In this document: positions 1 to 64,000 of the stretch, piece by piece
How positions within the stretch are numbered: position 1 is the first letter of the stretch
Layout of the letters: each line of letters opens with the position of its first letter
Source: Albimonas pacifica
GTDB lineage: Bacteria; Pseudomonadota; Alphaproteobacteria; Rhodobacterales; Rhodobacteraceae
NCBI RefSeq assembly: GCF_900113695.1
Contig: NZ_FOQH01000003.1
Location: 496,001 to 560,000, forward strand
Length of the DNA stretch: 64,000 bases
Direction of reading: 5' to 3'
The notes under the pieces: generated by a model
What the model saw: the letters and a program-made list of their open reading frames with translations, nothing else
Database searches by the model: none
What the model was told of the DNA's origin: nothing
Translations under genes and position numbers: made by a program

Positions 1-863
1 AGCCAGTCGACCTCCAGCGCCTCGGACGGGTCGCCGAAGCGGGCGACGACGAACTCCAGCGTCTGCACGCCCGCGTCGCCCTCGACGATCGAGGCGGGGG
101 CGGAGACGGAGACCGAGACCGGGATCTCCCCGTCGGTCACCTCCCACCACCAGACGCCGGGGACGCCGGTGTTGCCGGGCGTGCTCTCGAGCGCGAGCAT
201 GCCGGCCTGGTCGCCGGACGGGGGCAGCTCGAAATAGGCGCCGTCGACGCCCGCGGTCCAGCCGGCGCGCGCGGCGGCGCCCCCCAGGCCCCCCTCGCCG
301 CCCGAGGCGTCGCCGGCGGTCCAGTTCACGTTCTCGTAGCGGAACATGATGTTGAAGTCGCCGGCCGACCGCCCGTCCTGGCCCGAGGCGTCCTCGAGCA
401 CGATCTGGAAGGCGGAGGTCCGCTCGCTCCCGTAGGCGTAGTGGCCCACGTCGTCCCAGGTGATCGTCACGCGGTCGAGGACGGGGTCGACGTCGTACCA
501 CACCAGGTTCGAGCCGGTGGAATTCCCCCCGGGGCTGACGGCCGTGGGCCCGGAGCGGGTGTCGACGTCGGCGAAGAAGGCGAACAGGCCGGCGGTGGAG
601 CCGGCGGTGATCGCGAAGGGGGTGAAGCTCGCCAGCGGCTGGGCGAAGGTGACGTTGCCGTTGGTATTGACGTAGAGGCCCGTGTACTCGGTCCCGAAGA
701 AGCGCAGCCCGGTCTCGAACACGGCCGTGAGGTCGACGAACGCCGAATGGCCGTCGTCGCTGCGCGCGACCGACCCCTCGCCGAAGCCCGCCTCGCCGCC
801 CAGTCCGTCGATCAGGACCCCGCCCGGGTGCGCCGGGTCGTCGATCAGGCTCGAACCCGCCAT
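1..863 (-). CDS. NIDO-domain and Calx-beta extracellular protein (5' part only)
   Basis: The gene starts with ATG at 863 after a strong GGGAGGAGA ribosome-binding site and runs off the left edge, so about 287 residues are visible and the C-terminus is missing. Residues about 40-225 look like a nidogen-type NIDO domain: the run LYVNTNGNVTF, then LFAFFADVDTR, then FNIMFRYENVNW. From about residue 250 a Calx-beta-like segment begins (VSAPASIVEGDAGVQTLEF). There is no N-terminal signal peptide, which in this domain context suggests type I (RTX-like) secretion or a very large adhesin. No glycine-rich calcium repeats are visible, but they would lie beyond the edge. The exact function is unknown. 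Confidence 0.8.
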   Translation of the reverse strand, partial: MAGSSLIDDPAHPGGVLIDGLGGEAGFGEGSVARSDDGHSAFVDLTAVFETGLRFFGTEYTGLYVNTNGNVTFAQPLASFTPFAITAGSTAGLFAFFADVDTRSGPTAVSPGGNSTGSNLVWYDVDPVLDRVTITWDDVGHYAYGSERTSAFQIVLEDASGQDGRSAGDFNIMFRYENVNWTAGDASGGEGGLGGAAARAGWTAGVDGAYFELPPSGDQAGMLALESTPGNTGVPGVWWWEVTDGEIPVSVSVSAPASIVEGDAGVQTLEFVVARFGDPSEALEVDW

Positions 864-1419
864 GGCTCGTCTCCTCCCACATGCGATGCCGGCGCGCCGT
901 CTCATCCGGCATGCCGTCCGGCCCCCCGGGCCGCCGACCTGCGTCGCGCGGCCATGCGGGCCGCGCGGGACGCGCGAAGCTGAACCTGCACCCCCCCGTC
1001 CCGGCCGGTCGCGCAGGGGCCCGGCGGCGGGCGGGGTCGCCTCGGCCGGGTCCGAGTCGTCTTGTCTCCCAAGACGACGAACGAATTGCTAACGCCGCGT
1101 CCCGATATCGGAAACGGCTGATTAAGCAACATGAATGCAGCCGCAAGCATCTCCGGGCCGAGGCCCGGCCGGCTCACGATTTGTTAAGCTTCGCGCCGGA
1201 TCTCTTGGCCGGCCGGGGGCCGCGGCGTGGCCGCCGGGACCGGCCGCGTCGGTCCGCTTGGGGGCGCGCCCTTGAAGGCCCCCCGGCGAAGGCATAGGAC
1301 AGAAGGGCGAGTTTCTCTGATCGCCCTCTCCGCGCCCGTCCGGGTCCGCGCGACGGCGCCCGCCATGACCCCTCCCGCGCCCGTTCAGGGCCGCGCGCCC
1401 GCATCCGAAAGGCCGATCC
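864..1419. other. Intergenic region between the NIDO gene and clpP
   Basis: About 555 bases lie between two divergent genes. Most of it is GC-rich without a convincing reading frame. An AT-richer island at about 1080-1140 holds the 10-base palindrome CCGATATCGG (1102-1111) and could carry the promoter or operator of the NIDO gene. The clpP promoter should lie nearer 1270-1310. Confidence 0.6.
1271..1297 (+). promoter_or_regulatory. Possible heat-shock type promoter of clpP
   Basis: CTTGAA at 1271-1276 resembles the -35 element of RpoH promoters. A CATAGG-like -10 follows after about 18 bases (1293). clpP is a usual RpoH target in this class, so the match is sensible, but the -10 is weak and the call is an inference. 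Confidence 0.3.
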
Positions 1420-2052
1420 ATGAAGGACCCCGTCGAGCATTACATGAACACCCTGGTCCCGATGGTGGTCGAGCAGACCGCCCGGGGCGAGCGCGCCTAC
1501 GACATCTTCTCGCGCCTGCTGAAGGAGCGGATCATCTTCGTCTCGGGGCCTGTCCATGACGGCATGTCGACCCTGATCGTGGCGCAGCTGCTGTTCCTCG
1601 AGGCCGAGAATCCCAAGAAGGAGATCTCGATGTACATCAACTCCCCGGGCGGGGTGGTGACGTCGGGGCTCTCGATCTACGACACGATGCAGTACATCCG
1701 GCCGAAGGTCTCGACGCTGTGCGTGGGGCAGGCGGCCTCGATGGGCTCGCTGCTGCTGACCGCGGGGGCGAAGGACATGCGCTTCTCGCTGCCCAACTCC
1801 CGGATCATGGTCCACCAGCCCTCCGGCGGCTACCAGGGCCAGGCGACCGACATCCTGATCCACGCGCGCGAGACCGAGGCGCTGAAGCGGCGCCTGAACG
1901 AGATCTACGTGCACCACACCGGCCAGGACTACGCCACGGTCGAGGCGGCGCTGGAGCGCGACAACTTCATGAGCCCCGAGACCGCGAAGGACTGGGGGCT
2001 GATCGACGAGATCGTCACCAGCCGCGCCGATCCCGAGGCCCCCTCGGCCTGA
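1420..2052 (+). CDS. clpP: ATP-dependent Clp protease proteolytic subunit ClpP
   Basis: ClpP is the serine peptidase barrel that degrades proteins unfolded by ClpX or ClpA in the cytoplasm. The 210-residue length is typical. The catalytic triad is visible as Ser107 (GQAASMGS), His132 (MVHQPSGG) and Asp181 (ERDNFMS); the spacing from Ser to Asp equals that of the E. coli enzyme. The handle region with YINSPGG (about 72-78) is conserved. The start ATG at 1420 follows GAAAGG. A hairpin follows the stop, and clpX lies about 250 bases downstream on the same strand, so the two may be read together or separately. Confidence 0.98.
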
Positions 2053-2057
2053 TCGGG

Positions 2058-2092
2058 GCGCGCCGGGCTCCGCGGAACGGAGTCCGGCGCGC
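2058..2092 (+). terminator. Hairpin after clpP
   Basis: A 15-base-pair stem (one G-T pair) of GCGCGCCGGGCTCCG with CGGAGTCCGGCGCGC and a five-base loop begins six bases after the clpP stop codon. No T-run follows, so it may act as an attenuator or RNA-stabilising hairpin between clpP and clpX rather than a full terminator. Confidence 0.55.
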
Positions 2093-2302
2093 GGCGCGCG
2101 CCTGCACGGCCGCGCGCGACGACGCGATCACGGTTTCGTCGTCGGGCTGCGTCGGATTTGCGGGGGCTTCGCCCTTGCCTCGGCCGCCGCGGCGTGCAGG
2201 AATGGGAGAAACGCCGGGATTCGCTGCGCGAAGCTAGCGATCCCTTAAGGTTCGAGGACCTACGGTGACCCCGTGGCGCGAACCACGGGGCGGGAGAACT
2301 GG

Positions 2303-3574
<1,272 letters not shown>

Positions 3575-3598
3575 GCCTTCTCTGCCGCGACGATTTCG

Positions 3599-3634
3599 AC
3601 GGGAGCGCCCAACCGGGCGCTCCCGTTTCGTTTG
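3599..3634 (+). terminator. Rho-independent terminator of clpX
   Basis: GGGAGCGCCC (3601-3610) pairs perfectly with GGGCGCTCCC (3615-3624) across a four-base loop, two more pairs extend the stem outward, and a T-rich tail GTTTCGTTT follows. Confidence 0.85.
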
Positions 3635-3695
3635 GGCGGGGCGGGAAGGCGCCGGGATCCAGCGCGGGCCAGTCGCCGCACGCCGGGGAACACGG

Positions 3696-4730
3696 TCACT
3701 TCCGCAGCAGGTGCTGATCCACCCAGGCGCCGGTCTTGGCGAAAGCGGCCTTGGCTTCCGGAGACGCCGGCCGTTGCGCTATGAAGACATGCGGCATGCC
3801 TTCGTACAGATCGAGCTTCACCGTCCGCCCCGACTGGTCGAGCGCCTGATACAGGCGGATGAAGTCGCTCACGAACAACTCCCTGGTGCCGCCGCCCTGG
3901 ATCAGCGTCGGGGGAAAGCCCGCGGCGAAGTCCCCGTAGACGGGCGAAACATAGGGATTCCGCTGATCCGCCTCGTCGGCATAGGCGATCGCGGAGGGAC
4001 CCAGCACAGCCCTGTACGTATAGTTCGCTTCTGCATCGCGGAGCGTTCTGTACGTGTCGCCCGTCTCGGTGACGTCGGCCCAGGGGGACCAGAGGACAAG
4101 CGCGGCGGGCATCTCGAGCCCCTCGTCGCGCATCCTGAGGACGCTTCCGGCCGCAAGTCCGCCGCCCGCGGAATCCCCGGCAAGGACGATGTCGCGCCCG
4201 CCGACGCCTGCTTCAGCCAGCGCGGCGAATACCGAGACGACCTCGCCGGTCGCCTGGTCCCACTGGGCGTGGGGGGCGAGGGTGTACTCTATGGAGATCA
4301 CCTTCAATCCGGTCGCCGCGGCGAAGAGCACCGCCTGCGGGGTCTTGGCGACGCCGAGCACGTAGGCGCCGCCGTGGGTGTAGACGCCGATCCTGTCGTC
4401 GCCGACAGGATCGGCCGGGATGATCTCGACGACTGGAACGCCTCCGATCTCGGTGTCGCGGAACGTGATGCCCAGGCCCGCTGCAAGGACTTCGGCGGCG
4501 GCGGCATTCTGGGCCCCCGCCGCCGTCCGAACCGTCGTCCAGCCGTCCACGTCGTCGGGCGCAGGCACTGTCTGATCGCGGTTCTTGCCCTTTTCGGCGA
4601 AGAAGGCGCTCCAGTCGGGAGAGATCGTCGTGGGCGCCTGCGCCCAGAGCGGCTGCGAGTCCTGGGCCGCTCCCACGGATCCGCTGGCTGCCAGGACGGA
4701 GAAGGCCGTCGCGATCAGGTGCAATTTCAT
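3696..4730 (-). CDS. Secreted alpha/beta hydrolase, hormone-sensitive-lipase family esterase
   Basis: The 344-residue protein has a cleavable-looking signal peptide (about residues 1-22, ending GSVGAA), so it probably acts in the periplasm or outside. The oxyanion motif HGG (119-121), the nucleophile Ser187 in GDSAGGG, an acid in the segment around 286, and His314 (GMPHVF) are the marks of the HSL/acetyl-esterase family; small acyl esters are the likely substrates. It lies on the minus strand between clpX and lon, which sit close together in many alphaproteobacteria, and its codon choice looks looser and less GC-rich than the flanking genes. Both points suggest a later arrival. The substrate cannot be told. 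Confidence 0.88.
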   Translation of the reverse strand: MKLHLIATAFSVLAASGSVGAAQDSQPLWAQAPTTISPDWSAFFAEKGKNRDQTVPAPDDVDGWTTVRTAAGAQNAAAAEVLAAGLGITFRDTEIGGVPVVEIIPADPVGDDRIGVYTHGGAYVLGVAKTPQAVLFAAATGLKVISIEYTLAPHAQWDQATGEVVSVFAALAEAGVGGRDIVLAGDSAGGGLAAGSVLRMRDEGLEMPAALVLWSPWADVTETGDTYRTLRDAEANYTYRAVLGPSAIAYADEADQRNPYVSPVYGDFAAGFPPTLIQGGGTRELFVSDFIRLYQALDQSGRTVKLDLYEGMPHVFIAQRPASPEAKAAFAKTGAWVDQHLLRK

Positions 4731-5210
4731 GGATGTCTCGCCTCCTTGCGGTCGACGCGGGGCGCTGCCCGCTGTCGGTGCATTCGCCGCCGAGGTCGTC
4801 GGTTGCCCCGACCAGAACTAAGGCATCGCCTCCCCGTGCGGATTGTCCTGGATCAAGGGCGACGGTCCGAGCATGGCTGCGGCCGACCTCCGAAGGTCCG
4901 GCACGTCCGCTCCGCAGACATGCGCAATCCTCAAGAGCCCCGGCGTGCTCGGCGGTCAGGCCTGCGGCGGGCGGCGCGACCCGGCTGCCGGGGACGCCTG
5001 CTCCGGCGTGGCCCCTGCCGGGCGGCTCCGCGGATATCAGGGTGAAGTCCCGACCGACCCCGCCCCCGCGACCTTCGACTCCTTGATTCCGCCCTCTCCC
5101 CGCTCCACTTTCAGGGATCGCCGCGCCGCGTATCGCGGGCGGCGACTCCCTCCCGGGATCCCCCCGTCGCCGCTGGCCGGGACCGGGCGATCCGCCGAAA
5201 AGGAAGCACC
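4731..5210. other. Divergent intergenic region between the esterase and lon
   Basis: About 480 bases with no convincing gene. It should hold the promoters of the esterase (minus) and lon (plus). I found no heat-shock promoter with acceptable spacing in front of lon. Confidence 0.5.
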
Positions 5211-7628
<2,418 letters not shown>

Positions 7629-7653
7629 TCGCCGCCTGACGGCCCGAAGACCC

Positions 7654-7686
7654 GACGCCCCGCCTCCTGCCCGGAGGCGGGGCGTC
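7654..7686 (+). terminator. Terminator of lon
   Basis: A perfect 14-base-pair stem, GACGCCCCGCCTCC with GGAGGCGGGGCGTC, and a five-base loop begin 25 bases after the lon stop. Only a short T stretch follows. Confidence 0.75.
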
Positions 7687-7942
7687 CGCGTTTGCGGGCG
7701 GATCCGGGGGCCCGCCCCGGCCGCTGCACCGGCAGCCGGCGTCCCGCGCGAGCGTCACGATGCGGCCCTGCCGGCGCGCCGGGCGGCGGGCGTCCCGCGC
7801 GAGCGGTCCGGGGGCGCCGGTTCGGGGGCGTCGAGCCCCCTCGCCGGCGGCTGCCGCGACGCCGGAGCCGCGGGCAGGGCGCTTGCCCGCGGGCGGATCC
7901 GGCCGCAGGGTGTGGGCCCGTCCCGGCCCCGGAGCCCGCCGC
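7687..7942. other. GC-rich gap between lon and the DUF1185 gene
   Basis: Apart from the terminator just upstream I see no gene or clear signal. The frame of the next gene stays open upstream, but its composition and the lack of a family match make coding unlikely. Confidence 0.5.
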
Positions 7943-8506
7943 ATGACCGACCCCCTGCCTCTCCCGATCCGCAAGCGCCTGCTGTGGCGCGAGACCGTCG
8001 TCGCCGACGCCCATGGCGAGCCCTGCGCGCCGATCACCCGGGTCGCCTCGCTCGCCGTCGTGGCGAATCCCTTCGCCGGGCGGTTCGAGGCGGACCTCTC
8101 GGCGCTGTTCGAACTCGCCCGCCGCCTGGGGCCCGAGATGGCGCAGGAGGCGGTGGCGGCGCTGGCCGGGCCGCCGGTCAGCTACGGCAAGGCGGCGCTG
8201 GTGGGCGTGGCGGGCGACATGGAGCATGGCGGCGCGCTGATCCACCCGCGGCTCGGCGCCGCGATGCGGGCGGCGGCGGGGGGCGGCGCGGCGCTGATCC
8301 CCTCGAACGCCAAGATCGGGGCGGCGGGGGCCACGCTGGACATCCCGCTGGGCCACAAGGACGAGGCCTGGTCCTTCGCCCATTTCGACACGTTGACCGT
8401 CAGCGTCGCCGACGCGCCGCTGCCGGGCGAGATCCTGTTCGCCGTCGCCTTCGCCGACGGCGGCCGGCCGCACCCGCGCGTCGGGACCGGGCCGATGACC
8501 GACTGA
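7943..8506 (+). CDS. DUF1185 / amino acid synthesis family protein
   Basis: This 187-residue cytoplasmic protein matches the DUF1185 family: the N-terminal half has VVANPFAGRFEADLSALFE, then SYGKAALVGVAGDMEHGGAL, then a C-terminal DGGRPHPRVG. The family is annotated amino acid synthesis on weak grounds and has no settled reaction; members often sit beside catabolic enzymes. The start at 7943 follows GGAG and gives the normal length. It lies alone between lon and tRNA-Val, so context adds nothing. The family call is confident and the function unknown. Confidence 0.8.
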   Translation: MTDPLPLPIRKRLLWRETVVADAHGEPCAPITRVASLAVVANPFAGRFEADLSALFELARRLGPEMAQEAVAALAGPPVSYGKAALVGVAGDMEHGGALIHPRLGAAMRAAAGGGAALIPSNAKIGAAGATLDIPLGHKDEAWSFAHFDTLTVSVADAPLPGEILFAVAFADGGRPHPRVGTGPMTD

Positions 8507-8690
8507 CCCCGCGCAGGCCGGGCCCGCGGCCGGCGAGGGGGCGCGAGGTCCCCGGTCCGTCGGTCCGCGCCCAGCCTCGCGCGCGGGGGCCACGCGATGC
8601 CGGCGCGGCCGCGTCGTCGCGCGCAGGCGGGCAGGGGGCCGCCAAGCGGATTGACGCTCCGCGCCGCTTCGCCTATCCCCTCGCGCGACC

Positions 8691-8766
8691 GGGCGGTTAG
8701 CTCAGCTGGCAGAGCGCCTCGTTTACACCGAGGATGTCGGCGGTTCGATCCCGTCACCGCCCACCA
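8691..8766 (+). tRNA. tRNA-Val (anticodon TAC)
   Basis: The 76-base gene folds as a full cloverleaf: acceptor GGGCGGT with ACCGCCC, D arm GCTC/GAGC, anticodon stem CCTCG/CGAGG around loop TTTACAC, and a T arm with GGTTCGATCC. The anticodon TAC reads valine GTA codons, and CCA is encoded at 8764-8766. Confidence 0.97.
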
Positions 8767-8825
8767 TCCGCCGATGCCCCCGCTGGGGCTCCGGTCAATC
8801 AAGGACACTCCACCTAGCGGCCGCC

Positions 8826-8894
8826 TTGTGGCGGGCCACGAAATGCTGTATTTCGTGAGTCCCGTGCATGAGGGACGGGCGCAGGCCTGCGCCC
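8826..8894 (+). promoter_or_regulatory. pyrG promoter candidate with operator-like repeat and leader hairpins
   Basis: TTGTGG (8826-8831) and TATTTC (8849-8854) lie 17 bases apart and could be the -35 and -10 of pyrG. A perfect inverted repeat CACGAAAT-N5-ATTTCGTG (8837-8857) covers the -10, as an operator would. Directly after come GTCCC-N8-GGGAC (8859-8876) and the perfect palindrome GGGCGCAGG/CCTGCGCCC (8877-8894), about 40 bases before the start codon. The signals are seen; their role is inferred. Confidence 0.4.
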
Positions 8895-8933
8895 CTCCGG
8901 CCGTCGCAGGATCGACCACGGGAACCCGCTTAC

Positions 8934-10583
8934 ATGGCGCGCTTCATCTTCATCACCGGCGGCGTGGTTTCGTCGCTCGGCAAGGGCCTCGCTTCCGCCG
9001 CGCTGGGGGCGCTGCTGCAGGCCCGCGGCTACTCGGTGCGGCTGCGCAAGCTCGACCCCTATCTCAACGTCGACCCGGGCACGATGTCCCCGTTCGAGCA
9101 TGGCGAGGTCTTCGTCACCGACGACGGGGCCGAGACCGACCTCGACCTGGGCCATTACGAGCGCTTCACCGGAGTCGCGGCGCGCAAGACCGATTCCATC
9201 TCCTCGGGGCGCATCTACCAGAACGTCCTCGACAAGGAGCGGCGCGGCGACTACCTGGGCAAGACCATCCAGGTCATTCCCCACGTCACCAACGAGATCA
9301 AGGACTTCATCCGCATCGGCGAGGATGAGGTCGACTTCATGCTGTGCGAGATCGGCGGCACCGTCGGCGACATCGAGGGCCTGCCCTTCTTCGAGGCGAT
9401 CCGCCAGTTCTCCCAGGAGAAGCCGGCGGGCGACTGCATCTTCATCCACCTCACCCTGCTGCCCTGGATCGCGGCGGCGGGCGAGCTGAAGACCAAGCCG
9501 ACCCAGCACTCGGTCAAGGAGCTGCGCTCGATCGGCCTCGCCCCCGACGTGCTGGTCTGCCGCGCCCAGACGCCGATTCCGCCGAAGGAGCGGGAGAAGC
9601 TCGCGCTGTTCTGCAACGTGCGGCCGGAGCGGGTGATCGCGGCCCTCGACCTGAAGTCGATCTACGAGGCGCCGCTGGTCTATCACGAGGAGGGGCTGGA
9701 CCAGGCGGTGCTGGACGCCTTCCGCATCTCCCCCGCCCCGCGCCCCGACCTGCGCAAGTGGCACGACGTGGCCGACGCGGTGCACAACCCCGACGGCGAG
9801 GTCCGCATCGCCATCGTGGGCAAGTACACGCAGCTCGAGGACGCCTACAAGTCGATCAACGAGGCGCTGACCCACGGCGGCATCGCCAACCGGGTGAAGG
9901 TCCGCGTCGAGTGGATCGACGCCGAGGTGTTCGAGGCCGACGACGCGCCGGCCAAGCTCGAGGGCTTCCACGGCATCCTCGTCCCCGGCGGCTTCGGCGA
10001 GCGGGGCACGGAGGGCAAGATCAACGCCGCCCGCTTCGCGCGCGAGCGCAAGGTGCCCTATCTGGGCATCTGCCTCGGGATGCAGATGGCGGTGATCGAG
10101 GCGGCGCGGAACCTGCTGGGGATCGAGAACGCCGGCTCCCAGGAGTTCGACCACGAGGCGAAGGACGGGAACGCCCGCTTCGAGCCGGTGATCTTCCACA
10201 TGTCCGAGTGGGTCGAGGGCAACGAGACCATCAAGCGCGAGGTCGGCGACGACAAGGGCGGCACCATGCGGCTCGGCGCCTACGACGCGGTGCTGACGCC
10301 GGGCAGCCGGGTCGCCGAGATCTACGAGGGCACGGACATCGCCGAGCGCCATCGCCACCGCTACGAGGTCGACATCAAGTACCGCGAGCGGCTGGAGGCC
10401 TGCGGGGTACGCTTCTCGGGCCTCTCGCCCGACGGCCGTCTGCCGGAGATCATGGAGCTGCCCGACCACCCCTGGTTCGTCGGCGTGCAGTTCCACCCCG
10501 AGCTGAAGTCGAAGCCCTTCGACCCCCACCCCCTGTTCCGCAGCTTCGTCGAGGCCGCCGTCCGCCAGTCCCGCCTGGTCTGA
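8934..10583 (+). CDS. pyrG: CTP synthase
   Basis: CTP synthase converts UTP to CTP using ATP and glutamine. The ATG at 8934 gives the conserved N-terminus [18 protein letters not shown]; an in-frame start further upstream is not supported. The 549-residue protein has an N-terminal synthetase domain (1 to about 270, with the SLGKG loop and [11 protein letters not shown]) and a C-terminal class I glutaminase domain with Cys380 (GICLGMQ) and the FHPE histidine-glutamate motif near residue 520. It is alone in its transcription unit, with an unusual structured leader. Confidence 0.98.
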
Positions 10584-10644
10584 CGGCGCCCCAGGGCGCG
10601 CCCGCACCAAGGCCCGCCCCGAAGCCCGAGAGCCCGACACGAAA

Positions 10645-10672
10645 AAGGCCCCGCGGCGAACCGCGGGGCCTT
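10645..10672. terminator. Bidirectional terminator between pyrG and the TPR gene
   Basis: AAGGCCCCGCGG and CCGCGGGGCCTT form a perfect 12-base-pair stem with a CGAA loop. A-rich and T-rich flanks supply tails on both strands; the minus-strand tail (TTTTTC) is the stronger. It serves the two convergent genes. Confidence 0.9.
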
Positions 10673-10708
10673 CTGCATTCCGGGGCGCCGGCGCGTCGCG
10701 CCAGGGCG

Positions 10709-12508
10709 TCACATCTGCAGGAGCATGTCCTTCGCCTTGGCGGCTTCCTTGTTCTCGGGGTCCATCTCCAGGCCCATCTCGAGCTGTTCGCGCGCCTCCT
10801 CCCTCCGCCCGCGGGCGAGGAGGATGTAGCCGTAGTGGTAGCGGATCTCGCCGACGTCGGGCAGGGCCACGACCGCCTTCTCCATCAGCTTCTCCGCCTC
10901 GCCCAGCGAGCCGACCTTGTAGAGCACGTAGCCCAGCGTGTGGGTCACGGCGGGGTTCTCGGGCTGGAGCTGGGCCGCGCGCCGGGCGTAGGTCAGCGCC
11001 TCCTGGTCGCGGCCGAGACGCGAGAGCACCAGGGCGAGGTTGTTCATCGCCGCCCAGTTGTCGGGCTGCCGCTCGGCCACCTGGCGGTAGAACTGGGCGG
11101 CGGGACCGTCCATGCCGGCGCGGTCCAGCAGGGTCGCGTAGATGAAGCGGTCCGGCACGCTGTTGGGCTGCAGGCGCAGCAGCCGCTCGCCCAGGCGCAC
11201 CGCCTCGTCGTCATGGCCCAGATCGCGCGAGGCGATGGCGGCCAGCCGCAGAAGCACCGGCTCCTCGGGGTGGATCTCCAGCCCCTCGCTCGCGACGGCG
11301 AGCGTGCCCTCCACGTCGCCGCGCTCGCGCTCGTACATGGCCAGTCGCACGAAGCCGCCGGCGTCCTGGGGGAACTCCTGCGTGGCGCGCTCGAGGATCT
11401 CGCGCTCGCGCTCGGGGTCCCCGGCGGCGCCGTAGGCCGCGGCGAGCCCGGCGAGCCGGCGCGGGTCGGCGCCGTCGCGCTCCATGCCCGCCTCCAGCAC
11501 CTCGGCGGCGGCGGCGGCCTCGCCCTGCTCGATCAGGACGGCGGCGTAGCGCTGCTCGATCCCGCCGGGCTGGTCGGTCATCTCCATCGCCTCGAGGAAG
11601 GTGGCCTTGGCGGCGTCGACCTCGCCCATGGCGAGCTGCGTCTCGGCGATCTGCACCCGGGGCACGGGGGAGGTCGGCAGCCGCCGGGCGAGCTCCTCGA
11701 ACAGCTCCATGGCCTGGCGGTAGTTGCCCGCCGCGCGCAGCGCCATGCCCAGGCCGAGCTGGTTGGCGGCGTTCTCCGGGTCGACGTCCATGGCGAAGCG
11801 GAACTGGCGCACGGCCGCGTCGGCGCGGCCCTGGCCCAGCATCGCGTCGCCCAGCACCCGCTGCACGGCGCTGTCCACCGTGCGGTCGCGCTGCCAGGGC
11901 GACAGCACCGCCAGCGCGCGGTCGTAGTCGCGCCGGGCGTTGTAGAGGTTGGCGAGGTTCAGCCGCACGCCCGGGGGGCCGCTCTCCTCCGAGGCGGAGA
12001 CATAGGCCTCGTACTGGGCGATGGCGTCGTCGTAGCGGCCCAGGATCTCGTAGACCCGGCCCAGGCGCTCGCGCGCGGCCATCATTTCGGGGTCGAGGGC
12101 GACGGCGGTCTCCAGCGCCTCGCGCGCCTCCTCGATCCGCTCGAGGCCCATCAGCAGCACGGCGCGGTTGATGTGCGGGGCGGGCTGGTTGGGATCGAGG
12201 CGCACCGCCATGTCGAGGGCGTCCATCGCCTCCTGCACGCGGCCCTGCTTGGCGAGAACGGCGCCCAGCACCTCATGCCCCTTCGGCGAGGAGGGGTCGA
12301 AGCGCAGGTAGTTGCGCGCGATCTTCTCCGCCTCCTCGTACTCGCCCTTGGCGAACAGCATCACGGCCTGGTTCAGCGCCTGTTCGGTCTGCTGCTGCTC
12401 CAGGAACGGGTCCATGGAGGCGGCGCGCGCCGGCGCTCCCGGTCCCGTCGCTGCGGCGAGCGCCGCGAGGATGGCGACGGCCGGCAGACGGCTGGCGATG
12501 CGCTTCAT
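10709..12508 (-). CDS. Exported tetratricopeptide-repeat protein
   Basis: From the ATG at 12508 the protein has 599 residues. It starts with a signal peptide (MKRIASRLPAVAILAALAAA, cleavage near APARA) and continues as an almost unbroken array of TPR-like 34-residue units, roughly fifteen by eye, with the usual G-x-Y/A-x-x-A spacing. No catalytic domain is seen. Such periplasmic TPR proteins act as scaffolds in envelope assembly or cell-surface export, but the partner cannot be inferred. A longer start at 12553 would bury the signal peptide. It forms its own unit, convergent with pyrG. Confidence 0.85.
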   Translation of the reverse strand: MKRIASRLPAVAILAALAAATGPGAPARAASMDPFLEQQQTEQALNQAVMLFAKGEYEEAEKIARNYLRFDPSSPKGHEVLGAVLAKQGRVQEAMDALDMAVRLDPNQPAPHINRAVLLMGLERIEEAREALETAVALDPEMMAARERLGRVYEILGRYDDAIAQYEAYVSASEESGPPGVRLNLANLYNARRDYDRALAVLSPWQRDRTVDSAVQRVLGDAMLGQGRADAAVRQFRFAMDVDPENAANQLGLGMALRAAGNYRQAMELFEELARRLPTSPVPRVQIAETQLAMGEVDAAKATFLEAMEMTDQPGGIEQRYAAVLIEQGEAAAAAEVLEAGMERDGADPRRLAGLAAAYGAAGDPEREREILERATQEFPQDAGGFVRLAMYERERGDVEGTLAVASEGLEIHPEEPVLLRLAAIASRDLGHDDEAVRLGERLLRLQPNSVPDRFIYATLLDRAGMDGPAAQFYRQVAERQPDNWAAMNNLALVLSRLGRDQEALTYARRAAQLQPENPAVTHTLGYVLYKVGSLGEAEKLMEKAVVALPDVGEIRYHYGYILLARGRREEAREQLEMGLEMDPENKEAAKAKDMLLQM

Positions 12509-12653
12509 GAAGTCACCCAATCCCAAATTCAGGTCGCGGCCGCCGCTCCCCACGCACGGCCTGACCGCATGGATACACCCCGCGGCGGCGATGCATCAAG
12601 CCGCGGGCGCTCGCGAGGCCGCGAGAGCGGGGCGCGCCGGGCGCGCACGCGAA

Positions 12654-12681
12654 GGGGGCGGACGCCGACGCGCCCGCCCCC
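12654..12681 (-). terminator. Terminator of the acyl-CoA dehydrogenase operon
   Basis: GGGGGCGG (12654-12661) pairs with CCGCCCCC (12674-12681) just after the acyl-CoA dehydrogenase stop. The minus-strand tail CTTCG is poor in T. Confidence 0.5.
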
Positions 12682-12703
12682 TCAGGTCCCGGCGTCGCGG
12701 GGC

Positions 12704-13879
12704 TCAGCGCTGCTCGGCGCGGCGCTTGACCAGGCCCTTGGCGATGGTGGTCTGCTGGATCTGGCTGGTGCCCTCGTAGATGCGGAGCAGACGCACGTCG
12801 CGGTAGAGCCGCTCGATCGCGTATTCGGCCATGTAGCCGGCGCCGCCGAAGATCTGCACGCAGCGGTCGGCTATGCGGCCGGCGGCTTCGGTGGTGAAAT
12901 ACTTGGCGCAGGCGGCCTCCATCGGCGCGGCGCCCTTCTCGTCGTAGAGCTTGGCGGCCATGTGGGCGAGCGAGCGCATGGCGTAGATCTCGGTCTGGCA
13001 GTCGGCCAGCATCGCCTGCACCAGCTGATGCTCGGCGATCGGCTTCTCCATGGTCTTGCGGTCCATGGCGTAGTCGGTCGCCTCGTTGAGCATCCGCTGC
13101 GAGGTGCCGGTGGCCATCGCCGAGATGTGCACCCGGCCGCGGTCGAGCACCTTCATCGCGGTGACGAAGCCCTTGCCCTCGTTCTCCGGCCCGCCGACGA
13201 TGCTGGCGGCCGGCACGCGCACGTTCTCGAAGATCACGTCGGCGGTCTTGGCGCCGCGCTGGCCCATCTTCTTGTCGGGCTTGGCCACCGTGATGCCGGG
13301 CGTGTCGGCGGGCACGATGAAGGCCGAGATGCCGCGCGCGCCCGAAATCTCGGGGTTGGACCGCGCCATCAGCGTGAACACCGACGCATAGGGCGCGTTG
13401 GTGATGTAGCGCTTGGTGCCGTTGATGATGAAGTCGTCGCCCTCGCGCCGGGCCGAGGTCTTGATGCGGCTGGCGTCGGAGCCGTAGTCCGGCTCGGTCA
13501 GCGCGAAGGCCGAGATCGCCTCGCCGGTGGCGAGCTTGGGCAGCCACTCGCGCTTCTGCGCCTCGGTGCCGTCCATGACGATGCCCTGCGAGCCGATGCC
13601 CACGGTGGTGCCGATCAGGGAGCGGAAGACGAGGGAGGCGTTGCACAGCGCCTCGATCAGGCGGGCCTCCTGCATCGTCGACAGGCCCAGTCCGCCGTAC
13701 TCCTCGCCGATGGAGATGCCGAACAGGCCCATGGCCTTCATCTCCGCCACGATGTCGGCGGGGATCTCGTCGTTCTCCTCGACGGTGGGCTCGGCGGGGA
13801 TCAGGCGTTCGCGCACGAAGCGCTCGACCGTCTCGAGAAGGGCTTCGAAGATGTCGTCGTCGACGCCGGCGTTGGCCAT
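12704..13879 (-). CDS. Acyl-CoA dehydrogenase
   Basis: This FAD enzyme introduces the alpha-beta double bond into acyl-CoA esters and passes electrons to ETF. The start at 13879 follows AGGAG and gives 391 residues, the usual size. The N-terminal helical domain, the middle strand domain with FALTEPDYGSDAS, and the C-terminal helical domain are present. The catalytic base is Glu369 in RIYEGTSQIQ, placed as in short-chain/glutaryl-type members. Two SDR genes lie upstream on the same strand, so this is probably the last gene of a fatty-acid or branched-acid degradation operon. Chain-length preference is not readable. Confidence 0.95.
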   Translation of the reverse strand: MANAGVDDDIFEALLETVERFVRERLIPAEPTVEENDEIPADIVAEMKAMGLFGISIGEEYGGLGLSTMQEARLIEALCNASLVFRSLIGTTVGIGSQGIVMDGTEAQKREWLPKLATGEAISAFALTEPDYGSDASRIKTSARREGDDFIINGTKRYITNAPYASVFTLMARSNPEISGARGISAFIVPADTPGITVAKPDKKMGQRGAKTADVIFENVRVPAASIVGGPENEGKGFVTAMKVLDRGRVHISAMATGTSQRMLNEATDYAMDRKTMEKPIAEHQLVQAMLADCQTEIYAMRSLAHMAAKLYDEKGAAPMEAACAKYFTTEAAGRIADRCVQIFGGAGYMAEYAIERLYRDVRLLRIYEGTSQIQQTTIAKGLVKRRAEQR

Positions 13880-13992
13880 GGTCAGCTCCTGTCGGGGATC
13901 TTGGGGCGCGTTGCGATGCGCCGGCGCGGGGCCGGCGCATGGGATCGCGTCCGGGGTCGGCCCGCCCCGGGTGAGGCGGGTCCGGAAGCGCA

Positions 13993-14015
13993 GGCCCGCC
14001 CCGGCTGGGCGGGCC
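13993..14015 (-). terminator. Intercistronic hairpin between the SDR and acyl-CoA dehydrogenase genes
   Basis: GGCCCGCCC and GGGCGGGCC form a perfect nine-base-pair stem with a five-base loop in the 146-base gap. It may lower readthrough or stabilise the upstream message. Confidence 0.5.
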
Positions 14016-14025
14016 GGGGCCGGGA

Positions 14026-14940
14026 TCAGATGGGATCCCAGGTGAAGATGTCGCCCGAGCGGTCGAGATCGAAGAAGCTGCCCTTCAGGGCGGGCAGGGC
14101 GGTCTCGATCACGCTCTCGGGGGTCCAGCCCTCGGCGGTGTGGACCGAGCGGATCGGGCGCGGCTGGGACATCAGGAAGATCTCGTTGGCGCGCACGGCG
14201 AAGATCTGGCCGTTGGCGTCCGAGCCCTTGTCCGACAGCAGCGCCACGGCCAGCGGCGCGATCTTGGCCGTGGTCATCCGCTTCATCTTCTCGACCCGGG
14301 CGGCCTGCTCGGGCGTGTCCACGGGGATCGAGGCGATCATGCGCGACCAGGCGAAGGGCGCGATGCAGTTCGAGCGCACGTTGAACCGCTGCATGTCGAG
14401 CGCGATCGACTTCGACAGCGCGGCGATCCCCAGCTTCGCGGCCGAGTAGTTGGCCTGCCCGAAGTTGCCGATCAGCCCGGAGGTCGAGGTCATGTGCACG
14501 AAGGCGCCCGACTCCTGCTCCTTGAAGAAGGTCCCGGCGGCCTTGGACATGTAGTAGGCGCCGTAGAGGTGCACCTTGATGACCGCGTCCCACTCGGGCT
14601 CGGACATCTTGTGGAAGATGCGGTCGCGCAGGATGCCGGCGTTGTTGATCACGCCGTCGACGCGCCCGTAGGTGTCCACGGCCTGCTGGATGATCGCGTT
14701 CGCGGTCGCGGGCTCGGCCACCGAGTCGGTGTTGGGAACCGCCTCGCCGCCGGCGGCCTTGATCTCTTCGGCCACCTGCTTGGCGGGGCCCGTGTCGCCG
14801 CCCTCGCCCGAGACGGAGGCGCCGATGTCGTTGACGACCACCTTGGCGCCGGCCTTGGCGCAGGCCAGCGCCATGTCGCGACCGATGCCGCCGCCCGCGC
14901 CGGTGACGACGACGACCTTGCCGTCCAGAAGTCCGCTCAT
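14026..14940 (-). CDS. SDR oxidoreductase, hydroxyacyl-CoA/hydroxysteroid dehydrogenase type
   Basis: The 304-residue NAD(P)-dependent short-chain dehydrogenase has TGAGGGIG (13-20), NNAG (99-102) and the catalytic pair Tyr165 and Lys169 (YSAAK) with Ser152/154 before them. The extended C-terminus (about 50 residues past the SDR core, ending SGDIFTWDPI) and the VVNDIG segment resemble the dehydrogenase part of multifunctional beta-oxidation proteins (17-beta-HSD4-like). It is 25 bases downstream of the second SDR and upstream of the acyl-CoA dehydrogenase, which fits oxidation of 3-hydroxyacyl-CoA. The substrate is inferred. Confidence 0.88.
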   Translation of the reverse strand: MSGLLDGKVVVVTGAGGGIGRDMALACAKAGAKVVVNDIGASVSGEGGDTGPAKQVAEEIKAAGGEAVPNTDSVAEPATANAIIQQAVDTYGRVDGVINNAGILRDRIFHKMSEPEWDAVIKVHLYGAYYMSKAAGTFFKEQESGAFVHMTSTSGLIGNFGQANYSAAKLGIAALSKSIALDMQRFNVRSNCIAPFAWSRMIASIPVDTPEQAARVEKMKRMTTAKIAPLAVALLSDKGSDANGQIFAVRANEIFLMSQPRPIRSVHTAEGWTPESVIETALPALKGSFFDLDRSGDIFTWDPI

Positions 14941-14965
14941 GGAGTTCTCCTTAGGTCCTGATGGA

Positions 14966-15784
14966 TCAGGCGTTCCGACGCGAGACGTCGGAGCCGTAGT
15001 CGGATCCGCCGGCGACGGTGGTGCCGCCGTCGACGGGAATGATCGCGCTGGTGACGTATTTCGTGAGGTCGGTCGAGAGCACCATCGCCATGTTGGCGCA
15101 GTCCTCGAGCCCGCCCATCACCCGCAGGGGCGTCTTCTCGATCAGCTGCTTGCGCGCCGCGTCGGTGTTGAACAGCCGGTCGACGCCCTCGGTCCCCGCG
15201 ATGGGGCCGGGCACGATGCCGTTGACGCGGATGCCCACGGGCCCCCACTCGAGCGCCAGCACGCGGATCAGCTGGTCGATGCCCGCCTTCGCCGCGCAGG
15301 CGTGCGCCTGGTACATCGTGGCGCGCGTGGACTGGGGCGCCGAGATCACGATCATCGAGCCGCCGGGCTTGGCGGTATACCGATAGCCCAGCCGCAGCAC
15401 GTTGAAGGTGCCGTTGAGGTCGATGCCGATGACGGTGGCGAAGGCGTTGGGCGACATCTCGGCGGCCGGCGCCAGGAAGTTGCCCGCGGCGCCCGAGACC
15501 AGCACGTCGGTCTCGCCATGCGCCTCGTGGAAGGCCTTGAGGGCCGCCTCGACCGTCTCGGGCTTGCGCACGTCGCCGGCCATGCCGAAGGCGGGGGCGT
15601 CGCCGAGCGCCTTCAGCCGCTCGACCGCCGCGTCCACCTTCTCCTGGCTGCGCGAGAACACGCCGACCGTGGCGCCGTTGACGGCGAAAGCCTCGGCGAT
15701 GCCCTGGTTGATGCCGCTGGTGCCGCCGGCCACGAATACCTTCCGGCCGGTAAAATCAAAGCGCGGGTCGCGGGTTATGGTCAT
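14966..15784 (-). CDS. SDR oxidoreductase, 2,4-dienoyl-CoA reductase-like
   Basis: The 272-residue protein has the cofactor motif GGTSGINQG. The usual catalytic Tyr is missing: the active-site stretch reads QAHACAAKAG, as in peroxisomal-type 2,4-dienoyl-CoA reductases, which also lack this Tyr. The later run GPIAGTEGVDRL is also typical of that group. It would reduce dienoyl-CoA intermediates of unsaturated fatty acid breakdown. The ATG at 15784 follows GAGGGGAGG; an ATG at 15817 is possible but less well placed. It is the first gene of the three-gene operon ending with the acyl-CoA dehydrogenase. Confidence 0.87.
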   Translation of the reverse strand: MTITRDPRFDFTGRKVFVAGGTSGINQGIAEAFAVNGATVGVFSRSQEKVDAAVERLKALGDAPAFGMAGDVRKPETVEAALKAFHEAHGETDVLVSGAAGNFLAPAAEMSPNAFATVIGIDLNGTFNVLRLGYRYTAKPGGSMIVISAPQSTRATMYQAHACAAKAGIDQLIRVLALEWGPVGIRVNGIVPGPIAGTEGVDRLFNTDAARKQLIEKTPLRVMGGLEDCANMAMVLSTDLTKYVTSAIIPVDGGTTVAGGSDYGSDVSRRNA

Positions 15785-15996
15785 ACGGGTCCTCCCCTCG
15801 GGGGCGGGCGGCTGCATGGCCGCTCCGTCTGTCGGTTGGGCGCACTATCGCCGGGCGGGCGACGGGGTGCAATGGCGATGCGTTCCGCTAGGCGACGCGC
15901 TGAGACCGCAAATTGTCGCGCGGGACGGGCCGCGATCCTGCGGCCGCGCCCGGCCGCCCGGATCGTCGGGACGGACGAGGCCCGCAGAACGCGAAA

Positions 15997-16022
15997 GCGC
16001 CCGGCGGTGTCCCGCCGGGCGC
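15997..16022 (-). terminator. Terminator of the aldehyde dehydrogenase gene
   Basis: A perfect 11-base-pair stem GCGCCCGGCGG/CCGCCGGGCGC with a four-base loop; the minus-strand tail begins TTTCGC. Confidence 0.75.
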
Positions 16023-16043
16023 CTGTCTCGCCTGGGCCCGCGA

Positions 16044-17477
16044 TCAGGCCAGGGTGGTGACGAACTTCTGCACCAGATAGGGCTCGACCGCCTCGGAGCC
16101 GCCCTCGGAGCCGTAGCCGGAGTCCTTGATGCCGCCGAAGGGCACCTCGGGCAGGGCCAGGCCGATGTGGTTGATCGAGGTCATGCCCGCCTCGACCTGC
16201 ATCCCCAGCTTCTGCGCGGTCTGCGACGAGCCGGTGTAGGCGTAGGACGCCAGGCCGTAGGGCAGGCGGTTCGCCTCCTCCACCACCTCGTCGAAGTCCT
16301 TGAAGCGGTTGATCACGGCGACGGGGCCGAAGGGCTCCTCGTTCATGATCTTCGAATCGAGCGGCGCGCCGGCGATCACGGTGGGCTTGTAGAAGTTGCC
16401 CACGTTGCCGATCCGCTCGCCGCCGGTGGTGATCTCGGCGCCGCGCTCGCGGGCGTCGTTCACCATCGCCTCGATGGTCGGGATGCGCCGCTCGTTGGCG
16501 AGCGGGCCCATCTGGGTCTCCTTCTCCAGCCCGTTGCCCACCACCATCGCGCCGTAGGCCGAGGTGAAGTCGGCGACGAACTTGTCGTAGACCTTCTCCT
16601 GCACCAGGAAGCGGGTCGGCGAGATGCAGACCTGCCCCGCGTTGCGGGTCTTGAAGGCGACGAGCTGCTTGGTGGCGGTCGCGATGTCGGCGTCGTCGAA
16701 GACGATCGCCGGCGCGTGGCCGCCCAGCTCCATCGTGGCGCGCTTCATGTGCTGGCCGGCGAGGCCCGCCAGCATCTTGCCCACGGGGGTGGAGCCGGTG
16801 AAGGTCACCTTCCGGATCACGGGGTGCGGGATCAGGTACTCGGAGATCTCCGAGGGCACGCCGTAGACGAGGTTGATCACGCCTGCGGGGATGCCCGCAT
16901 CCTGGAAGGCCTTGATCAGGGCTGCGGGGGAGGCCGGGGTCTCCTCCGGCGCCTTGACGATGATCGAGCAGCCGGTGGCCAGAGCGGCCGAGAGCTTGCG
17001 CACCACCTGGTTGATCGGGAAGTTCCAGGGCGTGAAGGCGGCGACGGGGCCGACGGGCAGCTTCATCGCCATCTGGGTGACGCCGGGGGCGCGGGCGGGA
17101 ATGATCAGCCCGTAGGTGCGGCGGGCTTCCTCGGCGAACCAGTCGATGACGTCGGCGCCGGCCATGACCTCGCCCTTGGCCTCAGCCAGCGGTTTGCCCT
17201 GCTCGCGCGTCATCATCCAGGCGATGTCGTCGGCGCGGGCGCGCAGGTTGTCGGCGGCCTTGCGCATCATCTTCGCGCGGTCGTAGGCCGAGATGCCCGA
17301 CCAGGTGGCGAAGCCGAGCTTGGCGGCCTTCAGCGCCGCGTCGAGGTCGGCGCGGGTCGCATGGGCGACGCGGCCGATCACCTCGTCGGTGGCGGGATCG
17401 AGCACGTCGATCCACTTGCCCTCGACGCCGCCGCGCCATTCGCCGTCGATCAGAAGCTGGGTCTCAGGGTAATTCAT
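16044..17477 (-). CDS. NAD(P)-dependent aldehyde dehydrogenase, succinate-semialdehyde type
   Basis: The 477-residue cytoplasmic enzyme shows Glu250 (MELGGHAP) and the nucleophile Cys284 ([11 protein letters not shown]), plus TPWNFPI (149-155) and the cofactor loop FTGSTPVG (226-233). Length and the [11 protein letters not shown] variant place it with succinate-semialdehyde dehydrogenases (GabD-like), which feed GABA carbon into the TCA cycle, but glycolaldehyde or other aldehydes are possible. It is a single-gene unit upstream of the SDR operon on the same strand, with its own terminator. Confidence 0.9.
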
Positions 17478-17618
17478 CGGGGATCCTCCCGGTTTCGGAG
17501 ATCAGGTCCGGCTGGCCGCGTCTCGTGGCGCGCTCGCTGGTCCTGGAAGTAGGCGCCCGTTTCGCGTGAACAACGCCCGCAGCGGGCGTCGTCGGGGCGG
17601 GGAATGTCCGGCATGCGC

Positions 17619-17694
17619 TGGTAGGCCCGGCAGGATTCGAACCTGCAACCAAACCGTTATGAGCGGTCTGCTCTGACCGTTGAGCTACGGGCCC
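17619..17694 (-). tRNA. tRNA with anticodon CAT, probably tRNA-Ile2
   Basis: The 76-base gene folds as a full cloverleaf (acceptor GGGCCCG, closing with a G-T pair; D arm GCTC/GAGC; anticodon arm GACCG-CTCATAA-CGGTT; T arm GCAGG/CCTGC) with encoded CCA. CAT occurs in initiator Met, elongator Met and lysidine-modified Ile2 tRNAs. It lacks the mismatched acceptor end and GGG/CCC anticodon stem of the initiator, and its CTCATAA loop followed by TTGGT resembles Ile2. Confidence 0.8.
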
Positions 17695-17752
17695 CCGCGG
17701 CGCGGCGTCCCTTCGATAGCCGCCGCTCCGCACGGGCGCAATGGATGGCATA

Positions 17753-17779
17753 CGGGCCGCCGGAGGATCCGGCGGCCCG
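17753..17779 (-). terminator. Terminator after coxM
   Basis: CGGGCCGCCGGA and TCCGGCGGCCCG form a perfect 12-base-pair stem with a three-base loop, 14 bases after the coxM stop. The transcript therefore probably ends here, with no large-subunit gene after it. Confidence 0.7.
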
Positions 17780-17793
17780 CTTCGGAACTCGTC

Positions 17794-18588
17794 TCAGGCG
17801 CAGGCCGCCACGGCCCGCTTGGTCATCACCTTGATCAGGTGCGCCCGGTACTCGGGCGTCGCGTGGATGTCGCCCATCAGGCCGTCGGCCGAGACCGTCA
17901 GCCCCTCGACCGCCTCGGGGGAGAAGTTCGAGGCGAGCGCCGCCTCGGCCTCCTCCCAGTGGAAGACGCCGTTCTCGCCGGCGCCGGTCACCGCCACGCC
18001 CACCTTGTCGGCGAACTTCGCGACGAACACGCCCACCAGCGGGAAGCGCGAGGCCGGCTGCTCGAACTTCTGGTAGTTCGAGGCCTGGGGGATCGGATAG
18101 CGGATCTCGGTGACGATCTCGCCCTCTTCGAGCGCCGTCGTGAACAGGCCCTGGAAGTAGTCGTCGGCCGCGATCTCGCGCGTGCCGTCCTTGCCGGCGA
18201 CGACGATGGTCGCCCCGCAGGCCAGCGCCGCCGAGGGGTAGCAGGCCGCCGGGTCGTTGTTGGCGATCGAGCCGCCCATGGTGCCGCGGTGGCGCACGGC
18301 CGGGTCGCCGATCTTGCCCGCGAGGCCGGCGAGGCCCGGGAAGTCGGTCTGGGCCGCCACGGCGCCGTGGGTGGTGGCGCCCTTCACGCTCAGCACGCCG
18401 CCGGAGGCGGAGATGCCCACCAGCTCGGCGATGCCCGCAAGGCTGACCAGCGAGCCGGGCATGGCCAGGCGCTGCTTCAGCGTCGGGATCAGGGTCTGGC
18501 CGCCGCCCAGCGGCTGCGCCTCGTCGGCCTGCAGGGCCTCGATGGCTTCGGCCAGCGACTTGGGTTTGACGAGATCGAAGGCGTACAT
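17794..18588 (-). CDS. coxM: CoxM-type FAD-binding subunit of a molybdenum hydroxylase
   Basis: The 264-residue protein is the medium subunit of the xanthine oxidase/CO dehydrogenase family, carrying FAD and passing electrons from the iron-sulfur subunit. FAD-binding motifs are GGGQTLIPTLKQRLA (about 28-42) and the segment RHRGTMGGSIANNDPAA (about 99-115). It follows coxS by 13 bases and ends at a terminator. The molybdopterin large subunit (coxL) that should complete the enzyme is not adjacent on either side. Confidence 0.93.
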   Translation of the reverse strand: MYAFDLVKPKSLAEAIEALQADEAQPLGGGQTLIPTLKQRLAMPGSLVSLAGIAELVGISASGGVLSVKGATTHGAVAAQTDFPGLAGLAGKIGDPAVRHRGTMGGSIANNDPAACYPSAALACGATIVVAGKDGTREIAADDYFQGLFTTALEEGEIVTEIRYPIPQASNYQKFEQPASRFPLVGVFVAKFADKVGVAVTGAGENGVFHWEEAEAALASNFSPEAVEGLTVSADGLMGDIHATPEYRAHLIKVMTKRAVAACA

Positions 18589-18601
18589 GCGCGCGTCCCC
18601 C

Positions 18602-19090
18602 TTACTCGGCCGCGACCTGCTCGCCGCGCATCGTGGCGGCGGCGGCGAGGATCGACTTGACGATGTTGTGGTAGCCCGTGCAGCGGCACAGGTTGCCTTC
18701 CAGATACTCCCGCACCTCCTTCTCGGAGGGGTTGGGGTTGTTCTTGAGAAGGTCGGCCGCGGTCATCACCATGCCCGGGGTGCAGAAGCCGCACTGCAGG
18801 CCGTGGTTGTCCTGGAAGGCCTGCTGGATCACGCCCAGCGAGCCGTCGGGATTGGCCATCCCCTCGATCGTGGTCACCTGCGCGCCCTCGGCCTCGGCCG
18901 CGAACATGGTGCAGGCCTTCACGCTCTGCCCGTCCACGTGCACGATGCAGGCCCCGCACTGGGAGGTGTCGCAGCCCACGTGGGTCCCGGTCAGCCCGAG
19001 CTCTTCGCGCAGGAAGCTGACCAGGAGGGTGCGTCCCTCCGCCTCGCCGGAAACGGATTTGCCGTTCACCGTCATCGAAATCGTCGGCAT
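18602..19090 (-). CDS. coxS: CoxS-type [2Fe-2S] subunit of a molybdenum hydroxylase
   Basis: The 162-residue protein holds two [2Fe-2S] clusters: a plant-ferredoxin-like one with Cys40, Cys45, Cys48 and Cys60 ([11 protein letters not shown]) and a C-terminal one with Cys100, Cys103, Cys135 and Cys137 ([18 protein letters not shown]). All eight ligands are present, so it should be functional. It passes electrons from a molybdopterin subunit to CoxM. It lies between coxG and coxM with short gaps, forming one transcript. Confidence 0.95.
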
Positions 19091-19163
19091 CGCCGCGTTC
19101 TCCCCGTCTTGCTGGCGTTTCGCTCGCTCGTGTTCGCCGCCGGATCGCCCGGCCGACCGGCGT

Positions 19164-19691
19164 TCAGCCGATCAGCTTCTTGAGCCAGCCGCGTTTCTCC
19201 TCGGCCGGCGCCTCGAGCATGTCCTCAGGCCCGGCCTCGTCCTTGTCGCCGCCTTCGACCACCTTCTGGAAGTTGCCGAAGAACTTGTCGGCCATCTGCT
19301 TGGCGAAGCCGTCGATGATGCGGGAGCCGAGCTGCGCGAGCTTGCCCCCCACCTTCGCCTCGACGTCGTAGTCGAGCTGCGTCTCGGTTTCGCTCAGTGC
19401 GGTCAGCTTCACCGCCGCGGCGCCCTTGGCGAAGCCGGCGGCGCCGCCCTTGCCCTCGCCCACGATCCGGTAGCTCTCGCCCTCGACGACGTCCTCCAGC
19501 GTGACCTCGCCTTTGAAGGTGGCCTTCACCGGCCCGACCTTCTGGACGACGGTCGCCGTGAAGCCTTCCTCGGGGGAGCCGGTCAGCTCCTGGCAGCCGG
19601 GAATGCAGGCGCCCAGAACGTCCGGGTCGTTCAGCGCCAGCCAGACGGCGGCGCGGGGCGCGGCGATGACGCGAGACCCCTTGAGTTCCAC
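19164..19691 (-). CDS. coxG: CoxG-like SRPBCC protein
   Basis: The 175-residue protein matches CoxG/carbon monoxide dehydrogenase subunit G: it starts with the SRPBCC core ([20 protein letters not shown], then CIPGCQEL) over about 145 residues. A charged tail ending RGWLKKLIG could bind the membrane, as CoxG is thought to anchor the enzyme to the cytoplasmic membrane. It is first in the coxG-coxS-coxM set, 73 bases before coxS. The start at 19691 follows AAGGAGAG. Confidence 0.88.
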
Positions 19692-19814
19692 ATCGCTCTC
19701 CTTGTTCGGTTCGGACGGTCGCCGTGGAGACGATCCCGCCCGGGCGACACAGATAAGACCCTCGACCGGCTTCGGCGCAACCCCCTAGGGGGCAGGAGGC
19801 TCCGCAAAACGAAG

Positions 19815-19841
19815 CGCCCGCCCCGACGCGCGGGGCGGGCG
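19815..19841 (-). terminator. Terminator of the IPLPA-tailed protein gene
   Basis: CGCCCGCCCCG and CGGGGCGGGCG form a perfect 11-base-pair stem with a five-base loop; the minus-strand tail is CTTCGTTTT. Confidence 0.85.
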
Positions 19842-19874
19842 TATCGCAGGGCGGTCCCGGGATGCGGCGCGGGC

Positions 19875-20483
19875 TCAGCCGCGCCGGCGCCCGCGGGCGG
19901 TCAGCGCCAGCCCGGCCAGCCCGGCGCCCAGCAGGGGCAGGGCCGCGGGCAGGGGAATCGGGGTCGCGCCGGTGATCGCCACCTCGACGAAGTCGGCCGC
20001 CTTGGCCGTGTCGTAGGAGGCCACCACGTAGTAGGTCGTCATCGCCGGGATGATCAGCGTCACCGCGGGGGAGGTCTGCTGCGGGGCCATGACGTTGCCG
20101 GCCGAGCCGGAGGTCGGCAGCAGCACCCAGCGCAGCGTGCTGGCCGCGTAGGTGTCGGCGTTGCCGGCGTACATGAAGAAGTTCAGGAACTCGGGGTTCC
20201 CGCCGCCGGCGTTCTGGGCGTAGCCCGTGACGCTGATCGCGTAGGGCGAGGCGGTGTCGTTCACCAGGTCCCAGGTGATCACCGCGCCGTCGTTGCAGGT
20301 CGCCGCGCAGACGTCGACCCAGCGGTCCTCGAAATAGACGACGCCCCCCTCCTCGTAGCCCGGGCCGCTGTTCACGCCGTCCGGGATCAGGATCGTGTAG
20401 TCGCTGATGGACACCGCGCCGGCCGCGAGCGGGAACAGCCCCAGCAGCGCGACGATTCCCATCAAGATAGATCGCATGTTCAT
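19875..20483 (-). CDS. Exported protein with IPLPA-type C-terminal sorting signal
   Basis: The 202-residue protein has an N-terminal signal peptide (MNMRSILMGIVALLGLFPLA, then AGAVS) and a C-terminal tripartite tail: IPLPAALPLLGAGLAGLAL followed by basic TARGRRRG. This is the VPLPA-CTERM design, recognised in Rhodobacterales and cleaved by an exosortase such as XrtD. The mature domain of about 150 residues is rich in beta-strand-like, Thr/Ser/Tyr-containing stretches and has one Cys pair near residues 59-63; I do not recognise it. The start at 20483 follows GTGGGGG. It lies just downstream of the thioester-domain protein on the same strand, possibly as a surface-protein pair. Confidence 0.85.
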   Translation of the reverse strand: MNMRSILMGIVALLGLFPLAAGAVSISDYTILIPDGVNSGPGYEEGGVVYFEDRWVDVCAATCNDGAVITWDLVNDTASPYAISVTGYAQNAGGGNPEFLNFFMYAGNADTYAASTLRWVLLPTSGSAGNVMAPQQTSPAVTLIIPAMTTYYVVASYDTAKAADFVEVAITGATPIPLPAALPLLGAGLAGLALTARGRRRG

Positions 20484-20566
20484 GGACCCCCACGTCTCAT
20501 GTGCCGCGTCGTTTCGGTCTCGTCTGCGGGCGCCTGGCCGGCCTTCGGCCGGGCGCCCCGTCCCTG

Positions 20567-20606
20567 GACGCGGGGCCGCGGGGGCGCGCCCCCGCGGCCC
20601 CGCGTC
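20567..20606 (-). terminator. Forty-base perfect palindrome after the thioester protein gene
   Basis: GACGCGGGGCCGCGGGGGC (20567-20585) pairs with its exact complement (20588-20606) across a two-base centre. It begins two bases past the stop codon. There is no T tail. A second hairpin follows at about 20529-20560. Both probably mark the end of the transcript. Confidence 0.6.
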
Positions 20607-20608
20607 GA

Positions 20609-22543
20609 TCACATCAGCATATGCGCGTCGCAGTCCTCGAGCTGGAAGCCGGCGATGAAGATCTGGCCGTTCGAGACGTAGCCGCTCTCCTCGCTGCCGG
20701 AGACCGGCTGGAAGATCATGCCGACCGTCTGGCCGAGGTCCGCGTCGGGGACGAAGCCCTCGCCCTCGGCCTGGGCGGCGGCCACGATCGCCGCGGCCCC
20801 CGCGCTGAGCTGGATGCCCGGCGTGAAGATCAGCGTATCGATGCCGCCGCGGTCGTCCACGAGCTGCCAGATCGCGCTCTGGATGTCGTTGTAGCTGTAG
20901 GTCCCCTCGTAGCCCTGGTTCAGGATCCAGTTCACGAGGTCGAGGTTCTCGGGGTTGTCGACGAAGGAGCCGCCGTCGAACGAGGTCGTGGGCAGGCCGT
21001 CGGCGTCGAGGCTCGAGTAGACCAGCACGTCGGTCGGCGCTGTGTTCAGCGGCCGGTCGCGGTCGATGCAGTAGATCTGCGTGTAGCCGCCGCCGAGGCC
21101 GGCGAGATCGCCCGCGAAGTCGAACGCGCCGGTGATGCCGCCGCCGCCGGGCAGGCCCAGCAGGTCGACGAAGGCCGAAGCCGGGTCGTCGTTGCCGATC
21201 GTCTCGACGAGGTTCAGCGCGCCGCCGATGGTCACCGACACCTCGGCGAAGCCGGGGGCGCCGTCCGAATCGAACACCGCGTATTCGAAGGTGTCGACCG
21301 CGTGCTCGCCGATCAGCAGGTCGTCCCAGACGCCGGCGGAGTCGTAGACCAGCTCGCCGTCGACGAGCGTCACCCGCGCGCCGCTGTCGAGGGTGATCCA
21401 CTCGCCCGGGGCGAGGTCGGCGAAATACTGGGCGCCGGTGGCGGTGAACACCGCGGCGATGGTCAGGCCCCAGTTCTCCTCCGCGCCGAAGTCGGTCTCG
21501 CCGGGGTCGAGGTCGTTGGCCAGCAGGTCGATCGTCACCTGGTCGCCGGCGCAGACCGCGGCCGCGTCGTCGGCCGGCTCGGGCGGGGCGGCGTTGTTGA
21601 AGCCGCCGCAGTCGAGCGCGCCGGTCTCGCCGGTGATCTTGAGCGAGTCCTCGCGGCGGCCGCCCTCCTCGCCGACCGAAGTCAGGCGCGCGGCGACGCC
21701 CTGGTCGGCCAGGTCGTCGAGCGTCAGCGCGCCGTCGAGGTTGACCAGGTAGAACGTGGTCGAGCGCACGTCGTCCGCGCCGACGCCGGAGCTGCCGAAC
21801 TCGACGCCCACGTCGTAGGCGGCGCCGGTTCCCTTGACGTTGACGCCGTTGCCGAGGTCGTTGACCGACTCGTGGCCGAACTTCGACTCGGTCACGTCGT
21901 CGCCGTAGATCGCGAGGTCGCCCTCGACCCCGTCGTCGACGTTGAAGAACAGGCCGCGCAGGTCGCCGATGCGGGCCGCGTCGTCGGCCACGACCACGTC
22001 GAAGCGCAGGGCGTCGTTCTCGAGCTGGGTGACGGTGACCACCACCTTCACGCCGTCGAGCTCGAGGGTGAAGCTGCACTGCGCCACCTCGGCGCCGGGC
22101 TCGAATTCGGGCGTCTCGTCGGGGCCGCAGCCGCCCTTGCCGCCCCAGCCGTGATCGTCCTTGCCGCCCCAGGAGGCGCCGCCCTTGGAGCCGCCGTAGC
22201 CGCCCTTGGCGCCGCAGGACTCCCAGGACGAGCCGCCCTTGGACCCGCCCCAGCCGGAGCCGCCTTTCGAGCCGCCCCAGCCGCAATCGTCCTTGTCGCC
22301 CCAGGAGGAGGAAGAGCCCCAGGAGGAGCCGCCCTTGGATCCGCCGTGGTCCTTCGACCCGCCCCAGCCCCCGGACGATCCCCCCGAAGAACCCCAGCCC
22401 CCCGAGGATCCCCCGTGGCCGCCCGACGACCCGCCGTAGCCGCCCTTGGACCCCCAGGCGTCATGGCCGGAGCCGCCATGGCCCTTCGAATAGCCCGAGA
22501 AGGACCCCGAGCCGGAGCCATAGTTCAAATAGCCGTACGTCAC
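20609..22543 (-). CDS. Large surface protein with Gly/Ser/Trp-rich head and probable thioester domain
   Basis: The 644-residue protein starts at a GTG after GGGGATC. Residues 1-140 are low-complexity, built of GGSKGG, GGSSGG and GWGG units with Trp about every ten residues. Residues about 153-310 form an unrecognised beta-rich domain (QCSFTLELDGVKVVVTVTQ). Residues about 320-440 look like a cadherin/VCBS-type Ig module (VTIDLLANDLDPG, then DTFEYAVFDSDG). Residues about 455-640 resemble a thioester (TQXA) domain: Cys492 in YTQIYCIDRDRPL and Gln555 in IQSAIWQL are placed as the Cys-Gln pair that forms an intramolecular thioester in Gram-positive adhesins. There is no signal peptide or anchor, so type I secretion is possible. 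It may be an adhesin or matrix protein. Confidence 0.85.
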   Translation of the reverse strand: MTYGYLNYGSGSGSFSGYSKGHGGSGHDAWGSKGGYGGSSGGHGGSSGGWGSSGGSSGGWGGSKDHGGSKGGSSWGSSSSWGDKDDCGWGGSKGGSGWGGSKGGSSWESCGAKGGYGGSKGGASWGGKDDHGWGGKGGCGPDETPEFEPGAEVAQCSFTLELDGVKVVVTVTQLENDALRFDVVVADDAARIGDLRGLFFNVDDGVEGDLAIYGDDVTESKFGHESVNDLGNGVNVKGTGAAYDVGVEFGSSGVGADDVRSTTFYLVNLDGALTLDDLADQGVAARLTSVGEEGGRREDSLKITGETGALDCGGFNNAAPPEPADDAAAVCAGDQVTIDLLANDLDPGETDFGAEENWGLTIAAVFTATGAQYFADLAPGEWITLDSGARVTLVDGELVYDSAGVWDDLLIGEHAVDTFEYAVFDSDGAPGFAEVSVTIGGALNLVETIGNDDPASAFVDLLGLPGGGGITGAFDFAGDLAGLGGGYTQIYCIDRDRPLNTAPTDVLVYSSLDADGLPTTSFDGGSFVDNPENLDLVNWILNQGYEGTYSYNDIQSAIWQLVDDRGGIDTLIFTPGIQLSAGAAAIVAAAQAEGEGFVPDADLGQTVGMIFQPVSGSEESGYVSNGQIFIAGFQLEDCDAHMLM

Positions 22544-23138
22544 AGCAGATCCCCGTGATCGCTATGCCGCGCCGCATCCGTTCCCGAGAAGGCAAGCGCG
22601 CGCATGTCCCCAGCGCCATCGGGACCCCCCCGACGGTGCGAACTCGACTCACAGACGCTGACGCTTGGAAATTCGCGAGTGGCGACGCTTCAGATCCGAC
22701 CTGCCCCCGATCGAACCGAGCGTCGTCGCGATACTCGACCACACGACTTGTACGAGTCTTCATATCCGCGATTAACAGAAAGTGAAATGCCCTGAAATCG
22801 CTCTCATTCGAAAAACACGATGAATGGCGGGGGATCGCGGGCCGGCTTCGGCCGGAAGCGCATTGATTTCATCGCGTTGTCCCCGTCGCAGCCGCCCCGT
22901 GCGCCGCGCGGAGCCGCGCCCGGGATCGGCGGGCGCGGCGGCGTCCGGCGCCGGTTCAGGGCGAAACGGGGCCGAAATGGGGCCTGCGGAGCGACTCGCC
23001 GGCTCCCGCCCGCTCGCGCGAATGCGAAGGCGCGTCACGAAGAATGCGCTTGCCGCGGCGCCGCATAGCGCGCTTGATTCCGCGCGACGCCCGCCGGAAT
23101 CGCCGGCGCGGCGCCTGTCGTCTTTCCGGACCCGGTGA
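22544..23138. other. Divergent intergenic region between the thioester protein and RND genes
   Basis: About 595 bases without a supported gene. An AT-richer stretch at 22740-22830 contains the near-palindrome GACTTGTACGAGTC (22745-22758) and is the likeliest promoter and operator zone. The remainder is GC-rich and featureless to me. Confidence 0.5.
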
Positions 23139-24260
23139 ATGGCCTCGATCGCAAAGCAGCTCCTCGTTCTCGCCGTGCTCGCCGGCGGCGCCGGCTGGTT
23201 CATCCACCAGCAATCGGAGCAGCCCGCGGCCGAGCAGGCCCAGCGCGCCCGCCCCGCGCCCGGGGTGGTGGTGGCGCAGGCGACCGCCGGCGAGGTGGAG
23301 CGCGTGGTCTCGGCCGTGGGCACCGGGCGGGCGCTGCGCTCGGTCGAGCTGCGCTTCGCCGTCGGCGGCCGGGTGACCGCGATCCAGTTCCGCGACGGCG
23401 ACCCGGTGGAGGCGGAGGAGCCGCTCGCCACCCTCGACGACGGGTCCGAGCGCGCGGCGCTGGCCGTCGCCCAGGCCGAGCTCGCCGAGGCCGAGGCCGC
23501 CTTCGACCGCGCCGCGGCGCTGCAGGAGCAGGGGCGCACCACCGCCTCGGTCTACGACAGCGCCAAGGCCGCGATGCTGCGCGCCGAGGCCCGCCTCGAC
23601 GCCGCGCGCACCGACCTCGGCCACATGATCCTGCGCGCCCCGTTCAGCGGCGTGATCGGCTTCTCCGAGCTCGACGAGGGCGCGGTGGTCTCGACCTCGA
23701 CCCCCGTCGCGATGCTGGAGGACATCTCCCAACTCGATCTCGAGTTCATGGTGCCCGAGCGCTTCTTCGGCGACGTCGAGATCGGCGCGCCGGTGCGCGC
23801 GCGCACCAGCATCTTCCCGGACGAGACCTTCGAGGGCGTGGTCGAGGCGATCGACCGGCGGGTGGACGAGGTCTCGCGCTCCTTCCTGGTGCGGGCGCGC
23901 TTCGCCAACCCCGGCCTGCGCCTGCCCGCGGGCGTGTTCATGCAGGTCGACCTGGTGATGGGCTCCCGCCCCGGGGTGATCGCGCCGGAAGAGGCGCTGG
24001 TGACCGAGGCGGGCGACGTCCACCTCTACGTCGTCACCCCCGAGGACACCGTGCAGCGCCGCGCCGTGACCGTCGGCGGCCGCCGCGCCGGCGAGGCCGA
24101 GATCCTCGAGGGCCTGAGCGCGGGCGAGCGGGTGGTGGTGCGCGGCGTGCAGAAGGTGCGCGACGGCGGCCCGGTGCGGGTGCTGGGCGAGGAGCCGCGC
24201 ACCGACGCCGGCGAGTCCGCCCCCGAGGCGCGCGCCGCCGCCCCCGCCTCCGCCGGTTGA
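23139..24260 (+). CDS. RND efflux periplasmic adaptor (membrane fusion protein)
   Basis: The 373-residue protein links an inner-membrane RND pump to an outer-membrane channel. An N-terminal anchor (KQLLVLAVLAGGAGWFI, about 5-21) is followed by the barrel-sandwich half with VGTGRALRSVELRFAVGGRV, an alpha-hairpin (about 100-155), then FSGVIGFSELDEGAVVS and the beta-barrel with ARTSIFPDETFEG. The C-terminus is Ala/Glu-rich and disordered. The permease gene follows with a ribosome-binding site overlapping this stop codon, so the two are translated in step. No outer-membrane channel gene is next to them. Confidence 0.94.
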   Translation: MASIAKQLLVLAVLAGGAGWFIHQQSEQPAAEQAQRARPAPGVVVAQATAGEVERVVSAVGTGRALRSVELRFAVGGRVTAIQFRDGDPVEAEEPLATLDDGSERAALAVAQAELAEAEAAFDRAAALQEQGRTTASVYDSAKAAMLRAEARLDAARTDLGHMILRAPFSGVIGFSELDEGAVVSTSTPVAMLEDISQLDLEFMVPERFFGDVEIGAPVRARTSIFPDETFEGVVEAIDRRVDEVSRSFLVRARFANPGLRLPAGVFMQVDLVMGSRPGVIAPEEALVTEAGDVHLYVVTPEDTVQRRAVTVGGRRAGEAEILEGLSAGERVVVRGVQKVRDGGPVRVLGEEPRTDAGESAPEARAAAPASAG

Positions 24261-24271
24261 GGAGCCCGCCC

Positions 24272-27200
24272 ATGTCGCTCCCCGGCTTCTTCATCCGCCG
24301 CCCGGTCTTCGCGGCGGTGCTGTCGATGCTGATCGTGGTGATCGGCCTCGTCTCGCTCACCCGCCTGCCGGTGCGCGAGCTGCCCGACGTGGACGCGGCC
24401 ACCGTCACCATCCAGACCTCCTGGCGCGGGGCCGCGCCCTCGGTCGTCGACACGCAGATCACCGAGGTGATCGAGAGCGCGGTGGCCGGCGTCGCCGGCG
24501 TCGACCGGATCGAGAGCTCGTCCGAGCGGGGCGACAGCCGCATCGTCGTCACCTTCCTCACCTCGCGCGACGTGGACGAGGCCGCCAACGACGTGCGCGG
24601 CGCGGTGGGCCGCGTGATCTCCCGCCTGCCGGAGGAGGCGGAGGAGCCGCGGATCTACAAGAACGACTCCGACGCCGACCCGGTGCTGCGCCTGTCCATC
24701 GTCTCGGACCGGCACACGCCCCCGCAGATCACCGACTATGCCGAGCGCTACATCATCGACCGGCTGGCGACGCTGGAGGGGGTCAGCTCGGTCACCATCT
24801 GGGGCAACCGGCGCTACGCGATGCGCATCGGGCTCGACCCCTCGGCGATGGCCGCCCGCCGGCTGACCGCCACCGAGATCGGCGAGGCCCTGCGCACCAA
24901 CAACGTGGAACTCCCCGCGGGCGAGGTCGTCTCGCTGTGGCGCCAGTTCCAGGTGCGCGCCGCCACCCGGCTGGAGACGCCCGACGAATTCCGCGAGCTG
25001 GTCGTGGCCATGGTCGACGGCACGCCCGTGCGCCTCGGCGAGGTCGCGACCGTCTTCGTCGGCGCCGAGAACGACGAGACGCTGGTCCGCTCCGAGGGCC
25101 GCAACGCCATCGGCCTGGGCGTCGCGCGCCAGAGCCAGGCGAACACCATCGCCATCTCCCAGGCGGTGCGCGCGGAGCTGGAGCACATCCAGGCCACCCT
25201 GCCGCCGGGGATGGAGATCTTCGTCAGTTCCGACGACGCCGTCTTCATCCAGTCCTCGATCGAGGAGGTGCTGACCACGCTCGCCATCGCGGTGGGGCTG
25301 GTGGTGCTGGTGATCTTCCTCTTCCTCGGCAGCCCCCGCGCCACCCTGGCGCCGGCGGTGGTGATCCCGGTGGCGCTGATCGGGGCGGTGGCCGGCATCT
25401 ACGCCTTCGGCTTCTCGATCAACATCCTCACGCTTTTCGCGCTGATCCTGGCCATCGGCATCGTGGTCGACGACGCCATCGTGGTGCTGGAGAACATCCA
25501 GCGCCGGGTGGAGCGGGGCGAGCCCCCCGCGGCGGCCGCCATGCGCGGCGCCAACCAGGTGGTCTTCGCGGTCATCGCCACCTCGGTCACGCTGATCTCG
25601 GTGTTCATCCCGATCTCCTTCCTCGAGGGCCAGGTGGGGCGCCTGTTCACAGAGTTCGGGATCGTCATGGCCGTCGCCGTGGCCTTCTCGACCGTCGTCG
25701 CCCTGACCCTGACCCCGGTGCTCTGCCACAAGGTGCTGCGCCAGGGCTCGGGCGGGGCGCTGGAGCGCGGCGTGAACTGGCTGCTGACCCGGACCGAGAC
25801 GCTCTACCGCGCCGTGCTGCGGACGGTGATGGGCTTCCCGTTGGTGGTGGTGGCGCTGGCGCTCGCCATCGCCGCCTCGGCCGCGTGGCTGAATGGGCAG
25901 GTGGCGCAGGAGCTCTCGCCGCGCGAGGACCGCGGGGTGTTCTTCGTCTCGGTCACCGCGCCCCAGGGCTCTACGGTCGCCTACACCGACCGCGAGGTGC
26001 GCGAGGTCGAAGAGCGCCTCCGGCCCCTGCTGGAGAGCGGCGAGGCGACGCGCATCTTCTCCATCGTCGGCTTCCGCGGCGAGACCCACCGCGCCTTCGT
26101 GGTGGTGCGCCTGTCGGACTGGAGCAGCGGGCGGCGGTCGAGCCAGGAGATCGTCAACGGGCTTGTGCCGCAGATGGTCTCGATCCCCGGCGCGCGCGCC
26201 TTCCCGATCCAGCCCTCGGGGCTGGGCCTGCGCGGCTCCAGCTCGCCCCTGCAGGTGAAGGTGCTGGGGCCGGACTTCCTCTCGGTGCAGGAATGGAGCG
26301 CCACGCTGCTCGAGGCGATGGGCGCGATCGAGGGGCTCGAGAACCTCGACACCGACTTCGAGGAGACGCAGCCCGAGCTGCGCATCGAGGTGGACCGGGC
26401 GCTGGCCGACGATCTGGGCATCTCCATCGAGGACATCGGCGCCACGCTGCAGACCTTCTTCGCCGGCCGCGAGGTCACCGGCTGGATCGAGCGGGGCCGC
26501 GAATACCCCGTGATCCTGCAGGCGCGCGAGGATGTGCGCAGGACGGCCGAGGACCTGGGTTCGATGTACGTCCGCTCCGGCTCCACCGGGGCGCTGGTGC
26601 CGATCTCGGCGCTGGTGCGCTCGTCCGAGGGCGCGGCCACGCCGGAGCTGTCGCGCTTCAACCGGCTGCCGTCCATCGAGATCTCGGCCTCGCTCGCCGA
26701 CGGCATGGACCTCGGCGCCGCCATCGCCGAGGTCGAGCGCCTGGCCTCCGAGGTGCTCCCCCCCGAGGCGCAGATCGCCTTCGACGGCCAGAGCCGGGAG
26801 TTCCAGGAGACCTCGGGCGGGGCGGTGTGGACCTTCGTCTTCGCGGTGCTGGTGGTCTACCTGGTGCTGGCCGCCCAGTTCGAGAGCTTCGTGGACCCGC
26901 TGGTGATCCTGATGACGGTGCCGCTGGGCCTGTCGGGGGCGCTGGCGACGCTGTGGCTGACCGACCAGTCGCTGAACATCTACACGCAGGTGGGACTGGT
27001 GTTGCTGGTCGGCTTGATGGCCAAGAACGGCATCCTGATCGTGGAGTTCGCCAACCAGCTGCGCGACGAGGGCGCCTCGGTGCGCGAGGCGGCGCTGGAG
27101 GGGGCGGTGGCGCGCCTGCGCCCGGTGATGATGACGGTGATCTCGACGCTGCTGGGCGCGCTGCCGCTGGTGGTCTCCACCGGCGCGGGCGCCGAGGCGC

Positions 27201-27373
27201 GCGAGGCGATCGGCTGGGTGATCATCGGCGGCTTCGGGGCGGCCTCGGCGCTGACCCTGTTCCTGACGCCGGTGCTCTACGACCTGATGGTCCGCTTCAC
27301 CCGGCCGCGCACCGCCGTGGCGCAGGAGCTCGACCGCGCGCTGGCCGAGGAGGTGCGCACTCCGGCCGAGTAG
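24272..27373 (+). CDS. RND efflux transporter permease (HAE1-like)
   Basis: The 1033-residue inner-membrane pump exports hydrophobic compounds in exchange for protons. It has the twelve-helix, two-repeat plan with two large periplasmic loops. The N-terminus SLPGFFIRRPVFAAVLS is typical. The proton-relay residues are Asp400 and Asp401 (IGIVVDDAIVVLENIQR) and Lys918 (LVGLMAKNGILIVEFA). GAGGAG overlapping the upstream stop codon places the start at 24272. Substrates cannot be predicted; the C-terminal half is closer to MexF/AcrB-like drug pumps than to metal pumps, which carry a different acidic motif. Confidence 0.95.
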   Translation: MSLPGFFIRRPVFAAVLSMLIVVIGLVSLTRLPVRELPDVDAATVTIQTSWRGAAPSVVDTQITEVIESAVAGVAGVDRIESSSERGDSRIVVTFLTSRDVDEAANDVRGAVGRVISRLPEEAEEPRIYKNDSDADPVLRLSIVSDRHTPPQITDYAERYIIDRLATLEGVSSVTIWGNRRYAMRIGLDPSAMAARRLTATEIGEALRTNNVELPAGEVVSLWRQFQVRAATRLETPDEFRELVVAMVDGTPVRLGEVATVFVGAENDETLVRSEGRNAIGLGVARQSQANTIAISQAVRAELEHIQATLPPGMEIFVSSDDAVFIQSSIEEVLTTLAIAVGLVVLVIFLFLGSPRATLAPAVVIPVALIGAVAGIYAFGFSINILTLFALILAIGIVVDDAIVVLENIQRRVERGEPPAAAAMRGANQVVFAVIATSVTLISVFIPISFLEGQVGRLFTEFGIVMAVAVAFSTVVALTLTPVLCHKVLRQGSGGALERGVNWLLTRTETLYRAVLRTVMGFPLVVVALALAIAASAAWLNGQVAQELSPREDRGVFFVSVTAPQGSTVAYTDREVREVEERLRPLLESGEATRIFSIVGFRGETHRAFVVVRLSDWSSGRRSSQEIVNGLVPQMVSIPGARAFPIQPSGLGLRGSSSPLQVKVLGPDFLSVQEWSATLLEAMGAIEGLENLDTDFEETQPELRIEVDRALADDLGISIEDIGATLQTFFAGREVTGWIERGREYPVILQAREDVRRTAEDLGSMYVRSGSTGALVPISALVRSSEGAATPELSRFNRLPSIEISASLADGMDLGAAIAEVERLASEVLPPEAQIAFDGQSREFQETSGGAVWTFVFAVLVVYLVLAAQFESFVDPLVILMTVPLGLSGALATLWLTDQSLNIYTQVGLVLLVGLMAKNGILIVEFANQLRDEGASVREAALEGAVARLRPVMMTVISTLLGALPLVVSTGAGAEAREAIGWVIIGGFGAASALTLFLTPVLYDLMVRFTRPRTAVAQELDRALAEEVRTPAE

Positions 27374-27379
27374 GGCCGG

Positions 27380-27407
27380 GGCCGGGTCGCCGGCCGTCGA
27401 CCCGGCC
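27380..27407 (+). terminator. Terminator of the RND operon
   Basis: GGCCGGGTCG and CGACCCGGCC pair perfectly across an eight-base loop just after the permease stop; the tail is weak (TCTCG). Confidence 0.5.
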
Positions 27408-27460
27408 TCTCGCGCAGGGAGGCGAATCCGCGCAAGCTCCCCCGAAACCGGGAGGAGCTC

Positions 27461-28222
27461 ATGTCCGTCGTCATCTTCAAGGACGGTCCCGCGACCGTCG
27501 TCGCCATCAACCGGGCGGAGCGGCGCAACGCCGTCGACAGCGCCGCCGCGCTCGCCCTGCACCGCGCCTTCGCCGAGTTCGAGGCGGACGCCTCCGCCTC
27601 GGTCGCGATCCTGACCGGCGAGGGCGGGTTCTTCTGCGCCGGCGCCGACCTCAAGGCCATGGCCGCGGGCGACCGGCGCCGGATGCCCGTGGACGGGCCG
27701 GGGCCGATGGGGCCCACGCGGATGCGGCTGACCAAGCCGGTGATCGCCGCGATCGAGGGGCCGGCGGTGGCGGGGGGGCTGGAGCTGGCCCTGTGGTGCG
27801 ACCTGCGGGTGATGGCCTCGGACGCGGTGCTGGGCGTCTACTGCCGCCGCTTCGGCGTGCCGCTGGTCGACGGCGGAACCTTCCGCCTGCCGCGGCTGAT
27901 CGGGCACTCCCGGGCCATGGACCTGATCCTGACCGGCCGGCCCGTGCATGCCGAGGAGGCGGTCTCCATCGGCCTCGCCAACCGGGTCTGCGCCCCGGGC
28001 GAGGCGCTGCCGACGGCGCTGGCCCTCGCCCACGAGATCGCGGCCTTCCCGCAGGTCTGCCTGCGCGGCGACCGGCAGGCGGCGATGGAGCAATGGGGCC
28101 TCGACGAGGCCGGGGCCCTGGCGCGCGAGTTCGAGATCGGCATGAAGACGGTGGCGAGCGGCGAGAGCTTCTCCGGCGCCGGCCGCTTCAGCGAGGGCGA
28201 AGGGCGCCACGGGAAGTTCTAG
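27461..28222 (+). CDS. Crotonase/enoyl-CoA hydratase family protein
   Basis: The 253-residue protein shows the crotonase oxyanion-hole motifs CAGADLKA (59-66) and GPAVAGGLELA (100-110). Of the two catalytic glutamates of enoyl-CoA hydratase, the first is present (Glu108) but the second position falls on Cys128 in VYCRRFGVPL, so a plain hydratase reaction is doubtful. This CRRFGVPL(V/I)DGGT form is a recognisable subgroup of crotonases with no clear assignment. The start follows GGGAGGAG. It probably forms its own unit after the RND genes, and a long palindromic repeat lies after it. Confidence 0.88.
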   Translation: MSVVIFKDGPATVVAINRAERRNAVDSAAALALHRAFAEFEADASASVAILTGEGGFFCAGADLKAMAAGDRRRMPVDGPGPMGPTRMRLTKPVIAAIEGPAVAGGLELALWCDLRVMASDAVLGVYCRRFGVPLVDGGTFRLPRLIGHSRAMDLILTGRPVHAEEAVSIGLANRVCAPGEALPTALALAHEIAAFPQVCLRGDRQAAMEQWGLDEAGALAREFEIGMKTVASGESFSGAGRFSEGEGRHGKF

Positions 28223-28590
28223 GCTGGCGCGGGCTGCGGGAGGTGCAGGCGCCTCCTCCGAGCGGTCTGCAGGCGCCCTGCGGGCGGGCTTGGCTGGGGC
28301 GCACAGCTGCGGAGGGCGGTGAGGGGGCTTCGGGCGTGGGAGCCTCCGGCGGGCTCCTGACTCACCCAAGAACAAGCCCCGCGCCTGTTCTCCGGCGCCG
28401 TCTCTCGCTGATGGATGCCTGAGCGACTCGCCCCGGCCGGTCAAGGACAAGCCCCGCTTCGCGGGGTCGCTGCGCGATCCTTGACCGGCCGGGACGAGTC
28501 GCTCTTTCCGGCATCCGCGAGAGACGGCTCCGGAGAACAGGCGCTTTGCGAGGCATGGCCGGCGGCGCGGCCCGGGGCGGGCGTCGCGTC
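28223..28590. other. Convergent gap holding repeat copy 1 and its left flank
   Basis: This gap lies between two convergent genes. Besides the palindrome at 28381-28544 it carries a left flank of about 110 bases also found before copy 2: CAGGCGCCCTGCGGGCGGGC near 28271, then a hairpin-forming GGGAGCC-N6-GGCTCC near 28339, then ACTCACCCAAGAACA directly before the palindrome. No gene is seen. Confidence 0.75.
28381..28544. repeat. Long palindromic element, copy 1
   Basis: The 164-base element folds on itself nearly end to end: GCGCCTGTTCTCCGG/CCGGAGAACAGGCGC, CCGTCTCTCGC/GCGAGAGACGG, GGATGCC/GGCATCC, GAGCGACTCG/CGAGTCGCTC, CCCGGCCGGTCAAGGA/TCCTTGACCGGCCGGG, and at the tip two small hairpins, CCCCGC-TTC-GCGGGG and TCGC-TGC-GCGA. 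It lies after the 3' end of the crotonase gene, convergent with rluA. There is no T tail. Confidence 0.93.
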
Positions 28591-29277
28591 TCAGAACGGG
28601 CAGGGCGCCTCGAGCGTCAGGGGGGCGCCGCCGACGGGGTGGCGCAGCTCCAGCCGGCGGGCGTGGAGCATCAGGCGGGGCGCGGCGGCGTAGGCGGCCT
28701 CGTCGGCGTAGAGCGCGTCGCCGAGGATCGGGTGGCCGAGCGCCAGAAGATGCGCGCGGAGCTGGTGGCTGCGCCCGGTCAGCGGGCGCAGGGCGAGCCG
28801 GGTCGCGCCGCGCGGCGGGGCCTGCGGGTCGCGGGCCAGCGTCTCCCAGTCGGTGACGGCGCGGCGGCCGGCGGGGTCGGGGCGCTGTCGGGGGCGCTGC
28901 GGCCAGTCGGCGGCGAGCGCCAGGTCGACGGTCCCCGCCTCCGCCTCGGGCAGGCCCGCCACCACCGCCTCGTAGAGCTTCGCGGCGTGGCGACGCTCGA
29001 ACTGCAGGCCCAGGTGGCGCTGGGCCTCGGGCGTGCGCGCCAGCACCAGCACGCCGGAGGTGTCCATGTCCAGCCGGTGCACGATGCGGGCGCCGGGGAA
29101 GGCGGCCTCGGCCCGCGCCGCCACGCAGTCGGCGAGGCCGGGGTCGCGCCCCGGCACCGTCAGCAGGCCCGAGGGCTTGTCCACGGCCAGGAGGTGCGCG
29201 TCCACGTGGATCACCGGCAGGCCCGGCGGCGGCGCATAGGCGAGCGGGCGCAGCGGCGGCAGCACGAAACCCGTCAT
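28591..29277 (-). CDS. rluA: RluA-family pseudouridine synthase
   Basis: The 228-residue enzyme converts uridine to pseudouridine in rRNA and/or tRNA. The signature HRLDMDTSG (67-75) contains the catalytic Asp70. LLAVDKPSGLLTVPGR (29-44) and the late GRSHQLRAHL complete the family pattern. It is short and lacks an S4 domain, which matches RluA (23S U746 and tRNA U32) rather than RluC/RluD; the exact target is inferred from length. A palindromic repeat lies past its 3' end. Confidence 0.88.
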   Translation of the reverse strand: MTGFVLPPLRPLAYAPPPGLPVIHVDAHLLAVDKPSGLLTVPGRDPGLADCVAARAEAAFPGARIVHRLDMDTSGVLVLARTPEAQRHLGLQFERRHAAKLYEAVVAGLPEAEAGTVDLALAADWPQRPRQRPDPAGRRAVTDWETLARDPQAPPRGATRLALRPLTGRSHQLRAHLLALGHPILGDALYADEAAYAAAPRLMLHARRLELRHPVGGAPLTLEAPCPF

Positions 29278-29767
29278 GCGCCGCCCGCGGCCGCCCGGGA
29301 TGGGCGATGCAAGGGGGCGGGCAGGGCGCGGGGGAGAGGACCGGGCGTCATGGCCCTCTCTCCGCTCCGCCGGGGCGGGCCGTCAAGGGCCGAGACCGCG
29401 CTGCGCCCGCCTGCGCCCGCGCGTCGGACCCGCCGCGCGCGCCCCCGCCCCGCCCCCGCGCACAGGCCCGACGGCTCTCGCCCTCGCGCGGCCGCGGGCG
29501 GGCCCGGCCCGCCGCAGGCGCAGGCTGCGCGCGGACCGTGCGGCGACGGCCGCGGGCGACGCCCGCCCCGGGCGCCGCGCCCGCCCTGCGCCGCGGGCGG
29601 GGCCTCGCCCCGCGCGCGCGGCCCGACGCGGCGCCTCGGCGCCCGTCCCGCCACGTCGCCGATCCCCCGCCCGGACGCATGCCTTGATCCGCGCCTTCCC
29701 CGTCGCCATTATCCGGCCGACCAGAACATACGCGCGGGTATGCCGCGCGAGGCCCAGGGAGCCCCTC
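29278..29767. other. Extremely GC-rich gap with a promoter at its right end
   Basis: About 490 bases between divergent genes. The first 380 are nearly pure G and C with frames open on both strands by composition only. A promoter candidate for the downstream oxidoreductase is at 29684-29712. Confidence 0.5.
29684..29712 (+). promoter_or_regulatory. Sigma-70-like promoter of the oxidoreductase gene
   Basis: TTGATC (29684-29689) and CATTAT (29707-29712) are separated by exactly 17 bases, in the only AT-richer patch of the gap and about 55 bases before the start codon. Confidence 0.5.
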
Positions 29768-30799
29768 ATGTCCATGCAGCGCATCGCCCTCGCCAGTCGC
29801 CCAAAGGGCTGGCCCACCGCCGACAACTTCCGGCTGGAGCAGGGCGAGATCCCCTCGCCCGGGCCCGGCCGGTTCGTCGCGCGCACCATCTGGCTGTCGC
29901 TCGATCCCTACATGCGCGGGCGGATGGACGACGGCCCCTCCTACGCCAAGCCGGTCGAGATCGGCGGCACCATGGAGGGGGGCACCGTCTCGGAGGTGGT
30001 CGAGTCGAACCACCCCGACTACAAGCCCGGCGACATCGTGGTGGGCCGGATGGGCTGGGCCACGCATGGCGTCTCGGATGGGGAGGGGATGCGCAAGGTC
30101 GATCCCTCGATCGCGCCGATCTCCACCGCGCTGGGCGTGCTGGGAATGCCGGGGCAGACCGCCTATGTCGGGCTGAACCGGATCCTGGAGGGCAAGAGCG
30201 GCGAGACGATCTGCGTCTCGGCGGCCTCGGGCGCGGTGGGCGCGGTCGTCACGCAGCTCGCCAAGATCAAGGGCATGACCGTGGTCGGCGTCGCCGGAGG
30301 GGCCGACAAGTGCGCCTATGTGGTCGAGGAGCTGGGCGCCGACGCCTGCATCGACCACCGCTCGGTCGAGGACGGCAAGCAGATGGCCGAGAAGATGGCG
30401 CAGGCCGCGCCCGGCGGCTTCGACTGCTATTTCGAGAACGTCGCCGGCAAGACCCTGCTGGGCGTGCTGCCCAACATGAAGCCGTTCGGGCGGATCGCGA
30501 TCTGCGGGATGATCTCGCTCTATTCCGGCAACACCATGGGCGACCAGAACCAGCTGCCCCTGCTGTGGCGCACGCTGCTGGTCAAGAAGCTGCGCGCGCA
30601 GGGCTTCATCGTCTCGGACCACATGGACCTGATGAAGCCGTTCCTGGCCGAGGTCGGGCCGCTGGTGAAGTCCGGCCGGGTGAAGTTCCGCGAGACGGTC
30701 ACCGACGGGCTCGAGAACGCCCCCGAGGCCTTCCTGGGCCTGCTGCGCGGCGAGAACTTCGGCAAGCAGCTGGTGCGCGTGGGCGCGGACCCGTCGTGA
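29768..30799 (+). CDS. NADP-dependent medium-chain oxidoreductase, CurA/leukotriene B4 dehydrogenase-like
   Basis: The 343-residue zinc-free MDR enzyme reduces alpha-beta double bonds of enones with NADPH. LSLDPYMRGRM (about 44-54) is the hallmark of the PTGR/CurA group, followed by the nucleotide-binding run VSAASGAVGAVVTQLAKIKG and DCYFENVAG. The ATG at 29768 follows AGGGAG. The histidine phosphatase gene begins 25 bases downstream, so the two probably form one transcript. The physiological substrate is unknown; detoxification of reactive carbonyls is a reasonable guess. Confidence 0.9.
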   Translation: MSMQRIALASRPKGWPTADNFRLEQGEIPSPGPGRFVARTIWLSLDPYMRGRMDDGPSYAKPVEIGGTMEGGTVSEVVESNHPDYKPGDIVVGRMGWATHGVSDGEGMRKVDPSIAPISTALGVLGMPGQTAYVGLNRILEGKSGETICVSAASGAVGAVVTQLAKIKGMTVVGVAGGADKCAYVVEELGADACIDHRSVEDGKQMAEKMAQAAPGGFDCYFENVAGKTLLGVLPNMKPFGRIAICGMISLYSGNTMGDQNQLPLLWRTLLVKKLRAQGFIVSDHMDLMKPFLAEVGPLVKSGRVKFRETVTDGLENAPEAFLGLLRGENFGKQLVRVGADPS

Positions 30800-30824
30800 G
30801 GCGGCCGCAGAGGGGGACGCGCGC

Positions 30825-31478
30825 ATGAGCCATGTCTGGCTGATCCGCCACGGGCAGGCCTCGTTCGGGGCGGCCGACTACGACAAGCTCTCGGACCACG
30901 GCGTCGCCCAGGCGCGCATGCTGGGAGAGTGGCTGGCCGCCCGCGACATCCGCCCGGCGCGGATGATGGTCGGCACGCTGAAGCGCCAGCGCGAGACCGC
31001 GGAGGCCCTCGCCGAGGGCCTCGGCGGCGCGCCGGAGCCGATCGTGCACTCGGGCTTCAACGAGAACGACGCCGACAGCCTGATCCGGGACTGGATCGCG
31101 AAGGGGAACCCGGCGCCGGACAAGGCCGAGCGCAAGACCTACTACCGGACCATGGTGCAGGCGCTGATGGCCTGGCACCGGGGCGAGATCGACGGCTCGC
31201 AGTCCTTCGTGGACTACGAGGAGAACGTCGCCGATGCGCTGCGGCAGGCGGCGGAGGGGACGGACCGGCCGGTGTTCTGCGTCTCGTCGGGCGGGACCAT
31301 CGGTCAGATGGTGCGCACGATCCTTGGCTCGCCGCCGGAGATGGCGGCGCGGCTGCAGATGCAGGTGAAGAACAGCTCCTATACCCGGCTCGCCGGGCGG
31401 GCGGAGCGGCTGAGCCTGCTGAGCTTCAACGAGACGCCGCATCTCGACGACCGGCCGGAGCTGATCACCTGGTCCTGA
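30825..31478 (+). CDS. Histidine phosphatase superfamily protein
   Basis: The 217-residue protein begins with the phosphoglycerate-mutase-type motif LIRHGQAS (6-13), whose His9 would carry the phosphate. A second arginine motif (GTLKRQRETAEAL, about 50-62), an acid in the middle region, and the second histidine position replaced by VSSGGTIG (Ser/Gly instead of the common HGG) follow. It is second in the operon with the NADP oxidoreductase. The substrate is unknown. The unusual VSSGG motif suggests altered activity. Confidence 0.82.
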   Translation: MSHVWLIRHGQASFGAADYDKLSDHGVAQARMLGEWLAARDIRPARMMVGTLKRQRETAEALAEGLGGAPEPIVHSGFNENDADSLIRDWIAKGNPAPDKAERKTYYRTMVQALMAWHRGEIDGSQSFVDYEENVADALRQAAEGTDRPVFCVSSGGTIGQMVRTILGSPPEMAARLQMQVKNSSYTRLAGRAERLSLLSFNETPHLDDRPELITWS

Positions 31479-31860
31479 GAGGGGATGGGTCTACAGGCGC
31501 CCTGCGGGCGGGCTTGGCAGGGGCGGCGCCTGCGAGGGGCTTCGGGAAGAGACGTCGGGGGCGGGAGCCTCCGGCGGGCTCCCGACTCACCCAAGAACAG
31601 GGCCCGCGCCTGTTCTCCGGATCCGTCTCTCGCTGAAGATGCCTGAGCGACTCGCCCGGAGCGGTCAAGGACAAGCCCCCTTCGGGGGTCGCTTCGCGAT
31701 CCTTGACCGCTCCGGGCGAGTCGCTCTTACGGCATCAGCGAGAGACGGCTCCGGAGAACAGGCGCTCACCGAGCGGGGCGTGGGGCGAGGGGCGCTTGCG
31801 GCCCGTGATGCGCTGGAAACGCGGGGGCGGGCGCGCCGGGGGAGGCGCGCCCGCGAGGCG
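31479..31860. other. Convergent gap holding repeat copy 2 and its left flank
   Basis: As in the gap with copy 1, a left flank (CAGGCGCCCTGCGGGCGGGC near 31497, GGGAGCCTCCGGCGGGCTCC near 31563, ACTCACCCAAGAACAGG) leads into the palindrome. Directly left of the element, AGAACAGG can pair with its first bases CCTGTTCT, making an alternative small hairpin. No gene is seen. Confidence 0.75.
31606..31765. repeat. Long palindromic element, copy 2
   Basis: The 160-base element has the same order of helices as copy 1: GCGCCTGTTCTCCGG outer stem, TCTCTCGCTGA/TCAGCGAGAGA, ATGCC/GGCAT, GAGCGACTCG/CGAGTCGCTC, then CCCGGAGCGG/CCGCTCCGGG where copy 1 has a different but also paired sequence, TCAAGGA/TCCTTGA, and tip hairpins CCCCC-TTC-GGGGG and TCGC-TTC-GCGA. 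It lies in the same orientation, between convergent genes. Confidence 0.93.
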
Positions 31861-33318
31861 TCAGGCGGCGGGCGGGGCCCGGCGGGTCCAGGGGGCCTCG
31901 GCCTCGAAGGCGGCGGCGGCGCGCAGGACCTCGAGGTCGCCGCGCGGGGCGCCCATCAGCTGCAGGCCCATGGGCAGCCCGGCGCCGGGGCCGCCGGCGG
32001 GGCCGAAGCCCGCCGGGACGCAGACCGCGGGGCGCCCGCCCAGCGAGGTGGGCAGCACGCACTCCATCCAGCGGTGGTAGGTGTCCATCTTCACGCCCGC
32101 GATCTCCTGCGGCCAGCGGTCCTCGACCGGGAAGGGCCAGACCTGGGCGGAGGGCATGGCCAGCAGGTCCACGCTCTCGAAGACATGCAGGAGCTTGCGG
32201 TGCCAGCGGGCGCGCTGGACGCTGGCGCGGTGGATGTCCATCGCCGAGAGGGCGAGGCCGTTCTCGATCTCCCAGATCGCTTCGGGCTTCAGGAGCTTGC
32301 GGCGTTCCGGGTTCTCGTATTCCACGGCCGAGCGGGCGGCGACGCCCCAGTGGCGCAGCGTCGTCCAGCTGTCCCACATCTCCTCGCGCGAGTGGTCGGG
32401 GACCAGCGGGACGACCTCGGCGCCGAGGGCCTCGAAGACCTTGAGGGCGGCCTCGCAGGTCTCGAGGATGCCGGGCTCCATCGGCCAGCCGCCGTTCCAG
32501 TCGCCGATCCAGCCGATGCGCAGGCCCTTCGCCCAGGGGCGCGGGTCGTCGGTGGTCAGGCCGGGCGTGAAGACGTCGCGCTTGCCGTGGGAGAGGGGCG
32601 CCTCGGGCTGGTAGCCGGCCTGGACGTCGAGGAGCAGCGCCATGTCGGCGACCGAGCGGCCCATCGGCCCCTCGGTCGAGAGCTGGTGGGCGTAGAGGTC
32701 GAAGCTCGAGTCGTTCGCCACCCGCCCCCAGGACGGGCGGAAGCCGAAGACGTTGTTCCAGCCCGCCGGGTTGCGCAGCGAGCCCATCTGGTCGGAGCCG
32801 TCGGCGATCGGCAGCATCCGCATCGCCAGCGCCACCGCCGCGCCGCCCGACGAGCCGCCGGCGGAGCGCGAGCGGTCCCAGGGGTTCTTCGTGGCCCCGA
32901 AGATCGGGTTCATGGTGTGCGAGCCGAGGCCGAACTCGGGCGTGTTGGTCTTGCCCACGATCAGCGCGCCGGCGGCGCGGATGCGCGCCACCATCGGGCT
33001 GTCGGCATTGGGCACCAGGTCCGCGTAGAGGGGCGAGCCCATCGTGGTCAGCAGCCCCTTCGTCGCCGTCAGGTCCTTGATCGCGATCGGCAGGCCGTGG
33101 AGCGGGCCCAGCGGCTCGCCGGCCGCGCGGGCTTCGTCGGCGGCGCGGGCCTCGGCGAGGCAGTCGTCGGGGTCGCGCTGGGAGACGATGGCGGTCACGC
33201 CGTCGTTCACCGCGGCGATGCGGTCGAGATGGGCGCGCATCACCTCCTCGGCCGAGACCTGGCCTGCGCGGATCAGGGGGGCGAGCGCGGCGCCGCCGGC
33301 TTCGAGAATGTCGGTCAT
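31861..33318 (-). CDS. Amidase (amidase-signature family)
   Basis: The 485-residue enzyme hydrolyses amide bonds by a Ser-cisSer-Lys triad: Lys81 (IAIKDLTATKG), Ser156 (AGGSSGGAA) and nucleophile Ser180 (DQMGSLRNPAG), with the normal 24-residue Ser-Ser spacing. The start at 33318 follows AGGA; a GTG 18 bases upstream is possible. It resembles general amidase/6-aminohexanoate-cyclic-dimer hydrolase-like enzymes rather than GatA, since no gatB or gatC is nearby. The substrate is unknown. A second amidase gene sits at 50835-52271. Confidence 0.92.
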   Translation of the reverse strand: MTDILEAGGAALAPLIRAGQVSAEEVMRAHLDRIAAVNDGVTAIVSQRDPDDCLAEARAADEARAAGEPLGPLHGLPIAIKDLTATKGLLTTMGSPLYADLVPNADSPMVARIRAAGALIVGKTNTPEFGLGSHTMNPIFGATKNPWDRSRSAGGSSGGAAVALAMRMLPIADGSDQMGSLRNPAGWNNVFGFRPSWGRVANDSSFDLYAHQLSTEGPMGRSVADMALLLDVQAGYQPEAPLSHGKRDVFTPGLTTDDPRPWAKGLRIGWIGDWNGGWPMEPGILETCEAALKVFEALGAEVVPLVPDHSREEMWDSWTTLRHWGVAARSAVEYENPERRKLLKPEAIWEIENGLALSAMDIHRASVQRARWHRKLLHVFESVDLLAMPSAQVWPFPVEDRWPQEIAGVKMDTYHRWMECVLPTSLGGRPAVCVPAGFGPAGGPGAGLPMGLQLMGAPRGDLEVLRAAAAFEAEAPWTRRAPPAA

Positions 33319-33349
33319 GGGGGTCCTGCTGGTCACGCGGGGCCGGGGC

Positions 33350-33601
33350 TCAGGCCCGGCGGACGAGGTTGATGATCGCCAGCAGCGCCACCGCGCCGGC
33401 GGTGGCGGTGGCGAGCCGGCCGAAGAAGTCGTCGCCCAGGTCGAGGCCGAGCACGCCGAAGAGGTAGGCGCCCAGATAGGCCCCCACGATGCCCACCGCC
33501 AGGTTGGTCAGCAGGCCGTGGTTGCGCTTCATCACCTTCTCCGCGATCCAGCCGGCGGCGATGCCGACGATCAGGAAGGCGAACCAGCCGATCTCTCCCA
33601 T
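33350..33601 (-). CDS. GlsB/YeaQ/YmgE family small membrane protein
   Basis: The 83-residue protein has three hydrophobic helices (WFAFLIVGIAAGWIA, LAVGIVGAYLGAYLFGVLG, ATAGAVALLAIINLV) and the glycine-rich pattern of the transglycosylase-associated family. Its function is unclear; relatives are induced by stress. The start at 33601 follows AGGAGA. It is 31 bases upstream of the amidase gene on the same strand and may be co-transcribed with it. Confidence 0.85.
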   Translation of the reverse strand: MGEIGWFAFLIVGIAAGWIAEKVMKRNHGLLTNLAVGIVGAYLGAYLFGVLGLDLGDDFFGRLATATAGAVALLAIINLVRRA

Positions 33602-33849
33602 CAGGGTCTCCTGCGCTGCGGCCGCCTCGCGGAGGGGCGGGCGGCGGCGGGGGGCGGGGCCGGTCCGCGCGGGCCCGGGGGAGGGCCGCGGCGCGGGGGC
33701 GGCCCGCGGAGCCCCGACCATCCGTTCCGCCGCGCCCGGGGTCAAGCGCGCCCGGGCGCGGAGCGGGACAGGACGGGCGCGGCGCGGGCGGCGGAGCCGC
33801 AGGACGTCGCGCCCGGGAACGGACCGTCGGGGGCTCATGTTGCGTTAAC

Positions 33850-33943
33850 CTTTTTGGGCGAGTGTGGGTCCTGCAGGCGCGACATGGGCTGCGCCTGCAC
33901 TCCTCCCTGTCGAACTGGCCGCGCCTTCGGGCGCGGCTTTTTT
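33850..33943 (+). ncRNA. Candidate small RNA with anti-Shine-Dalgarno segment
   Basis: After an AT-rich patch (TTAACCTTTTT at 33845-33855) the sequence forms a hairpin GCAGGCGC-N10-GCGCCTGC (33873-33898), then a single-stranded stretch with CTCCTCCCTGTCG, then the terminator GCCGCGCC-TTCG-GGCGCGGC-TTTTTT (33918-33943). CCTCCC complements ribosome-binding sites and recalls the CCUCCUCCC motif of the CcsR/CUCKOO small RNAs of Rhodobacter and relatives. The 5' end is a guess, set just past the AT-rich patch. Confidence 0.5.
33918..33943 (+). terminator. Strong rho-independent terminator with no upstream protein gene
   Basis: GCCGCGCC and GGCGCGGC enclose a TTCG tetraloop and are followed by six T. 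It is the best terminator in the window, yet no plus-strand protein gene precedes it, which is the main argument for a small RNA here. Confidence 0.88.
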
Positions 33944-34294
33944 CTCGCCGCGGCCTCGCGGGCGCGCGGCGGCGTTCCGGCCGATGCGTCGCCGGGCGCA
34001 GGAAGGGCTTGCAACCTCAGGGTGCATGTCGGAGGGTGATCCGCATCGCCGGTGGAGAGACATCTCGTTTCGAAGAAAACGCTGGCGTCGGAGGGGGGAA
34101 TCGCTCTACTAGTAGGTGAACGACAGGTGAATTCGTGTCGCGCTGTTGCGCATGCGGATCTCCGGTCGGGGCGCCTGAAAGGCGACGGGCGGGGCTGCGG
34201 ACGAGGATCCGCCGCGCCGCGCCTCGCGCAGGGATGCCGCGCGTTCAGGTCTCCGCCGTGGCGGCAAGACGGCGAAGCGCTGAACAGCGGCACA

Positions 34295-34327
34295 GGTCCC
34301 GCGAGCCATGGGGAGGCTCGCGGGACC
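34295..34327. other. Thirteen-base-pair hairpin in a gene-free region
   Basis: GGTCCCGCGAGCC pairs perfectly with GGCTCGCGGGACC around the loop ATGGGGA. No T-run follows on either strand. Confidence 0.6.
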
Positions 34328-34381
34328 GTCATCGCCCGACCCGGTCGGACCCTCGCGGAAACCCCGCGGACCCCGCCGAAC

Positions 34382-34418
34382 GCAGGACGGCCGCGCTCTG
34401 GGGGCGCGGCCGTCCTGC
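34382..34418. other. Fifteen-base-pair hairpin in a gene-free region
   Basis: GCAGGACGGCCGCGC pairs perfectly with GCGCGGCCGTCCTGC around TCTGGGG. It is followed on the plus strand by the 16-base repeat GCTTTCGGCTTCGGGC, present twice (34417-34432 and 34438-34453). It could end a plus-strand RNA. Confidence 0.55.
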
Positions 34419-34480
34419 TTTCGGCTTCGGGCGTTCCGCTTTCGGCTTCGGGCCGTCCGGGCCGTCCGCGCCGGCCCCGG

Positions 34481-34498
34481 CGGGGCCCGCAGGCCCCG
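34481..34498 (-). terminator. Hairpin after gpt
   Basis: CGGGGCC-CGCA-GGCCCCG forms a compact GC-only hairpin 14 bases past the gpt stop codon; there is no T tail. Confidence 0.4.
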
Positions 34499-34511
34499 GG
34501 GCGGCGCGCGC

Positions 34512-35024
34512 TCAGTCGCCGCGGTAGGGGGCGACGTACTGCAGGGCCATGTCCCAGGGGAAGAAGATCCAGGTGTCCTGGGAGACCTCGGTGATGAAGG
34601 TGTCCACCATCGGCCGGCCCTTGGGTTTGGCGTAGACGGTGGCGAAATGCGCCTTGGGGTAGAGGCGGCGGACCAGCTCCAGCGTCTTGCCGCTGTCGAC
34701 CAGGTCGTCGACCACGAGGATGCCCGCGCCGTCGCCCATCAGCTCGGCGTCGGGCGCCTTGAGCACCTTGGCGTCCATCTGGGCCTGGTGGTTGTAGGAT
34801 TTCACCGAGATCGTGTCGACGATGCGGATGTCGAGCTCGCGCGCCAGGATCATCGCCGGCGCCATGCCGCCGCGGGTGATCGCGACCACCGCCTTCCAGG
34901 CGCCGCCCTCGCCGGGCCCGCGCTTGTCCAGCCGCCAGGCCAGCGCCCGGCTGTCGCGGTGGATCTGGTCCCAGCTGACGTGGAAGCCCTTCTCGTGGGG
35001 GAGGCGGCTGTCGGTTGGGCTCAT
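34512..35024 (-). CDS. gpt: Xanthine-guanine phosphoribosyltransferase
   Basis: The 170-residue salvage enzyme makes XMP and GMP from xanthine or guanine and PRPP. The PRPP loop [13 protein letters not shown] (102-114) and the aromatic C-terminal segment [16 protein letters not shown] (152-167) match Gpt. The start at 35024 follows AGGAG and gives [20 protein letters not shown]. Some relatives are named for hypoxanthine or xanthine alone, so substrate range is inferred. It lies alone on the minus strand. Confidence 0.9.
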
Positions 35025-35351
35025 GCTCGGGTCTCCTGGCGAGGGGCGCTGCGCCCGTCCCCTAGCGTCGCGCGCGGCGTCCGGCAAGACGTCCGCGTCA
35101 GCGACGCGGCCGCAGGACGGGCGCCGCGAGGGGGGGCGCCGCGTCGAGGCCGCGCCTGCGGCCGGCGCTGCGCCCGCGGCGCGGGCCCCGCGGCGCGCCC
35201 CCGGCGACGGCCGCCCCGGGCGCGCCGCAGGGATGCGCCGCGGGCGGGACGCCGGCGGCGGGCGGGCGCGGGACGCGGCGCCTCGGCCCTGAGACGCAAA
35301 GCGCCGGTCCCTGGGGGGACCGGCGCTTTGCTGCGTCGACGGCGGGCGCGG
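35025..35351. other. GC-rich gap between gpt and fabI
   Basis: Apart from the fabI terminator (35296-35331) this stretch is a low-complexity G/C sequence with no gene or regulatory signal that I can support. Confidence 0.5.
35296..35331 (-). terminator. Terminator of fabI
   Basis: GCAAAGCGCCGGTCC pairs perfectly with GGACCGGCGCTTTGC (15 base pairs, six-base loop). The A/T-rich foot of the stem makes it plausible on both strands. Confidence 0.8.
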
Positions 35352-36173
35352 TCAGTCGGCCTTGCCCTTCACCGCCACGTCGATGTCCGGCGCGTCCTCG
35401 GCCTTCATGCCGACCACGTGGTAGCCGGCGTCGACGTGGTGGGTCTCTCCCGTCACGCCCGAACCGAGGTCCGACAGCAGGTAGAGGCCCGACTTGCCCA
35501 CGTCCTCGATGGTCACGTTTCGGCGGAGCGGCGAGTTCAGCTCGTTCCACTTCAGGATGTAGCGGAAGTCGCCGATGCCCGAGGCGGCCAGCGTCTTGAT
35601 CGGGCCCGCGGAGATCGCGTTCACCCGGATGTTCTTCGGCCCGAGGTCCATCGCCATGTAGCGCACCGAGGCCTCCAGCGCCGCCTTGGCCACGCCCATC
35701 ACGTTGTAATGGGGCATGACGCGCTCGGCGCCGTAGTAGGTCAGCGTCAGCATCGAGCCGCCGTCGGTCATCAGCTTCTCCGCCCGCTGCGCGACGGCGG
35801 TGAAGGAGTAGACCGAGACGTCCATGGTCAGCTTGAAGTTCTCGGGGCTGGTGTCGACGTAGCGCCCGCGCAGCTCCGACTTGTCGGAGAAGCCGATGGC
35901 GTGGACCAGGAAGTCGAGCTTGCCCCAGGTCTTCTCGACCTCGGCGAAGGCCGCGTCGATGGAGGCCGCGTCGGAGACGTCGCAGGGCATCGTCAGCGTG
36001 GAGCCGACGGAGGCGGCCAGCGGCTCGACCCGCTTCTTCAGGGCGTCGCCCTGGTAGGTGAAGGCGAGCTCGGCGCCTGCGTCGGCGCAGGCCTTGGAGA
36101 TCCCCCAGGCGAGCGACTTGTCGTTCGCGACGCCCATGATCAGGCCGCGTTTGCCCTGCATCAGACCGCCCAT
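35352..36173 (-). CDS. fabI: Enoyl-ACP reductase (NADH) FabI
   Basis: FabI performs the last reduction of each fatty acid elongation cycle. The 273-residue protein shows GLIMGVANDKSLAWGIS (10-26) for cofactor binding and the FabI active site Tyr146, Tyr156 and Lys163 (YYGAERVMPHYNVMGVAK). The site is the target of triclosan in this family. It is a single gene on the minus strand; pdxH lies nearby, as in related bacteria. Confidence 0.97.
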   Translation of the reverse strand: MGGLMQGKRGLIMGVANDKSLAWGISKACADAGAELAFTYQGDALKKRVEPLAASVGSTLTMPCDVSDAASIDAAFAEVEKTWGKLDFLVHAIGFSDKSELRGRYVDTSPENFKLTMDVSVYSFTAVAQRAEKLMTDGGSMLTLTYYGAERVMPHYNVMGVAKAALEASVRYMAMDLGPKNIRVNAISAGPIKTLAASGIGDFRYILKWNELNSPLRRNVTIEDVGKSGLYLLSDLGSGVTGETHHVDAGYHVVGMKAEDAPDIDVAVKGKAD

Positions 36174-36423
36174 GCCCCGCTCCTCCGGCTTCCTTCGTGG
36201 CGGCAGGCTCTATGCGATATTCCCCGCCCCATCAAGGCGCGCTGCGTTTCAGAGTGTTACGCCCCTGCATCGCGAGCGCGAACCGATGCGCCCGCGCGAC
36301 GCATCCACCGGCGCGCCGCCCGGCCGCGGGAGGGCGCGCGCGGGCGACGGCGCCGGGGGCGGTGGCGCGGGACGCGGGGGCTGGATAGGGTCGGCGCGCA
36401 GATCGTGATCGAGGATGTTTCCC

Positions 36424-37395
36424 ATGGCCCTGTTCGACCTCGCCCAGCTCGAAGCCGCGGCGGAGCTGGTGCACGCCGTGATGCCGCCGACGCCCCAGTA
36501 CGCCTGGCCGCTGCTGAGCGCGCGCGCGGGCGCGGAGGTCTGGCTGAAGCACGAGAACCACACGCCCGCGGGCGCCTTCAAGCTGCGCGGCGGGCTGGTC
36601 TACCTGGACGATCTCGCGCGGCGCGGGGGCGCGCCGGGGATCGCCACCGCCACGCGGGGCAACCACGGCCAGTCGATCCCCTTCGCCGCGCGCCGACACG
36701 GGATTCCGGTGAAGGTCTGGGTGCCGCATGGCAACTCGGTCGAGAAGAACGCCGCCATGCGCGCCTGGGGCGCCGAGGTGATCGAGCACGGCCACGACTT
36801 CGAGGCCGCCCGCCTCGAGGCGATGCGCGTCGCCGCCGAGGAGAACCTGCACGCCATCGGCCCCTTCCACCCGCTGCTGGTGCGCGGCGTCGCCACCTAT
36901 GCGCTGGAGCTGATGCGCGCGGTCCCCGACCTCGCGACGATCTACGTCCCCATCGGCATGGGCTCGGGCTGCTGCGGCCTGATCGAGGCGCGCGACCGGC
37001 TGGGCCTTGCGACCGAGATCGTCGGCGTGGTGGCCGAGACCGCCCCCGCCTATGCGCTGAGCTTCGCGGCGGGGAAGGTGGTGGGCACCGAGACCGCCGC
37101 GACCTTCGCCGACGGGGTCGCCTGCCGCGCGCCCGCGCCCGAGGCGCTGGAGATCCTGCTGCGCGGCGCCGCCCGGGTGATCACGGTCACCGAGGACCAG
37201 GTGGCCGAAGCGATGCGCGCCCTGCACGCCGACACCCACAACCTCGCCGAAAGCGCGGGCGCGGTGGCGACGGCGGGGCTGCTGTCGGAGCGCGGGCGGA
37301 TCGCGGGGCGCAAGGTGGCCGCGATCCTCTCGGGCGGGAACGTCGATGCGGAGCAGTACCGGGAGGTGATGTCGGGGCGCACGCCCCGGGTCTGA
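36424..37395 (+). CDS. PLP-dependent threonine dehydratase-like enzyme
   Basis: The 323-residue fold-type-II PLP enzyme binds cofactor through Lys53 (HTPAGAFKLRGG) and has ATRGNHGQSIPFAARRHG, the substrate-binding loop, plus a PLP phosphate-binding SGG near the C-terminus (AAILSGGNVD). It lacks the ACT regulatory domain of biosynthetic threonine deaminase, so a catabolic threonine/serine dehydratase or a serine racemase-like or hydroxyaspartate-lyase role is possible. The phosphate loop GMGSGCCGLIEA differs from the usual GGGGL. The start at 36424 is preferred to 36415 because GAGG lies eight to nine bases before it. Confidence 0.85.
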   Translation: MALFDLAQLEAAAELVHAVMPPTPQYAWPLLSARAGAEVWLKHENHTPAGAFKLRGGLVYLDDLARRGGAPGIATATRGNHGQSIPFAARRHGIPVKVWVPHGNSVEKNAAMRAWGAEVIEHGHDFEAARLEAMRVAAEENLHAIGPFHPLLVRGVATYALELMRAVPDLATIYVPIGMGSGCCGLIEARDRLGLATEIVGVVAETAPAYALSFAAGKVVGTETAATFADGVACRAPAPEALEILLRGAARVITVTEDQVAEAMRALHADTHNLAESAGAVATAGLLSERGRIAGRKVAAILSGGNVDAEQYREVMSGRTPRV

Positions 37396-37846
37396 TCCCG
37401 GGGCCGGCGGCCTCGCGAGGCGGGGCTCGCTCGGGCTTGCGCTTCGCGCGGGGAGGCCGCTCGGGACCCACCAGAGAACAGGGGGCGCGCCTGTCCTCCG
37501 GACCCGCCCGTCGCTGAAGATGCCTGAGCGGCTCGCCCCCTCCGGTCAAGGACGAGCCGGCTTCGCCGGTCGCTGCGCGATCCTTGACCGGAGGGGGCGA
37601 GCCGCTCTCACGGCATCAGCGACGGACGGCTCCGGAGAACAGGCGCTCGGCGCCCCGCGGCCGGCGGCGCGCCGGGGCGCGGGCGGCGGGCGGGGCGAGG
37701 GACGTGGAAGGGGGAGGGCGTCGGGCCGGCCGGGCGCCGGGCAGGGGCGGCCGGGAAGCTGGCTCGGCTGTGCGGGAAGCGGGCGGCGGGCTTGACGGGG
37801 GGCGGGGGGAGCGCGACCTATGGCGGGCCTGATGGAGGAATGCCCC
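37396..37846. other. Gap holding repeat copy 3
   Basis: About 450 bases between two plus-strand genes. The palindrome occupies 37487-37646. Its left flank (CACCAGAGAACAGG) is only partly like those of copies 1 and 2. The stretch between the element and pdxH is GC-rich with nothing recognisable beyond the ribosome-binding site GGAGGAA at 37834. Confidence 0.65.
37487..37646. repeat. Long palindromic element, copy 3
   Basis: This 160-base copy keeps the fold but has many paired changes against copies 1 and 2: GAGCGGCTCG/CGAGCCGCTC instead of GAGCGACTCG/CGAGTCGCTC, CCCCCTCCGG/CCGGAGGGGG in the next helix, CCGTCGCTGA/TCAGCGACGG in the outer part, and tip hairpins CCGGC-TTC-GCCGG and TCGC-TGC-GCGA. 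TCAAGGA/TCCTTGA is unchanged. The outer left arm has CCTGTCCTCC, one mismatch. It lies between genes in tandem, not convergent ones. Confidence 0.93.
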
Positions 37847-38521
37847 ATGCCCGCCGACGCCACCGTCGATCCCCGCCCGTTCGTCATCCAGGAGACCGAG
37901 AGGCGCGAGGGCAAGTTCGCCGGCGACGACCCGTTCGCCCTGGCGCAGGGCTGGCTGGAGGAGGCCTTCGCCTCGGAGATCAACGACGGCAACGCCATGT
38001 CGCTCGCCACCGTCGACGAGACCGGGATGCCCAATTCGCGCATGGTCCTGCTCAAGGAGATCGAGGGCATGGGCGCGCCCTCGGGCGGGGCCTTCGTGTT
38101 CTACACCAACTACGGCTCGGCCAAGGGGCGGGAGCTCGCCGCCACCGGCAAGGCCGCGCTGCTGCTGCACTGGAAGAGCCTGCGCCGCCAGGTGCGCGTG
38201 CGCGGCGTGGTGGAGAAGGAGGAGGGGCCGCAGGCCGACGCCTACTACGCCTCGCGCGGGCTGCAGTCGCGGCTGGGGGCCTGGGCCTCGGAGCAGTCGC
38301 GGGAGCTGAGCTCGCGCGGGCATCTGATGGCCGAGGTTGCGAAGGTCGCCGCCCGCCACCCGCTGAACCCGCCGCGCCCGCCGTTCTGGGGCGGCTTCCG
38401 GGTGCGCCCGGTGGAGATGGAGTTCTGGGCCGACGGCGCCCACCGCCTGCACGACCGCTTCCAGTGGCGCCGCGACAGCCCCGAGGCGCGGACCTGGACC
38501 GTGAGGCGCCTGAACCCCTGA
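37847..38521 (+). CDS. pdxH: Pyridoxamine 5'-phosphate oxidase
   Basis: PdxH is the FMN enzyme that makes pyridoxal 5'-phosphate from PNP or PMP. The 224-residue protein has [22 protein letters not shown] (FMN and substrate binding), [14 protein letters not shown], and the C-terminal signature [20 protein letters not shown] followed by WTVRRLNP. The start at 37847 follows GGAGGAA. It makes the cofactor needed by several enzymes encoded nearby (metZ and the dehydratase-like gene), although no operon links them. Confidence 0.96.
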
Positions 38522-38722
38522 GCCCCACGACCGCCCCAGGCCGGCCGTCGGCGTCAGGGCGGGCCGCGGGGCGCGCGCCGGCCGGCGCCGCCCCTGATCG
38601 AAACGCCTCGCCGCCCGGCGACGCGCCGCCGCGGACGGATCGCCGGGGGTTGCATCCGATCCCCGCGCCCGGCGTGATCGGCGCGAACCATGCAGGGGCC
38701 GACTCGGCCCCGGGAGCCCGAC

Positions 38723-39457
38723 ATGCCCGATCGCAAGACCCTGCTGCTGACCGGCGCCTCGCGCGGGATCGGCCACGCCACCGTGAAGCGCTTCGCCTCG
38801 GCGGGGTGGCGGGTGATCACCTGCTCGCGCCACCCCTTCCCCGAGGACTGCCCCTGGGAGATGGGGGAGGAGGACCACATCCAGCTCGACCTCGCCGATC
38901 CGCAGTCGACGATGGACGCGGTCGAGCAGATCCGCGCCCGCCTGCCCGGGGGCCGGCTGGAGGCGCTGGTCAACAACGCCGGCATCTCGCCGAAGGGTCC
39001 GCAGGGGGAGCGGCTGACCACCCTGACCACCGACCTGCGCGACTGGGGCAAGGTGTTCCACGTGAACTTCTTCGCCCCCGTGGTTCTGGCCCGCGGCCTG
39101 CGCGCCGAGCTGGCGGCGGCGCAGGGGGCGATCGTGAACGTCACCTCCATCGCCGGCGCCCGGGTGCATCCGTTCGCGGGGGCGGCCTACGGCACCTCGA
39201 AGGCGGCGCTGGCGGCGCTGACGAGGGAGATGGCCCACGACTTCGGCCCCCTGGGCGTGCGGGTGAACGCCATCGCGCCCGGCGAGATCGAGACCGCGAT
39301 CCTCTCGCCCGGCACCGAGAAGATGGCCGAGCAGCTGCCGCTGCGCCGTCTCGGCAAGCCCGAGGAGGTGGCGCGCACGATCTACTATCTGTGCACGGCC
39401 GAAAGCTCCTACGTCACCGGCGTCGAGATCGAGATCAACGGCGGCCAGCACGTCTGA
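38723..39457 (+). CDS. SDR family oxidoreductase
   Basis: The 244-residue short-chain dehydrogenase has TGASRGIGHAT, NNAG, catalytic Ser in VTSIAG, and Tyr-Lys in YGTSKAA, plus a normal C-terminal YVTGVEIEINGGQ segment. The start at 38723 follows CGGGAG. It resembles FabG-like reductases, but fatty-acid genes are not adjacent and the substrate is unknown. The insertion PFPEDCPWEMGEEDHIQLDL after the second beta-strand is distinctive. Confidence 0.9.
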   Translation: MPDRKTLLLTGASRGIGHATVKRFASAGWRVITCSRHPFPEDCPWEMGEEDHIQLDLADPQSTMDAVEQIRARLPGGRLEALVNNAGISPKGPQGERLTTLTTDLRDWGKVFHVNFFAPVVLARGLRAELAAAQGAIVNVTSIAGARVHPFAGAAYGTSKAALAALTREMAHDFGPLGVRVNAIAPGEIETAILSPGTEKMAEQLPLRRLGKPEEVARTIYYLCTAESSYVTGVEIEINGGQHV

Positions 39458-39540
39458 CCGGGCGGCGAGGCCGGTAGGCCGCCGGCGGAAGATATGCTAA
39501 CGTAGCGTAAGGTTCCGTCTCGACGGTCGGGGGCTTGCGC

Positions 39541-40353
39541 ATGTCTGGCGACGCATCCGGGTTCATCGGGGACATTCCCGCCCACTACGACGCGGGCCTC
39601 GGGCCCAACCTGTTCGAGGGCTTCGCCGAGCTTCTGGCCGAGGCCGCCTGTTCCGGCGCGCCGACGGCGGTTCTGGAGCTCGCGGCCGGCACCGGCATCG
39701 TCTCGCGCAAGCTGCGGGACCGGCTGCCGGCGGGGGCCTCGCTGACGGTCTCGGACCTCAGCGCGCCGATGCTGGAGGTGGCGCGGGCGAAGTTCGCGCC
39801 GCAGGAGACGGTGGCGTTCGCGGTGGCGGACGCGCTGCGCACGCCGTTCCCCGACGCCGCCTTCGACCGCGTGGTCTGCCAGTTCGGGGTGATGTTCTTT
39901 CCCGACAAGCGCGCCGCCTTCCGCGAGGCGCGGCGCGTGCTGAAGCCGGGGGGCCGGTTCCTGTTCAACGCGTTCGGCCCGATGGAGGCGAACCCGCATT
40001 CCCAGATCGCCTACGCCGTGCCCGCGCAGTTCTTCGCGGGCGAGCCGCCGGGCTTCTACAAGGCGCCCTTCCACTACGGCGACCCGGCGAAGGTGCGCGC
40101 GGACCTGGCCGCGGCCGGCTGGCGGGACGTCTCGCACGAGACCCTGCGCATCCGCCGCCGGATCGCCGACGCGGAGGCCTTCGCCCGCGGCCTCGTCTAC
40201 GGCAATCCGCTGATCGACGAGATCCGGGCGCGCGGCGGCGTCGACCCCGAGACGGTCTGCGCCGCGGTTCACAGGGCGATCGAGGTGCTGTTCGCCCCGA
40301 CCGACATGACCTTCCCGATGGAGGCGACCGTCTTCGTCTGCACGGCCGAGTGA
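39541..40353 (+). CDS. Class I SAM-dependent methyltransferase
   Basis: The 270-residue protein shows the SAM-binding motif VLELAAGTGIVSRKL, the acidic strand-2 region VSDLSAPMLEVA, and RVLKPGGRFLFNAFG. It resembles UbiE/Coq5-like and small-molecule methyltransferases of the Methyltransf_11 type. The ATG at 39541 follows GGGGG; an upstream in-frame TTG is less likely. It stands alone, convergent with the LysR gene 30 bases away. The substrate is unknown. Confidence 0.87.
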   Translation: MSGDASGFIGDIPAHYDAGLGPNLFEGFAELLAEAACSGAPTAVLELAAGTGIVSRKLRDRLPAGASLTVSDLSAPMLEVARAKFAPQETVAFAVADALRTPFPDAAFDRVVCQFGVMFFPDKRAAFREARRVLKPGGRFLFNAFGPMEANPHSQIAYAVPAQFFAGEPPGFYKAPFHYGDPAKVRADLAAAGWRDVSHETLRIRRRIADAEAFARGLVYGNPLIDEIRARGGVDPETVCAAVHRAIEVLFAPTDMTFPMEATVFVCTAE

Positions 40354-40383
40354 CCCGGAGGGGCGCAGGGCCCCGCGGCGGCG

Positions 40384-41304
40384 CTACTCGGCGGCGCGGC
40401 TCGCGCCCGAGGCGCAGCTTTCCTTCAGGGCCTCGACCATGTGGTCGATGAAGGCGCGCAGCTTGGGCTGCGGGAAGCGGCCCTGGGGGTAGACGGCGTA
40501 GACGCCGAGCGGCGGGCGGCGCGCCTCGGGGACCAGCTCGACCAGCTCGCCGCTGGCCACGCCGTCGCCGACGATGAAGTCGGGCAGCATGGCGATGCCC
40601 AGCCCGTCCGCCGCGGCCTGGCGCAGGGCGTCGCCGTTGTTGATCGTCAGCCGGCCGACCGCGCGCACCTGCCGCTCCTGCCCGCCGGGGCCTGACAGGC
40701 GCCAGACGTTGCCGGAGCTGAGGTTCGAGTAGTGCAGCAGGTTGTGCGAGGCGAGGTCCTGCACCGAGGTGGGCGTGCCATGCTCGGCCAGGTAGCCCGG
40801 GCTCGCCACCACCATCACCTCGGCGTCGGCGAGCTTTCGCGCGCGCATCGAGCTGTCGGGCAGGTCGCCGATCCGGATCGCCAGGTCGAAGCCCTCGGCC
40901 ACCAGCTCCACGAAGCGGTCGTCGAGCACCATGTGCACCGAGATGTCGGGGTACTTGCGCAGGAAATCCGAGATCGCCGGCGCCAGCGCCCGGATCCCGA
41001 AGGAGAAGGGCGCCGAGATGCGCAGTTCGCCGCGCGGATTGTCCTGCATGGTCGAGACCATGGCGTCGGCCTCCTCGGCCTCGGCCAGGACCCGGATCGC
41101 GCGGTCGTAGAAGGCGAGCCCGATCTCGGTCGGGCTGACGCGGCGGGTGGTCCGGTTGAGCAGACGCGCGCCCAGCCGGTCCTCCAGGGAGGCGACGTGC
41201 TTGGACACCGCCGATTTCGAGAGACCCATCTTCCGCGCGGCGTCGGTGAACCCGCCAAGGTCCACGACGCGCACGAAGGCCTCCATCTCGCTCAGCCGAT
41301 CCAT
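40384..41304 (-). CDS. LysR-family transcriptional regulator
   Basis: The 306-residue regulator has the N-terminal helix-turn-helix (MDRLSEMEAFVRVVDLGGF, then SKSAVSKHVASLEDRLGARL, residues 1-60) and an effector domain resembling the CrgA/DmlR subgroup (GELRISAPFSFG, RKYPDISVHMVLDDR). The start at 41304 follows GGAGGTGG. It is divergent from the polyamine-type ABC operon, so it may control that operon or itself; the link is inferred from position. Confidence 0.93.
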   Translation of the reverse strand: MDRLSEMEAFVRVVDLGGFTDAARKMGLSKSAVSKHVASLEDRLGARLLNRTTRRVSPTEIGLAFYDRAIRVLAEAEEADAMVSTMQDNPRGELRISAPFSFGIRALAPAISDFLRKYPDISVHMVLDDRFVELVAEGFDLAIRIGDLPDSSMRARKLADAEVMVVASPGYLAEHGTPTSVQDLASHNLLHYSNLSSGNVWRLSGPGGQERQVRAVGRLTINNGDALRQAAADGLGIAMLPDFIVGDGVASGELVELVPEARRPPLGVYAVYPQGRFPQPKLRAFIDHMVEALKESCASGASRAAE

Positions 41305-41625
41305 GCCACCTCCGCTGCAATGCAACCAAAATCGCCCCGAAAGCGACGGGCGTCAATCGTCGCGACGGGCGTGCGACCATAAACGGCGAAAGCGAAACCA
41401 TTCGTTCATCAATGTTTTTCCGTTCATCATTGCGACGCGTCATTTCTGCGGGAGAATGCTGCGGGGGCAGGGGGATGACGCAGGCGCGGGCTCGGGTCCG
41501 AGGTCGTTTTCCTTCACGAAATAGCCGGGGACGGGGTTGTGCGGCGCCGCAGCCGCATGTTTAGCTCCCTTCGTCGGACGAAAGACCCCGCCAGAGGGCG
41601 CCGCCGCAAACGACAGGGAAGACGC
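41305..41625. promoter_or_regulatory. Shared control region of the LysR gene and the ABC importer operon
   Basis: The 321-base divergent gap is clearly AT-richer than its surroundings around 41380-41440. It contains the 9-base direct repeat CGTTCATCA at 41403-41411 and 41421-41429, 18 bases apart start to start (nearly two helical turns), a plausible LysR or other regulator site. No exact promoter is assigned. Confidence 0.5.
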
Positions 41626-42711
<1,086 letters not shown>

Positions 42712-42789
42712 GCGGGGCCAAGGCGCGTCGCCGCCCGAAGGCGCGCCGCCGCGAAGATTCGATCGGGCATCGCAACTGGGAGAGACCTC

Positions 42790-43929
42790 ATGAGCCTCAA
42801 GCTCAAGATGATGATGGCCGGCGCGGGGATCGCCGGCGCGGCCGTCGCCGGCGCCGCCTACGCCGCCGACGAGCTGCCCGCCTGCGAGGGCTGCGCCGAT
42901 TCGATGACCGTCGTGTCCTGGGGCGGCGCCTACCAGAACTCTCAGCAGAAGGCCTACTCCGAGCCCTACGCCGAGATGACCGGCGTCGAGTTCGTCTGGG
43001 ACGAGTCCTCCAACGAGGCCGTCGCCAAGCTGCGCGCCATGGCCGAGGCCGGCAACATCACCTGGGACCTGGTGGACGTGGTCGCCTCCGACGCCATGCG
43101 CCTGTGCGACGAGGGCCTGGCCGAGGAGATCGACTTCGACTCCGCGCTCGCCGAGGCGCCCGACGGGACCGTGGCGACCGAGGACTTCGGCGAGATGATC
43201 GTCTCGGACTGCTTCGTCCCGCAGATCGCCTACTCGACCACCTTCGGCTACCGCACCGACGTGGCGGAGTGGAACGGCGAGACCCCCGACGACATCTGCG
43301 ACGTGTTCGACCTGGAGGCCTTCCCGGGTAAGCGCGCCCTGGAGAAGCGTCCGATCAACAACATGGAGTGGGCGCTGCTCTGCTCGGGCGTCGCCAAGGA
43401 AGACATCTACGACACGCTGGAGACCGAAGAGGGGCAGGCCCAGGCCTTCGCCAAGCTCGACGAGATCAAGGACAGCGTCGTGTGGTGGTCGGCCGGCGCC
43501 GAGACCCCGCAGCTGCTCGCCGACGGCGAGATCGTGATGGGCTCGACCTACAACGGCCGTCTCTTCGCGCTGATCGAGGAGCAGAAGCAGCCCGTCGCCA
43601 TGATGTGGGACGCGCAGGTCTATGACCTCGACGGCTGGATCGTGCCCGCCGGCCTGCCCGAGGACCGCAAGGCCCGGGTGATGCACTTCCTGAAGTTCGC
43701 CACCGACACCCAGCGTCTGGCGGACCAGGCCAAGTACATCTCCTACGGCCCCGCGCGCCAGTCCTCGGCCCCGCTGGTCGGCCAGCATGCCGAGCTGGGC
43801 ATCGACATGGCCCCGCACATGCCGACCAACCCCGAGAACGCCACCAACACCTTCCTCTACAACTACGAGTGGTGGGCGGACTATCGCGACGACCTGGACG
43901 CCAAGTTCCAGGCCTGGCTGCTGCGCTGA
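42790..43929 (+). CDS. potD: Periplasmic polyamine-type solute-binding protein
   Basis: The 379-residue binding protein begins with a signal peptide (MSLKLKMMMAGAGIAGAAVA, cleavage after AYA) and continues with MTVVSWGGAYQNSQQKAYSEPY, as in PotD/extracellular solute-binding proteins. WDLVDVVASDAMRLCDEG and the aromatic residues around WWSAGAETPQLL and YNYEWWADY fit a ligand pocket for cationic amines. It is second in the operon; two hairpins follow it, common after strongly expressed binding-protein genes. Confidence 0.9.
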   Translation: MSLKLKMMMAGAGIAGAAVAGAAYAADELPACEGCADSMTVVSWGGAYQNSQQKAYSEPYAEMTGVEFVWDESSNEAVAKLRAMAEAGNITWDLVDVVASDAMRLCDEGLAEEIDFDSALAEAPDGTVATEDFGEMIVSDCFVPQIAYSTTFGYRTDVAEWNGETPDDICDVFDLEAFPGKRALEKRPINNMEWALLCSGVAKEDIYDTLETEEGQAQAFAKLDEIKDSVVWWSAGAETPQLLADGEIVMGSTYNGRLFALIEEQKQPVAMMWDAQVYDLDGWIVPAGLPEDRKARVMHFLKFATDTQRLADQAKYISYGPARQSSAPLVGQHAELGIDMAPHMPTNPENATNTFLYNYEWWADYRDDLDAKFQAWLLR

Positions 43930-43945
43930 GCTGAAGGCCTGCGCC

Positions 43946-44016
43946 TCCCGGGCCCCGCGCGGGCCCGGGACGGACGCGCCTGACGACCTCCGGGCGGGCC
44001 GCCGGCGGCCCGCCCG
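43946..44016 (+). terminator. Two tandem hairpins between the binding-protein and permease genes
   Basis: TCCCGGGCCC-CGCGC-GGGCCCGGGA (43946-43970) and the perfect palindrome CGGGCGGGCCGCC/GGCGGCCCGCCCG (43991-44016) lie in the gap. Without T tails they likely reduce readthrough into the permeases and protect the upstream message. Confidence 0.6.
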
Positions 44017-44058
44017 ACCCGGTTCCAGACATTCACCGACGCTGCGAGGGGATCACGC

Positions 44059-45360
44059 ATGGCCGAGGCGACCGCGAACGGGGACATCGCGCCCGATGAG
44101 CACCGGAGCGCCTCCGGACAGCTCCTGGCCGCCGACGGCACGCCCCTCAAGAAATCGATCCGCCGCTCCGAGGCCCGCGCCCGCCTGCGCGCCTTCCTGC
44201 TGGTGGCGCCGCTGCTGATCTTCGTGCTGCTGTCCTTCATCGCGCCGATCGCGGACATGCTGTTCCGCTCGGTCGAGAACGAGATCGTCGCCGACACGCT
44301 GCCGCGCACCGTCGAGGCGCTGGACGCGTGGGACCCGCAGACCGGGCCCCCGCCCGAGCCGGTCTACCGCGCCTTCTACGACGACATGCTGGAGGCCACG
44401 GAACTCAAGATCCACACCCGCCTCGGCTCCCGCCTGAACTACGAAGAGTCGGGGATGTCGTCGCTGTTCCGCAAGACGAACGAGCGCCGGCTGGAGCGGT
44501 TCGACCTCGACCAGCCGCTGCAGCCGCAGTTCGTCGACCTCGACAAGGACTGGGGCGAGGTCGAGCCCTGGGCCGTGATCAAGACCTTCGCGCCGCGCTA
44601 CACCTGGGGTTATTTCCTGCAGGCCGCCGACATGCGCCTGACCCCGGGCGGGGTCGAGATGGCGCCGGAGTTCGAGCAGATCTACCTCAAGCTGTTCTGG
44701 CGCACGATCCTGCTGAGCTGCACCATCACCCTGTCGTGCCTGCTGCTGGGCTATCCGGTGGCCTGGCTGCTGTCGAACCTGCCCGCGCGCTCGGCCAACC
44801 TGCTGATGATCCTGGTGCTGCTGCCGTTCTGGACCTCGCTGCTGGTGCGCACCTCCGCCTGGAAGGTGCTGCTGCAGGAACAGGGGGTGATCAACGACAT
44901 CCTGGTCTACATCGGGATCGTCTCCGACGCCGGACGGCTGGTGATGATCAACAACCAGACCGGCACGATCATCGCCATGACCCACATCCTGCTGCCGTTC
45001 ATGGTGCTGCCGCTCTACTCGGTGATGAAGACCATCCCGCCGAGCTACCTGCGCGCCGCCAAGTCGCTGGGCGCGACCGACTGGACCGCCTTCTGGCGGG
45101 TCTACTTCCCGCAGTCGGTGCCGGGCATCGGGGCGGGGGCGATCCTCGTCTTCATCCTGGCCATCGGCTACTACATCACGCCCGAACTGGTGGGCGGCAC
45201 CGACGGCACCTTCATCTCGAACCGCATCGCCTTCCATATCTCGACGTCGCTCAACTGGGGGCTGGCGGCCGCGCTCGGCTCGCTGCTGCTGATCCTGGTG
45301 CTGGGGCTCTACTGGCTCTACGACCGGATTGTGGGCATCGACAACGTGAAGCTGGGCTGA
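44059..45360 (+). CDS. potB: ABC transporter permease with long periplasmic insertion
   Basis: The 433-residue inner-membrane protein has the PotB-like permease core (six predicted helices; the EAA-type loop is RAAKSLGATDWTAFWRVYFPQS). It is about 150 residues longer than E. coli PotB: a 43-residue cytoplasmic head, and about 140 residues inserted between helix 1 (about 44-66) and helix 2 (about 213), rich in charged residues. The insertion probably lies in the periplasm and could help dock the binding protein. Such enlarged first loops occur in some alphaproteobacterial homologues. Confidence 0.9.
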   Translation: MAEATANGDIAPDEHRSASGQLLAADGTPLKKSIRRSEARARLRAFLLVAPLLIFVLLSFIAPIADMLFRSVENEIVADTLPRTVEALDAWDPQTGPPPEPVYRAFYDDMLEATELKIHTRLGSRLNYEESGMSSLFRKTNERRLERFDLDQPLQPQFVDLDKDWGEVEPWAVIKTFAPRYTWGYFLQAADMRLTPGGVEMAPEFEQIYLKLFWRTILLSCTITLSCLLLGYPVAWLLSNLPARSANLLMILVLLPFWTSLLVRTSAWKVLLQEQGVINDILVYIGIVSDAGRLVMINNQTGTIIAMTHILLPFMVLPLYSVMKTIPPSYLRAAKSLGATDWTAFWRVYFPQSVPGIGAGAILVFILAIGYYITPELVGGTDGTFISNRIAFHISTSLNWGLAAALGSLLLILVLGLYWLYDRIVGIDNVKLG

Positions 45361-45373
45361 GGAGGACACGACC

Positions 45374-46225
45374 ATGGCGCTTCAGCCCTACGCGAGCACG
45401 GGTCAGCGGATCTGGTACTACACCTTCCGGGTGCTGTGCGGGTTGATCCTGTTCTTCCTGATCTTCCCGATCATCATCATCATCCCGCTCAGCTTCAACG
45501 CGCTGCCCTACTTCACCTTCACGCCGGGGATGCTGGCGCTGGAGGCGGACGCCTACTCGCTCGAGCATTACCGCGACTTCTTCTACAATGACGCCTGGCA
45601 GCAGGCGCTGTGGAACTCGTTGTCGATCGCGCCGGCGGCGACGCTTCTGTCGGTGTCGCTGGGCACGCTGGCGGCGATCGGGCTCAGCTCGGGCAAGATG
45701 CCGTTCCGGGGCGTGGTGATGGCGATCCTGATCTCGCCGATGATCGTGCCGCTGATCATCTCGGCGGCGGGGATGTATTTCTTCTACTCCCGCATCGGGC
45801 TGCAGGGCACCTGGTTCGGCGTGGTCCTGGCCCACGCAGCCCTGGGCGTGCCCTTCGTGATCATCACCGTCACCGCCACGCTGGTGGGCTTCGACCGCTC
45901 GCTGACGCGGGCCGCGGCGAACATGGGGGCGGGGCCGGTGCGCACCTTCTTCAAGGTGCAGATGCCGCTGATCCTGCCGGGCGTGATCTCGGGCGGGCTC
46001 TTCGCCTTCATCACCTCCTTCGACGAGGTGGTGGTGATCCTGTTCCTCGGCTCGGCCGGCGAGCAGACCTTGCCCTGGCGCATGTTCACGGGCTTGCGCG
46101 AGCAGATCAGCCCCAGCATTCTGGCGGTGGCCACCCTGCTGGTCAGCGTCTCGGTGATCCTGCTGGTGACGCTGGAGATCCTGCGCCGTCGCTCCGAGAG
46201 GCTGCGCGGCATGAGCCCAGGCTGA
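45374..46225 (+). CDS. potC: ABC transporter permease, PotC type
   Basis: The 283-residue second permease has six helices and the coupling motif TRAAANMGAGPVRTFFKVQMP. FITSFDEVVVILFL is typical of PotC. It begins 13 bases after potB following GAGGA, and its stop lies two bases before the next gene. Confidence 0.92.
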   Translation: MALQPYASTGQRIWYYTFRVLCGLILFFLIFPIIIIIPLSFNALPYFTFTPGMLALEADAYSLEHYRDFFYNDAWQQALWNSLSIAPAATLLSVSLGTLAAIGLSSGKMPFRGVVMAILISPMIVPLIISAAGMYFFYSRIGLQGTWFGVVLAHAALGVPFVIITVTATLVGFDRSLTRAAANMGAGPVRTFFKVQMPLILPGVISGGLFAFITSFDEVVVILFLGSAGEQTLPWRMFTGLREQISPSILAVATLLVSVSVILLVTLEILRRRSERLRGMSPG

Positions 46226-46227
46226 CG

Positions 46228-47046
46228 ATGCCCCGAACGACCCCGGTTCGCCGGAGACATTTCCACACCGTCGCGCGGCGGGGAGCATGCCTCCTCGCCG
46301 CGCTCATGTTCGCAGGCCCGCTGGGCGCCGCTCCGGAAGGGGAGGGGGTGCTCGCCGCCGCCTGTCCGGGGCCGGGCGCGCTGGACCTGATCCTGCTGCC
46401 CGAGGAGATGGCGAAGCTCGACGACGGGGCGGCGGCCCTGACCGTGACCGGCGCCTACACCGCCACCGACAAGCGCGACGAGACCAAGCCCAAGCCCGTG
46501 GGCCTGTTCCTGCACCGCGGCCGGGCGGTCAGCCTGGAATACGGGCGCATGGACGGCCTGCTGGTGATCGAGGCCGACGGCGCCGCGCGCATCGTCGCCG
46601 CCCCGGCCGCGCAGGTCGCGGGCGGGGCCCACGACCTGACCGACCCCGAGGGGCGGCGCGCCTTCATCGCGGCGGCGAAATCCTCCGGCGCCTCGGCCCT
46701 GCAGTCCCACCTGCTGATCCGCGACGGAGAGCTGGACCTGCGCCCGGTGGACGACGCCCCGCTCGCCATCCGCCGGATCCTGTTCCAGGACCGCGACGGG
46801 GCGCTGGCGATCTGGCAGAGCGGCGCCCGCGCCCTGACCCTGCACGCCGCGGCCGAGGAGCTCGCGCGCCTGCACGCGCCGGCGATGGCGATGAACCTCG
46901 ACATGGGCAGCTACGATTTCTGCGAGCGCACGGGGCCCGAGACCGCCTCCGGCGGCGCCTCCTATTCCTGCGGGTTCCTGGACCGGCAGGGGGTGGAGCG
47001 GCTGTCGAACCTGATCCGCCTGCATCCGGGCGCGAACTGCGGCTGA
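46228..47046 (+). CDS. Exported protein linked to the importer operon, possibly phosphodiester glycosidase-like
   Basis: The 272-residue protein begins with a long signal peptide region (ARRGACLLAALMFAGPLGAA) and is exported. PKPVGLFLHRGRAVSLEYGRMDGLLVIEADGAARI followed late by MAMNLDMGSYDFC resembles the NAGPA/DUF2233 fold, in which NLDGG is the family motif; here it reads NLDMGS. The similarity is moderate. The start is two bases after potC stop, so it is probably translated with the importer. Either a periplasmic hydrolase releasing a transported compound or an unrelated passenger is possible. Confidence 0.7.
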   Translation: MPRTTPVRRRHFHTVARRGACLLAALMFAGPLGAAPEGEGVLAAACPGPGALDLILLPEEMAKLDDGAAALTVTGAYTATDKRDETKPKPVGLFLHRGRAVSLEYGRMDGLLVIEADGAARIVAAPAAQVAGGAHDLTDPEGRRAFIAAAKSSGASALQSHLLIRDGELDLRPVDDAPLAIRRILFQDRDGALAIWQSGARALTLHAAAEELARLHAPAMAMNLDMGSYDFCERTGPETASGGASYSCGFLDRQGVERLSNLIRLHPGANCG

Positions 47047-47062
47047 CGCGGCGGGGCTCGCC

Positions 47063-47115
47063 CCCCGTCGCTCGATCCCCCTCGCTCGACCCCCGTCGCT
47101 TGATCCCCGTCAAGG
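47063..47115. repeat. Short tandem repeat of a 14-base unit
   Basis: CCCCGTCGCTCGAT, CCCCCTCGCTCGAC and CCCCGTCGCTTGAT follow head to tail at 47063, 47077 and 47091, then a partial CCCCGTCAAGG. It lies just before the MaoC-Pta gene and has no dyad symmetry of note. Confidence 0.75.
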
Positions 47116-47170
47116 AAACGTCGCCGGGCGCCGCCTAGATGTTGCGCCGCACCGTCCCCAGGAGCCCCCC

Positions 47171-48553
47171 ATGCACGAGAACCGCACCTACGACGAGATC
47201 CGTGTCGGAGACCGGGCCGAGATGCCCCGCCTGTGCGCGGCCGACGACCTGTTCGCCTTCGCGCATTGCTCGGGCAACCACAACCCGATGCATCTCGCCG
47301 ACCGCGACGGCGACGGCGACGGGGTGAACGAGGCGCAGGCGCCGCAGATGTGGGTCGCCTCGCTGATCTCGGGCCTGCTGGGGTGGAAGCTGCCCGGGCC
47401 CGGCGTGGCGATGGAGTCGCTCTGCGTGCGCTGGATGGACGTGGCCCAGGCCGGCGACCAGCTCGTCGCCCGCGCCGAGGTCCTCGCCAAGGAGCCCGGC
47501 GGCCGCATCCGCCTGCGGGTGGAGGTCGACCGCGCCGACGACGGCACGGCGCTGATGGGGGGCGAGGCGGTGGTCCGCGCGCCCCAGGTCAAGATGACCT
47601 TCGTCGAGGACGAGATCCCCGGCCTCGTGGTCCAGCGCCATCTGCATTTCGACCGCCTGATCGACGAGGCCCGCGCCCTCGGCCCGCTGACCCTGGCGGT
47701 GGCGGCGCCGGAGAACGCCGTCTCGCTCGCCGGGGCGCTGGAGGCGGCGGCGGCCGGGTTGGCGACGCCGATCCTGGTGGGCGACCCCGCCAGGATCGCC
47801 GCCGCCGCCGCGGAGCTGGGCGCCTCGCTCGACGGGGTCGAGATCGTGGAGGCCTGCGGGCATCACGCCGCCGCCGAGACCGCCTGCCTGCTGGTGCGCG
47901 AGGGGCGGGCGGCCGCCCTGATGAAGGGCGCGCTGCACACCGACGACCTGCTGCGCGCGGTGCTGGACCGCGACCGGGGCCTGCGGGCTGGGCGGCGGCT
48001 GACCCATGTCTTCGTGATGGACGTGCCGGGCCTGCCGCATCCGCTGCTGATCTCCGACGCCGCCATCAACATCGCGCCCGACCTCGAGACCAAGGCCGAC
48101 ATCGTGCGCAACGCCATCGACGTGGCCCGCGCCGTCGGCATCGAGCTGCCCAAGGTCGGCGTGCTCTCGGCGGTCGAGGTGGTGAACCCGGCGATCCCCT
48201 CCTCGATCGACGCCGCGCTGCTCTCGAAGATGGCCGAGCGGGGCCAGATCACCGGCGGACTGGTGGACGGGCCGCTGGCGATGGACAACGCCGTGGACCT
48301 GGGGGCCGCGCGGACCAAGGGGATCAAGTCCCTGGTGGCCGGGCAGGCCGAGGTGCTGATCGCCCCCAACCTCGACGCCGGCAACATGATCGCCAAGGAG
48401 CTGAGCTACATCGCTCATGCCGAGGCCGCGGGCGTGGTGATGGGGGCGCGGGCGCCGATCGTGCTGACCTCGCGCGCCGACGGGCCCAAGGCGCGGCTCG
48501 CCTCCTGCGCGGTGGCCTCCCTCGCCCGCGTCTTCGCGGCGGGGGCGCGCTGA
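47171..48553 (+). CDS. Fused enoyl-CoA hydratase (MaoC) and phosphate acetyl/butyryltransferase
   Basis: The 460-residue protein joins a MaoC hot-dog domain (about 10-140; RLCAADDLFAFAHCSGNHNP carries the catalytic Asp/His region) to a Pta/Ptb domain (about 150-455; GALHTDDLLRAVL, then THVFVMDVPG, SDAAINIAPDLETK and TGGLVDGPLAMDNAV). Such fusions are known in alphaproteobacteria and are named bifunctional enoyl-CoA hydratase/phosphate acetyltransferase. The Pta half would exchange CoA for phosphate; acetate or butyrate kinase often lies next to it but is absent here. The substrate is inferred. Confidence 0.92.
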   Translation: MHENRTYDEIRVGDRAEMPRLCAADDLFAFAHCSGNHNPMHLADRDGDGDGVNEAQAPQMWVASLISGLLGWKLPGPGVAMESLCVRWMDVAQAGDQLVARAEVLAKEPGGRIRLRVEVDRADDGTALMGGEAVVRAPQVKMTFVEDEIPGLVVQRHLHFDRLIDEARALGPLTLAVAAPENAVSLAGALEAAAAGLATPILVGDPARIAAAAAELGASLDGVEIVEACGHHAAAETACLLVREGRAAALMKGALHTDDLLRAVLDRDRGLRAGRRLTHVFVMDVPGLPHPLLISDAAINIAPDLETKADIVRNAIDVARAVGIELPKVGVLSAVEVVNPAIPSSIDAALLSKMAERGQITGGLVDGPLAMDNAVDLGAARTKGIKSLVAGQAEVLIAPNLDAGNMIAKELSYIAHAEAAGVVMGARAPIVLTSRADGPKARLASCAVASLARVFAAGAR

Positions 48554-48631
48554 GGGGGGCGTAAACCTCTCGCCAACCCTTCTCGCGCATCCTCGGGGCC
48601 GCAGACCGTCCGGCCCAGGAGGAGATCCGCC

Positions 48632-48952
48632 ATGCCGAAGCCCCGGCCATCGCCGCGCCTTCCCCCGCGGGGGGACGCCTGGGGGGCTCGGCTCGGGGCG
48701 GTCGTGCTGGTCCTCGCGCTCCTGCCCTGCGGGGGCGCGGCCTGGGCGTCCGTCGATCCGGCGCGGGTTCCCGACCGCAGGCCGGGCGCGGCCCCGCCCG
48801 GGCCGGCGCCCGCCTCCCCCAGGCCGCTGCCCGCCTCAGGCGAGGGGGAGCCGGGCGCCCCCGCCGCGCCGCCGCTCCGGCCGACGCAGGGGCGCGGTCC
48901 CCCGCCCCGGGACGGGCCGGCGACGGGCGCCTCCTCTCCGCCTTCTTCCTGA
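48632..48952 (+). CDS. Small proline-rich exported protein of unknown function
   Basis: The 106-residue frame begins with a basic, proline-containing head, a hydrophobic segment (LGAVVLVLALLPCGGAAWA, about 21-39) and a tail of about 65 residues almost wholly Pro, Ala, Gly, Arg and Ser. The ribosome-binding site AGGAGGAGA is among the strongest in the window, which is the best evidence that it is real. No family is recognised. A Cys in the hydrophobic end (LLPC) could be a lipobox, though the fit is weak. Confidence 0.5.
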   Translation: MPKPRPSPRLPPRGDAWGARLGAVVLVLALLPCGGAAWASVDPARVPDRRPGAAPPGPAPASPRPLPASGEGEPGAPAAPPLRPTQGRGPPPRDGPATGASSPPSS

Positions 48953-49091
48953 ACGTGGCTTCACCGTCACAATCCGCTCGCAGAATGCGGCGGCCGCCAC
49001 GTGGCGGTTTCGCGTTCCGTCGGCTGTGGGCAGATTCCTCACGCGATCGCGAGAATCGCGCGCGGGGTCGGAAGAAGAGGGGCGGGTTCTG

Positions 49092-49784
49092 GTGACGATG
49101 ACCGATGCCGGCGGCGAGCCGAAGCATTCCGGCCGGGCGCTCGCCGCCCTGCGCGGGCTTCTCGCCGCGGGACTGGAACGCCCTGACGGACGCCTGCCTT
49201 CGGAACCCACGCTGGAAAAACGCCTCGGCTTCAGCCGCCAGGCGCTGCGCCGCGCGCTGGAGGTGCTGGAGGCCGAGGGCCTGGTCTGGCGCAACCGCGC
49301 CGACGCCCTCTTCGTGAACCTGCCCGAGCGGCGCGACGCGCCCCTCTCCCCGGTCGGCGGCATCCTCGAGGCGCGCCTGCGGCTCGAGCCGGAGCTCGCC
49401 GCCCTCGCCGCCCTGCGCGCCCGACCCGAGGACCTGCGCCTGATGCGCCTCTGCGCCCGGCGGGAGAAGGCCGCGGGCGACCTCGACGCGCGCGAGCTGT
49501 GGGACGGCGCCCTGCACCGGCTGATCGCGGTCGCCGCCGCCAACCCCGGCCTGCTCGCCGCCTTCGAGGCGCTGGCCGCGGCGCGCGCCGGCGACGCCTG
49601 GCGCGGCGCGCTGGAGGCCGCCGACTGGCGCCAGGTCTCGGGCCTGCACGGCGTGGGCGACCACGAGACCCTGATCGACGCCATCGCCGGCGGCGACCCC
49701 GAGGCCGCCGCCGCCGCGATGCGCGCCCACCTGCTGACCGTGGCCGAGCGGGCCGCGGCCCTCGTCGAAGGCCGGGCGCGCTGA
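49092..49784 (+). CDS. FadR/GntR-family transcriptional regulator
   Basis: The 230-residue protein has an N-terminal winged helix (about 10-70; LPSEPTLEKRLGFSRQALRRALEVLEAEGLV) and an FCD-type all-helical effector domain (EARLRLEPELAALAALRA, then DHETLIDAIAGGDPEAAAAAM, which carries the metal-binding His). The GTG at 49092 lies nine bases after GAGGGG; an ATG at 49098 is also possible. It precedes pyrE by 84 bases, but typical FadR/GntR targets are catabolic, so its target may be elsewhere. Confidence 0.85.
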   Translation: MTMTDAGGEPKHSGRALAALRGLLAAGLERPDGRLPSEPTLEKRLGFSRQALRRALEVLEAEGLVWRNRADALFVNLPERRDAPLSPVGGILEARLRLEPELAALAALRARPEDLRLMRLCARREKAAGDLDARELWDGALHRLIAVAAANPGLLAAFEALAAARAGDAWRGALEAADWRQVSGLHGVGDHETLIDAIAGGDPEAAAAAMRAHLLTVAERAAALVEGRAR

Positions 49785-49868
49785 GCGCCCGCCGGCTTCC
49801 CTCCGCCCCGGGGAGCCTGTAATCGGGTCCCGATCCCCCTTCCGCCCGCCCGCGCAGGAGTCCGCCCG

Positions 49869-50570
49869 ATGAGCTTCGCCTTCCCCGACCCCGAGACGGC
49901 CGCCGCCCTGGCCGCGCGCATGCTGCTGGAGATCGAGGCGGTCAACTTCCGCGCCGACGAGCCCTACATCTTCACCTCCGGCCTCGCTGCCCCGGTCTAC
50001 GTCGACTGCCGCAAGCCGATCTCCTTCCCGCGGGTGCGCTCTGCTCTGATGGACATGGCCGCGGGCCGGGCCCTGTCGGCGGGCGGCTTCGAGAAGTTCG
50101 ACGCGGTGGCCGGCGGCGAGACCGCCGGCATCCCCTGGGCCGCGATGATCGCCGAACGCCTGGGTCTGCCGATGCTCTACGTGCGCAAGAAGCCGAAAGG
50201 TTTCGGCCGCGGCGCCCAGATCGAGGGCCATTTCGAGGAGGGCGCCAACGTCCTGCTGGTCGAGGACCTGACCACCGACGGCGGCTCCAAGTTCACCTTC
50301 GCCGACGCCCTGCGCACCGCGGGCGCGCAGTGCACCGACACGCTGGTGATCTTCTACTACGACATCTTCCCCGACGCGCGCGCGAACCTCGCCGCCCACG
50401 GTCTCGCGCTGCACCAGCTGACCACCTGGCGCGACGTGCTCGCGGTGGCCCGCACCGGCGACCACCTGGGCCGGACCTTCGACGCCAAGACCCTCGACGC
50501 CGTCGAGGCATTCCTCAACGACCCCTACGGCTGGTCCGCCGCCCACGGCGGCAAGGCCGGCCCCGACTGA
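49869..50570 (+). CDS. pyrE: Orotate phosphoribosyltransferase
   Basis: PyrE joins orotate to PRPP to give OMP in pyrimidine synthesis. The 233-residue protein has the PRPP motif [14 protein letters not shown] (128-141), [20 protein letters not shown] (substrate binding), and the flexible catalytic loop with [14 protein letters not shown] (107-120). pyrC, often adjacent in relatives, is not here. The start follows GCAGGAG. Confidence 0.96.
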
Positions 50571-50677
50571 GCCCTTGCAGGGCGCCCTCGCCGACGACGC
50601 GCCGGCCGGGGCGCGCCGCCCGGCCCACGCCCCCTGTTGACGCCGCCCCCGCGCGGGGCTAGTCCGGGGGCCGGCTC

Positions 50678-50751
50678 GCGGGCATGGTGAAACGGTATCA
50701 CACGAGCCTTCCAAGCTCTTGTTGCGGGTTCGATTCCCGCTGCCCGCTCCA
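50678..50751 (+). tRNA. tRNA-Gly (anticodon TCC)
   Basis: The 74-base cloverleaf has acceptor GCGGGCA/TGCCCGC, anticodon stem GAGC/GCTC around CTTCCAA, and T arm GCGGGTTCGATTCCCGC. TCC reads glycine GGA and GGG codons. Discriminator T and encoded CCA (50749-50751) are as usual for Gly. Confidence 0.97.
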
Positions 50752-50834
50752 GCTTCCCTTCCATCCGGCGGCGCGTCCGCCCCGTCGCGACGCCCGTGCT
50801 GGCGCGCCGGCTCGCGGGCCCGGCGCGGCCGGGG

Positions 50835-52271
50835 TCAGGCGAAGGCGGCGTCGGGCCAGCGGTCGAGAAGGGCTGAGGCGGCCTCGAAAAGGGCGGCGGC
50901 GCGCAGGAGCGAGGCGTCCTCGCGGAACCGGCCGACGATCTGCAGGCCCAGCGGCAGGCCCTCGGGGGTGAAGCCGCAGGGCAGGCTGATCGCGGGGTGG
51001 CCGGTCAGGTTGAACGGCATGCACCAGGGGAACCAGTTGGGGCGCATGTCGGGGTAGGCGACGCCGTCGATCTCCAGCGGGTCGAACAGGTCCTGGCCGA
51101 TGCCCGGCGCCGCGCGCGAGATCGTGGGGGTGACGAGGAAGTCTGCCCGCTCGAACAGCCCCTGCACCCGGCGGAACAGGGCGGCGCGGTCGAACATCGC
51201 CTGCTGGTAGTCGACGCCCGAGACGTCCTGCGCCAGCGCCAGCTGCCGCAGCAGGGAGGGGGTCATGCGGTCCCCGTCGCGCTCGGCCATCGGGCCGAAG
51301 CGGGCGCGCCAGGTGGTGTGGTTGATCGCCCGCCAGATCGGCTCGACGTCGAGGCCCTCGCCGTCGAAGGGCTCCAGCTCCGCGCCGAGGTCCGCGAGCC
51401 GTGTCAACGATGCGTCGAAGGCCGCCTGCATCGCCGCCGAGATCGGTTTGCCCGGAGGGGCGGGGCAGAACAGGATGCGCTTGCCCGCAAGGTCCCCCTC
51501 GGGCCGGGCCGCGGCGGGGTAGTCGGGGACCGGCGCGCCGACCGACCACGGGTCGCTGGGGTGCGCCCCGCCCATCGCCTGCATCATCAGCGCGGTCGAG
51601 GCGACGTCGCGGGTCATCGGCGTCACGTAGGTGTAGTTGCCGAAGGCGTCCGGAACCTGGCTGTGCGGGATGGCGCCGAGGCTCTGCTTCAGCCCCACCA
51701 CCCCGTTGCAGGCCGCCGGGATCCGGGTCGAGCCGCCGCCGTCGGTCGCGACCGAGATCGGCCCGATCCCCAGCGCCGTCGCCACGGCCGAGCCGCCCGA
51801 CGAGCCGCCCGAGGAATGCTCCAGGCTCCAGGCGTTGGGCGTCCTGCCGAAGAGGGGGGCGTCCGTCAGGCACTTGGCGCCGTATTCGGGCGTGGTGGTC
51901 TTGCCGAAGATCACCGCGCCCGCCGCGCGCAGCCGGGCCGCCGCGACGGCGTCCTGCGTCGGCACGTTCCCGGCCTGCAGGAGCGATCCGAAGGTGGTCC
52001 GCATGCCGGCCGTGTTCACGATGTCCTTCACCCCGCAGGGCAGGCCGTGCAGCAGGCCGGGGGTCTCTCCGGCGGACAGCGCCGCATCCGCGGCGCGGGC
52101 GCCCTCCATCGCGGCCTCGGGGGCGAGGGTGATGAAGCAGTTGTGGGAGGGCTGCAGCCGCTCGGCCGCGCCCAGCACCGCCTGCATCAGCTCCACCGCC
52201 GAGATCTCGCGCGCGATCAGCATCTCGCGCAGCGCGACGGCGGAATGGCGGCGGAGGGCGTCGAGGGACAT
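50835..52271 (-). CDS. Amidase (amidase-signature family), second gene
   Basis: The 478-residue enzyme has Lys82 (CGVKDIVNTAG), Ser157 (SSGGSSGGS) and nucleophile Ser181 (TDGGGSTRIPA), with the standard 24-residue Ser-Ser distance. It is only distantly similar to the amidase at 31861-33318. The start at 52271 follows GGAG. It is divergent from the pirin gene. The substrate is unknown. Confidence 0.92.
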   Translation of the reverse strand: MSLDALRRHSAVALREMLIAREISAVELMQAVLGAAERLQPSHNCFITLAPEAAMEGARAADAALSAGETPGLLHGLPCGVKDIVNTAGMRTTFGSLLQAGNVPTQDAVAAARLRAAGAVIFGKTTTPEYGAKCLTDAPLFGRTPNAWSLEHSSGGSSGGSAVATALGIGPISVATDGGGSTRIPAACNGVVGLKQSLGAIPHSQVPDAFGNYTYVTPMTRDVASTALMMQAMGGAHPSDPWSVGAPVPDYPAAARPEGDLAGKRILFCPAPPGKPISAAMQAAFDASLTRLADLGAELEPFDGEGLDVEPIWRAINHTTWRARFGPMAERDGDRMTPSLLRQLALAQDVSGVDYQQAMFDRAALFRRVQGLFERADFLVTPTISRAAPGIGQDLFDPLEIDGVAYPDMRPNWFPWCMPFNLTGHPAISLPCGFTPEGLPLGLQIVGRFREDASLLRAAALFEAASALLDRWPDAAFA

Positions 52272-52423
52272 GGGGCGGGCTCCGGGGGCAGGGGGCTTCG
52301 GCGGGGAGGGCTTTGTCCGCACAAGGCCATGGCGCGCGGTTCCTGTCGAGCGTGCGGGCCGGGGCGCGACCTTCGCGCCGGCCTGCGCTATCCTGGCGAG
52401 GCGCCGGAAAGGGAGGCCCGCCG

Positions 52424-53356
52424 ATGTCCTGGAACCCCGCCCTCGACCCGCATTGCCCCACCGGCGACGCCGTCGACCGGATCGAGACGGTGATCGTCCC
52501 CCGCGCCCGCGATCTGGGCGGCTTCGAGGTGCGCCGGGCGCTGCCCGCGCCGAAGCGGCAGATGGTCGGGCCCTTCATCTTCTTCGACCAGGTGGGACCG
52601 GCCGAGTTCCTCACCGGCCAGGGCATCGACGTGCGCCCGCACCCGCATATCGGGCTCGCGACGGTGACCTACCTGTTCTCCGGCTCGATGCACCACCGCG
52701 ACAGCCTCGGCACCTCGGCCGAGATCACCGAGGGCGCGGTGAACTGGATGATCGCCGGCCGCGGGGTGACGCATTCCGAGCGCACCGGGACGCAGGTCCG
52801 CAAGGGGCCGTCGGACCTCTTCGGCATCCAGACCTGGGTGGCGCTGCCCGACGGGAAGGAGGACATCGACCCCGGCTTCGAGCACGTCGCCAGGGCCGAC
52901 CTGCCGGAGCTGGAGGCGGAGGGCAAGCGCCTGCGCCTGATCCTCGGCTCGGGCTGGGGGGAGCGGGCGCCGGTCTCGACCTTCTCCGAGACCGTCTACG
53001 CGGACGCCCAGCTCGAGCCCGGCGCGGTCCTGCCCTTCGACGCCGAGCATGAGGACCGCGGGATCTACGTGGTCTCGGGCGAGGTGGAGATCGCGGGCCA
53101 GCGGTTCGAGGCGGGGCGGATGATGATCTTCCGCCCGGGCGATCCGATCGCGATCCGGGCCGTCTCGTCCTCGCGCCTGATCCTGCTGGGCGGGGCCACG
53201 CTGGGCGGCCCGCGCTACATCTGGTGGAACTTCGTGGCGAGTTCTAAGGAGCGGATCGAGGAGGCGAAGGAGGCCTGGCGCGCCGGCGACTGGGAGCACG
53301 GGCGCTTCCAGCTGCCCCCCGACGAGACGGAGGCCATGGAGGCCCCGGGCCGCTGA
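52424..53356 (+). CDS. Pirin family protein
   Basis: The 310-residue double-cupin protein has the pirin metal site in the N-terminal cupin: DVRPHPHIGLATVTYLF with its histidines, MHHRDSLG, and RGVTHSERTG. Pirins bind iron and some act as quercetin dioxygenases or as regulators. The C-terminal cupin has IYVVSGEVEIAGQ. The start at 52424 follows AAAGGGAGG. The gene is convergent with trkH, ending two bases from it. Confidence 0.93.
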   Translation: MSWNPALDPHCPTGDAVDRIETVIVPRARDLGGFEVRRALPAPKRQMVGPFIFFDQVGPAEFLTGQGIDVRPHPHIGLATVTYLFSGSMHHRDSLGTSAEITEGAVNWMIAGRGVTHSERTGTQVRKGPSDLFGIQTWVALPDGKEDIDPGFEHVARADLPELEAEGKRLRLILGSGWGERAPVSTFSETVYADAQLEPGAVLPFDAEHEDRGIYVVSGEVEIAGQRFEAGRMMIFRPGDPIAIRAVSSSRLILLGGATLGGPRYIWWNFVASSKERIEEAKEAWRAGDWEHGRFQLPPDETEAMEAPGR

Positions 53357-53358
53357 GC

Positions 53359-54816
53359 TCAGTTGCGCCAGAAGGCCGAGACGAACATCACGTAGACGGC
53401 CATCAGCTCCAGCCGCCCCAGCAGCATCCCCAGCGCCAGCACCCACTTGGCGGCGTCGGACAGCGGCGCGAAGTTGCCCGCCGGCCCGATGATAGGCCCC
53501 AGCCCGGGGCCGACGTTGGCGAGCGCGGTGGCCGCCCCGGAAACGGAGGTGACGATGTCGTGCCCCAGCATCCCCATCGCCACCGACAGCACCGCCAGCG
53601 TCATGAAGAACAGGAACAGGAACCCCATGACCGAGGAGATCACCTCCTCGTCCACCGGCCGCCCGGCCCAGCGGGTCTGGAACACGCCGTGGGGGGAGTG
53701 GATGCGCCGGACCTGGCTGGCGACGGCCGCCAGCAGGATCTGGTAGCGGAAGATCTTCACCGAGCAGCAGGTGGAGCCCGCGCAGCCCCCGACGAGGCCC
53801 ATCAGGAAGAAGGCGGCGGCGGCGAAGGGGCCCCACTCGTTGTAGTTCTCGGACGCGTAGCCGGTGCCGGTGAGGATCGAGACGGTGTTGAACAGCGTCT
53901 CGCGCAGGTGCTGCTCGAACCCCCAGGCGTGGGGGACCGGGTCGGTCGCCATGCGGTAGAGCAGGATCGCGCCCGCGAAGCCGAAGATCACCGCCATGAA
54001 GCCGCGCACCTGCGGATCGCGCCAGATCGGCCTCGCCTCGCCCGAGGCGAGCTGCACCAGCCGCACGAAGGGCAGGGAGGCGAGCATCATGAACAGGGCC
54101 GAGACATACTCCACTTCGCCCGGGAAATGCCCCAGCGAGGCGTCGTAATTGGCGAACCCCCCGGTGGAGATCGTGGTCATCGAATGCACCACGGCGTCGA
54201 AGACGCTCATCCCGCAGGCGGCGTAGGCGAGGATGCAGAGCAGCGTCAGCCCGGCGTAGACCCAGGAGATCGACATCGCGATCTCGCCCGCCCGGGGCAG
54301 GATCTTGCCGAAGGTGTCGAAGGCCTCGGAGCGGAAGATCTGCATGCCGCCGACGCGCAGCGCGGGCAGGAAGGCCATGGCCATCACCACGATGCCCACG
54401 CCCCCGAACCACTGCAGCATCCCCCGCCACAGCAGCACGCCCGGCGGCATGTGGTCGAGGCCGACGAAGACGGTGGAGCCGGTGGTGGTGAAGCCCGACA
54501 TCGCCTCGAAGAAGGCGTCGGTCAGGCTCGCCTCGGGCACGCCGAGCACGAAGGGCAGGGCGCCGAAGACGGGCAGCAGCAGCCAGCACAGCGTGGTGAG
54601 CAGGAAGGTCTCCTGCACCGAGAGCGAGCCCCGGTCCGCCCCGCCCGCCGCCGCCAGCAGCGATCCGGCGAGCACCGAGAAGAACCCCGCCAGGCCGAAG
54701 GCGCGCCAGTTCGGATCGCCGTCGATCAGGTCTGCCAGCATCGGCGCCGCCATGGTCGCGCCGAGGGCGGCGACCAGCAGACCGATCAGGTGGAGGGCGG
54801 CGCGCAGATCCGGCAT
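53359..54816 (-). CDS. trkH: TrkH-family potassium uptake membrane subunit
   Basis: The 485-residue membrane protein has the K+ channel-like fold of four M1-P-M2 repeats; the filter glycines appear in SGFTTTGSTVF, TISTGGFANYD, SILTGTGYASEN and NVGPGLGPI. It moves potassium across the inner membrane with the NAD-binding regulator TrkA, which is not encoded in the window. The start at 54816 gives MPDLRAALHLIGLL; its ribosome-binding site is weak. Confidence 0.94.
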   Translation of the reverse strand: MPDLRAALHLIGLLVAALGATMAAPMLADLIDGDPNWRAFGLAGFFSVLAGSLLAAAGGADRGSLSVQETFLLTTLCWLLLPVFGALPFVLGVPEASLTDAFFEAMSGFTTTGSTVFVGLDHMPPGVLLWRGMLQWFGGVGIVVMAMAFLPALRVGGMQIFRSEAFDTFGKILPRAGEIAMSISWVYAGLTLLCILAYAACGMSVFDAVVHSMTTISTGGFANYDASLGHFPGEVEYVSALFMMLASLPFVRLVQLASGEARPIWRDPQVRGFMAVIFGFAGAILLYRMATDPVPHAWGFEQHLRETLFNTVSILTGTGYASENYNEWGPFAAAAFFLMGLVGGCAGSTCCSVKIFRYQILLAAVASQVRRIHSPHGVFQTRWAGRPVDEEVISSVMGFLFLFFMTLAVLSVAMGMLGHDIVTSVSGAATALANVGPGLGPIIGPAGNFAPLSDAAKWVLALGMLLGRLELMAVYVMFVSAFWRN

Positions 54817-55390
54817 CGAGCCTGCATCGCCCGGCCCCCCCCGCCTGTCAACGCGCAGGATCGCCCGCCCCGCGAAAGCGCCCCGCCCGTGACCGGCAAG
54901 GGCGCCGGGACGGCCGCGCGCGCCCCTGCCGCTCCCCCGACGTCGCCGATCCCGCGCCCCGCGCCCGACGCGTCCGCCCCGGGCCTGACCCGGGGCCCCG
55001 CCCCGTCCGGGCCTCGGGAGACGCGCCGCCCTGTCGTGCCGCCCCTGCCTGGAGGCAGGCGGCTCGGCGAACCCGGACCGCGAGGTCCGGCGTCCGCCCC
55101 GCGCCGGCGGCGTCAGGCAGGGCGGGAGAGGCCCCGCGTCGAGCCCGGGGCGCGCCCGTGCGGCGGGGGGCCCGAGAGCCCGTAGGGCGCATTTCAATGC
55201 GCCGCGCCCCGCCGCATCCCACCCCATCGCACCCCGCCACGCCGCGCCGGGTCGCGCCCCGCCGCTGCGGCGCCCGGCCATGGCCTCCGCGCGCCACGGC
55301 GGCGGCCGGGGTCCGGCCGGGGCGCCCCGAAACGCGGACCGCCCCGGGCGGGGGCCCGGGGCGGCTCGGACGTCGGGTCTGCGGCTGTCC
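54817..55390. other. GC-rich gap between trkH and metZ
   Basis: About 570 bases with frames open on both strands by composition. The only features seen are a small hairpin GGCGCAT-TTCA-ATGCGCC (55186-55203) and the metZ terminator. No gene is supported. Confidence 0.55.
55339..55364 (-). terminator. Terminator of metZ
   Basis: CCGCCCCGGGC pairs perfectly with GCCCGGGGCGG around GGGG, 27 bases past the stop; the minus-strand tail is TCCGCGTTTCG. Confidence 0.7.
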
Positions 55391-56587
55391 TCAGGCCCGG
55401 CGCAGGGCCTGGTCGAGGTCGGCGGCGAGGTCCTCGGGGTCCTCGAGGCCGCACGACAGGCGGATCAGCCCGCGCGAGATGCCCAGGCCCAGCCGCTGCT
55501 CCTCGCTCAGACGCTGGTGGGTGGTGGTCGAGGGGTGGGTGATGATGCTCTTGGAATCGCCCAGGTTGTTGGAGATCTTGATGATCTCCAGCGCGTCCTG
55601 CACGGCGAAGGCCGCCTCCTGCCCGCCCTCGATCTCGAAGGCGATCATGGTGCCGCCCGAGCTCATCTGCCGCTTGGCGAGCTCATGCTGGGGGTGGTCG
55701 GCGCGGCCGGGGTAGAGGACGCGCTTCACCCGCGGGTGGGCGGCGAGCATGTCGGCCAGGTGCGCCGCGGTCGCCGCCTGGGCCCGGCAGCGCAGGTCCA
55801 GCGTCTCGAGCCCCTTGAGCATCACCCAGGCGTTGAACGGGCTCATCGCGCCGCCGGTGTGGCGCATGTAGCCCTCGAACGGGCCGCGGATGAACTCCTC
55901 CGTGCCCAGCACGACGCCGCCCAGGCACCGGCCCTGGCCGTCGATGTGCTTGGTGGCGGAGTAGAGCACCACGTCCGCCCCCAGCTCCAGCGGGCGCTGG
56001 AACATCGGCGTCGCGAAGACGTTGTCGATCACCAGCCGCGCGCCGACGGAGTGCACGATCTGCGCCACCTCGGCCACGTCGATCAGCTCCAGCGTCGGGT
56101 TCGACGGGCTCTCGAGGAAGGCGACCCTGGTATTGGGGCGCAGGCCGGCGCGCCAGGCGTCGGGGTCCGTGCCCTCGACCAGCGTCACCTCGACGCCGAA
56201 GCGGGGCAGCAGCGTCTCGAGGATGTAGAGGCAGGAGCCGAACAGCGCCTTGGCCGCGATCACGTGGTCGCCGGCCTTGAGCTGGCAGAACAGCGCGGCG
56301 TTGACCGCCGCCATGCCGCTCGCGGTGGCGAAGGCGTCCTCGGCCCCTTCGAGCGCCATCATCCGCTCTTCGAACATGCGCACGGTGGGGTTGCCGTAGC
56401 GCGCGTAGATGAAGCCCGGATCCTCGCCCAGGAAGCGCGCCTCGGCGGCGGCGGCGGTGTCGTAGACGAAGCCCTGGGTCAGGAACAGCGCCTCGGACAT
56501 CTCGCCATGCTGGCTGCGCCAGGTCCCGGCGTGAACGAGGTTGGTGCGGGGCGAAAGCGCCCGCTGGGTCTTGTCGAGTTCTGTCAT
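55391..56587 (-). CDS. metZ: O-succinylhomoserine sulfhydrylase
   Basis: MetZ makes homocysteine from O-succinylhomoserine and sulfide in methionine synthesis. The 398-residue Cys/Met-metabolism PLP enzyme binds cofactor at Lys213 (YSATKHIDGQGR). YARYGNPTV (61-69), ATASGMAAV and the late STTTHQRLSEEQ are family motifs. The SAM-II riboswitch upstream confirms the methionine role. metA or metX and a MetW/MetX pair are not in the window. Confidence 0.95.
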   Translation of the reverse strand: MTELDKTQRALSPRTNLVHAGTWRSQHGEMSEALFLTQGFVYDTAAAAEARFLGEDPGFIYARYGNPTVRMFEERMMALEGAEDAFATASGMAAVNAALFCQLKAGDHVIAAKALFGSCLYILETLLPRFGVEVTLVEGTDPDAWRAGLRPNTRVAFLESPSNPTLELIDVAEVAQIVHSVGARLVIDNVFATPMFQRPLELGADVVLYSATKHIDGQGRCLGGVVLGTEEFIRGPFEGYMRHTGGAMSPFNAWVMLKGLETLDLRCRAQAATAAHLADMLAAHPRVKRVLYPGRADHPQHELAKRQMSSGGTMIAFEIEGGQEAAFAVQDALEIIKISNNLGDSKSIITHPSTTTHQRLSEEQRLGLGISRGLIRLSCGLEDPEDLAADLDQALRRA

Positions 56588-56594
56588 GCGTCAT

Positions 56595-56610
56595 CCGGGC
56601 GAACGCCCGG
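56595..56610 (-). promoter_or_regulatory. Small hairpin just before the metZ start codon
   Basis: CCGGGC-GTTC-GCCCGG lies eight bases upstream of the ATG and covers the likely, weak ribosome-binding site. It could be part of the riboswitch expression platform. An out-of-frame ATG at 56594 overlaps this region. Confidence 0.4.
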
Positions 56611-56670
56611 CCCCTTGCCGACTGCCCCGGTGATCGGAAATCGGGACGCGGTCCGTGCGGCGTCGCCCGA

Positions 56671-56725
56671 CCTCTTTAGCGGTTTCTTTAACGTGGCCCG
56701 CAATCCGGTCTGCCAAATCGCCACG
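56671..56725 (-). promoter_or_regulatory. SAM-II riboswitch in the metZ leader
   Basis: Read on the minus strand, CGTGGCGATTTGG, then CCACGTTAAAG and finally CCGCTAAAGAGG match the SAM-II (metA-motif) consensus in sequence, order and size (about 55 bases). CGTGGC pairs with GCCACG for stem P1, and the 3' GCTAAAG strand can close the pseudoknot. S-adenosylmethionine binding should reduce metZ expression. The motif ends 83 bases before the start codon. Confidence 0.93.
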
Positions 56726-56914
56726 CCCCTGCCCTAGGCGCTCCGCGCGGAGGCGTCAAGGGAGACGCGCGGACCCGCAGCTTCCGGCCGTGGAACCGGG
56801 GAGCGCGCGCTGCGTCGCGCTTCGGTCACGAAACGGAAACCGGGGTGTTGCACACTGGGTGTATCCGGCCGGCAACGCGGCGACAGTCCGCACCCGGCCG
56901 AGCAGGAACCCGAC

Positions 56915-57976
56915 ATGACGCTGATGCACGTCACGACGAGGGCCCAAGCGCTCCTGGTGCGTGATGCGCGTGGCCGACCGGCCCCGCTCGGGCCGGCCGT
57001 CGCGGCGATCCCCCGCGGCGTCCCGGTGACGATCCTGTTGCACGGCTACAAGTATCGTCCGTTCGAGCGGGGGCGGGATCCGCACGCCTGGCTCTACGGC
57101 CTGCCGGGGGAGGGGCCCAGCGGCGCCGACTGGCCGGCGGAGCTGGGGTTCTCGCGGCTCGATCCCGCGGACGGGCTCTGCATCGGCTTCGGCTGGGACG
57201 CCTGGGCGGCCCATGGGCCGAGCTTCGCGCGGCGCCGGCGCAACGGCTTCGCCGAGGTCTACGACCGCGCCGCCGGCGCGGCCGAGAGCCTGGCCGCGCT
57301 CGTCGTCCACCTCCAAGCCCTGCGCCCGGACCTGGAGATCGACCTCTTCGCCCATTCGCTGGGCGCGCGGGTGGCGCTGCAGGCGCTGGCCGATCCGCGG
57401 GTCGCGCCGGCGGTGGGCCGGGCGCTGCTGCTGGGCCCGGCCGAGGACGCGGCGCTGGCCCGCGCCGCCATGGCCGACGGCGGAGAGGAGGGGCCCCAGG
57501 TCTTCCACGTCGCCGCCCGCCACAACGATCCCTACGACGCGCTGTTCGAGGCCGCGGCCCCGCGCCTCGCCGGCCGCCGCCGCCAGGCGCTAGGCCGGGC
57601 GGGGCTGGGGCAGGCGCGGGAGGACTGGATCGACCTGCAGCTCGACCTGCCGGCCTTCGCCGCCTGGGCGCGGGGGCGGGGCGTGCCGCTCGACGACGCC
57701 TCGCCCCGCGTCTGCCACTGGAGCTTCTACGACCGCCCCGGCGCCATGGACCTCTACCGCGCGATCCTGCGCGAGCGCAGCGCCTGGTCGATCCCGGCCC
57801 TGCGCGCGGCCGGCGCGCCCGAGGGGCTGGCGCCGCGCTGGTCGCGCCTGGCCCCGCCGCGGGCGCTGGCGCCGGAGGCCCGCCCCGGCTGGGGCGGCGC
57901 CTGGCCGGCGCTGCGCCGGGCCGCCCGCCGCGCGGAGCGGGAGCTGCCCGGCCCCGACCTCGCCGCCGGCGCCTGA
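56915..57976 (+). CDS. Alpha/beta hydrolase of the DUF900-like group
   Basis: The 353-residue protein has the hydrolase fold marks TILLHGYKYRP (oxyanion region, about 39-49) and the nucleophile elbow FAHSLGARVALQAL, with Ser at about position 148. A histidine in the C-terminal part (RVCHWSFYD) could complete a triad. There is no signal peptide. The relatives I can recall are uncharacterised. The gene is alone between metZ and a thioesterase gene. Confidence 0.8.
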   Translation: MTLMHVTTRAQALLVRDARGRPAPLGPAVAAIPRGVPVTILLHGYKYRPFERGRDPHAWLYGLPGEGPSGADWPAELGFSRLDPADGLCIGFGWDAWAAHGPSFARRRRNGFAEVYDRAAGAAESLAALVVHLQALRPDLEIDLFAHSLGARVALQALADPRVAPAVGRALLLGPAEDAALARAAMADGGEEGPQVFHVAARHNDPYDALFEAAAPRLAGRRRQALGRAGLGQAREDWIDLQLDLPAFAAWARGRGVPLDDASPRVCHWSFYDRPGAMDLYRAILRERSAWSIPALRAAGAPEGLAPRWSRLAPPRALAPEARPGWGGAWPALRRAARRAERELPGPDLAAGA

Positions 57977-58022
57977 GCGGCCCGCCCCGGGCGTCCCCGC
58001 CGACGGGCCCCGGGAGGGGCGT

Positions 58023-58421
58023 TCAGCCCCGCAGGAAGAAGCTCGAGGTCGCCCGCACGCTCATCCGGCCCTCGGAATCCTTGAGGTGGCCCTCCAGGAA
58101 CGCCACCGAGCGGCCCATGCGGGTGACGCGGGCGGTGGTCGTGACCGGGCCCGGCTGCACGCCGCGCAGGAACTGCACCGAGAGGTCGATGGTCGCGCCG
58201 GCGCGTCCGGTGAGCGCCATCACCAGCGGGCCCATGGTGTCGTCGATCATCGCGGTCAGGAACCCGCCCTGCACCACGCCCATCGGGTTCACGAAGTCCT
58301 CGCGCGCCTCGAAGCCCAGGGTCAGGGTCATCGCCTCGCGGTCGAAGGACAGGAACCGGTGGCCGAGCGTGGCGGCCGCGGGCGGCAGGGCGCGCCCCTC
58401 GAACGGGTTGGGGTCGGACAT
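58023..58421 (-). CDS. PaaI-family hot-dog thioesterase
   Basis: The 132-residue protein has the hot-dog signature FVNPMGVVQGGFLTAMIDDTMG, in which NPMG and QGG replace the usual HGG and the Asp of DDTMG is the catalytic acid. Such proteins hydrolyse acyl-CoA thioesters. The start at 58421 follows GAGGAGAG; a longer frame upstream is unlikely. No phenylacetate genes are near, so the substrate is open. Confidence 0.88.
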   Translation of the reverse strand: MSDPNPFEGRALPPAAATLGHRFLSFDREAMTLTLGFEAREDFVNPMGVVQGGFLTAMIDDTMGPLVMALTGRAGATIDLSVQFLRGVQPGPVTTTARVTRMGRSVAFLEGHLKDSEGRMSVRATSSFFLRG

Positions 58422-58499
58422 GGTCTCTCCTCGGAAGGTCCTGGACATCGTGGGGAGGCGGGGGGCGGGGGCCTCGGCGCGCCGCACGGGCGCGCGCGC

Positions 58500-59504
58500 T
58501 CACCGCCGCAGCGCCCGGAAGGCTTCCGAGGCGCCCCAGCCCGCCGCCAGCGCCACCGCCAGCGCCAGCAGCCCGTAGGCCAGCGGCGCCTCGCGCGAGA
58601 GGGCGTAGAGCCACCGCTCCAGCCCCACCTTGCGCACGCCGACGATGGATTCGTGCAGGTCCAGCACCTTGCCCTCGTTCAGCAGGAAGACCCGGGCGAT
58701 GTAATCGCCCTCGACGATGTTGGCGGGCAGGGCGACATGGGTGGCGAAGAGCGTGTCCTCGATCACGTCGACCTCGATCGGCGCCTCGACGTAGAGGCCG
58801 CGCACCCGCATCAGGCGGATCACCGCCTCGCGGAAGCTTTCGGGGTCCTCGACGTCCGAGGCGGCGCCGATGGCGCGCACCTGCAGGTCCAGCCCGACCC
58901 GGTGGCGCAGGTTCTCGGTGGCCGACAGGATCTCGTCCAGCGGGCCGGTGGCGGCGACGGCGTAGAAGGCGGGCGCCTGGTCGATGACGGTCGACTCCCG
59001 GTTCGCCCAGATCCCGAAGCCGCGGTCCTTGCGGCGCACCGTCACCGGGCCCGAGGGGCCGGAGATGGTGACGATCACGTCCGGCCGCTCGGCCCGCGCC
59101 GGGCGCGAGCGCTTCACCGCGCCGAACACGAAGATCTCCGAGCCCGAGTAGGTCGTGGTGATCGAGACCTGGTTGTGCGACAGCGCCGCGACCACCTTCT
59201 CGTCGTCGCCGCCCTCGCGCGGGGCGTCGCGGCCCTCGGGCAGGATCACCACCTGGCCGCCGCCGGCGGGCGCCTGGGGGCCGCGCTGGCCGGGCGCGGC
59301 GACGCCGGGGCCGTCGCCGTCGGGAGGCTCGCCCGTCTCGGTGCGCGGCGCGCTGCGCACCGCGGGCTCGGGCGCGCCGGGGGAGGCGGCCTCCTGCGCC
59401 AGCTCGGCGGGCGCGGGGCCCGCGGTCCGGGGCGCCTGCGCGCCGGAGGGCAGGGCGGCCAGCGCCGCGACGAGCGCGGGCAGAAGAAGCGCGCGCCCGA
59501 TCAC
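58500..59504 (-). CDS. TIGR02186 family protein
   Basis: The 334-residue protein starts at a GTG that overlaps the stop of the TauE-like gene upstream (GTGA). It has a signal peptide (1-24), a Pro/Ala/Gly-rich linker (about 25-95), a conserved domain (about 100-300: LSHNQVSITTTYSGSEIFVFGAVKRS) and a final transmembrane helix (about 305-330). The TIGR02186 family is found in alphaproteobacteria next to TauE/SafE exporters and has no known activity. It is probably anchored with its main domain in the periplasm and works with the exporter. Confidence 0.88.
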   Translation of the reverse strand: MIGRALLLPALVAALAALPSGAQAPRTAGPAPAELAQEAASPGAPEPAVRSAPRTETGEPPDGDGPGVAAPGQRGPQAPAGGGQVVILPEGRDAPREGGDDEKVVAALSHNQVSITTTYSGSEIFVFGAVKRSRPARAERPDVIVTISGPSGPVTVRRKDRGFGIWANRESTVIDQAPAFYAVAATGPLDEILSATENLRHRVGLDLQVRAIGAASDVEDPESFREAVIRLMRVRGLYVEAPIEVDVIEDTLFATHVALPANIVEGDYIARVFLLNEGKVLDLHESIVGVRKVGLERWLYALSREAPLAYGLLALAVALAAGWGASEAFRALRR

Positions 59505-60421
59505 GGCGCGCTCGCGGGCGCGAGGCTGTAGAGCTCGGAGGGTTCGATGGCGAGGTCGAGGGCGATCTTCAGGCACACCGCCAGCACGATCAGCGCCAGC
59601 AGGATGCGCAGCTGCTCGGCGCGCAGCTTCATGCCGAGCTGGGCGCCGATCTGCGCCCCCACCACGCCGCCCACCAGCAGCAGCAGCGCCAGCATCATGT
59701 CGACGGTGAAGGTCTGGGTGGCGTGCAGCAGCGTGGTCACGCCGGTGACGAACATGATCTGGAACAGCGAGGTGCCCACCACCACCGAGGTCGGCATCCC
59801 CAGCAGGTAGATCATCGCCGGCACCATGATGAAGCCGCCGCCCACCCCCATGATCGCCGAGAGGAACCCCACCAGCGCCCCGATCGCCGCCGGCGGGATC
59901 ACCGAGATGTAGAGATGCGAGACCGGGAAGCGCATCTTCAGCGGCAGCTTGTGGGCGAGCGTGCGCTTGCGCTTGGGGATCCGGGGGGCGGCGCCGGTGC
60001 GCGCGCGGATCAGGGCGCGCAGGCTCTCGACGAACATCAGCGCGCCGACCACGCCCAGGAACAGCACGTAGGTCAGCGAGACCATCAGCTCGACCTGGCC
60101 CAGCCGGCCCAGCAGCTCGAACACCCACACGCCGAGGAAGGATCCCGCGATCCCCCCCGCGAGCAGGATCAGCCCCATGCGGGTGTCGAGCGTGCCGCGC
60201 CGCCAGTGGGCCAGCGCGCCGGAGAAGGAGGAGGCGCAGATCTGGTTCGCCCCGGTCGCCACCGCCACCGCCGGCGGGATGCCGATCAGCATCAGGAGCG
60301 GCGTCATCAGGAAGCCGCCGCCGACCCCGAACAGGCCCGACAGAACGCCGATCAGCCCGCCGAGCCCCAGGATCAGGAGCGCGTCGACGGAGACTTCGGC
60401 GATGGGCAGGTAGATGAGCAT
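59501..60421 (-). CDS. TauE/SafE family anion exporter
   Basis: The 306-residue membrane protein has about eight helices in two repeats, each with a GxGGG motif (GLFGVGGGFLMTP and AIMGVGGGFIMVP). Family members export sulfite, sulfoacetate or related anions. It overlaps the TIGR02186 gene by four bases, so the two are coupled in translation. No taurine or sulfur-oxidation genes are adjacent. Confidence 0.93.
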   Translation of the reverse strand: MLIYLPIAEVSVDALLILGLGGLIGVLSGLFGVGGGFLMTPLLMLIGIPPAVAVATGANQICASSFSGALAHWRRGTLDTRMGLILLAGGIAGSFLGVWVFELLGRLGQVELMVSLTYVLFLGVVGALMFVESLRALIRARTGAAPRIPKRKRTLAHKLPLKMRFPVSHLYISVIPPAAIGALVGFLSAIMGVGGGFIMVPAMIYLLGMPTSVVVGTSLFQIMFVTGVTTLLHATQTFTVDMMLALLLLVGGVVGAQIGAQLGMKLRAEQLRILLALIVLAVCLKIALDLAIEPSELYSLAPASAP

Positions 60422-60560
60422 CGGGGCTCCGGGCCGGGATCTGGATTAAGCCCCGGTCGGGCCGTCCAATGCAAGCCGCGGCGGCGCTTTTCGCGCCGCG
60501 GCGCCGCTTGTCGCGACAGCGTGTCGTCCTGGCGCCGCCCGGCGGCCGCGGGCGGCGGCC

Positions 60561-61127
60561 TCAGCGGTCCGAGCGCGCCGGCACCGCATCGAAGATCCGC
60601 AGCATCTTGTCGTCCTGCCGGGCGGGATCGTGCTGCGAGCAGGAGGGGCAGAGCGCGTAGCCCGACACGAAGAACTTCTTCTCCGGCCGCGCGTAGACGT
60701 CGTGCCAGACGTCGCCGAGCTTGACCGCGTTGCAGATCGAGCAGCGCGGCGCGCCGGAGACCTCGGCGGCGGCCGCGTCCACCAGCTCCTTGGCGTCGCC
60801 GGCGGCGCGGCTGCGGATCAGCTCGTGGATCACGCGCAGCTCGCCCGGCTTCTCGCCCGGCTCGATGCGCATCTGGAACAGGCGCGCCATCCACGGCGCG
60901 TCGCAGCGGTAGAGGAAGGAATGCGCGGTCTCCGCCTCGCGGCAGAGCTGGAAGAGGGAGGAGAGATAGAGCTGGGTCTCCAGCCCGGAGACGTATTCCT
61001 CCAGGCTGCGGCCGACCACGTTCTCGACCGAGGCGGAGGGCGAGTCGTTCTCGTCCGCGAAAGCGTCCCAGTCGCCGCCCGCCGCGACGATGCGGTTCAT
61101 CGGATCGAGGATGTACCAGGTGCTCAT
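60561..61127 (-). CDS. PAS-like domain protein with C-terminal zinc-binding cysteines
   Basis: The 188-residue protein starts with a PAS-like fold (1-105: WYILDPMNRIVAAGGDWDAFA, VGRSLEEYVSG, SFLYRCDAPWMARLFQMRI) and ends with two cysteine pairs, Cys129/Cys132 (CSIC) and Cys160/Cys163 (CPSC), which could bind one zinc. Short PAS proteins with a CSWCK-like tail are a recurring family without a known role; there is no kinase or output domain. The start at 61127 lacks a strong ribosome-binding site. Confidence 0.75.
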   Translation of the reverse strand: MSTWYILDPMNRIVAAGGDWDAFADENDSPSASVENVVGRSLEEYVSGLETQLYLSSLFQLCREAETAHSFLYRCDAPWMARLFQMRIEPGEKPGELRVIHELIRSRAAGDAKELVDAAAAEVSGAPRCSICNAVKLGDVWHDVYARPEKKFFVSGYALCPSCSQHDPARQDDKMLRIFDAVPARSDR

Positions 61128-61214
61128 CAGAAAAATCGGGCCTTCTGTGGGGAAGACCCCCAGTTAACGACGCGGTGCGGCCGAAAAAAGGAAATACGTC
61201 GAATTAAGGCTGAT

Positions 61215-62765
61215 TCAGGCGGAATTTGATCCACACTGAAACGATCTCCCGCGCGGCGGAAGCAATGAGGCGGGATCGGCCGTCGTCTCGCCCTTCGCAC
61301 CGGCCGACAGCGCGGCGTCGAGGACGGCCGCGAAGCGCTCGGCCAGCGCCGGCGTCGCCTGGGCGAATCCCACCAGCAGGCCGCAGGGCCCCGGCTCGTC
61401 CCCCCCGTATTCCGAGAGCGCGCCGACCGAGAAGCCGGCGGCGGCCAGCGCCGCGACGCAGCGCAGCTCGGACGCGCGGTCGGGCAGCTCGACCGCCGAC
61501 TGCAGCCCGCCGTCGGGCCGGCGCAGGCCGACGCGGCGGCCCAGGCGCCGGGTCAGCGCGTCGGCGAGCAGCGCCTCCCGCTCCCGGTAGCTGCGCGCGA
61601 TCCGGCGCAGGTGGGCGCGCCAGGCGCCGCTCTGCATCAGCTCGGCCAGCGTCGCCTGCGCGTGCAGGTTGGCGCCGAGCCCAAGGTTGCGGTGGGCGCG
61701 GCGCATCGGCTCCACCCAGCGCTCGGGCACGGCGAGCCAGGCGAGGCGCAGGCCGATGGCCAGCGTCTTCTCGGCCGAGCCCATGTGCGCGACCACCTCC
61801 GGCCCCGTCGCCTGCAGCGCGCCGATGCGCCGGCCGCGCCAGTGGAACTCTCCGTCGCAGTCGTCCTCGACCACCAGCGCGTCGGCCCGCCGGGCCCAGT
61901 CGACCAGCGCCTGGCGGCGGGGGAGCGGCATGCGCGCGGTGGTCGGATACTGGTTCGAGGGGGTGACGAAGGCGATCCGCGCGGCCGGATCGGCGGCGCG
62001 GGAGACGTCGGCGCCGTGGCGGTCGACCGGCAGGTCCGAGACCCGCAGCCCCGCCGCGGCGAAGGCCAGGCGCGCGCCCCCGTAGCCGGGGGATTCCACC
62101 AGCGCCCCCTCGCCCGGCCGGGCCGCGGTCATCGCCGTCAGCAGCAGCGCCGCCTGGGTCCCGTTGACGACCAGCAGCCGTTCGGGCGGCACGACCACGC
62201 CGCGGTCGGCGCGCAGCCGCTCGGCGAGCGCCGCGCGCAGGCGGTCGAGCCCGTGGGAGTCCTCGCCCCCCGTCAGCCGCCGCCCGTGCGTCCCGCGGGC
62301 CTGCGCGCGCAGCGTCCGCGCCCAGAGATCGCGGGGCAGCAGCGCCTCGTCCGGCAGGCCGGGGTGGAACCAGCCGGGGGAGGCGCGGCGCACGGGGCTG
62401 TGCACGTCCGCCGCCGCCGCGGGGCCGAGCGTGGCCGGCGCCGGCGGCCCCGGCGCCGGGACCGCGGCCGGCCTCGCGCGCCCCCGGCGCGGCCGGGGCG
62501 CGACGGCGCCGCAGAGGACCACCGGCGCCGCGCCGGGCCGGATCTCGATCACGCCCTCGGCGCGCAGCAGGTCGTAGGCGGCCGCGACCGTGTTGCGCCC
62601 CACCCCCAGCGCCGCCGCCGCGCCGCGGGTCGAGGGCAGCCGAGCCCCCGCCGGCAGCCGCCCCTCGCGCGCCGCCCCGCGCAGGGCGTCGTAGATCTGC
62701 GCCGTCAGCGGCCGGGCCGCGGCGGGGTCGAGGGGGACGAGCGAGGCGAGGCCATCTGGTTCCAT
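61215..62765 (-). CDS. MocR-family regulator (GntR head with aminotransferase-like domain)
   Basis: The 516-residue protein joins a GntR-type winged helix (15-80: RLPAGARLPSTRGAAAALGVGRNTV) to a fold-type-I aminotransferase-like domain (130-500). The PLP lysine is Lys333 (GSAEKTL). The conserved Asp-Asp-Tyr-Asp of MocR proteins reads EDDCDGEF (300-307), so the Tyr that contacts PLP is Cys303. PdxR, GabR and TauR belong here; the ligand of this one is unknown. It is divergent from the CTERM-tailed protein gene with a 99-base gap. Confidence 0.9.
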   Translation of the reverse strand: MEPDGLASLVPLDPAAARPLTAQIYDALRGAAREGRLPAGARLPSTRGAAAALGVGRNTVAAAYDLLRAEGVIEIRPGAAPVVLCGAVAPRPRRGRARPAAVPAPGPPAPATLGPAAAADVHSPVRRASPGWFHPGLPDEALLPRDLWARTLRAQARGTHGRRLTGGEDSHGLDRLRAALAERLRADRGVVVPPERLLVVNGTQAALLLTAMTAARPGEGALVESPGYGGARLAFAAAGLRVSDLPVDRHGADVSRAADPAARIAFVTPSNQYPTTARMPLPRRQALVDWARRADALVVEDDCDGEFHWRGRRIGALQATGPEVVAHMGSAEKTLAIGLRLAWLAVPERWVEPMRRAHRNLGLGANLHAQATLAELMQSGAWRAHLRRIARSYREREALLADALTRRLGRRVGLRRPDGGLQSAVELPDRASELRCVAALAAAGFSVGALSEYGGDEPGPCGLLVGFAQATPALAERFAAVLDAALSAGAKGETTADPASLLPPRGRSFQCGSNSA

Positions 62766-62800
62766 GAAATCGGATCATACTGGCTCTTCGCAGGAACCAG
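62756..62800. promoter_or_regulatory. Inverted repeat in the MocR divergent region
   Basis: CTGGTTCC (62756-62763) and GGAACCAG (62793-62800) form a perfect inverted repeat with 29 bases between, overlapping the MocR start codon. GGATCATACTGG and GGGATCAGAACGG lie about 34 bases apart as a loose direct repeat. MocR proteins usually bind repeated sites in such divergent gaps. Confidence 0.4.
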
Positions 62801-62864
62801 AAGCGGGATCAGAACGGCGCTCCGGAGACCCCGCCCGCTCCCGGGCGGACGACAGGAGACGAAG

Positions 62865-63689
62865 ATGATCGTCAGAGAGACGTGTGCGAGCCCGGTCCTC
62901 GCGGGGGCCCTGCTGGCGGCGGGCCTGGCGCTGGGGGCCGCGGCGCCGGCGCAGGCGATCCCGGTGGCCTGGACGGACTGGACCGCGCTCGAAGGCCCGT
63001 TCGGCGACGCGACCAGCCGCCGGGCGGTCGGCACGGCGCAGGACGCGCAGGGCGACTCGACCGGGATCGCGCTGACCCATTCCTCCGGCTACCTGCCGCT
63101 GCTGCAGACCGGCGCCGCGGGCGAGCCGGACCTGTGGGGCTCGGTCGGCTCGGGCGGGGCGCGGGATCTGGTCGCCTCGCCCTATACCAGCGTCGGGCCG
63201 AAGGGCGTCGACGACATCCCCGCCGGGACCGACATCGTCGGCATCAACGCGACGGGCGCCTACACCTTCGTCTTCGACGCGCCGGTGCGCGACATCTACC
63301 TGAGCTTCGCGATCCTGGCCGCGTCGCTGGAGTTCGGAACGGAGTACCAGCTGCTGTCGGGCGCGCGGATGAACCTCGACGGGCAGGGCGTGGACAACTG
63401 CAGCCGGGTCGCGAGCTGCCAGCCCTTCCGGCTCGAGTCCCCCACGAAGCTGAGCGGGAACAACTTCTCCGCCGGCGTGGTGCTGCTGGAGGGGGTGTTC
63501 GAATCCCTGACCCTGACGCTGACCGGCCCCTATTCGACGTCCTATTTCACCCTGGGCTTCGGCGGGATCGGGGACGAGCCCCCGGGCTCGCCCGTGCCGG
63601 TCCCGGCCACGCTGGCGCTGCTGCCCTCGGCCCTGTCGCTGCTGGGCTTCGGCGCGATCCGCCGGCGCGCCCGGCGCCCGCGCGCCTGA
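62865..63689 (+). CDS. Exported protein with VPVPA-type C-terminal sorting signal
   Basis: The 274-residue protein has a signal peptide (about 1-31, AGALLAAGLALGAAAPAQA) and a tripartite tail: PVPVPATLALLPSALSLLGF, then basic RRRARRPRA. This is a PEP-CTERM/VPxPA-type sorting signal. The mature domain has beta-rich repeats such as YTFVFDAPVRDIYLSFAIL and two Cys (NCSRVASC). It looks like a secreted surface protein of unknown role. The start at 62865 follows AGGAGA. Confidence 0.85.
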   Translation: MIVRETCASPVLAGALLAAGLALGAAAPAQAIPVAWTDWTALEGPFGDATSRRAVGTAQDAQGDSTGIALTHSSGYLPLLQTGAAGEPDLWGSVGSGGARDLVASPYTSVGPKGVDDIPAGTDIVGINATGAYTFVFDAPVRDIYLSFAILAASLEFGTEYQLLSGARMNLDGQGVDNCSRVASCQPFRLESPTKLSGNNFSAGVVLLEGVFESLTLTLTGPYSTSYFTLGFGGIGDEPPGSPVPVPATLALLPSALSLLGFGAIRRRARRPRA

Positions 63690-63763
63690 GGCGCGCCGAC
63701 CGGGGCGGGCGCGCCCAACCCCGCCGATCCGGAACCGTCCGTGGGGAGGCGGCTTCCGGCTGT

Positions 63764-63820
63764 CCGACGCGGCCCCGGCCGGGGGCTGCTCCCCGGCCTC
63801 CGGCGCCGGGGCCGCGTCGG
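63764..63820. terminator. Bidirectional branched hairpin between convergent genes
   Basis: CCGACGCGGCCCCGG (63764-63778) pairs perfectly with CCGGGGCCGCGTCGG (63806-63820), and inside it GGGG-N5-CCCC makes a second stem. It lies between the CTERM gene and a gene entering from the right, and likely ends both transcripts. Confidence 0.7.
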
Positions 63821-63826
63821 GCTCTC

Positions 63827-64000
63827 CTAGCGGCCGGTGACGGCCGCCGCGAGAGAGGAGGGCTGCTGGGGACCCTCCTCCTCGATCGCCCGGCGGGCGG
63901 CGGCGCCGACGGCGTGCTGCTGGTCGGGCGTCAGGGGGCGGTCCTGGGGCAGGTCGGGGATGCGCACCGTCACCTCGCGGGCGGCGAAGCGGATGCCCTC
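63827..64000 (-). CDS. C-terminal end of an unrecognised protein
   Basis: The last 57 residues of a minus-strand gene enter from the right edge and end at a TAG (63827-63829). They include FAAREVTVRIPDLPQDRPLT and a charged helix EEEGPQQPSS. GC-rich codon use and the terminator placement support a real gene. I cannot assign a family. Confidence 0.6.
   Translation of the reverse strand, partial: EGIRFAAREVTVRIPDLPQDRPLTPDQQHAVGAAARRAIEEEGPQQPSSLAAAVTGR

Follow-up and report, generated by a model that had tools for sequence, protein, structure and literature searches.

A C-terminal thioester domain in a predicted secreted protein of Albimonas pacifica, and its gene-order association with exosortase sorting in relatives

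Thioester domains (TEDs) were described as occurring exclusively in Gram-positive bacteria (Walden 2015, PMC4450167), and a survey lists them for Firmicutes and many Actinobacteria (PMC8286594). Their internal thioester joins a Cys and a Gln residue, as in the pairs Cys109-Gln261 of SfbI and Cys138-Gln267 of CpTIE (PMC4450167, PMC6194298), and in the solved class I domains these residues are 129-153 positions apart (PMC4450167). The Gln of the TQxxΦW motif on helix α2 is dispensable and is not the bonding residue (Walden 2015, PMC4450167; Miller 2018, PMC6194298). The bonding Gln lies in the later ΦQζΦΦ motif on strand Q (PMC4450167, PMC6194298), a motif that Walden 2015 itself calls weak (PMC4450167).

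We analyzed a 64,000-nucleotide stretch of the Albimonas pacifica genome (the window), in which a predicted TED surface protein of 644 amino acids is encoded on the reverse strand at positions 20609..22543, with a GTG start. The ORF of this length named in the original prediction is real, because two congeners, Albimonas sp. CAU 1670 and A. donghaensis, carry the gene at the same genomic location. The homologues are 58% and 43% identical to the window protein, and the synteny extends to both flanks, with RND efflux genes on one side and coxG/S/M-like genes on the other.

The protein can be divided into four regions, all encoded on the reverse strand. The N-terminal region (residues 1-141; 22121..22543) is hydrophilic and rich in Gly, Ser, Trp and Lys, and similar N-termini were found at three further loci (L013, L014 and L074). 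An all-β domain (about residues 150-312; 21608..22096), delineated from AlphaFold2 secondary structure, belongs to no Pfam family; by eye, this module is common to the window protein and its Limimaricola variabilis homologue. It is followed by a Big_9/cadherin-like Ig stalk module (residues 320-438; 21230..21586) and by the TED at the C-terminus (about residues 455-637; 20633..21181). The Ig-like module had been proposed earlier; in the window protein itself the Big_9 match is weak (15 bits against a cut-off of 23.6), whereas relatives exceed the cut-off, with Big_9 immediately N-terminal to the TED at loci L015, L032, L036, L042 and L043. The NCBIfam and PADLOC scans of the window protein gave no matches, and a fold search with a 504-residue model was uninformative, returning mostly generic β-sandwich stalks.

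The C-terminal domain is a genuine TED, as had been proposed; the assignment is upheld by the Pfam match, the conservation of the motifs, the predicted topology and a fold search. The PF08341 profile matches residues 490-565. Its score is borderline, falling just under the cut-off of 22 in the whole 644-residue protein (21.7 bits) and exceeding it for the isolated region (24.3 bits) and in the genome search (25.8 bits), and only 13 of the 31 members of our alignment pass an E-value of 0.01. In the AlphaFold2 model of the domain (id m00fe27403ae9; mean pLDDT 79) strands are followed by three helices and then by two strands. Cys492 closes the third strand, Gln555 lies on the second main helix (model residues 126-137; equivalent to α2) and Gln627 immediately precedes the final strand, so that the order β(Cys)-β-α1-α2(Q555/W559)-α3-βP-βQ(Q627) matches that of solved TEDs. 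When the model was compared with the PDB by Foldseek, the sole confident match was 5dcq (probability 0.99; runner-up 0.03), the FNE protein of Streptococcus equi, which we take to carry a thioester domain; the E-value of this match is only 5.9e-3 and its TM-score about 0.42-0.47. Both the order of elements and this match agree with the TED fold of a β-barrel and three helices. Searches of the PDB by sequence and by profile gave no TED match. We also considered and rejected a chance occurrence of the motifs, because distant relatives retain all three residues; in addition, when the protein was shuffled 20,000 times, a [YFL]C-Φ-polar motif followed by ΦQxAΦW appeared once, and never when the third motif was required as well.

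The domain resembles class I TEDs (SfbI, FbaB, Cpa, CpTIE, PnTIE; PF08341) in its Cys motif, its TQxxΦW-type helix motif and the downstream Gln at the last strand, as well as in the predicted order of strands and three helices and the short link between α3 and strand P. It differs from them in its diderm host and CTERM/exosortase neighbors; where class I domains have helix α0, between strand D and α1, the model shows only a 3-residue helical turn (near 89-91). Class II TEDs (BaTIE, SaTIE, EfmTIE86 and the Bacillus subtilis conjugation adhesin) share the core and the motifs but carry a seven-stranded β-sandwich insertion of about 75 residues between α3 and strand P. This insertion is absent here, the gap between α3 (helix 156-168) and strand P (181-188) being about 12 residues in the model. 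Complement/α2-macroglobulin proteins share the internal Cys-Gln thioester chemistry that is predicted here, and use a contiguous CGEQ motif. This motif was not found in the sequence of the window protein, and a complement-type thioester was considered and rejected.

The original prediction paired the Cys of YTQIYCID (Cys492) with the Gln of IQSAIWQL (Gln555), and both motifs were found at these residues. The predicted thioester Cys, Cys492 (21068-21070, reverse strand), lies on strand C in the sequence YCID, which fits the pattern [YFL]C-hydrophobic-hydrophilic; it is invariant in alignment A1 and at least 90% conserved in A2 (31 sequences). Gln555 (20879-20881, reverse strand) belongs to IQSAIW on helix α2, a TQxxΦW-type motif with Ile replacing Thr, and is expected to be structural rather than bonding (PMC4450167, PMC6194298). 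Gln627 (20663..20665, reverse strand) lies in SNGQIFI at strand Q, a loose fit to ΦQζΦΦ with Gly preceding the Gln. Gln555, the Trp of AIW and Gln627 are all invariant in the 31-sequence alignment. By position and conservation the bonding residue is most likely Gln627, and the predicted pair is Cys492-Gln627, with a spacing of 135 residues that falls within the range of class I domains.

The pairing of Cys492 with Gln555 is therefore most likely wrong, since solved TEDs bond through the strand-Q Gln, here Gln627. The conservation of both residues is in its favor, but we find this bond scarcely credible, given that the TQxxΦW Gln is dispensable and non-bonding in solved TEDs and that the expected position of the bonding Gln is occupied by Gln627. 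For the same reason the distance between Cys492 and Gln555 is the wrong test, because the equivalent of the bonding Gln is Gln627. A further alternative is that the lineage has a TED fold without a thioester, either lost or never present, which serves as a non-covalent carbohydrate- or protein-binding tip. The solved TEDs are only distantly similar to the window domain, and the Cys is replaced by Gly in one homologue that retains both Gln residues (EAYGLQF; locus L080 of genome G065, ORF 381-5780) and appears to be missing in another (L017). Nevertheless, this alternative is unlikely, as Cys492 and Gln627 are both retained among the best-conserved positions of alignments that average only 28% and 23% identity per column, which points to chemistry. 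A lost Cys at a third locus (L026), suggested by the HMM alignment, was rejected, the residue being present by MAFFT.

The Gram-positive TIE architecture consists of an N-terminal TED, a Sec signal and a C-terminal LPXTG motif; the window protein has a C-terminal TED and neither of the other two elements. The earlier statement that it has no cell-wall anchor is borne out, both LPXTG and a C-terminal membrane anchor being absent from the sequence, and sortase anchoring was considered and rejected. No N-terminal signal peptide was found in the protein sequence: the highest 15-residue mean hydropathy among windows starting in residues 1-60 is -0.09, which argues against such a signal, and an earlier start cannot supply one because the open frame begins just 6 codons upstream of the GTG. 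In these respects the protein resembles the type I-secreted RTX adhesins of Gram-negative bacteria, which likewise have a signal-less N-terminus, a stalk of Ig/SdrD_B-type modules and an adhesive module near the C-terminus. In contrast to RTX adhesins, the tip here is a TED, and neither an RTX nor a retention module was identified. The likeness extends to gene context in one genome only, G1115, where the TED gene (locus L074, 1917-7574) is directly followed by genes for a PrtD-type ABC transporter and an HlyD-type adaptor. Type I secretion genes were not found near the window gene; two type I HlyD-family adaptors above the cut-off are encoded elsewhere in the window genome. We infer that the window protein is likely exported by a type I route.

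Relatives were gathered by tblastn and HMM searches, a strict motif regular expression having missed most of them. The domain with all three motifs was found in Rhodobacterales, Cyanobacteria, Bacteroidota, Bdellovibrionota, Planctomycetota and archaea. Within the family of the host (at the level of Rhodobacteraceae) it is present in 20 of the 397 sampled genomes (about 5%). The original view of such a domain as unusual for a Gram-negative bacterium agrees with the published distribution (PMC4450167), yet TEDs recur within this family and in other diderm phyla. Relatives from the same family carry SdrD_B, cadherin-like and Big_9 modules followed by a TED that reaches the C-terminus or stops no more than about fifteen residues short of it. 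Elsewhere, as read by eye, the layouts are different: cyanobacterial TEDs lie near the N-terminus. Five Bacteriovoracaceae loci (L031, L033-L035 and L037) encode proteins of about 215-240 residues that consist of a Sec-like signal, a thioester-type domain and little else. A lipoprotein-like signal precedes the thioester-type domain in Bacteroidota and two metagenome bins (L023, L028, L038 and L040).

The gene next to the TED gene in the window (19875..20483, reverse strand) encodes a protein of 202 residues whose N-terminus is hydrophobic and Sec-like and which carries a VPLPA-CTERM-like sorting signal (encoded at 19884-19958). The TIGR03370 match to residues 176-200 of this protein scores 22.4 bits against a cut-off of 25.35; a VPLPA-CTERM gene above the cut-off occupies the same position at loci L013, L014 and L043, so that the next gene encodes a VPLPA-CTERM protein in three Albimonas and at L043. 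In most TED loci of the family, the TED gene is instead located directly upstream of genes for a VPEID-CTERM mini-protein and exosortase E (XrtE), the two components of the exosortase E/VPEID-CTERM system (TIGR04162, TIGR04161). The window genome differs from these relatives: XrtE (TIGR04162) was not found in it, and it contains XrtD and about 19 VPLPA-CTERM matches. The gaps that we inspected between TED and xrtE genes contain a mini-ORF (about 55-70 codons) whose product carries both a Sec-like and a VPEID-CTERM signal, the sorting motif being mostly VPEIS. By eye, the mature mini-proteins are predicted to be some ten to twenty residues long, mostly without Lys. The same gene order is found on plasmids of Limimaricola variabilis and Alloyangia pacifica, where xrtE is annotated and the TED protein is listed as hypothetical or SdrD B-like. 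On a Paracoccus fistulariae plasmid (L107, 589-6640) the TED gene and the VPEID mini-protein gene are followed by a gene for a Hint-domain protein that replaces xrtE. Just beyond xrtE, the TED loci often encode a large protein, in most cases unnamed (L105, 7276-9588; L106, 6994-9465; L032, 12916-16110; L036, 13908-17525).

The exosortase E/protease family TIGR04162 is present in 42 of the 397 sampled family genomes, including 13 of the 20 TED-positive and 29 of the 377 TED-negative genomes (Fisher test, p=1.5e-9); the test takes genomes as independent, and nearly all of them belong to different genera. Of the 13 co-positive genomes, 12 have the two genes side by side (on the same strand in 11 and convergent in one), and in the thirteenth they lie on separate contigs. 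In the XrtE tree, the TED-linked proteins fall on one side of a branch that separates them from 20 unlinked ones (94/84, 96% of bootstraps). The unlinked XrtE genes (L085-L104, from TED-negative genomes) have varied neighbors, such as genes for ABC transporters, ParA-like proteins and an RNA polymerase subunit-like protein, mostly without a VPEID mini-ORF. A coincidental proximity of unrelated CTERM genes could be argued from the many VPLPA-CTERM matches in the window genome and from three TED genomes in which a CTERM neighbor was not found (G065, G341 and G1115). However, it is highly improbable in view of a gene order kept across many genera, the co-occurrence statistics and the grouping of TED-linked XrtEs on the tree. 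This link to exosortase sorting in relatives is new with respect to the original prediction. Among mostly open papers and a few subscription ones, we found none on VPEID-CTERM with exosortase and none joining exosortases with thioester adhesins.

Using the computed domain, motifs, predicted topology and gene neighborhood, we infer a bond, a secretion route, an orientation, a target and a partnership. The window protein is probably a secreted, stalked and type I-exported TED adhesin or matrix protein with a Cys492-Gln627 thioester and an exosortase-sorted partner. Cys492 and Gln627 would form the internal thioester unaided, with Gln555 and Trp559 on the adjoining helix positioning the Cys backbone. 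Type I export would avoid the oxidizing periplasm and place the TED at the distal tip of the stalk, an arrangement opposite to that of Gram-positive proteins, in which the TED is N-terminal and LPXTG C-terminal. After docking, the target would be captured through an amine (a Lys side chain or other surface amine), which would react with the thioester and end covalently bound to the side-chain carbonyl of Gln627. The sorted partner encoded next door would be the VPLPA-CTERM protein in Albimonas, and the VPEID-CTERM mini-protein with exosortase E in most relatives.

As a version of this explanation, the TED may cross-link the surface of its own cell, joining the CTERM protein or a polysaccharide matrix in biofilm assembly. 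We regard this as possible rather than expected: the CTERM and exosortase genes are tightly linked to the TED gene, and exopolysaccharide genes of the PEP-CTERM-like type were observed near L032 and L043, but once matured the VPEID mini-proteins are very short, usually with no Lys, and gene linkage is no proof of contact. We also considered and rejected a disulfide link between the DCxC tail found in many TED proteins and a Cys pair present in some VPEID peptides, as this pair is too poorly conserved.

For the preferred reading, a stalked adhesin or matrix protein with an exosortase-sorted partner, the pairing of the TED gene with a protein-sorting system in relatives suggests a Gram-negative covalent attachment system. 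In its most specific form, which is speculative and rather doubtful, a type I-secreted TED, exosortase E and a VPEID-CTERM peptide would constitute a covalent attachment module in which the thioester captures the processed peptide or the matrix that it carries, so that thioester chemistry and exosortase sorting together replace sortase and LPXTG anchoring; Albimonas would use a VPLPA-CTERM protein and XrtD instead. A conserved diderm TED in reversed orientation would widen the range of covalent adhesion to include Rhodobacterales and other environmental bacteria, and its gene-order tie to exosortase E and the mini-proteins provides a concrete lead to the purpose of that sorting system.
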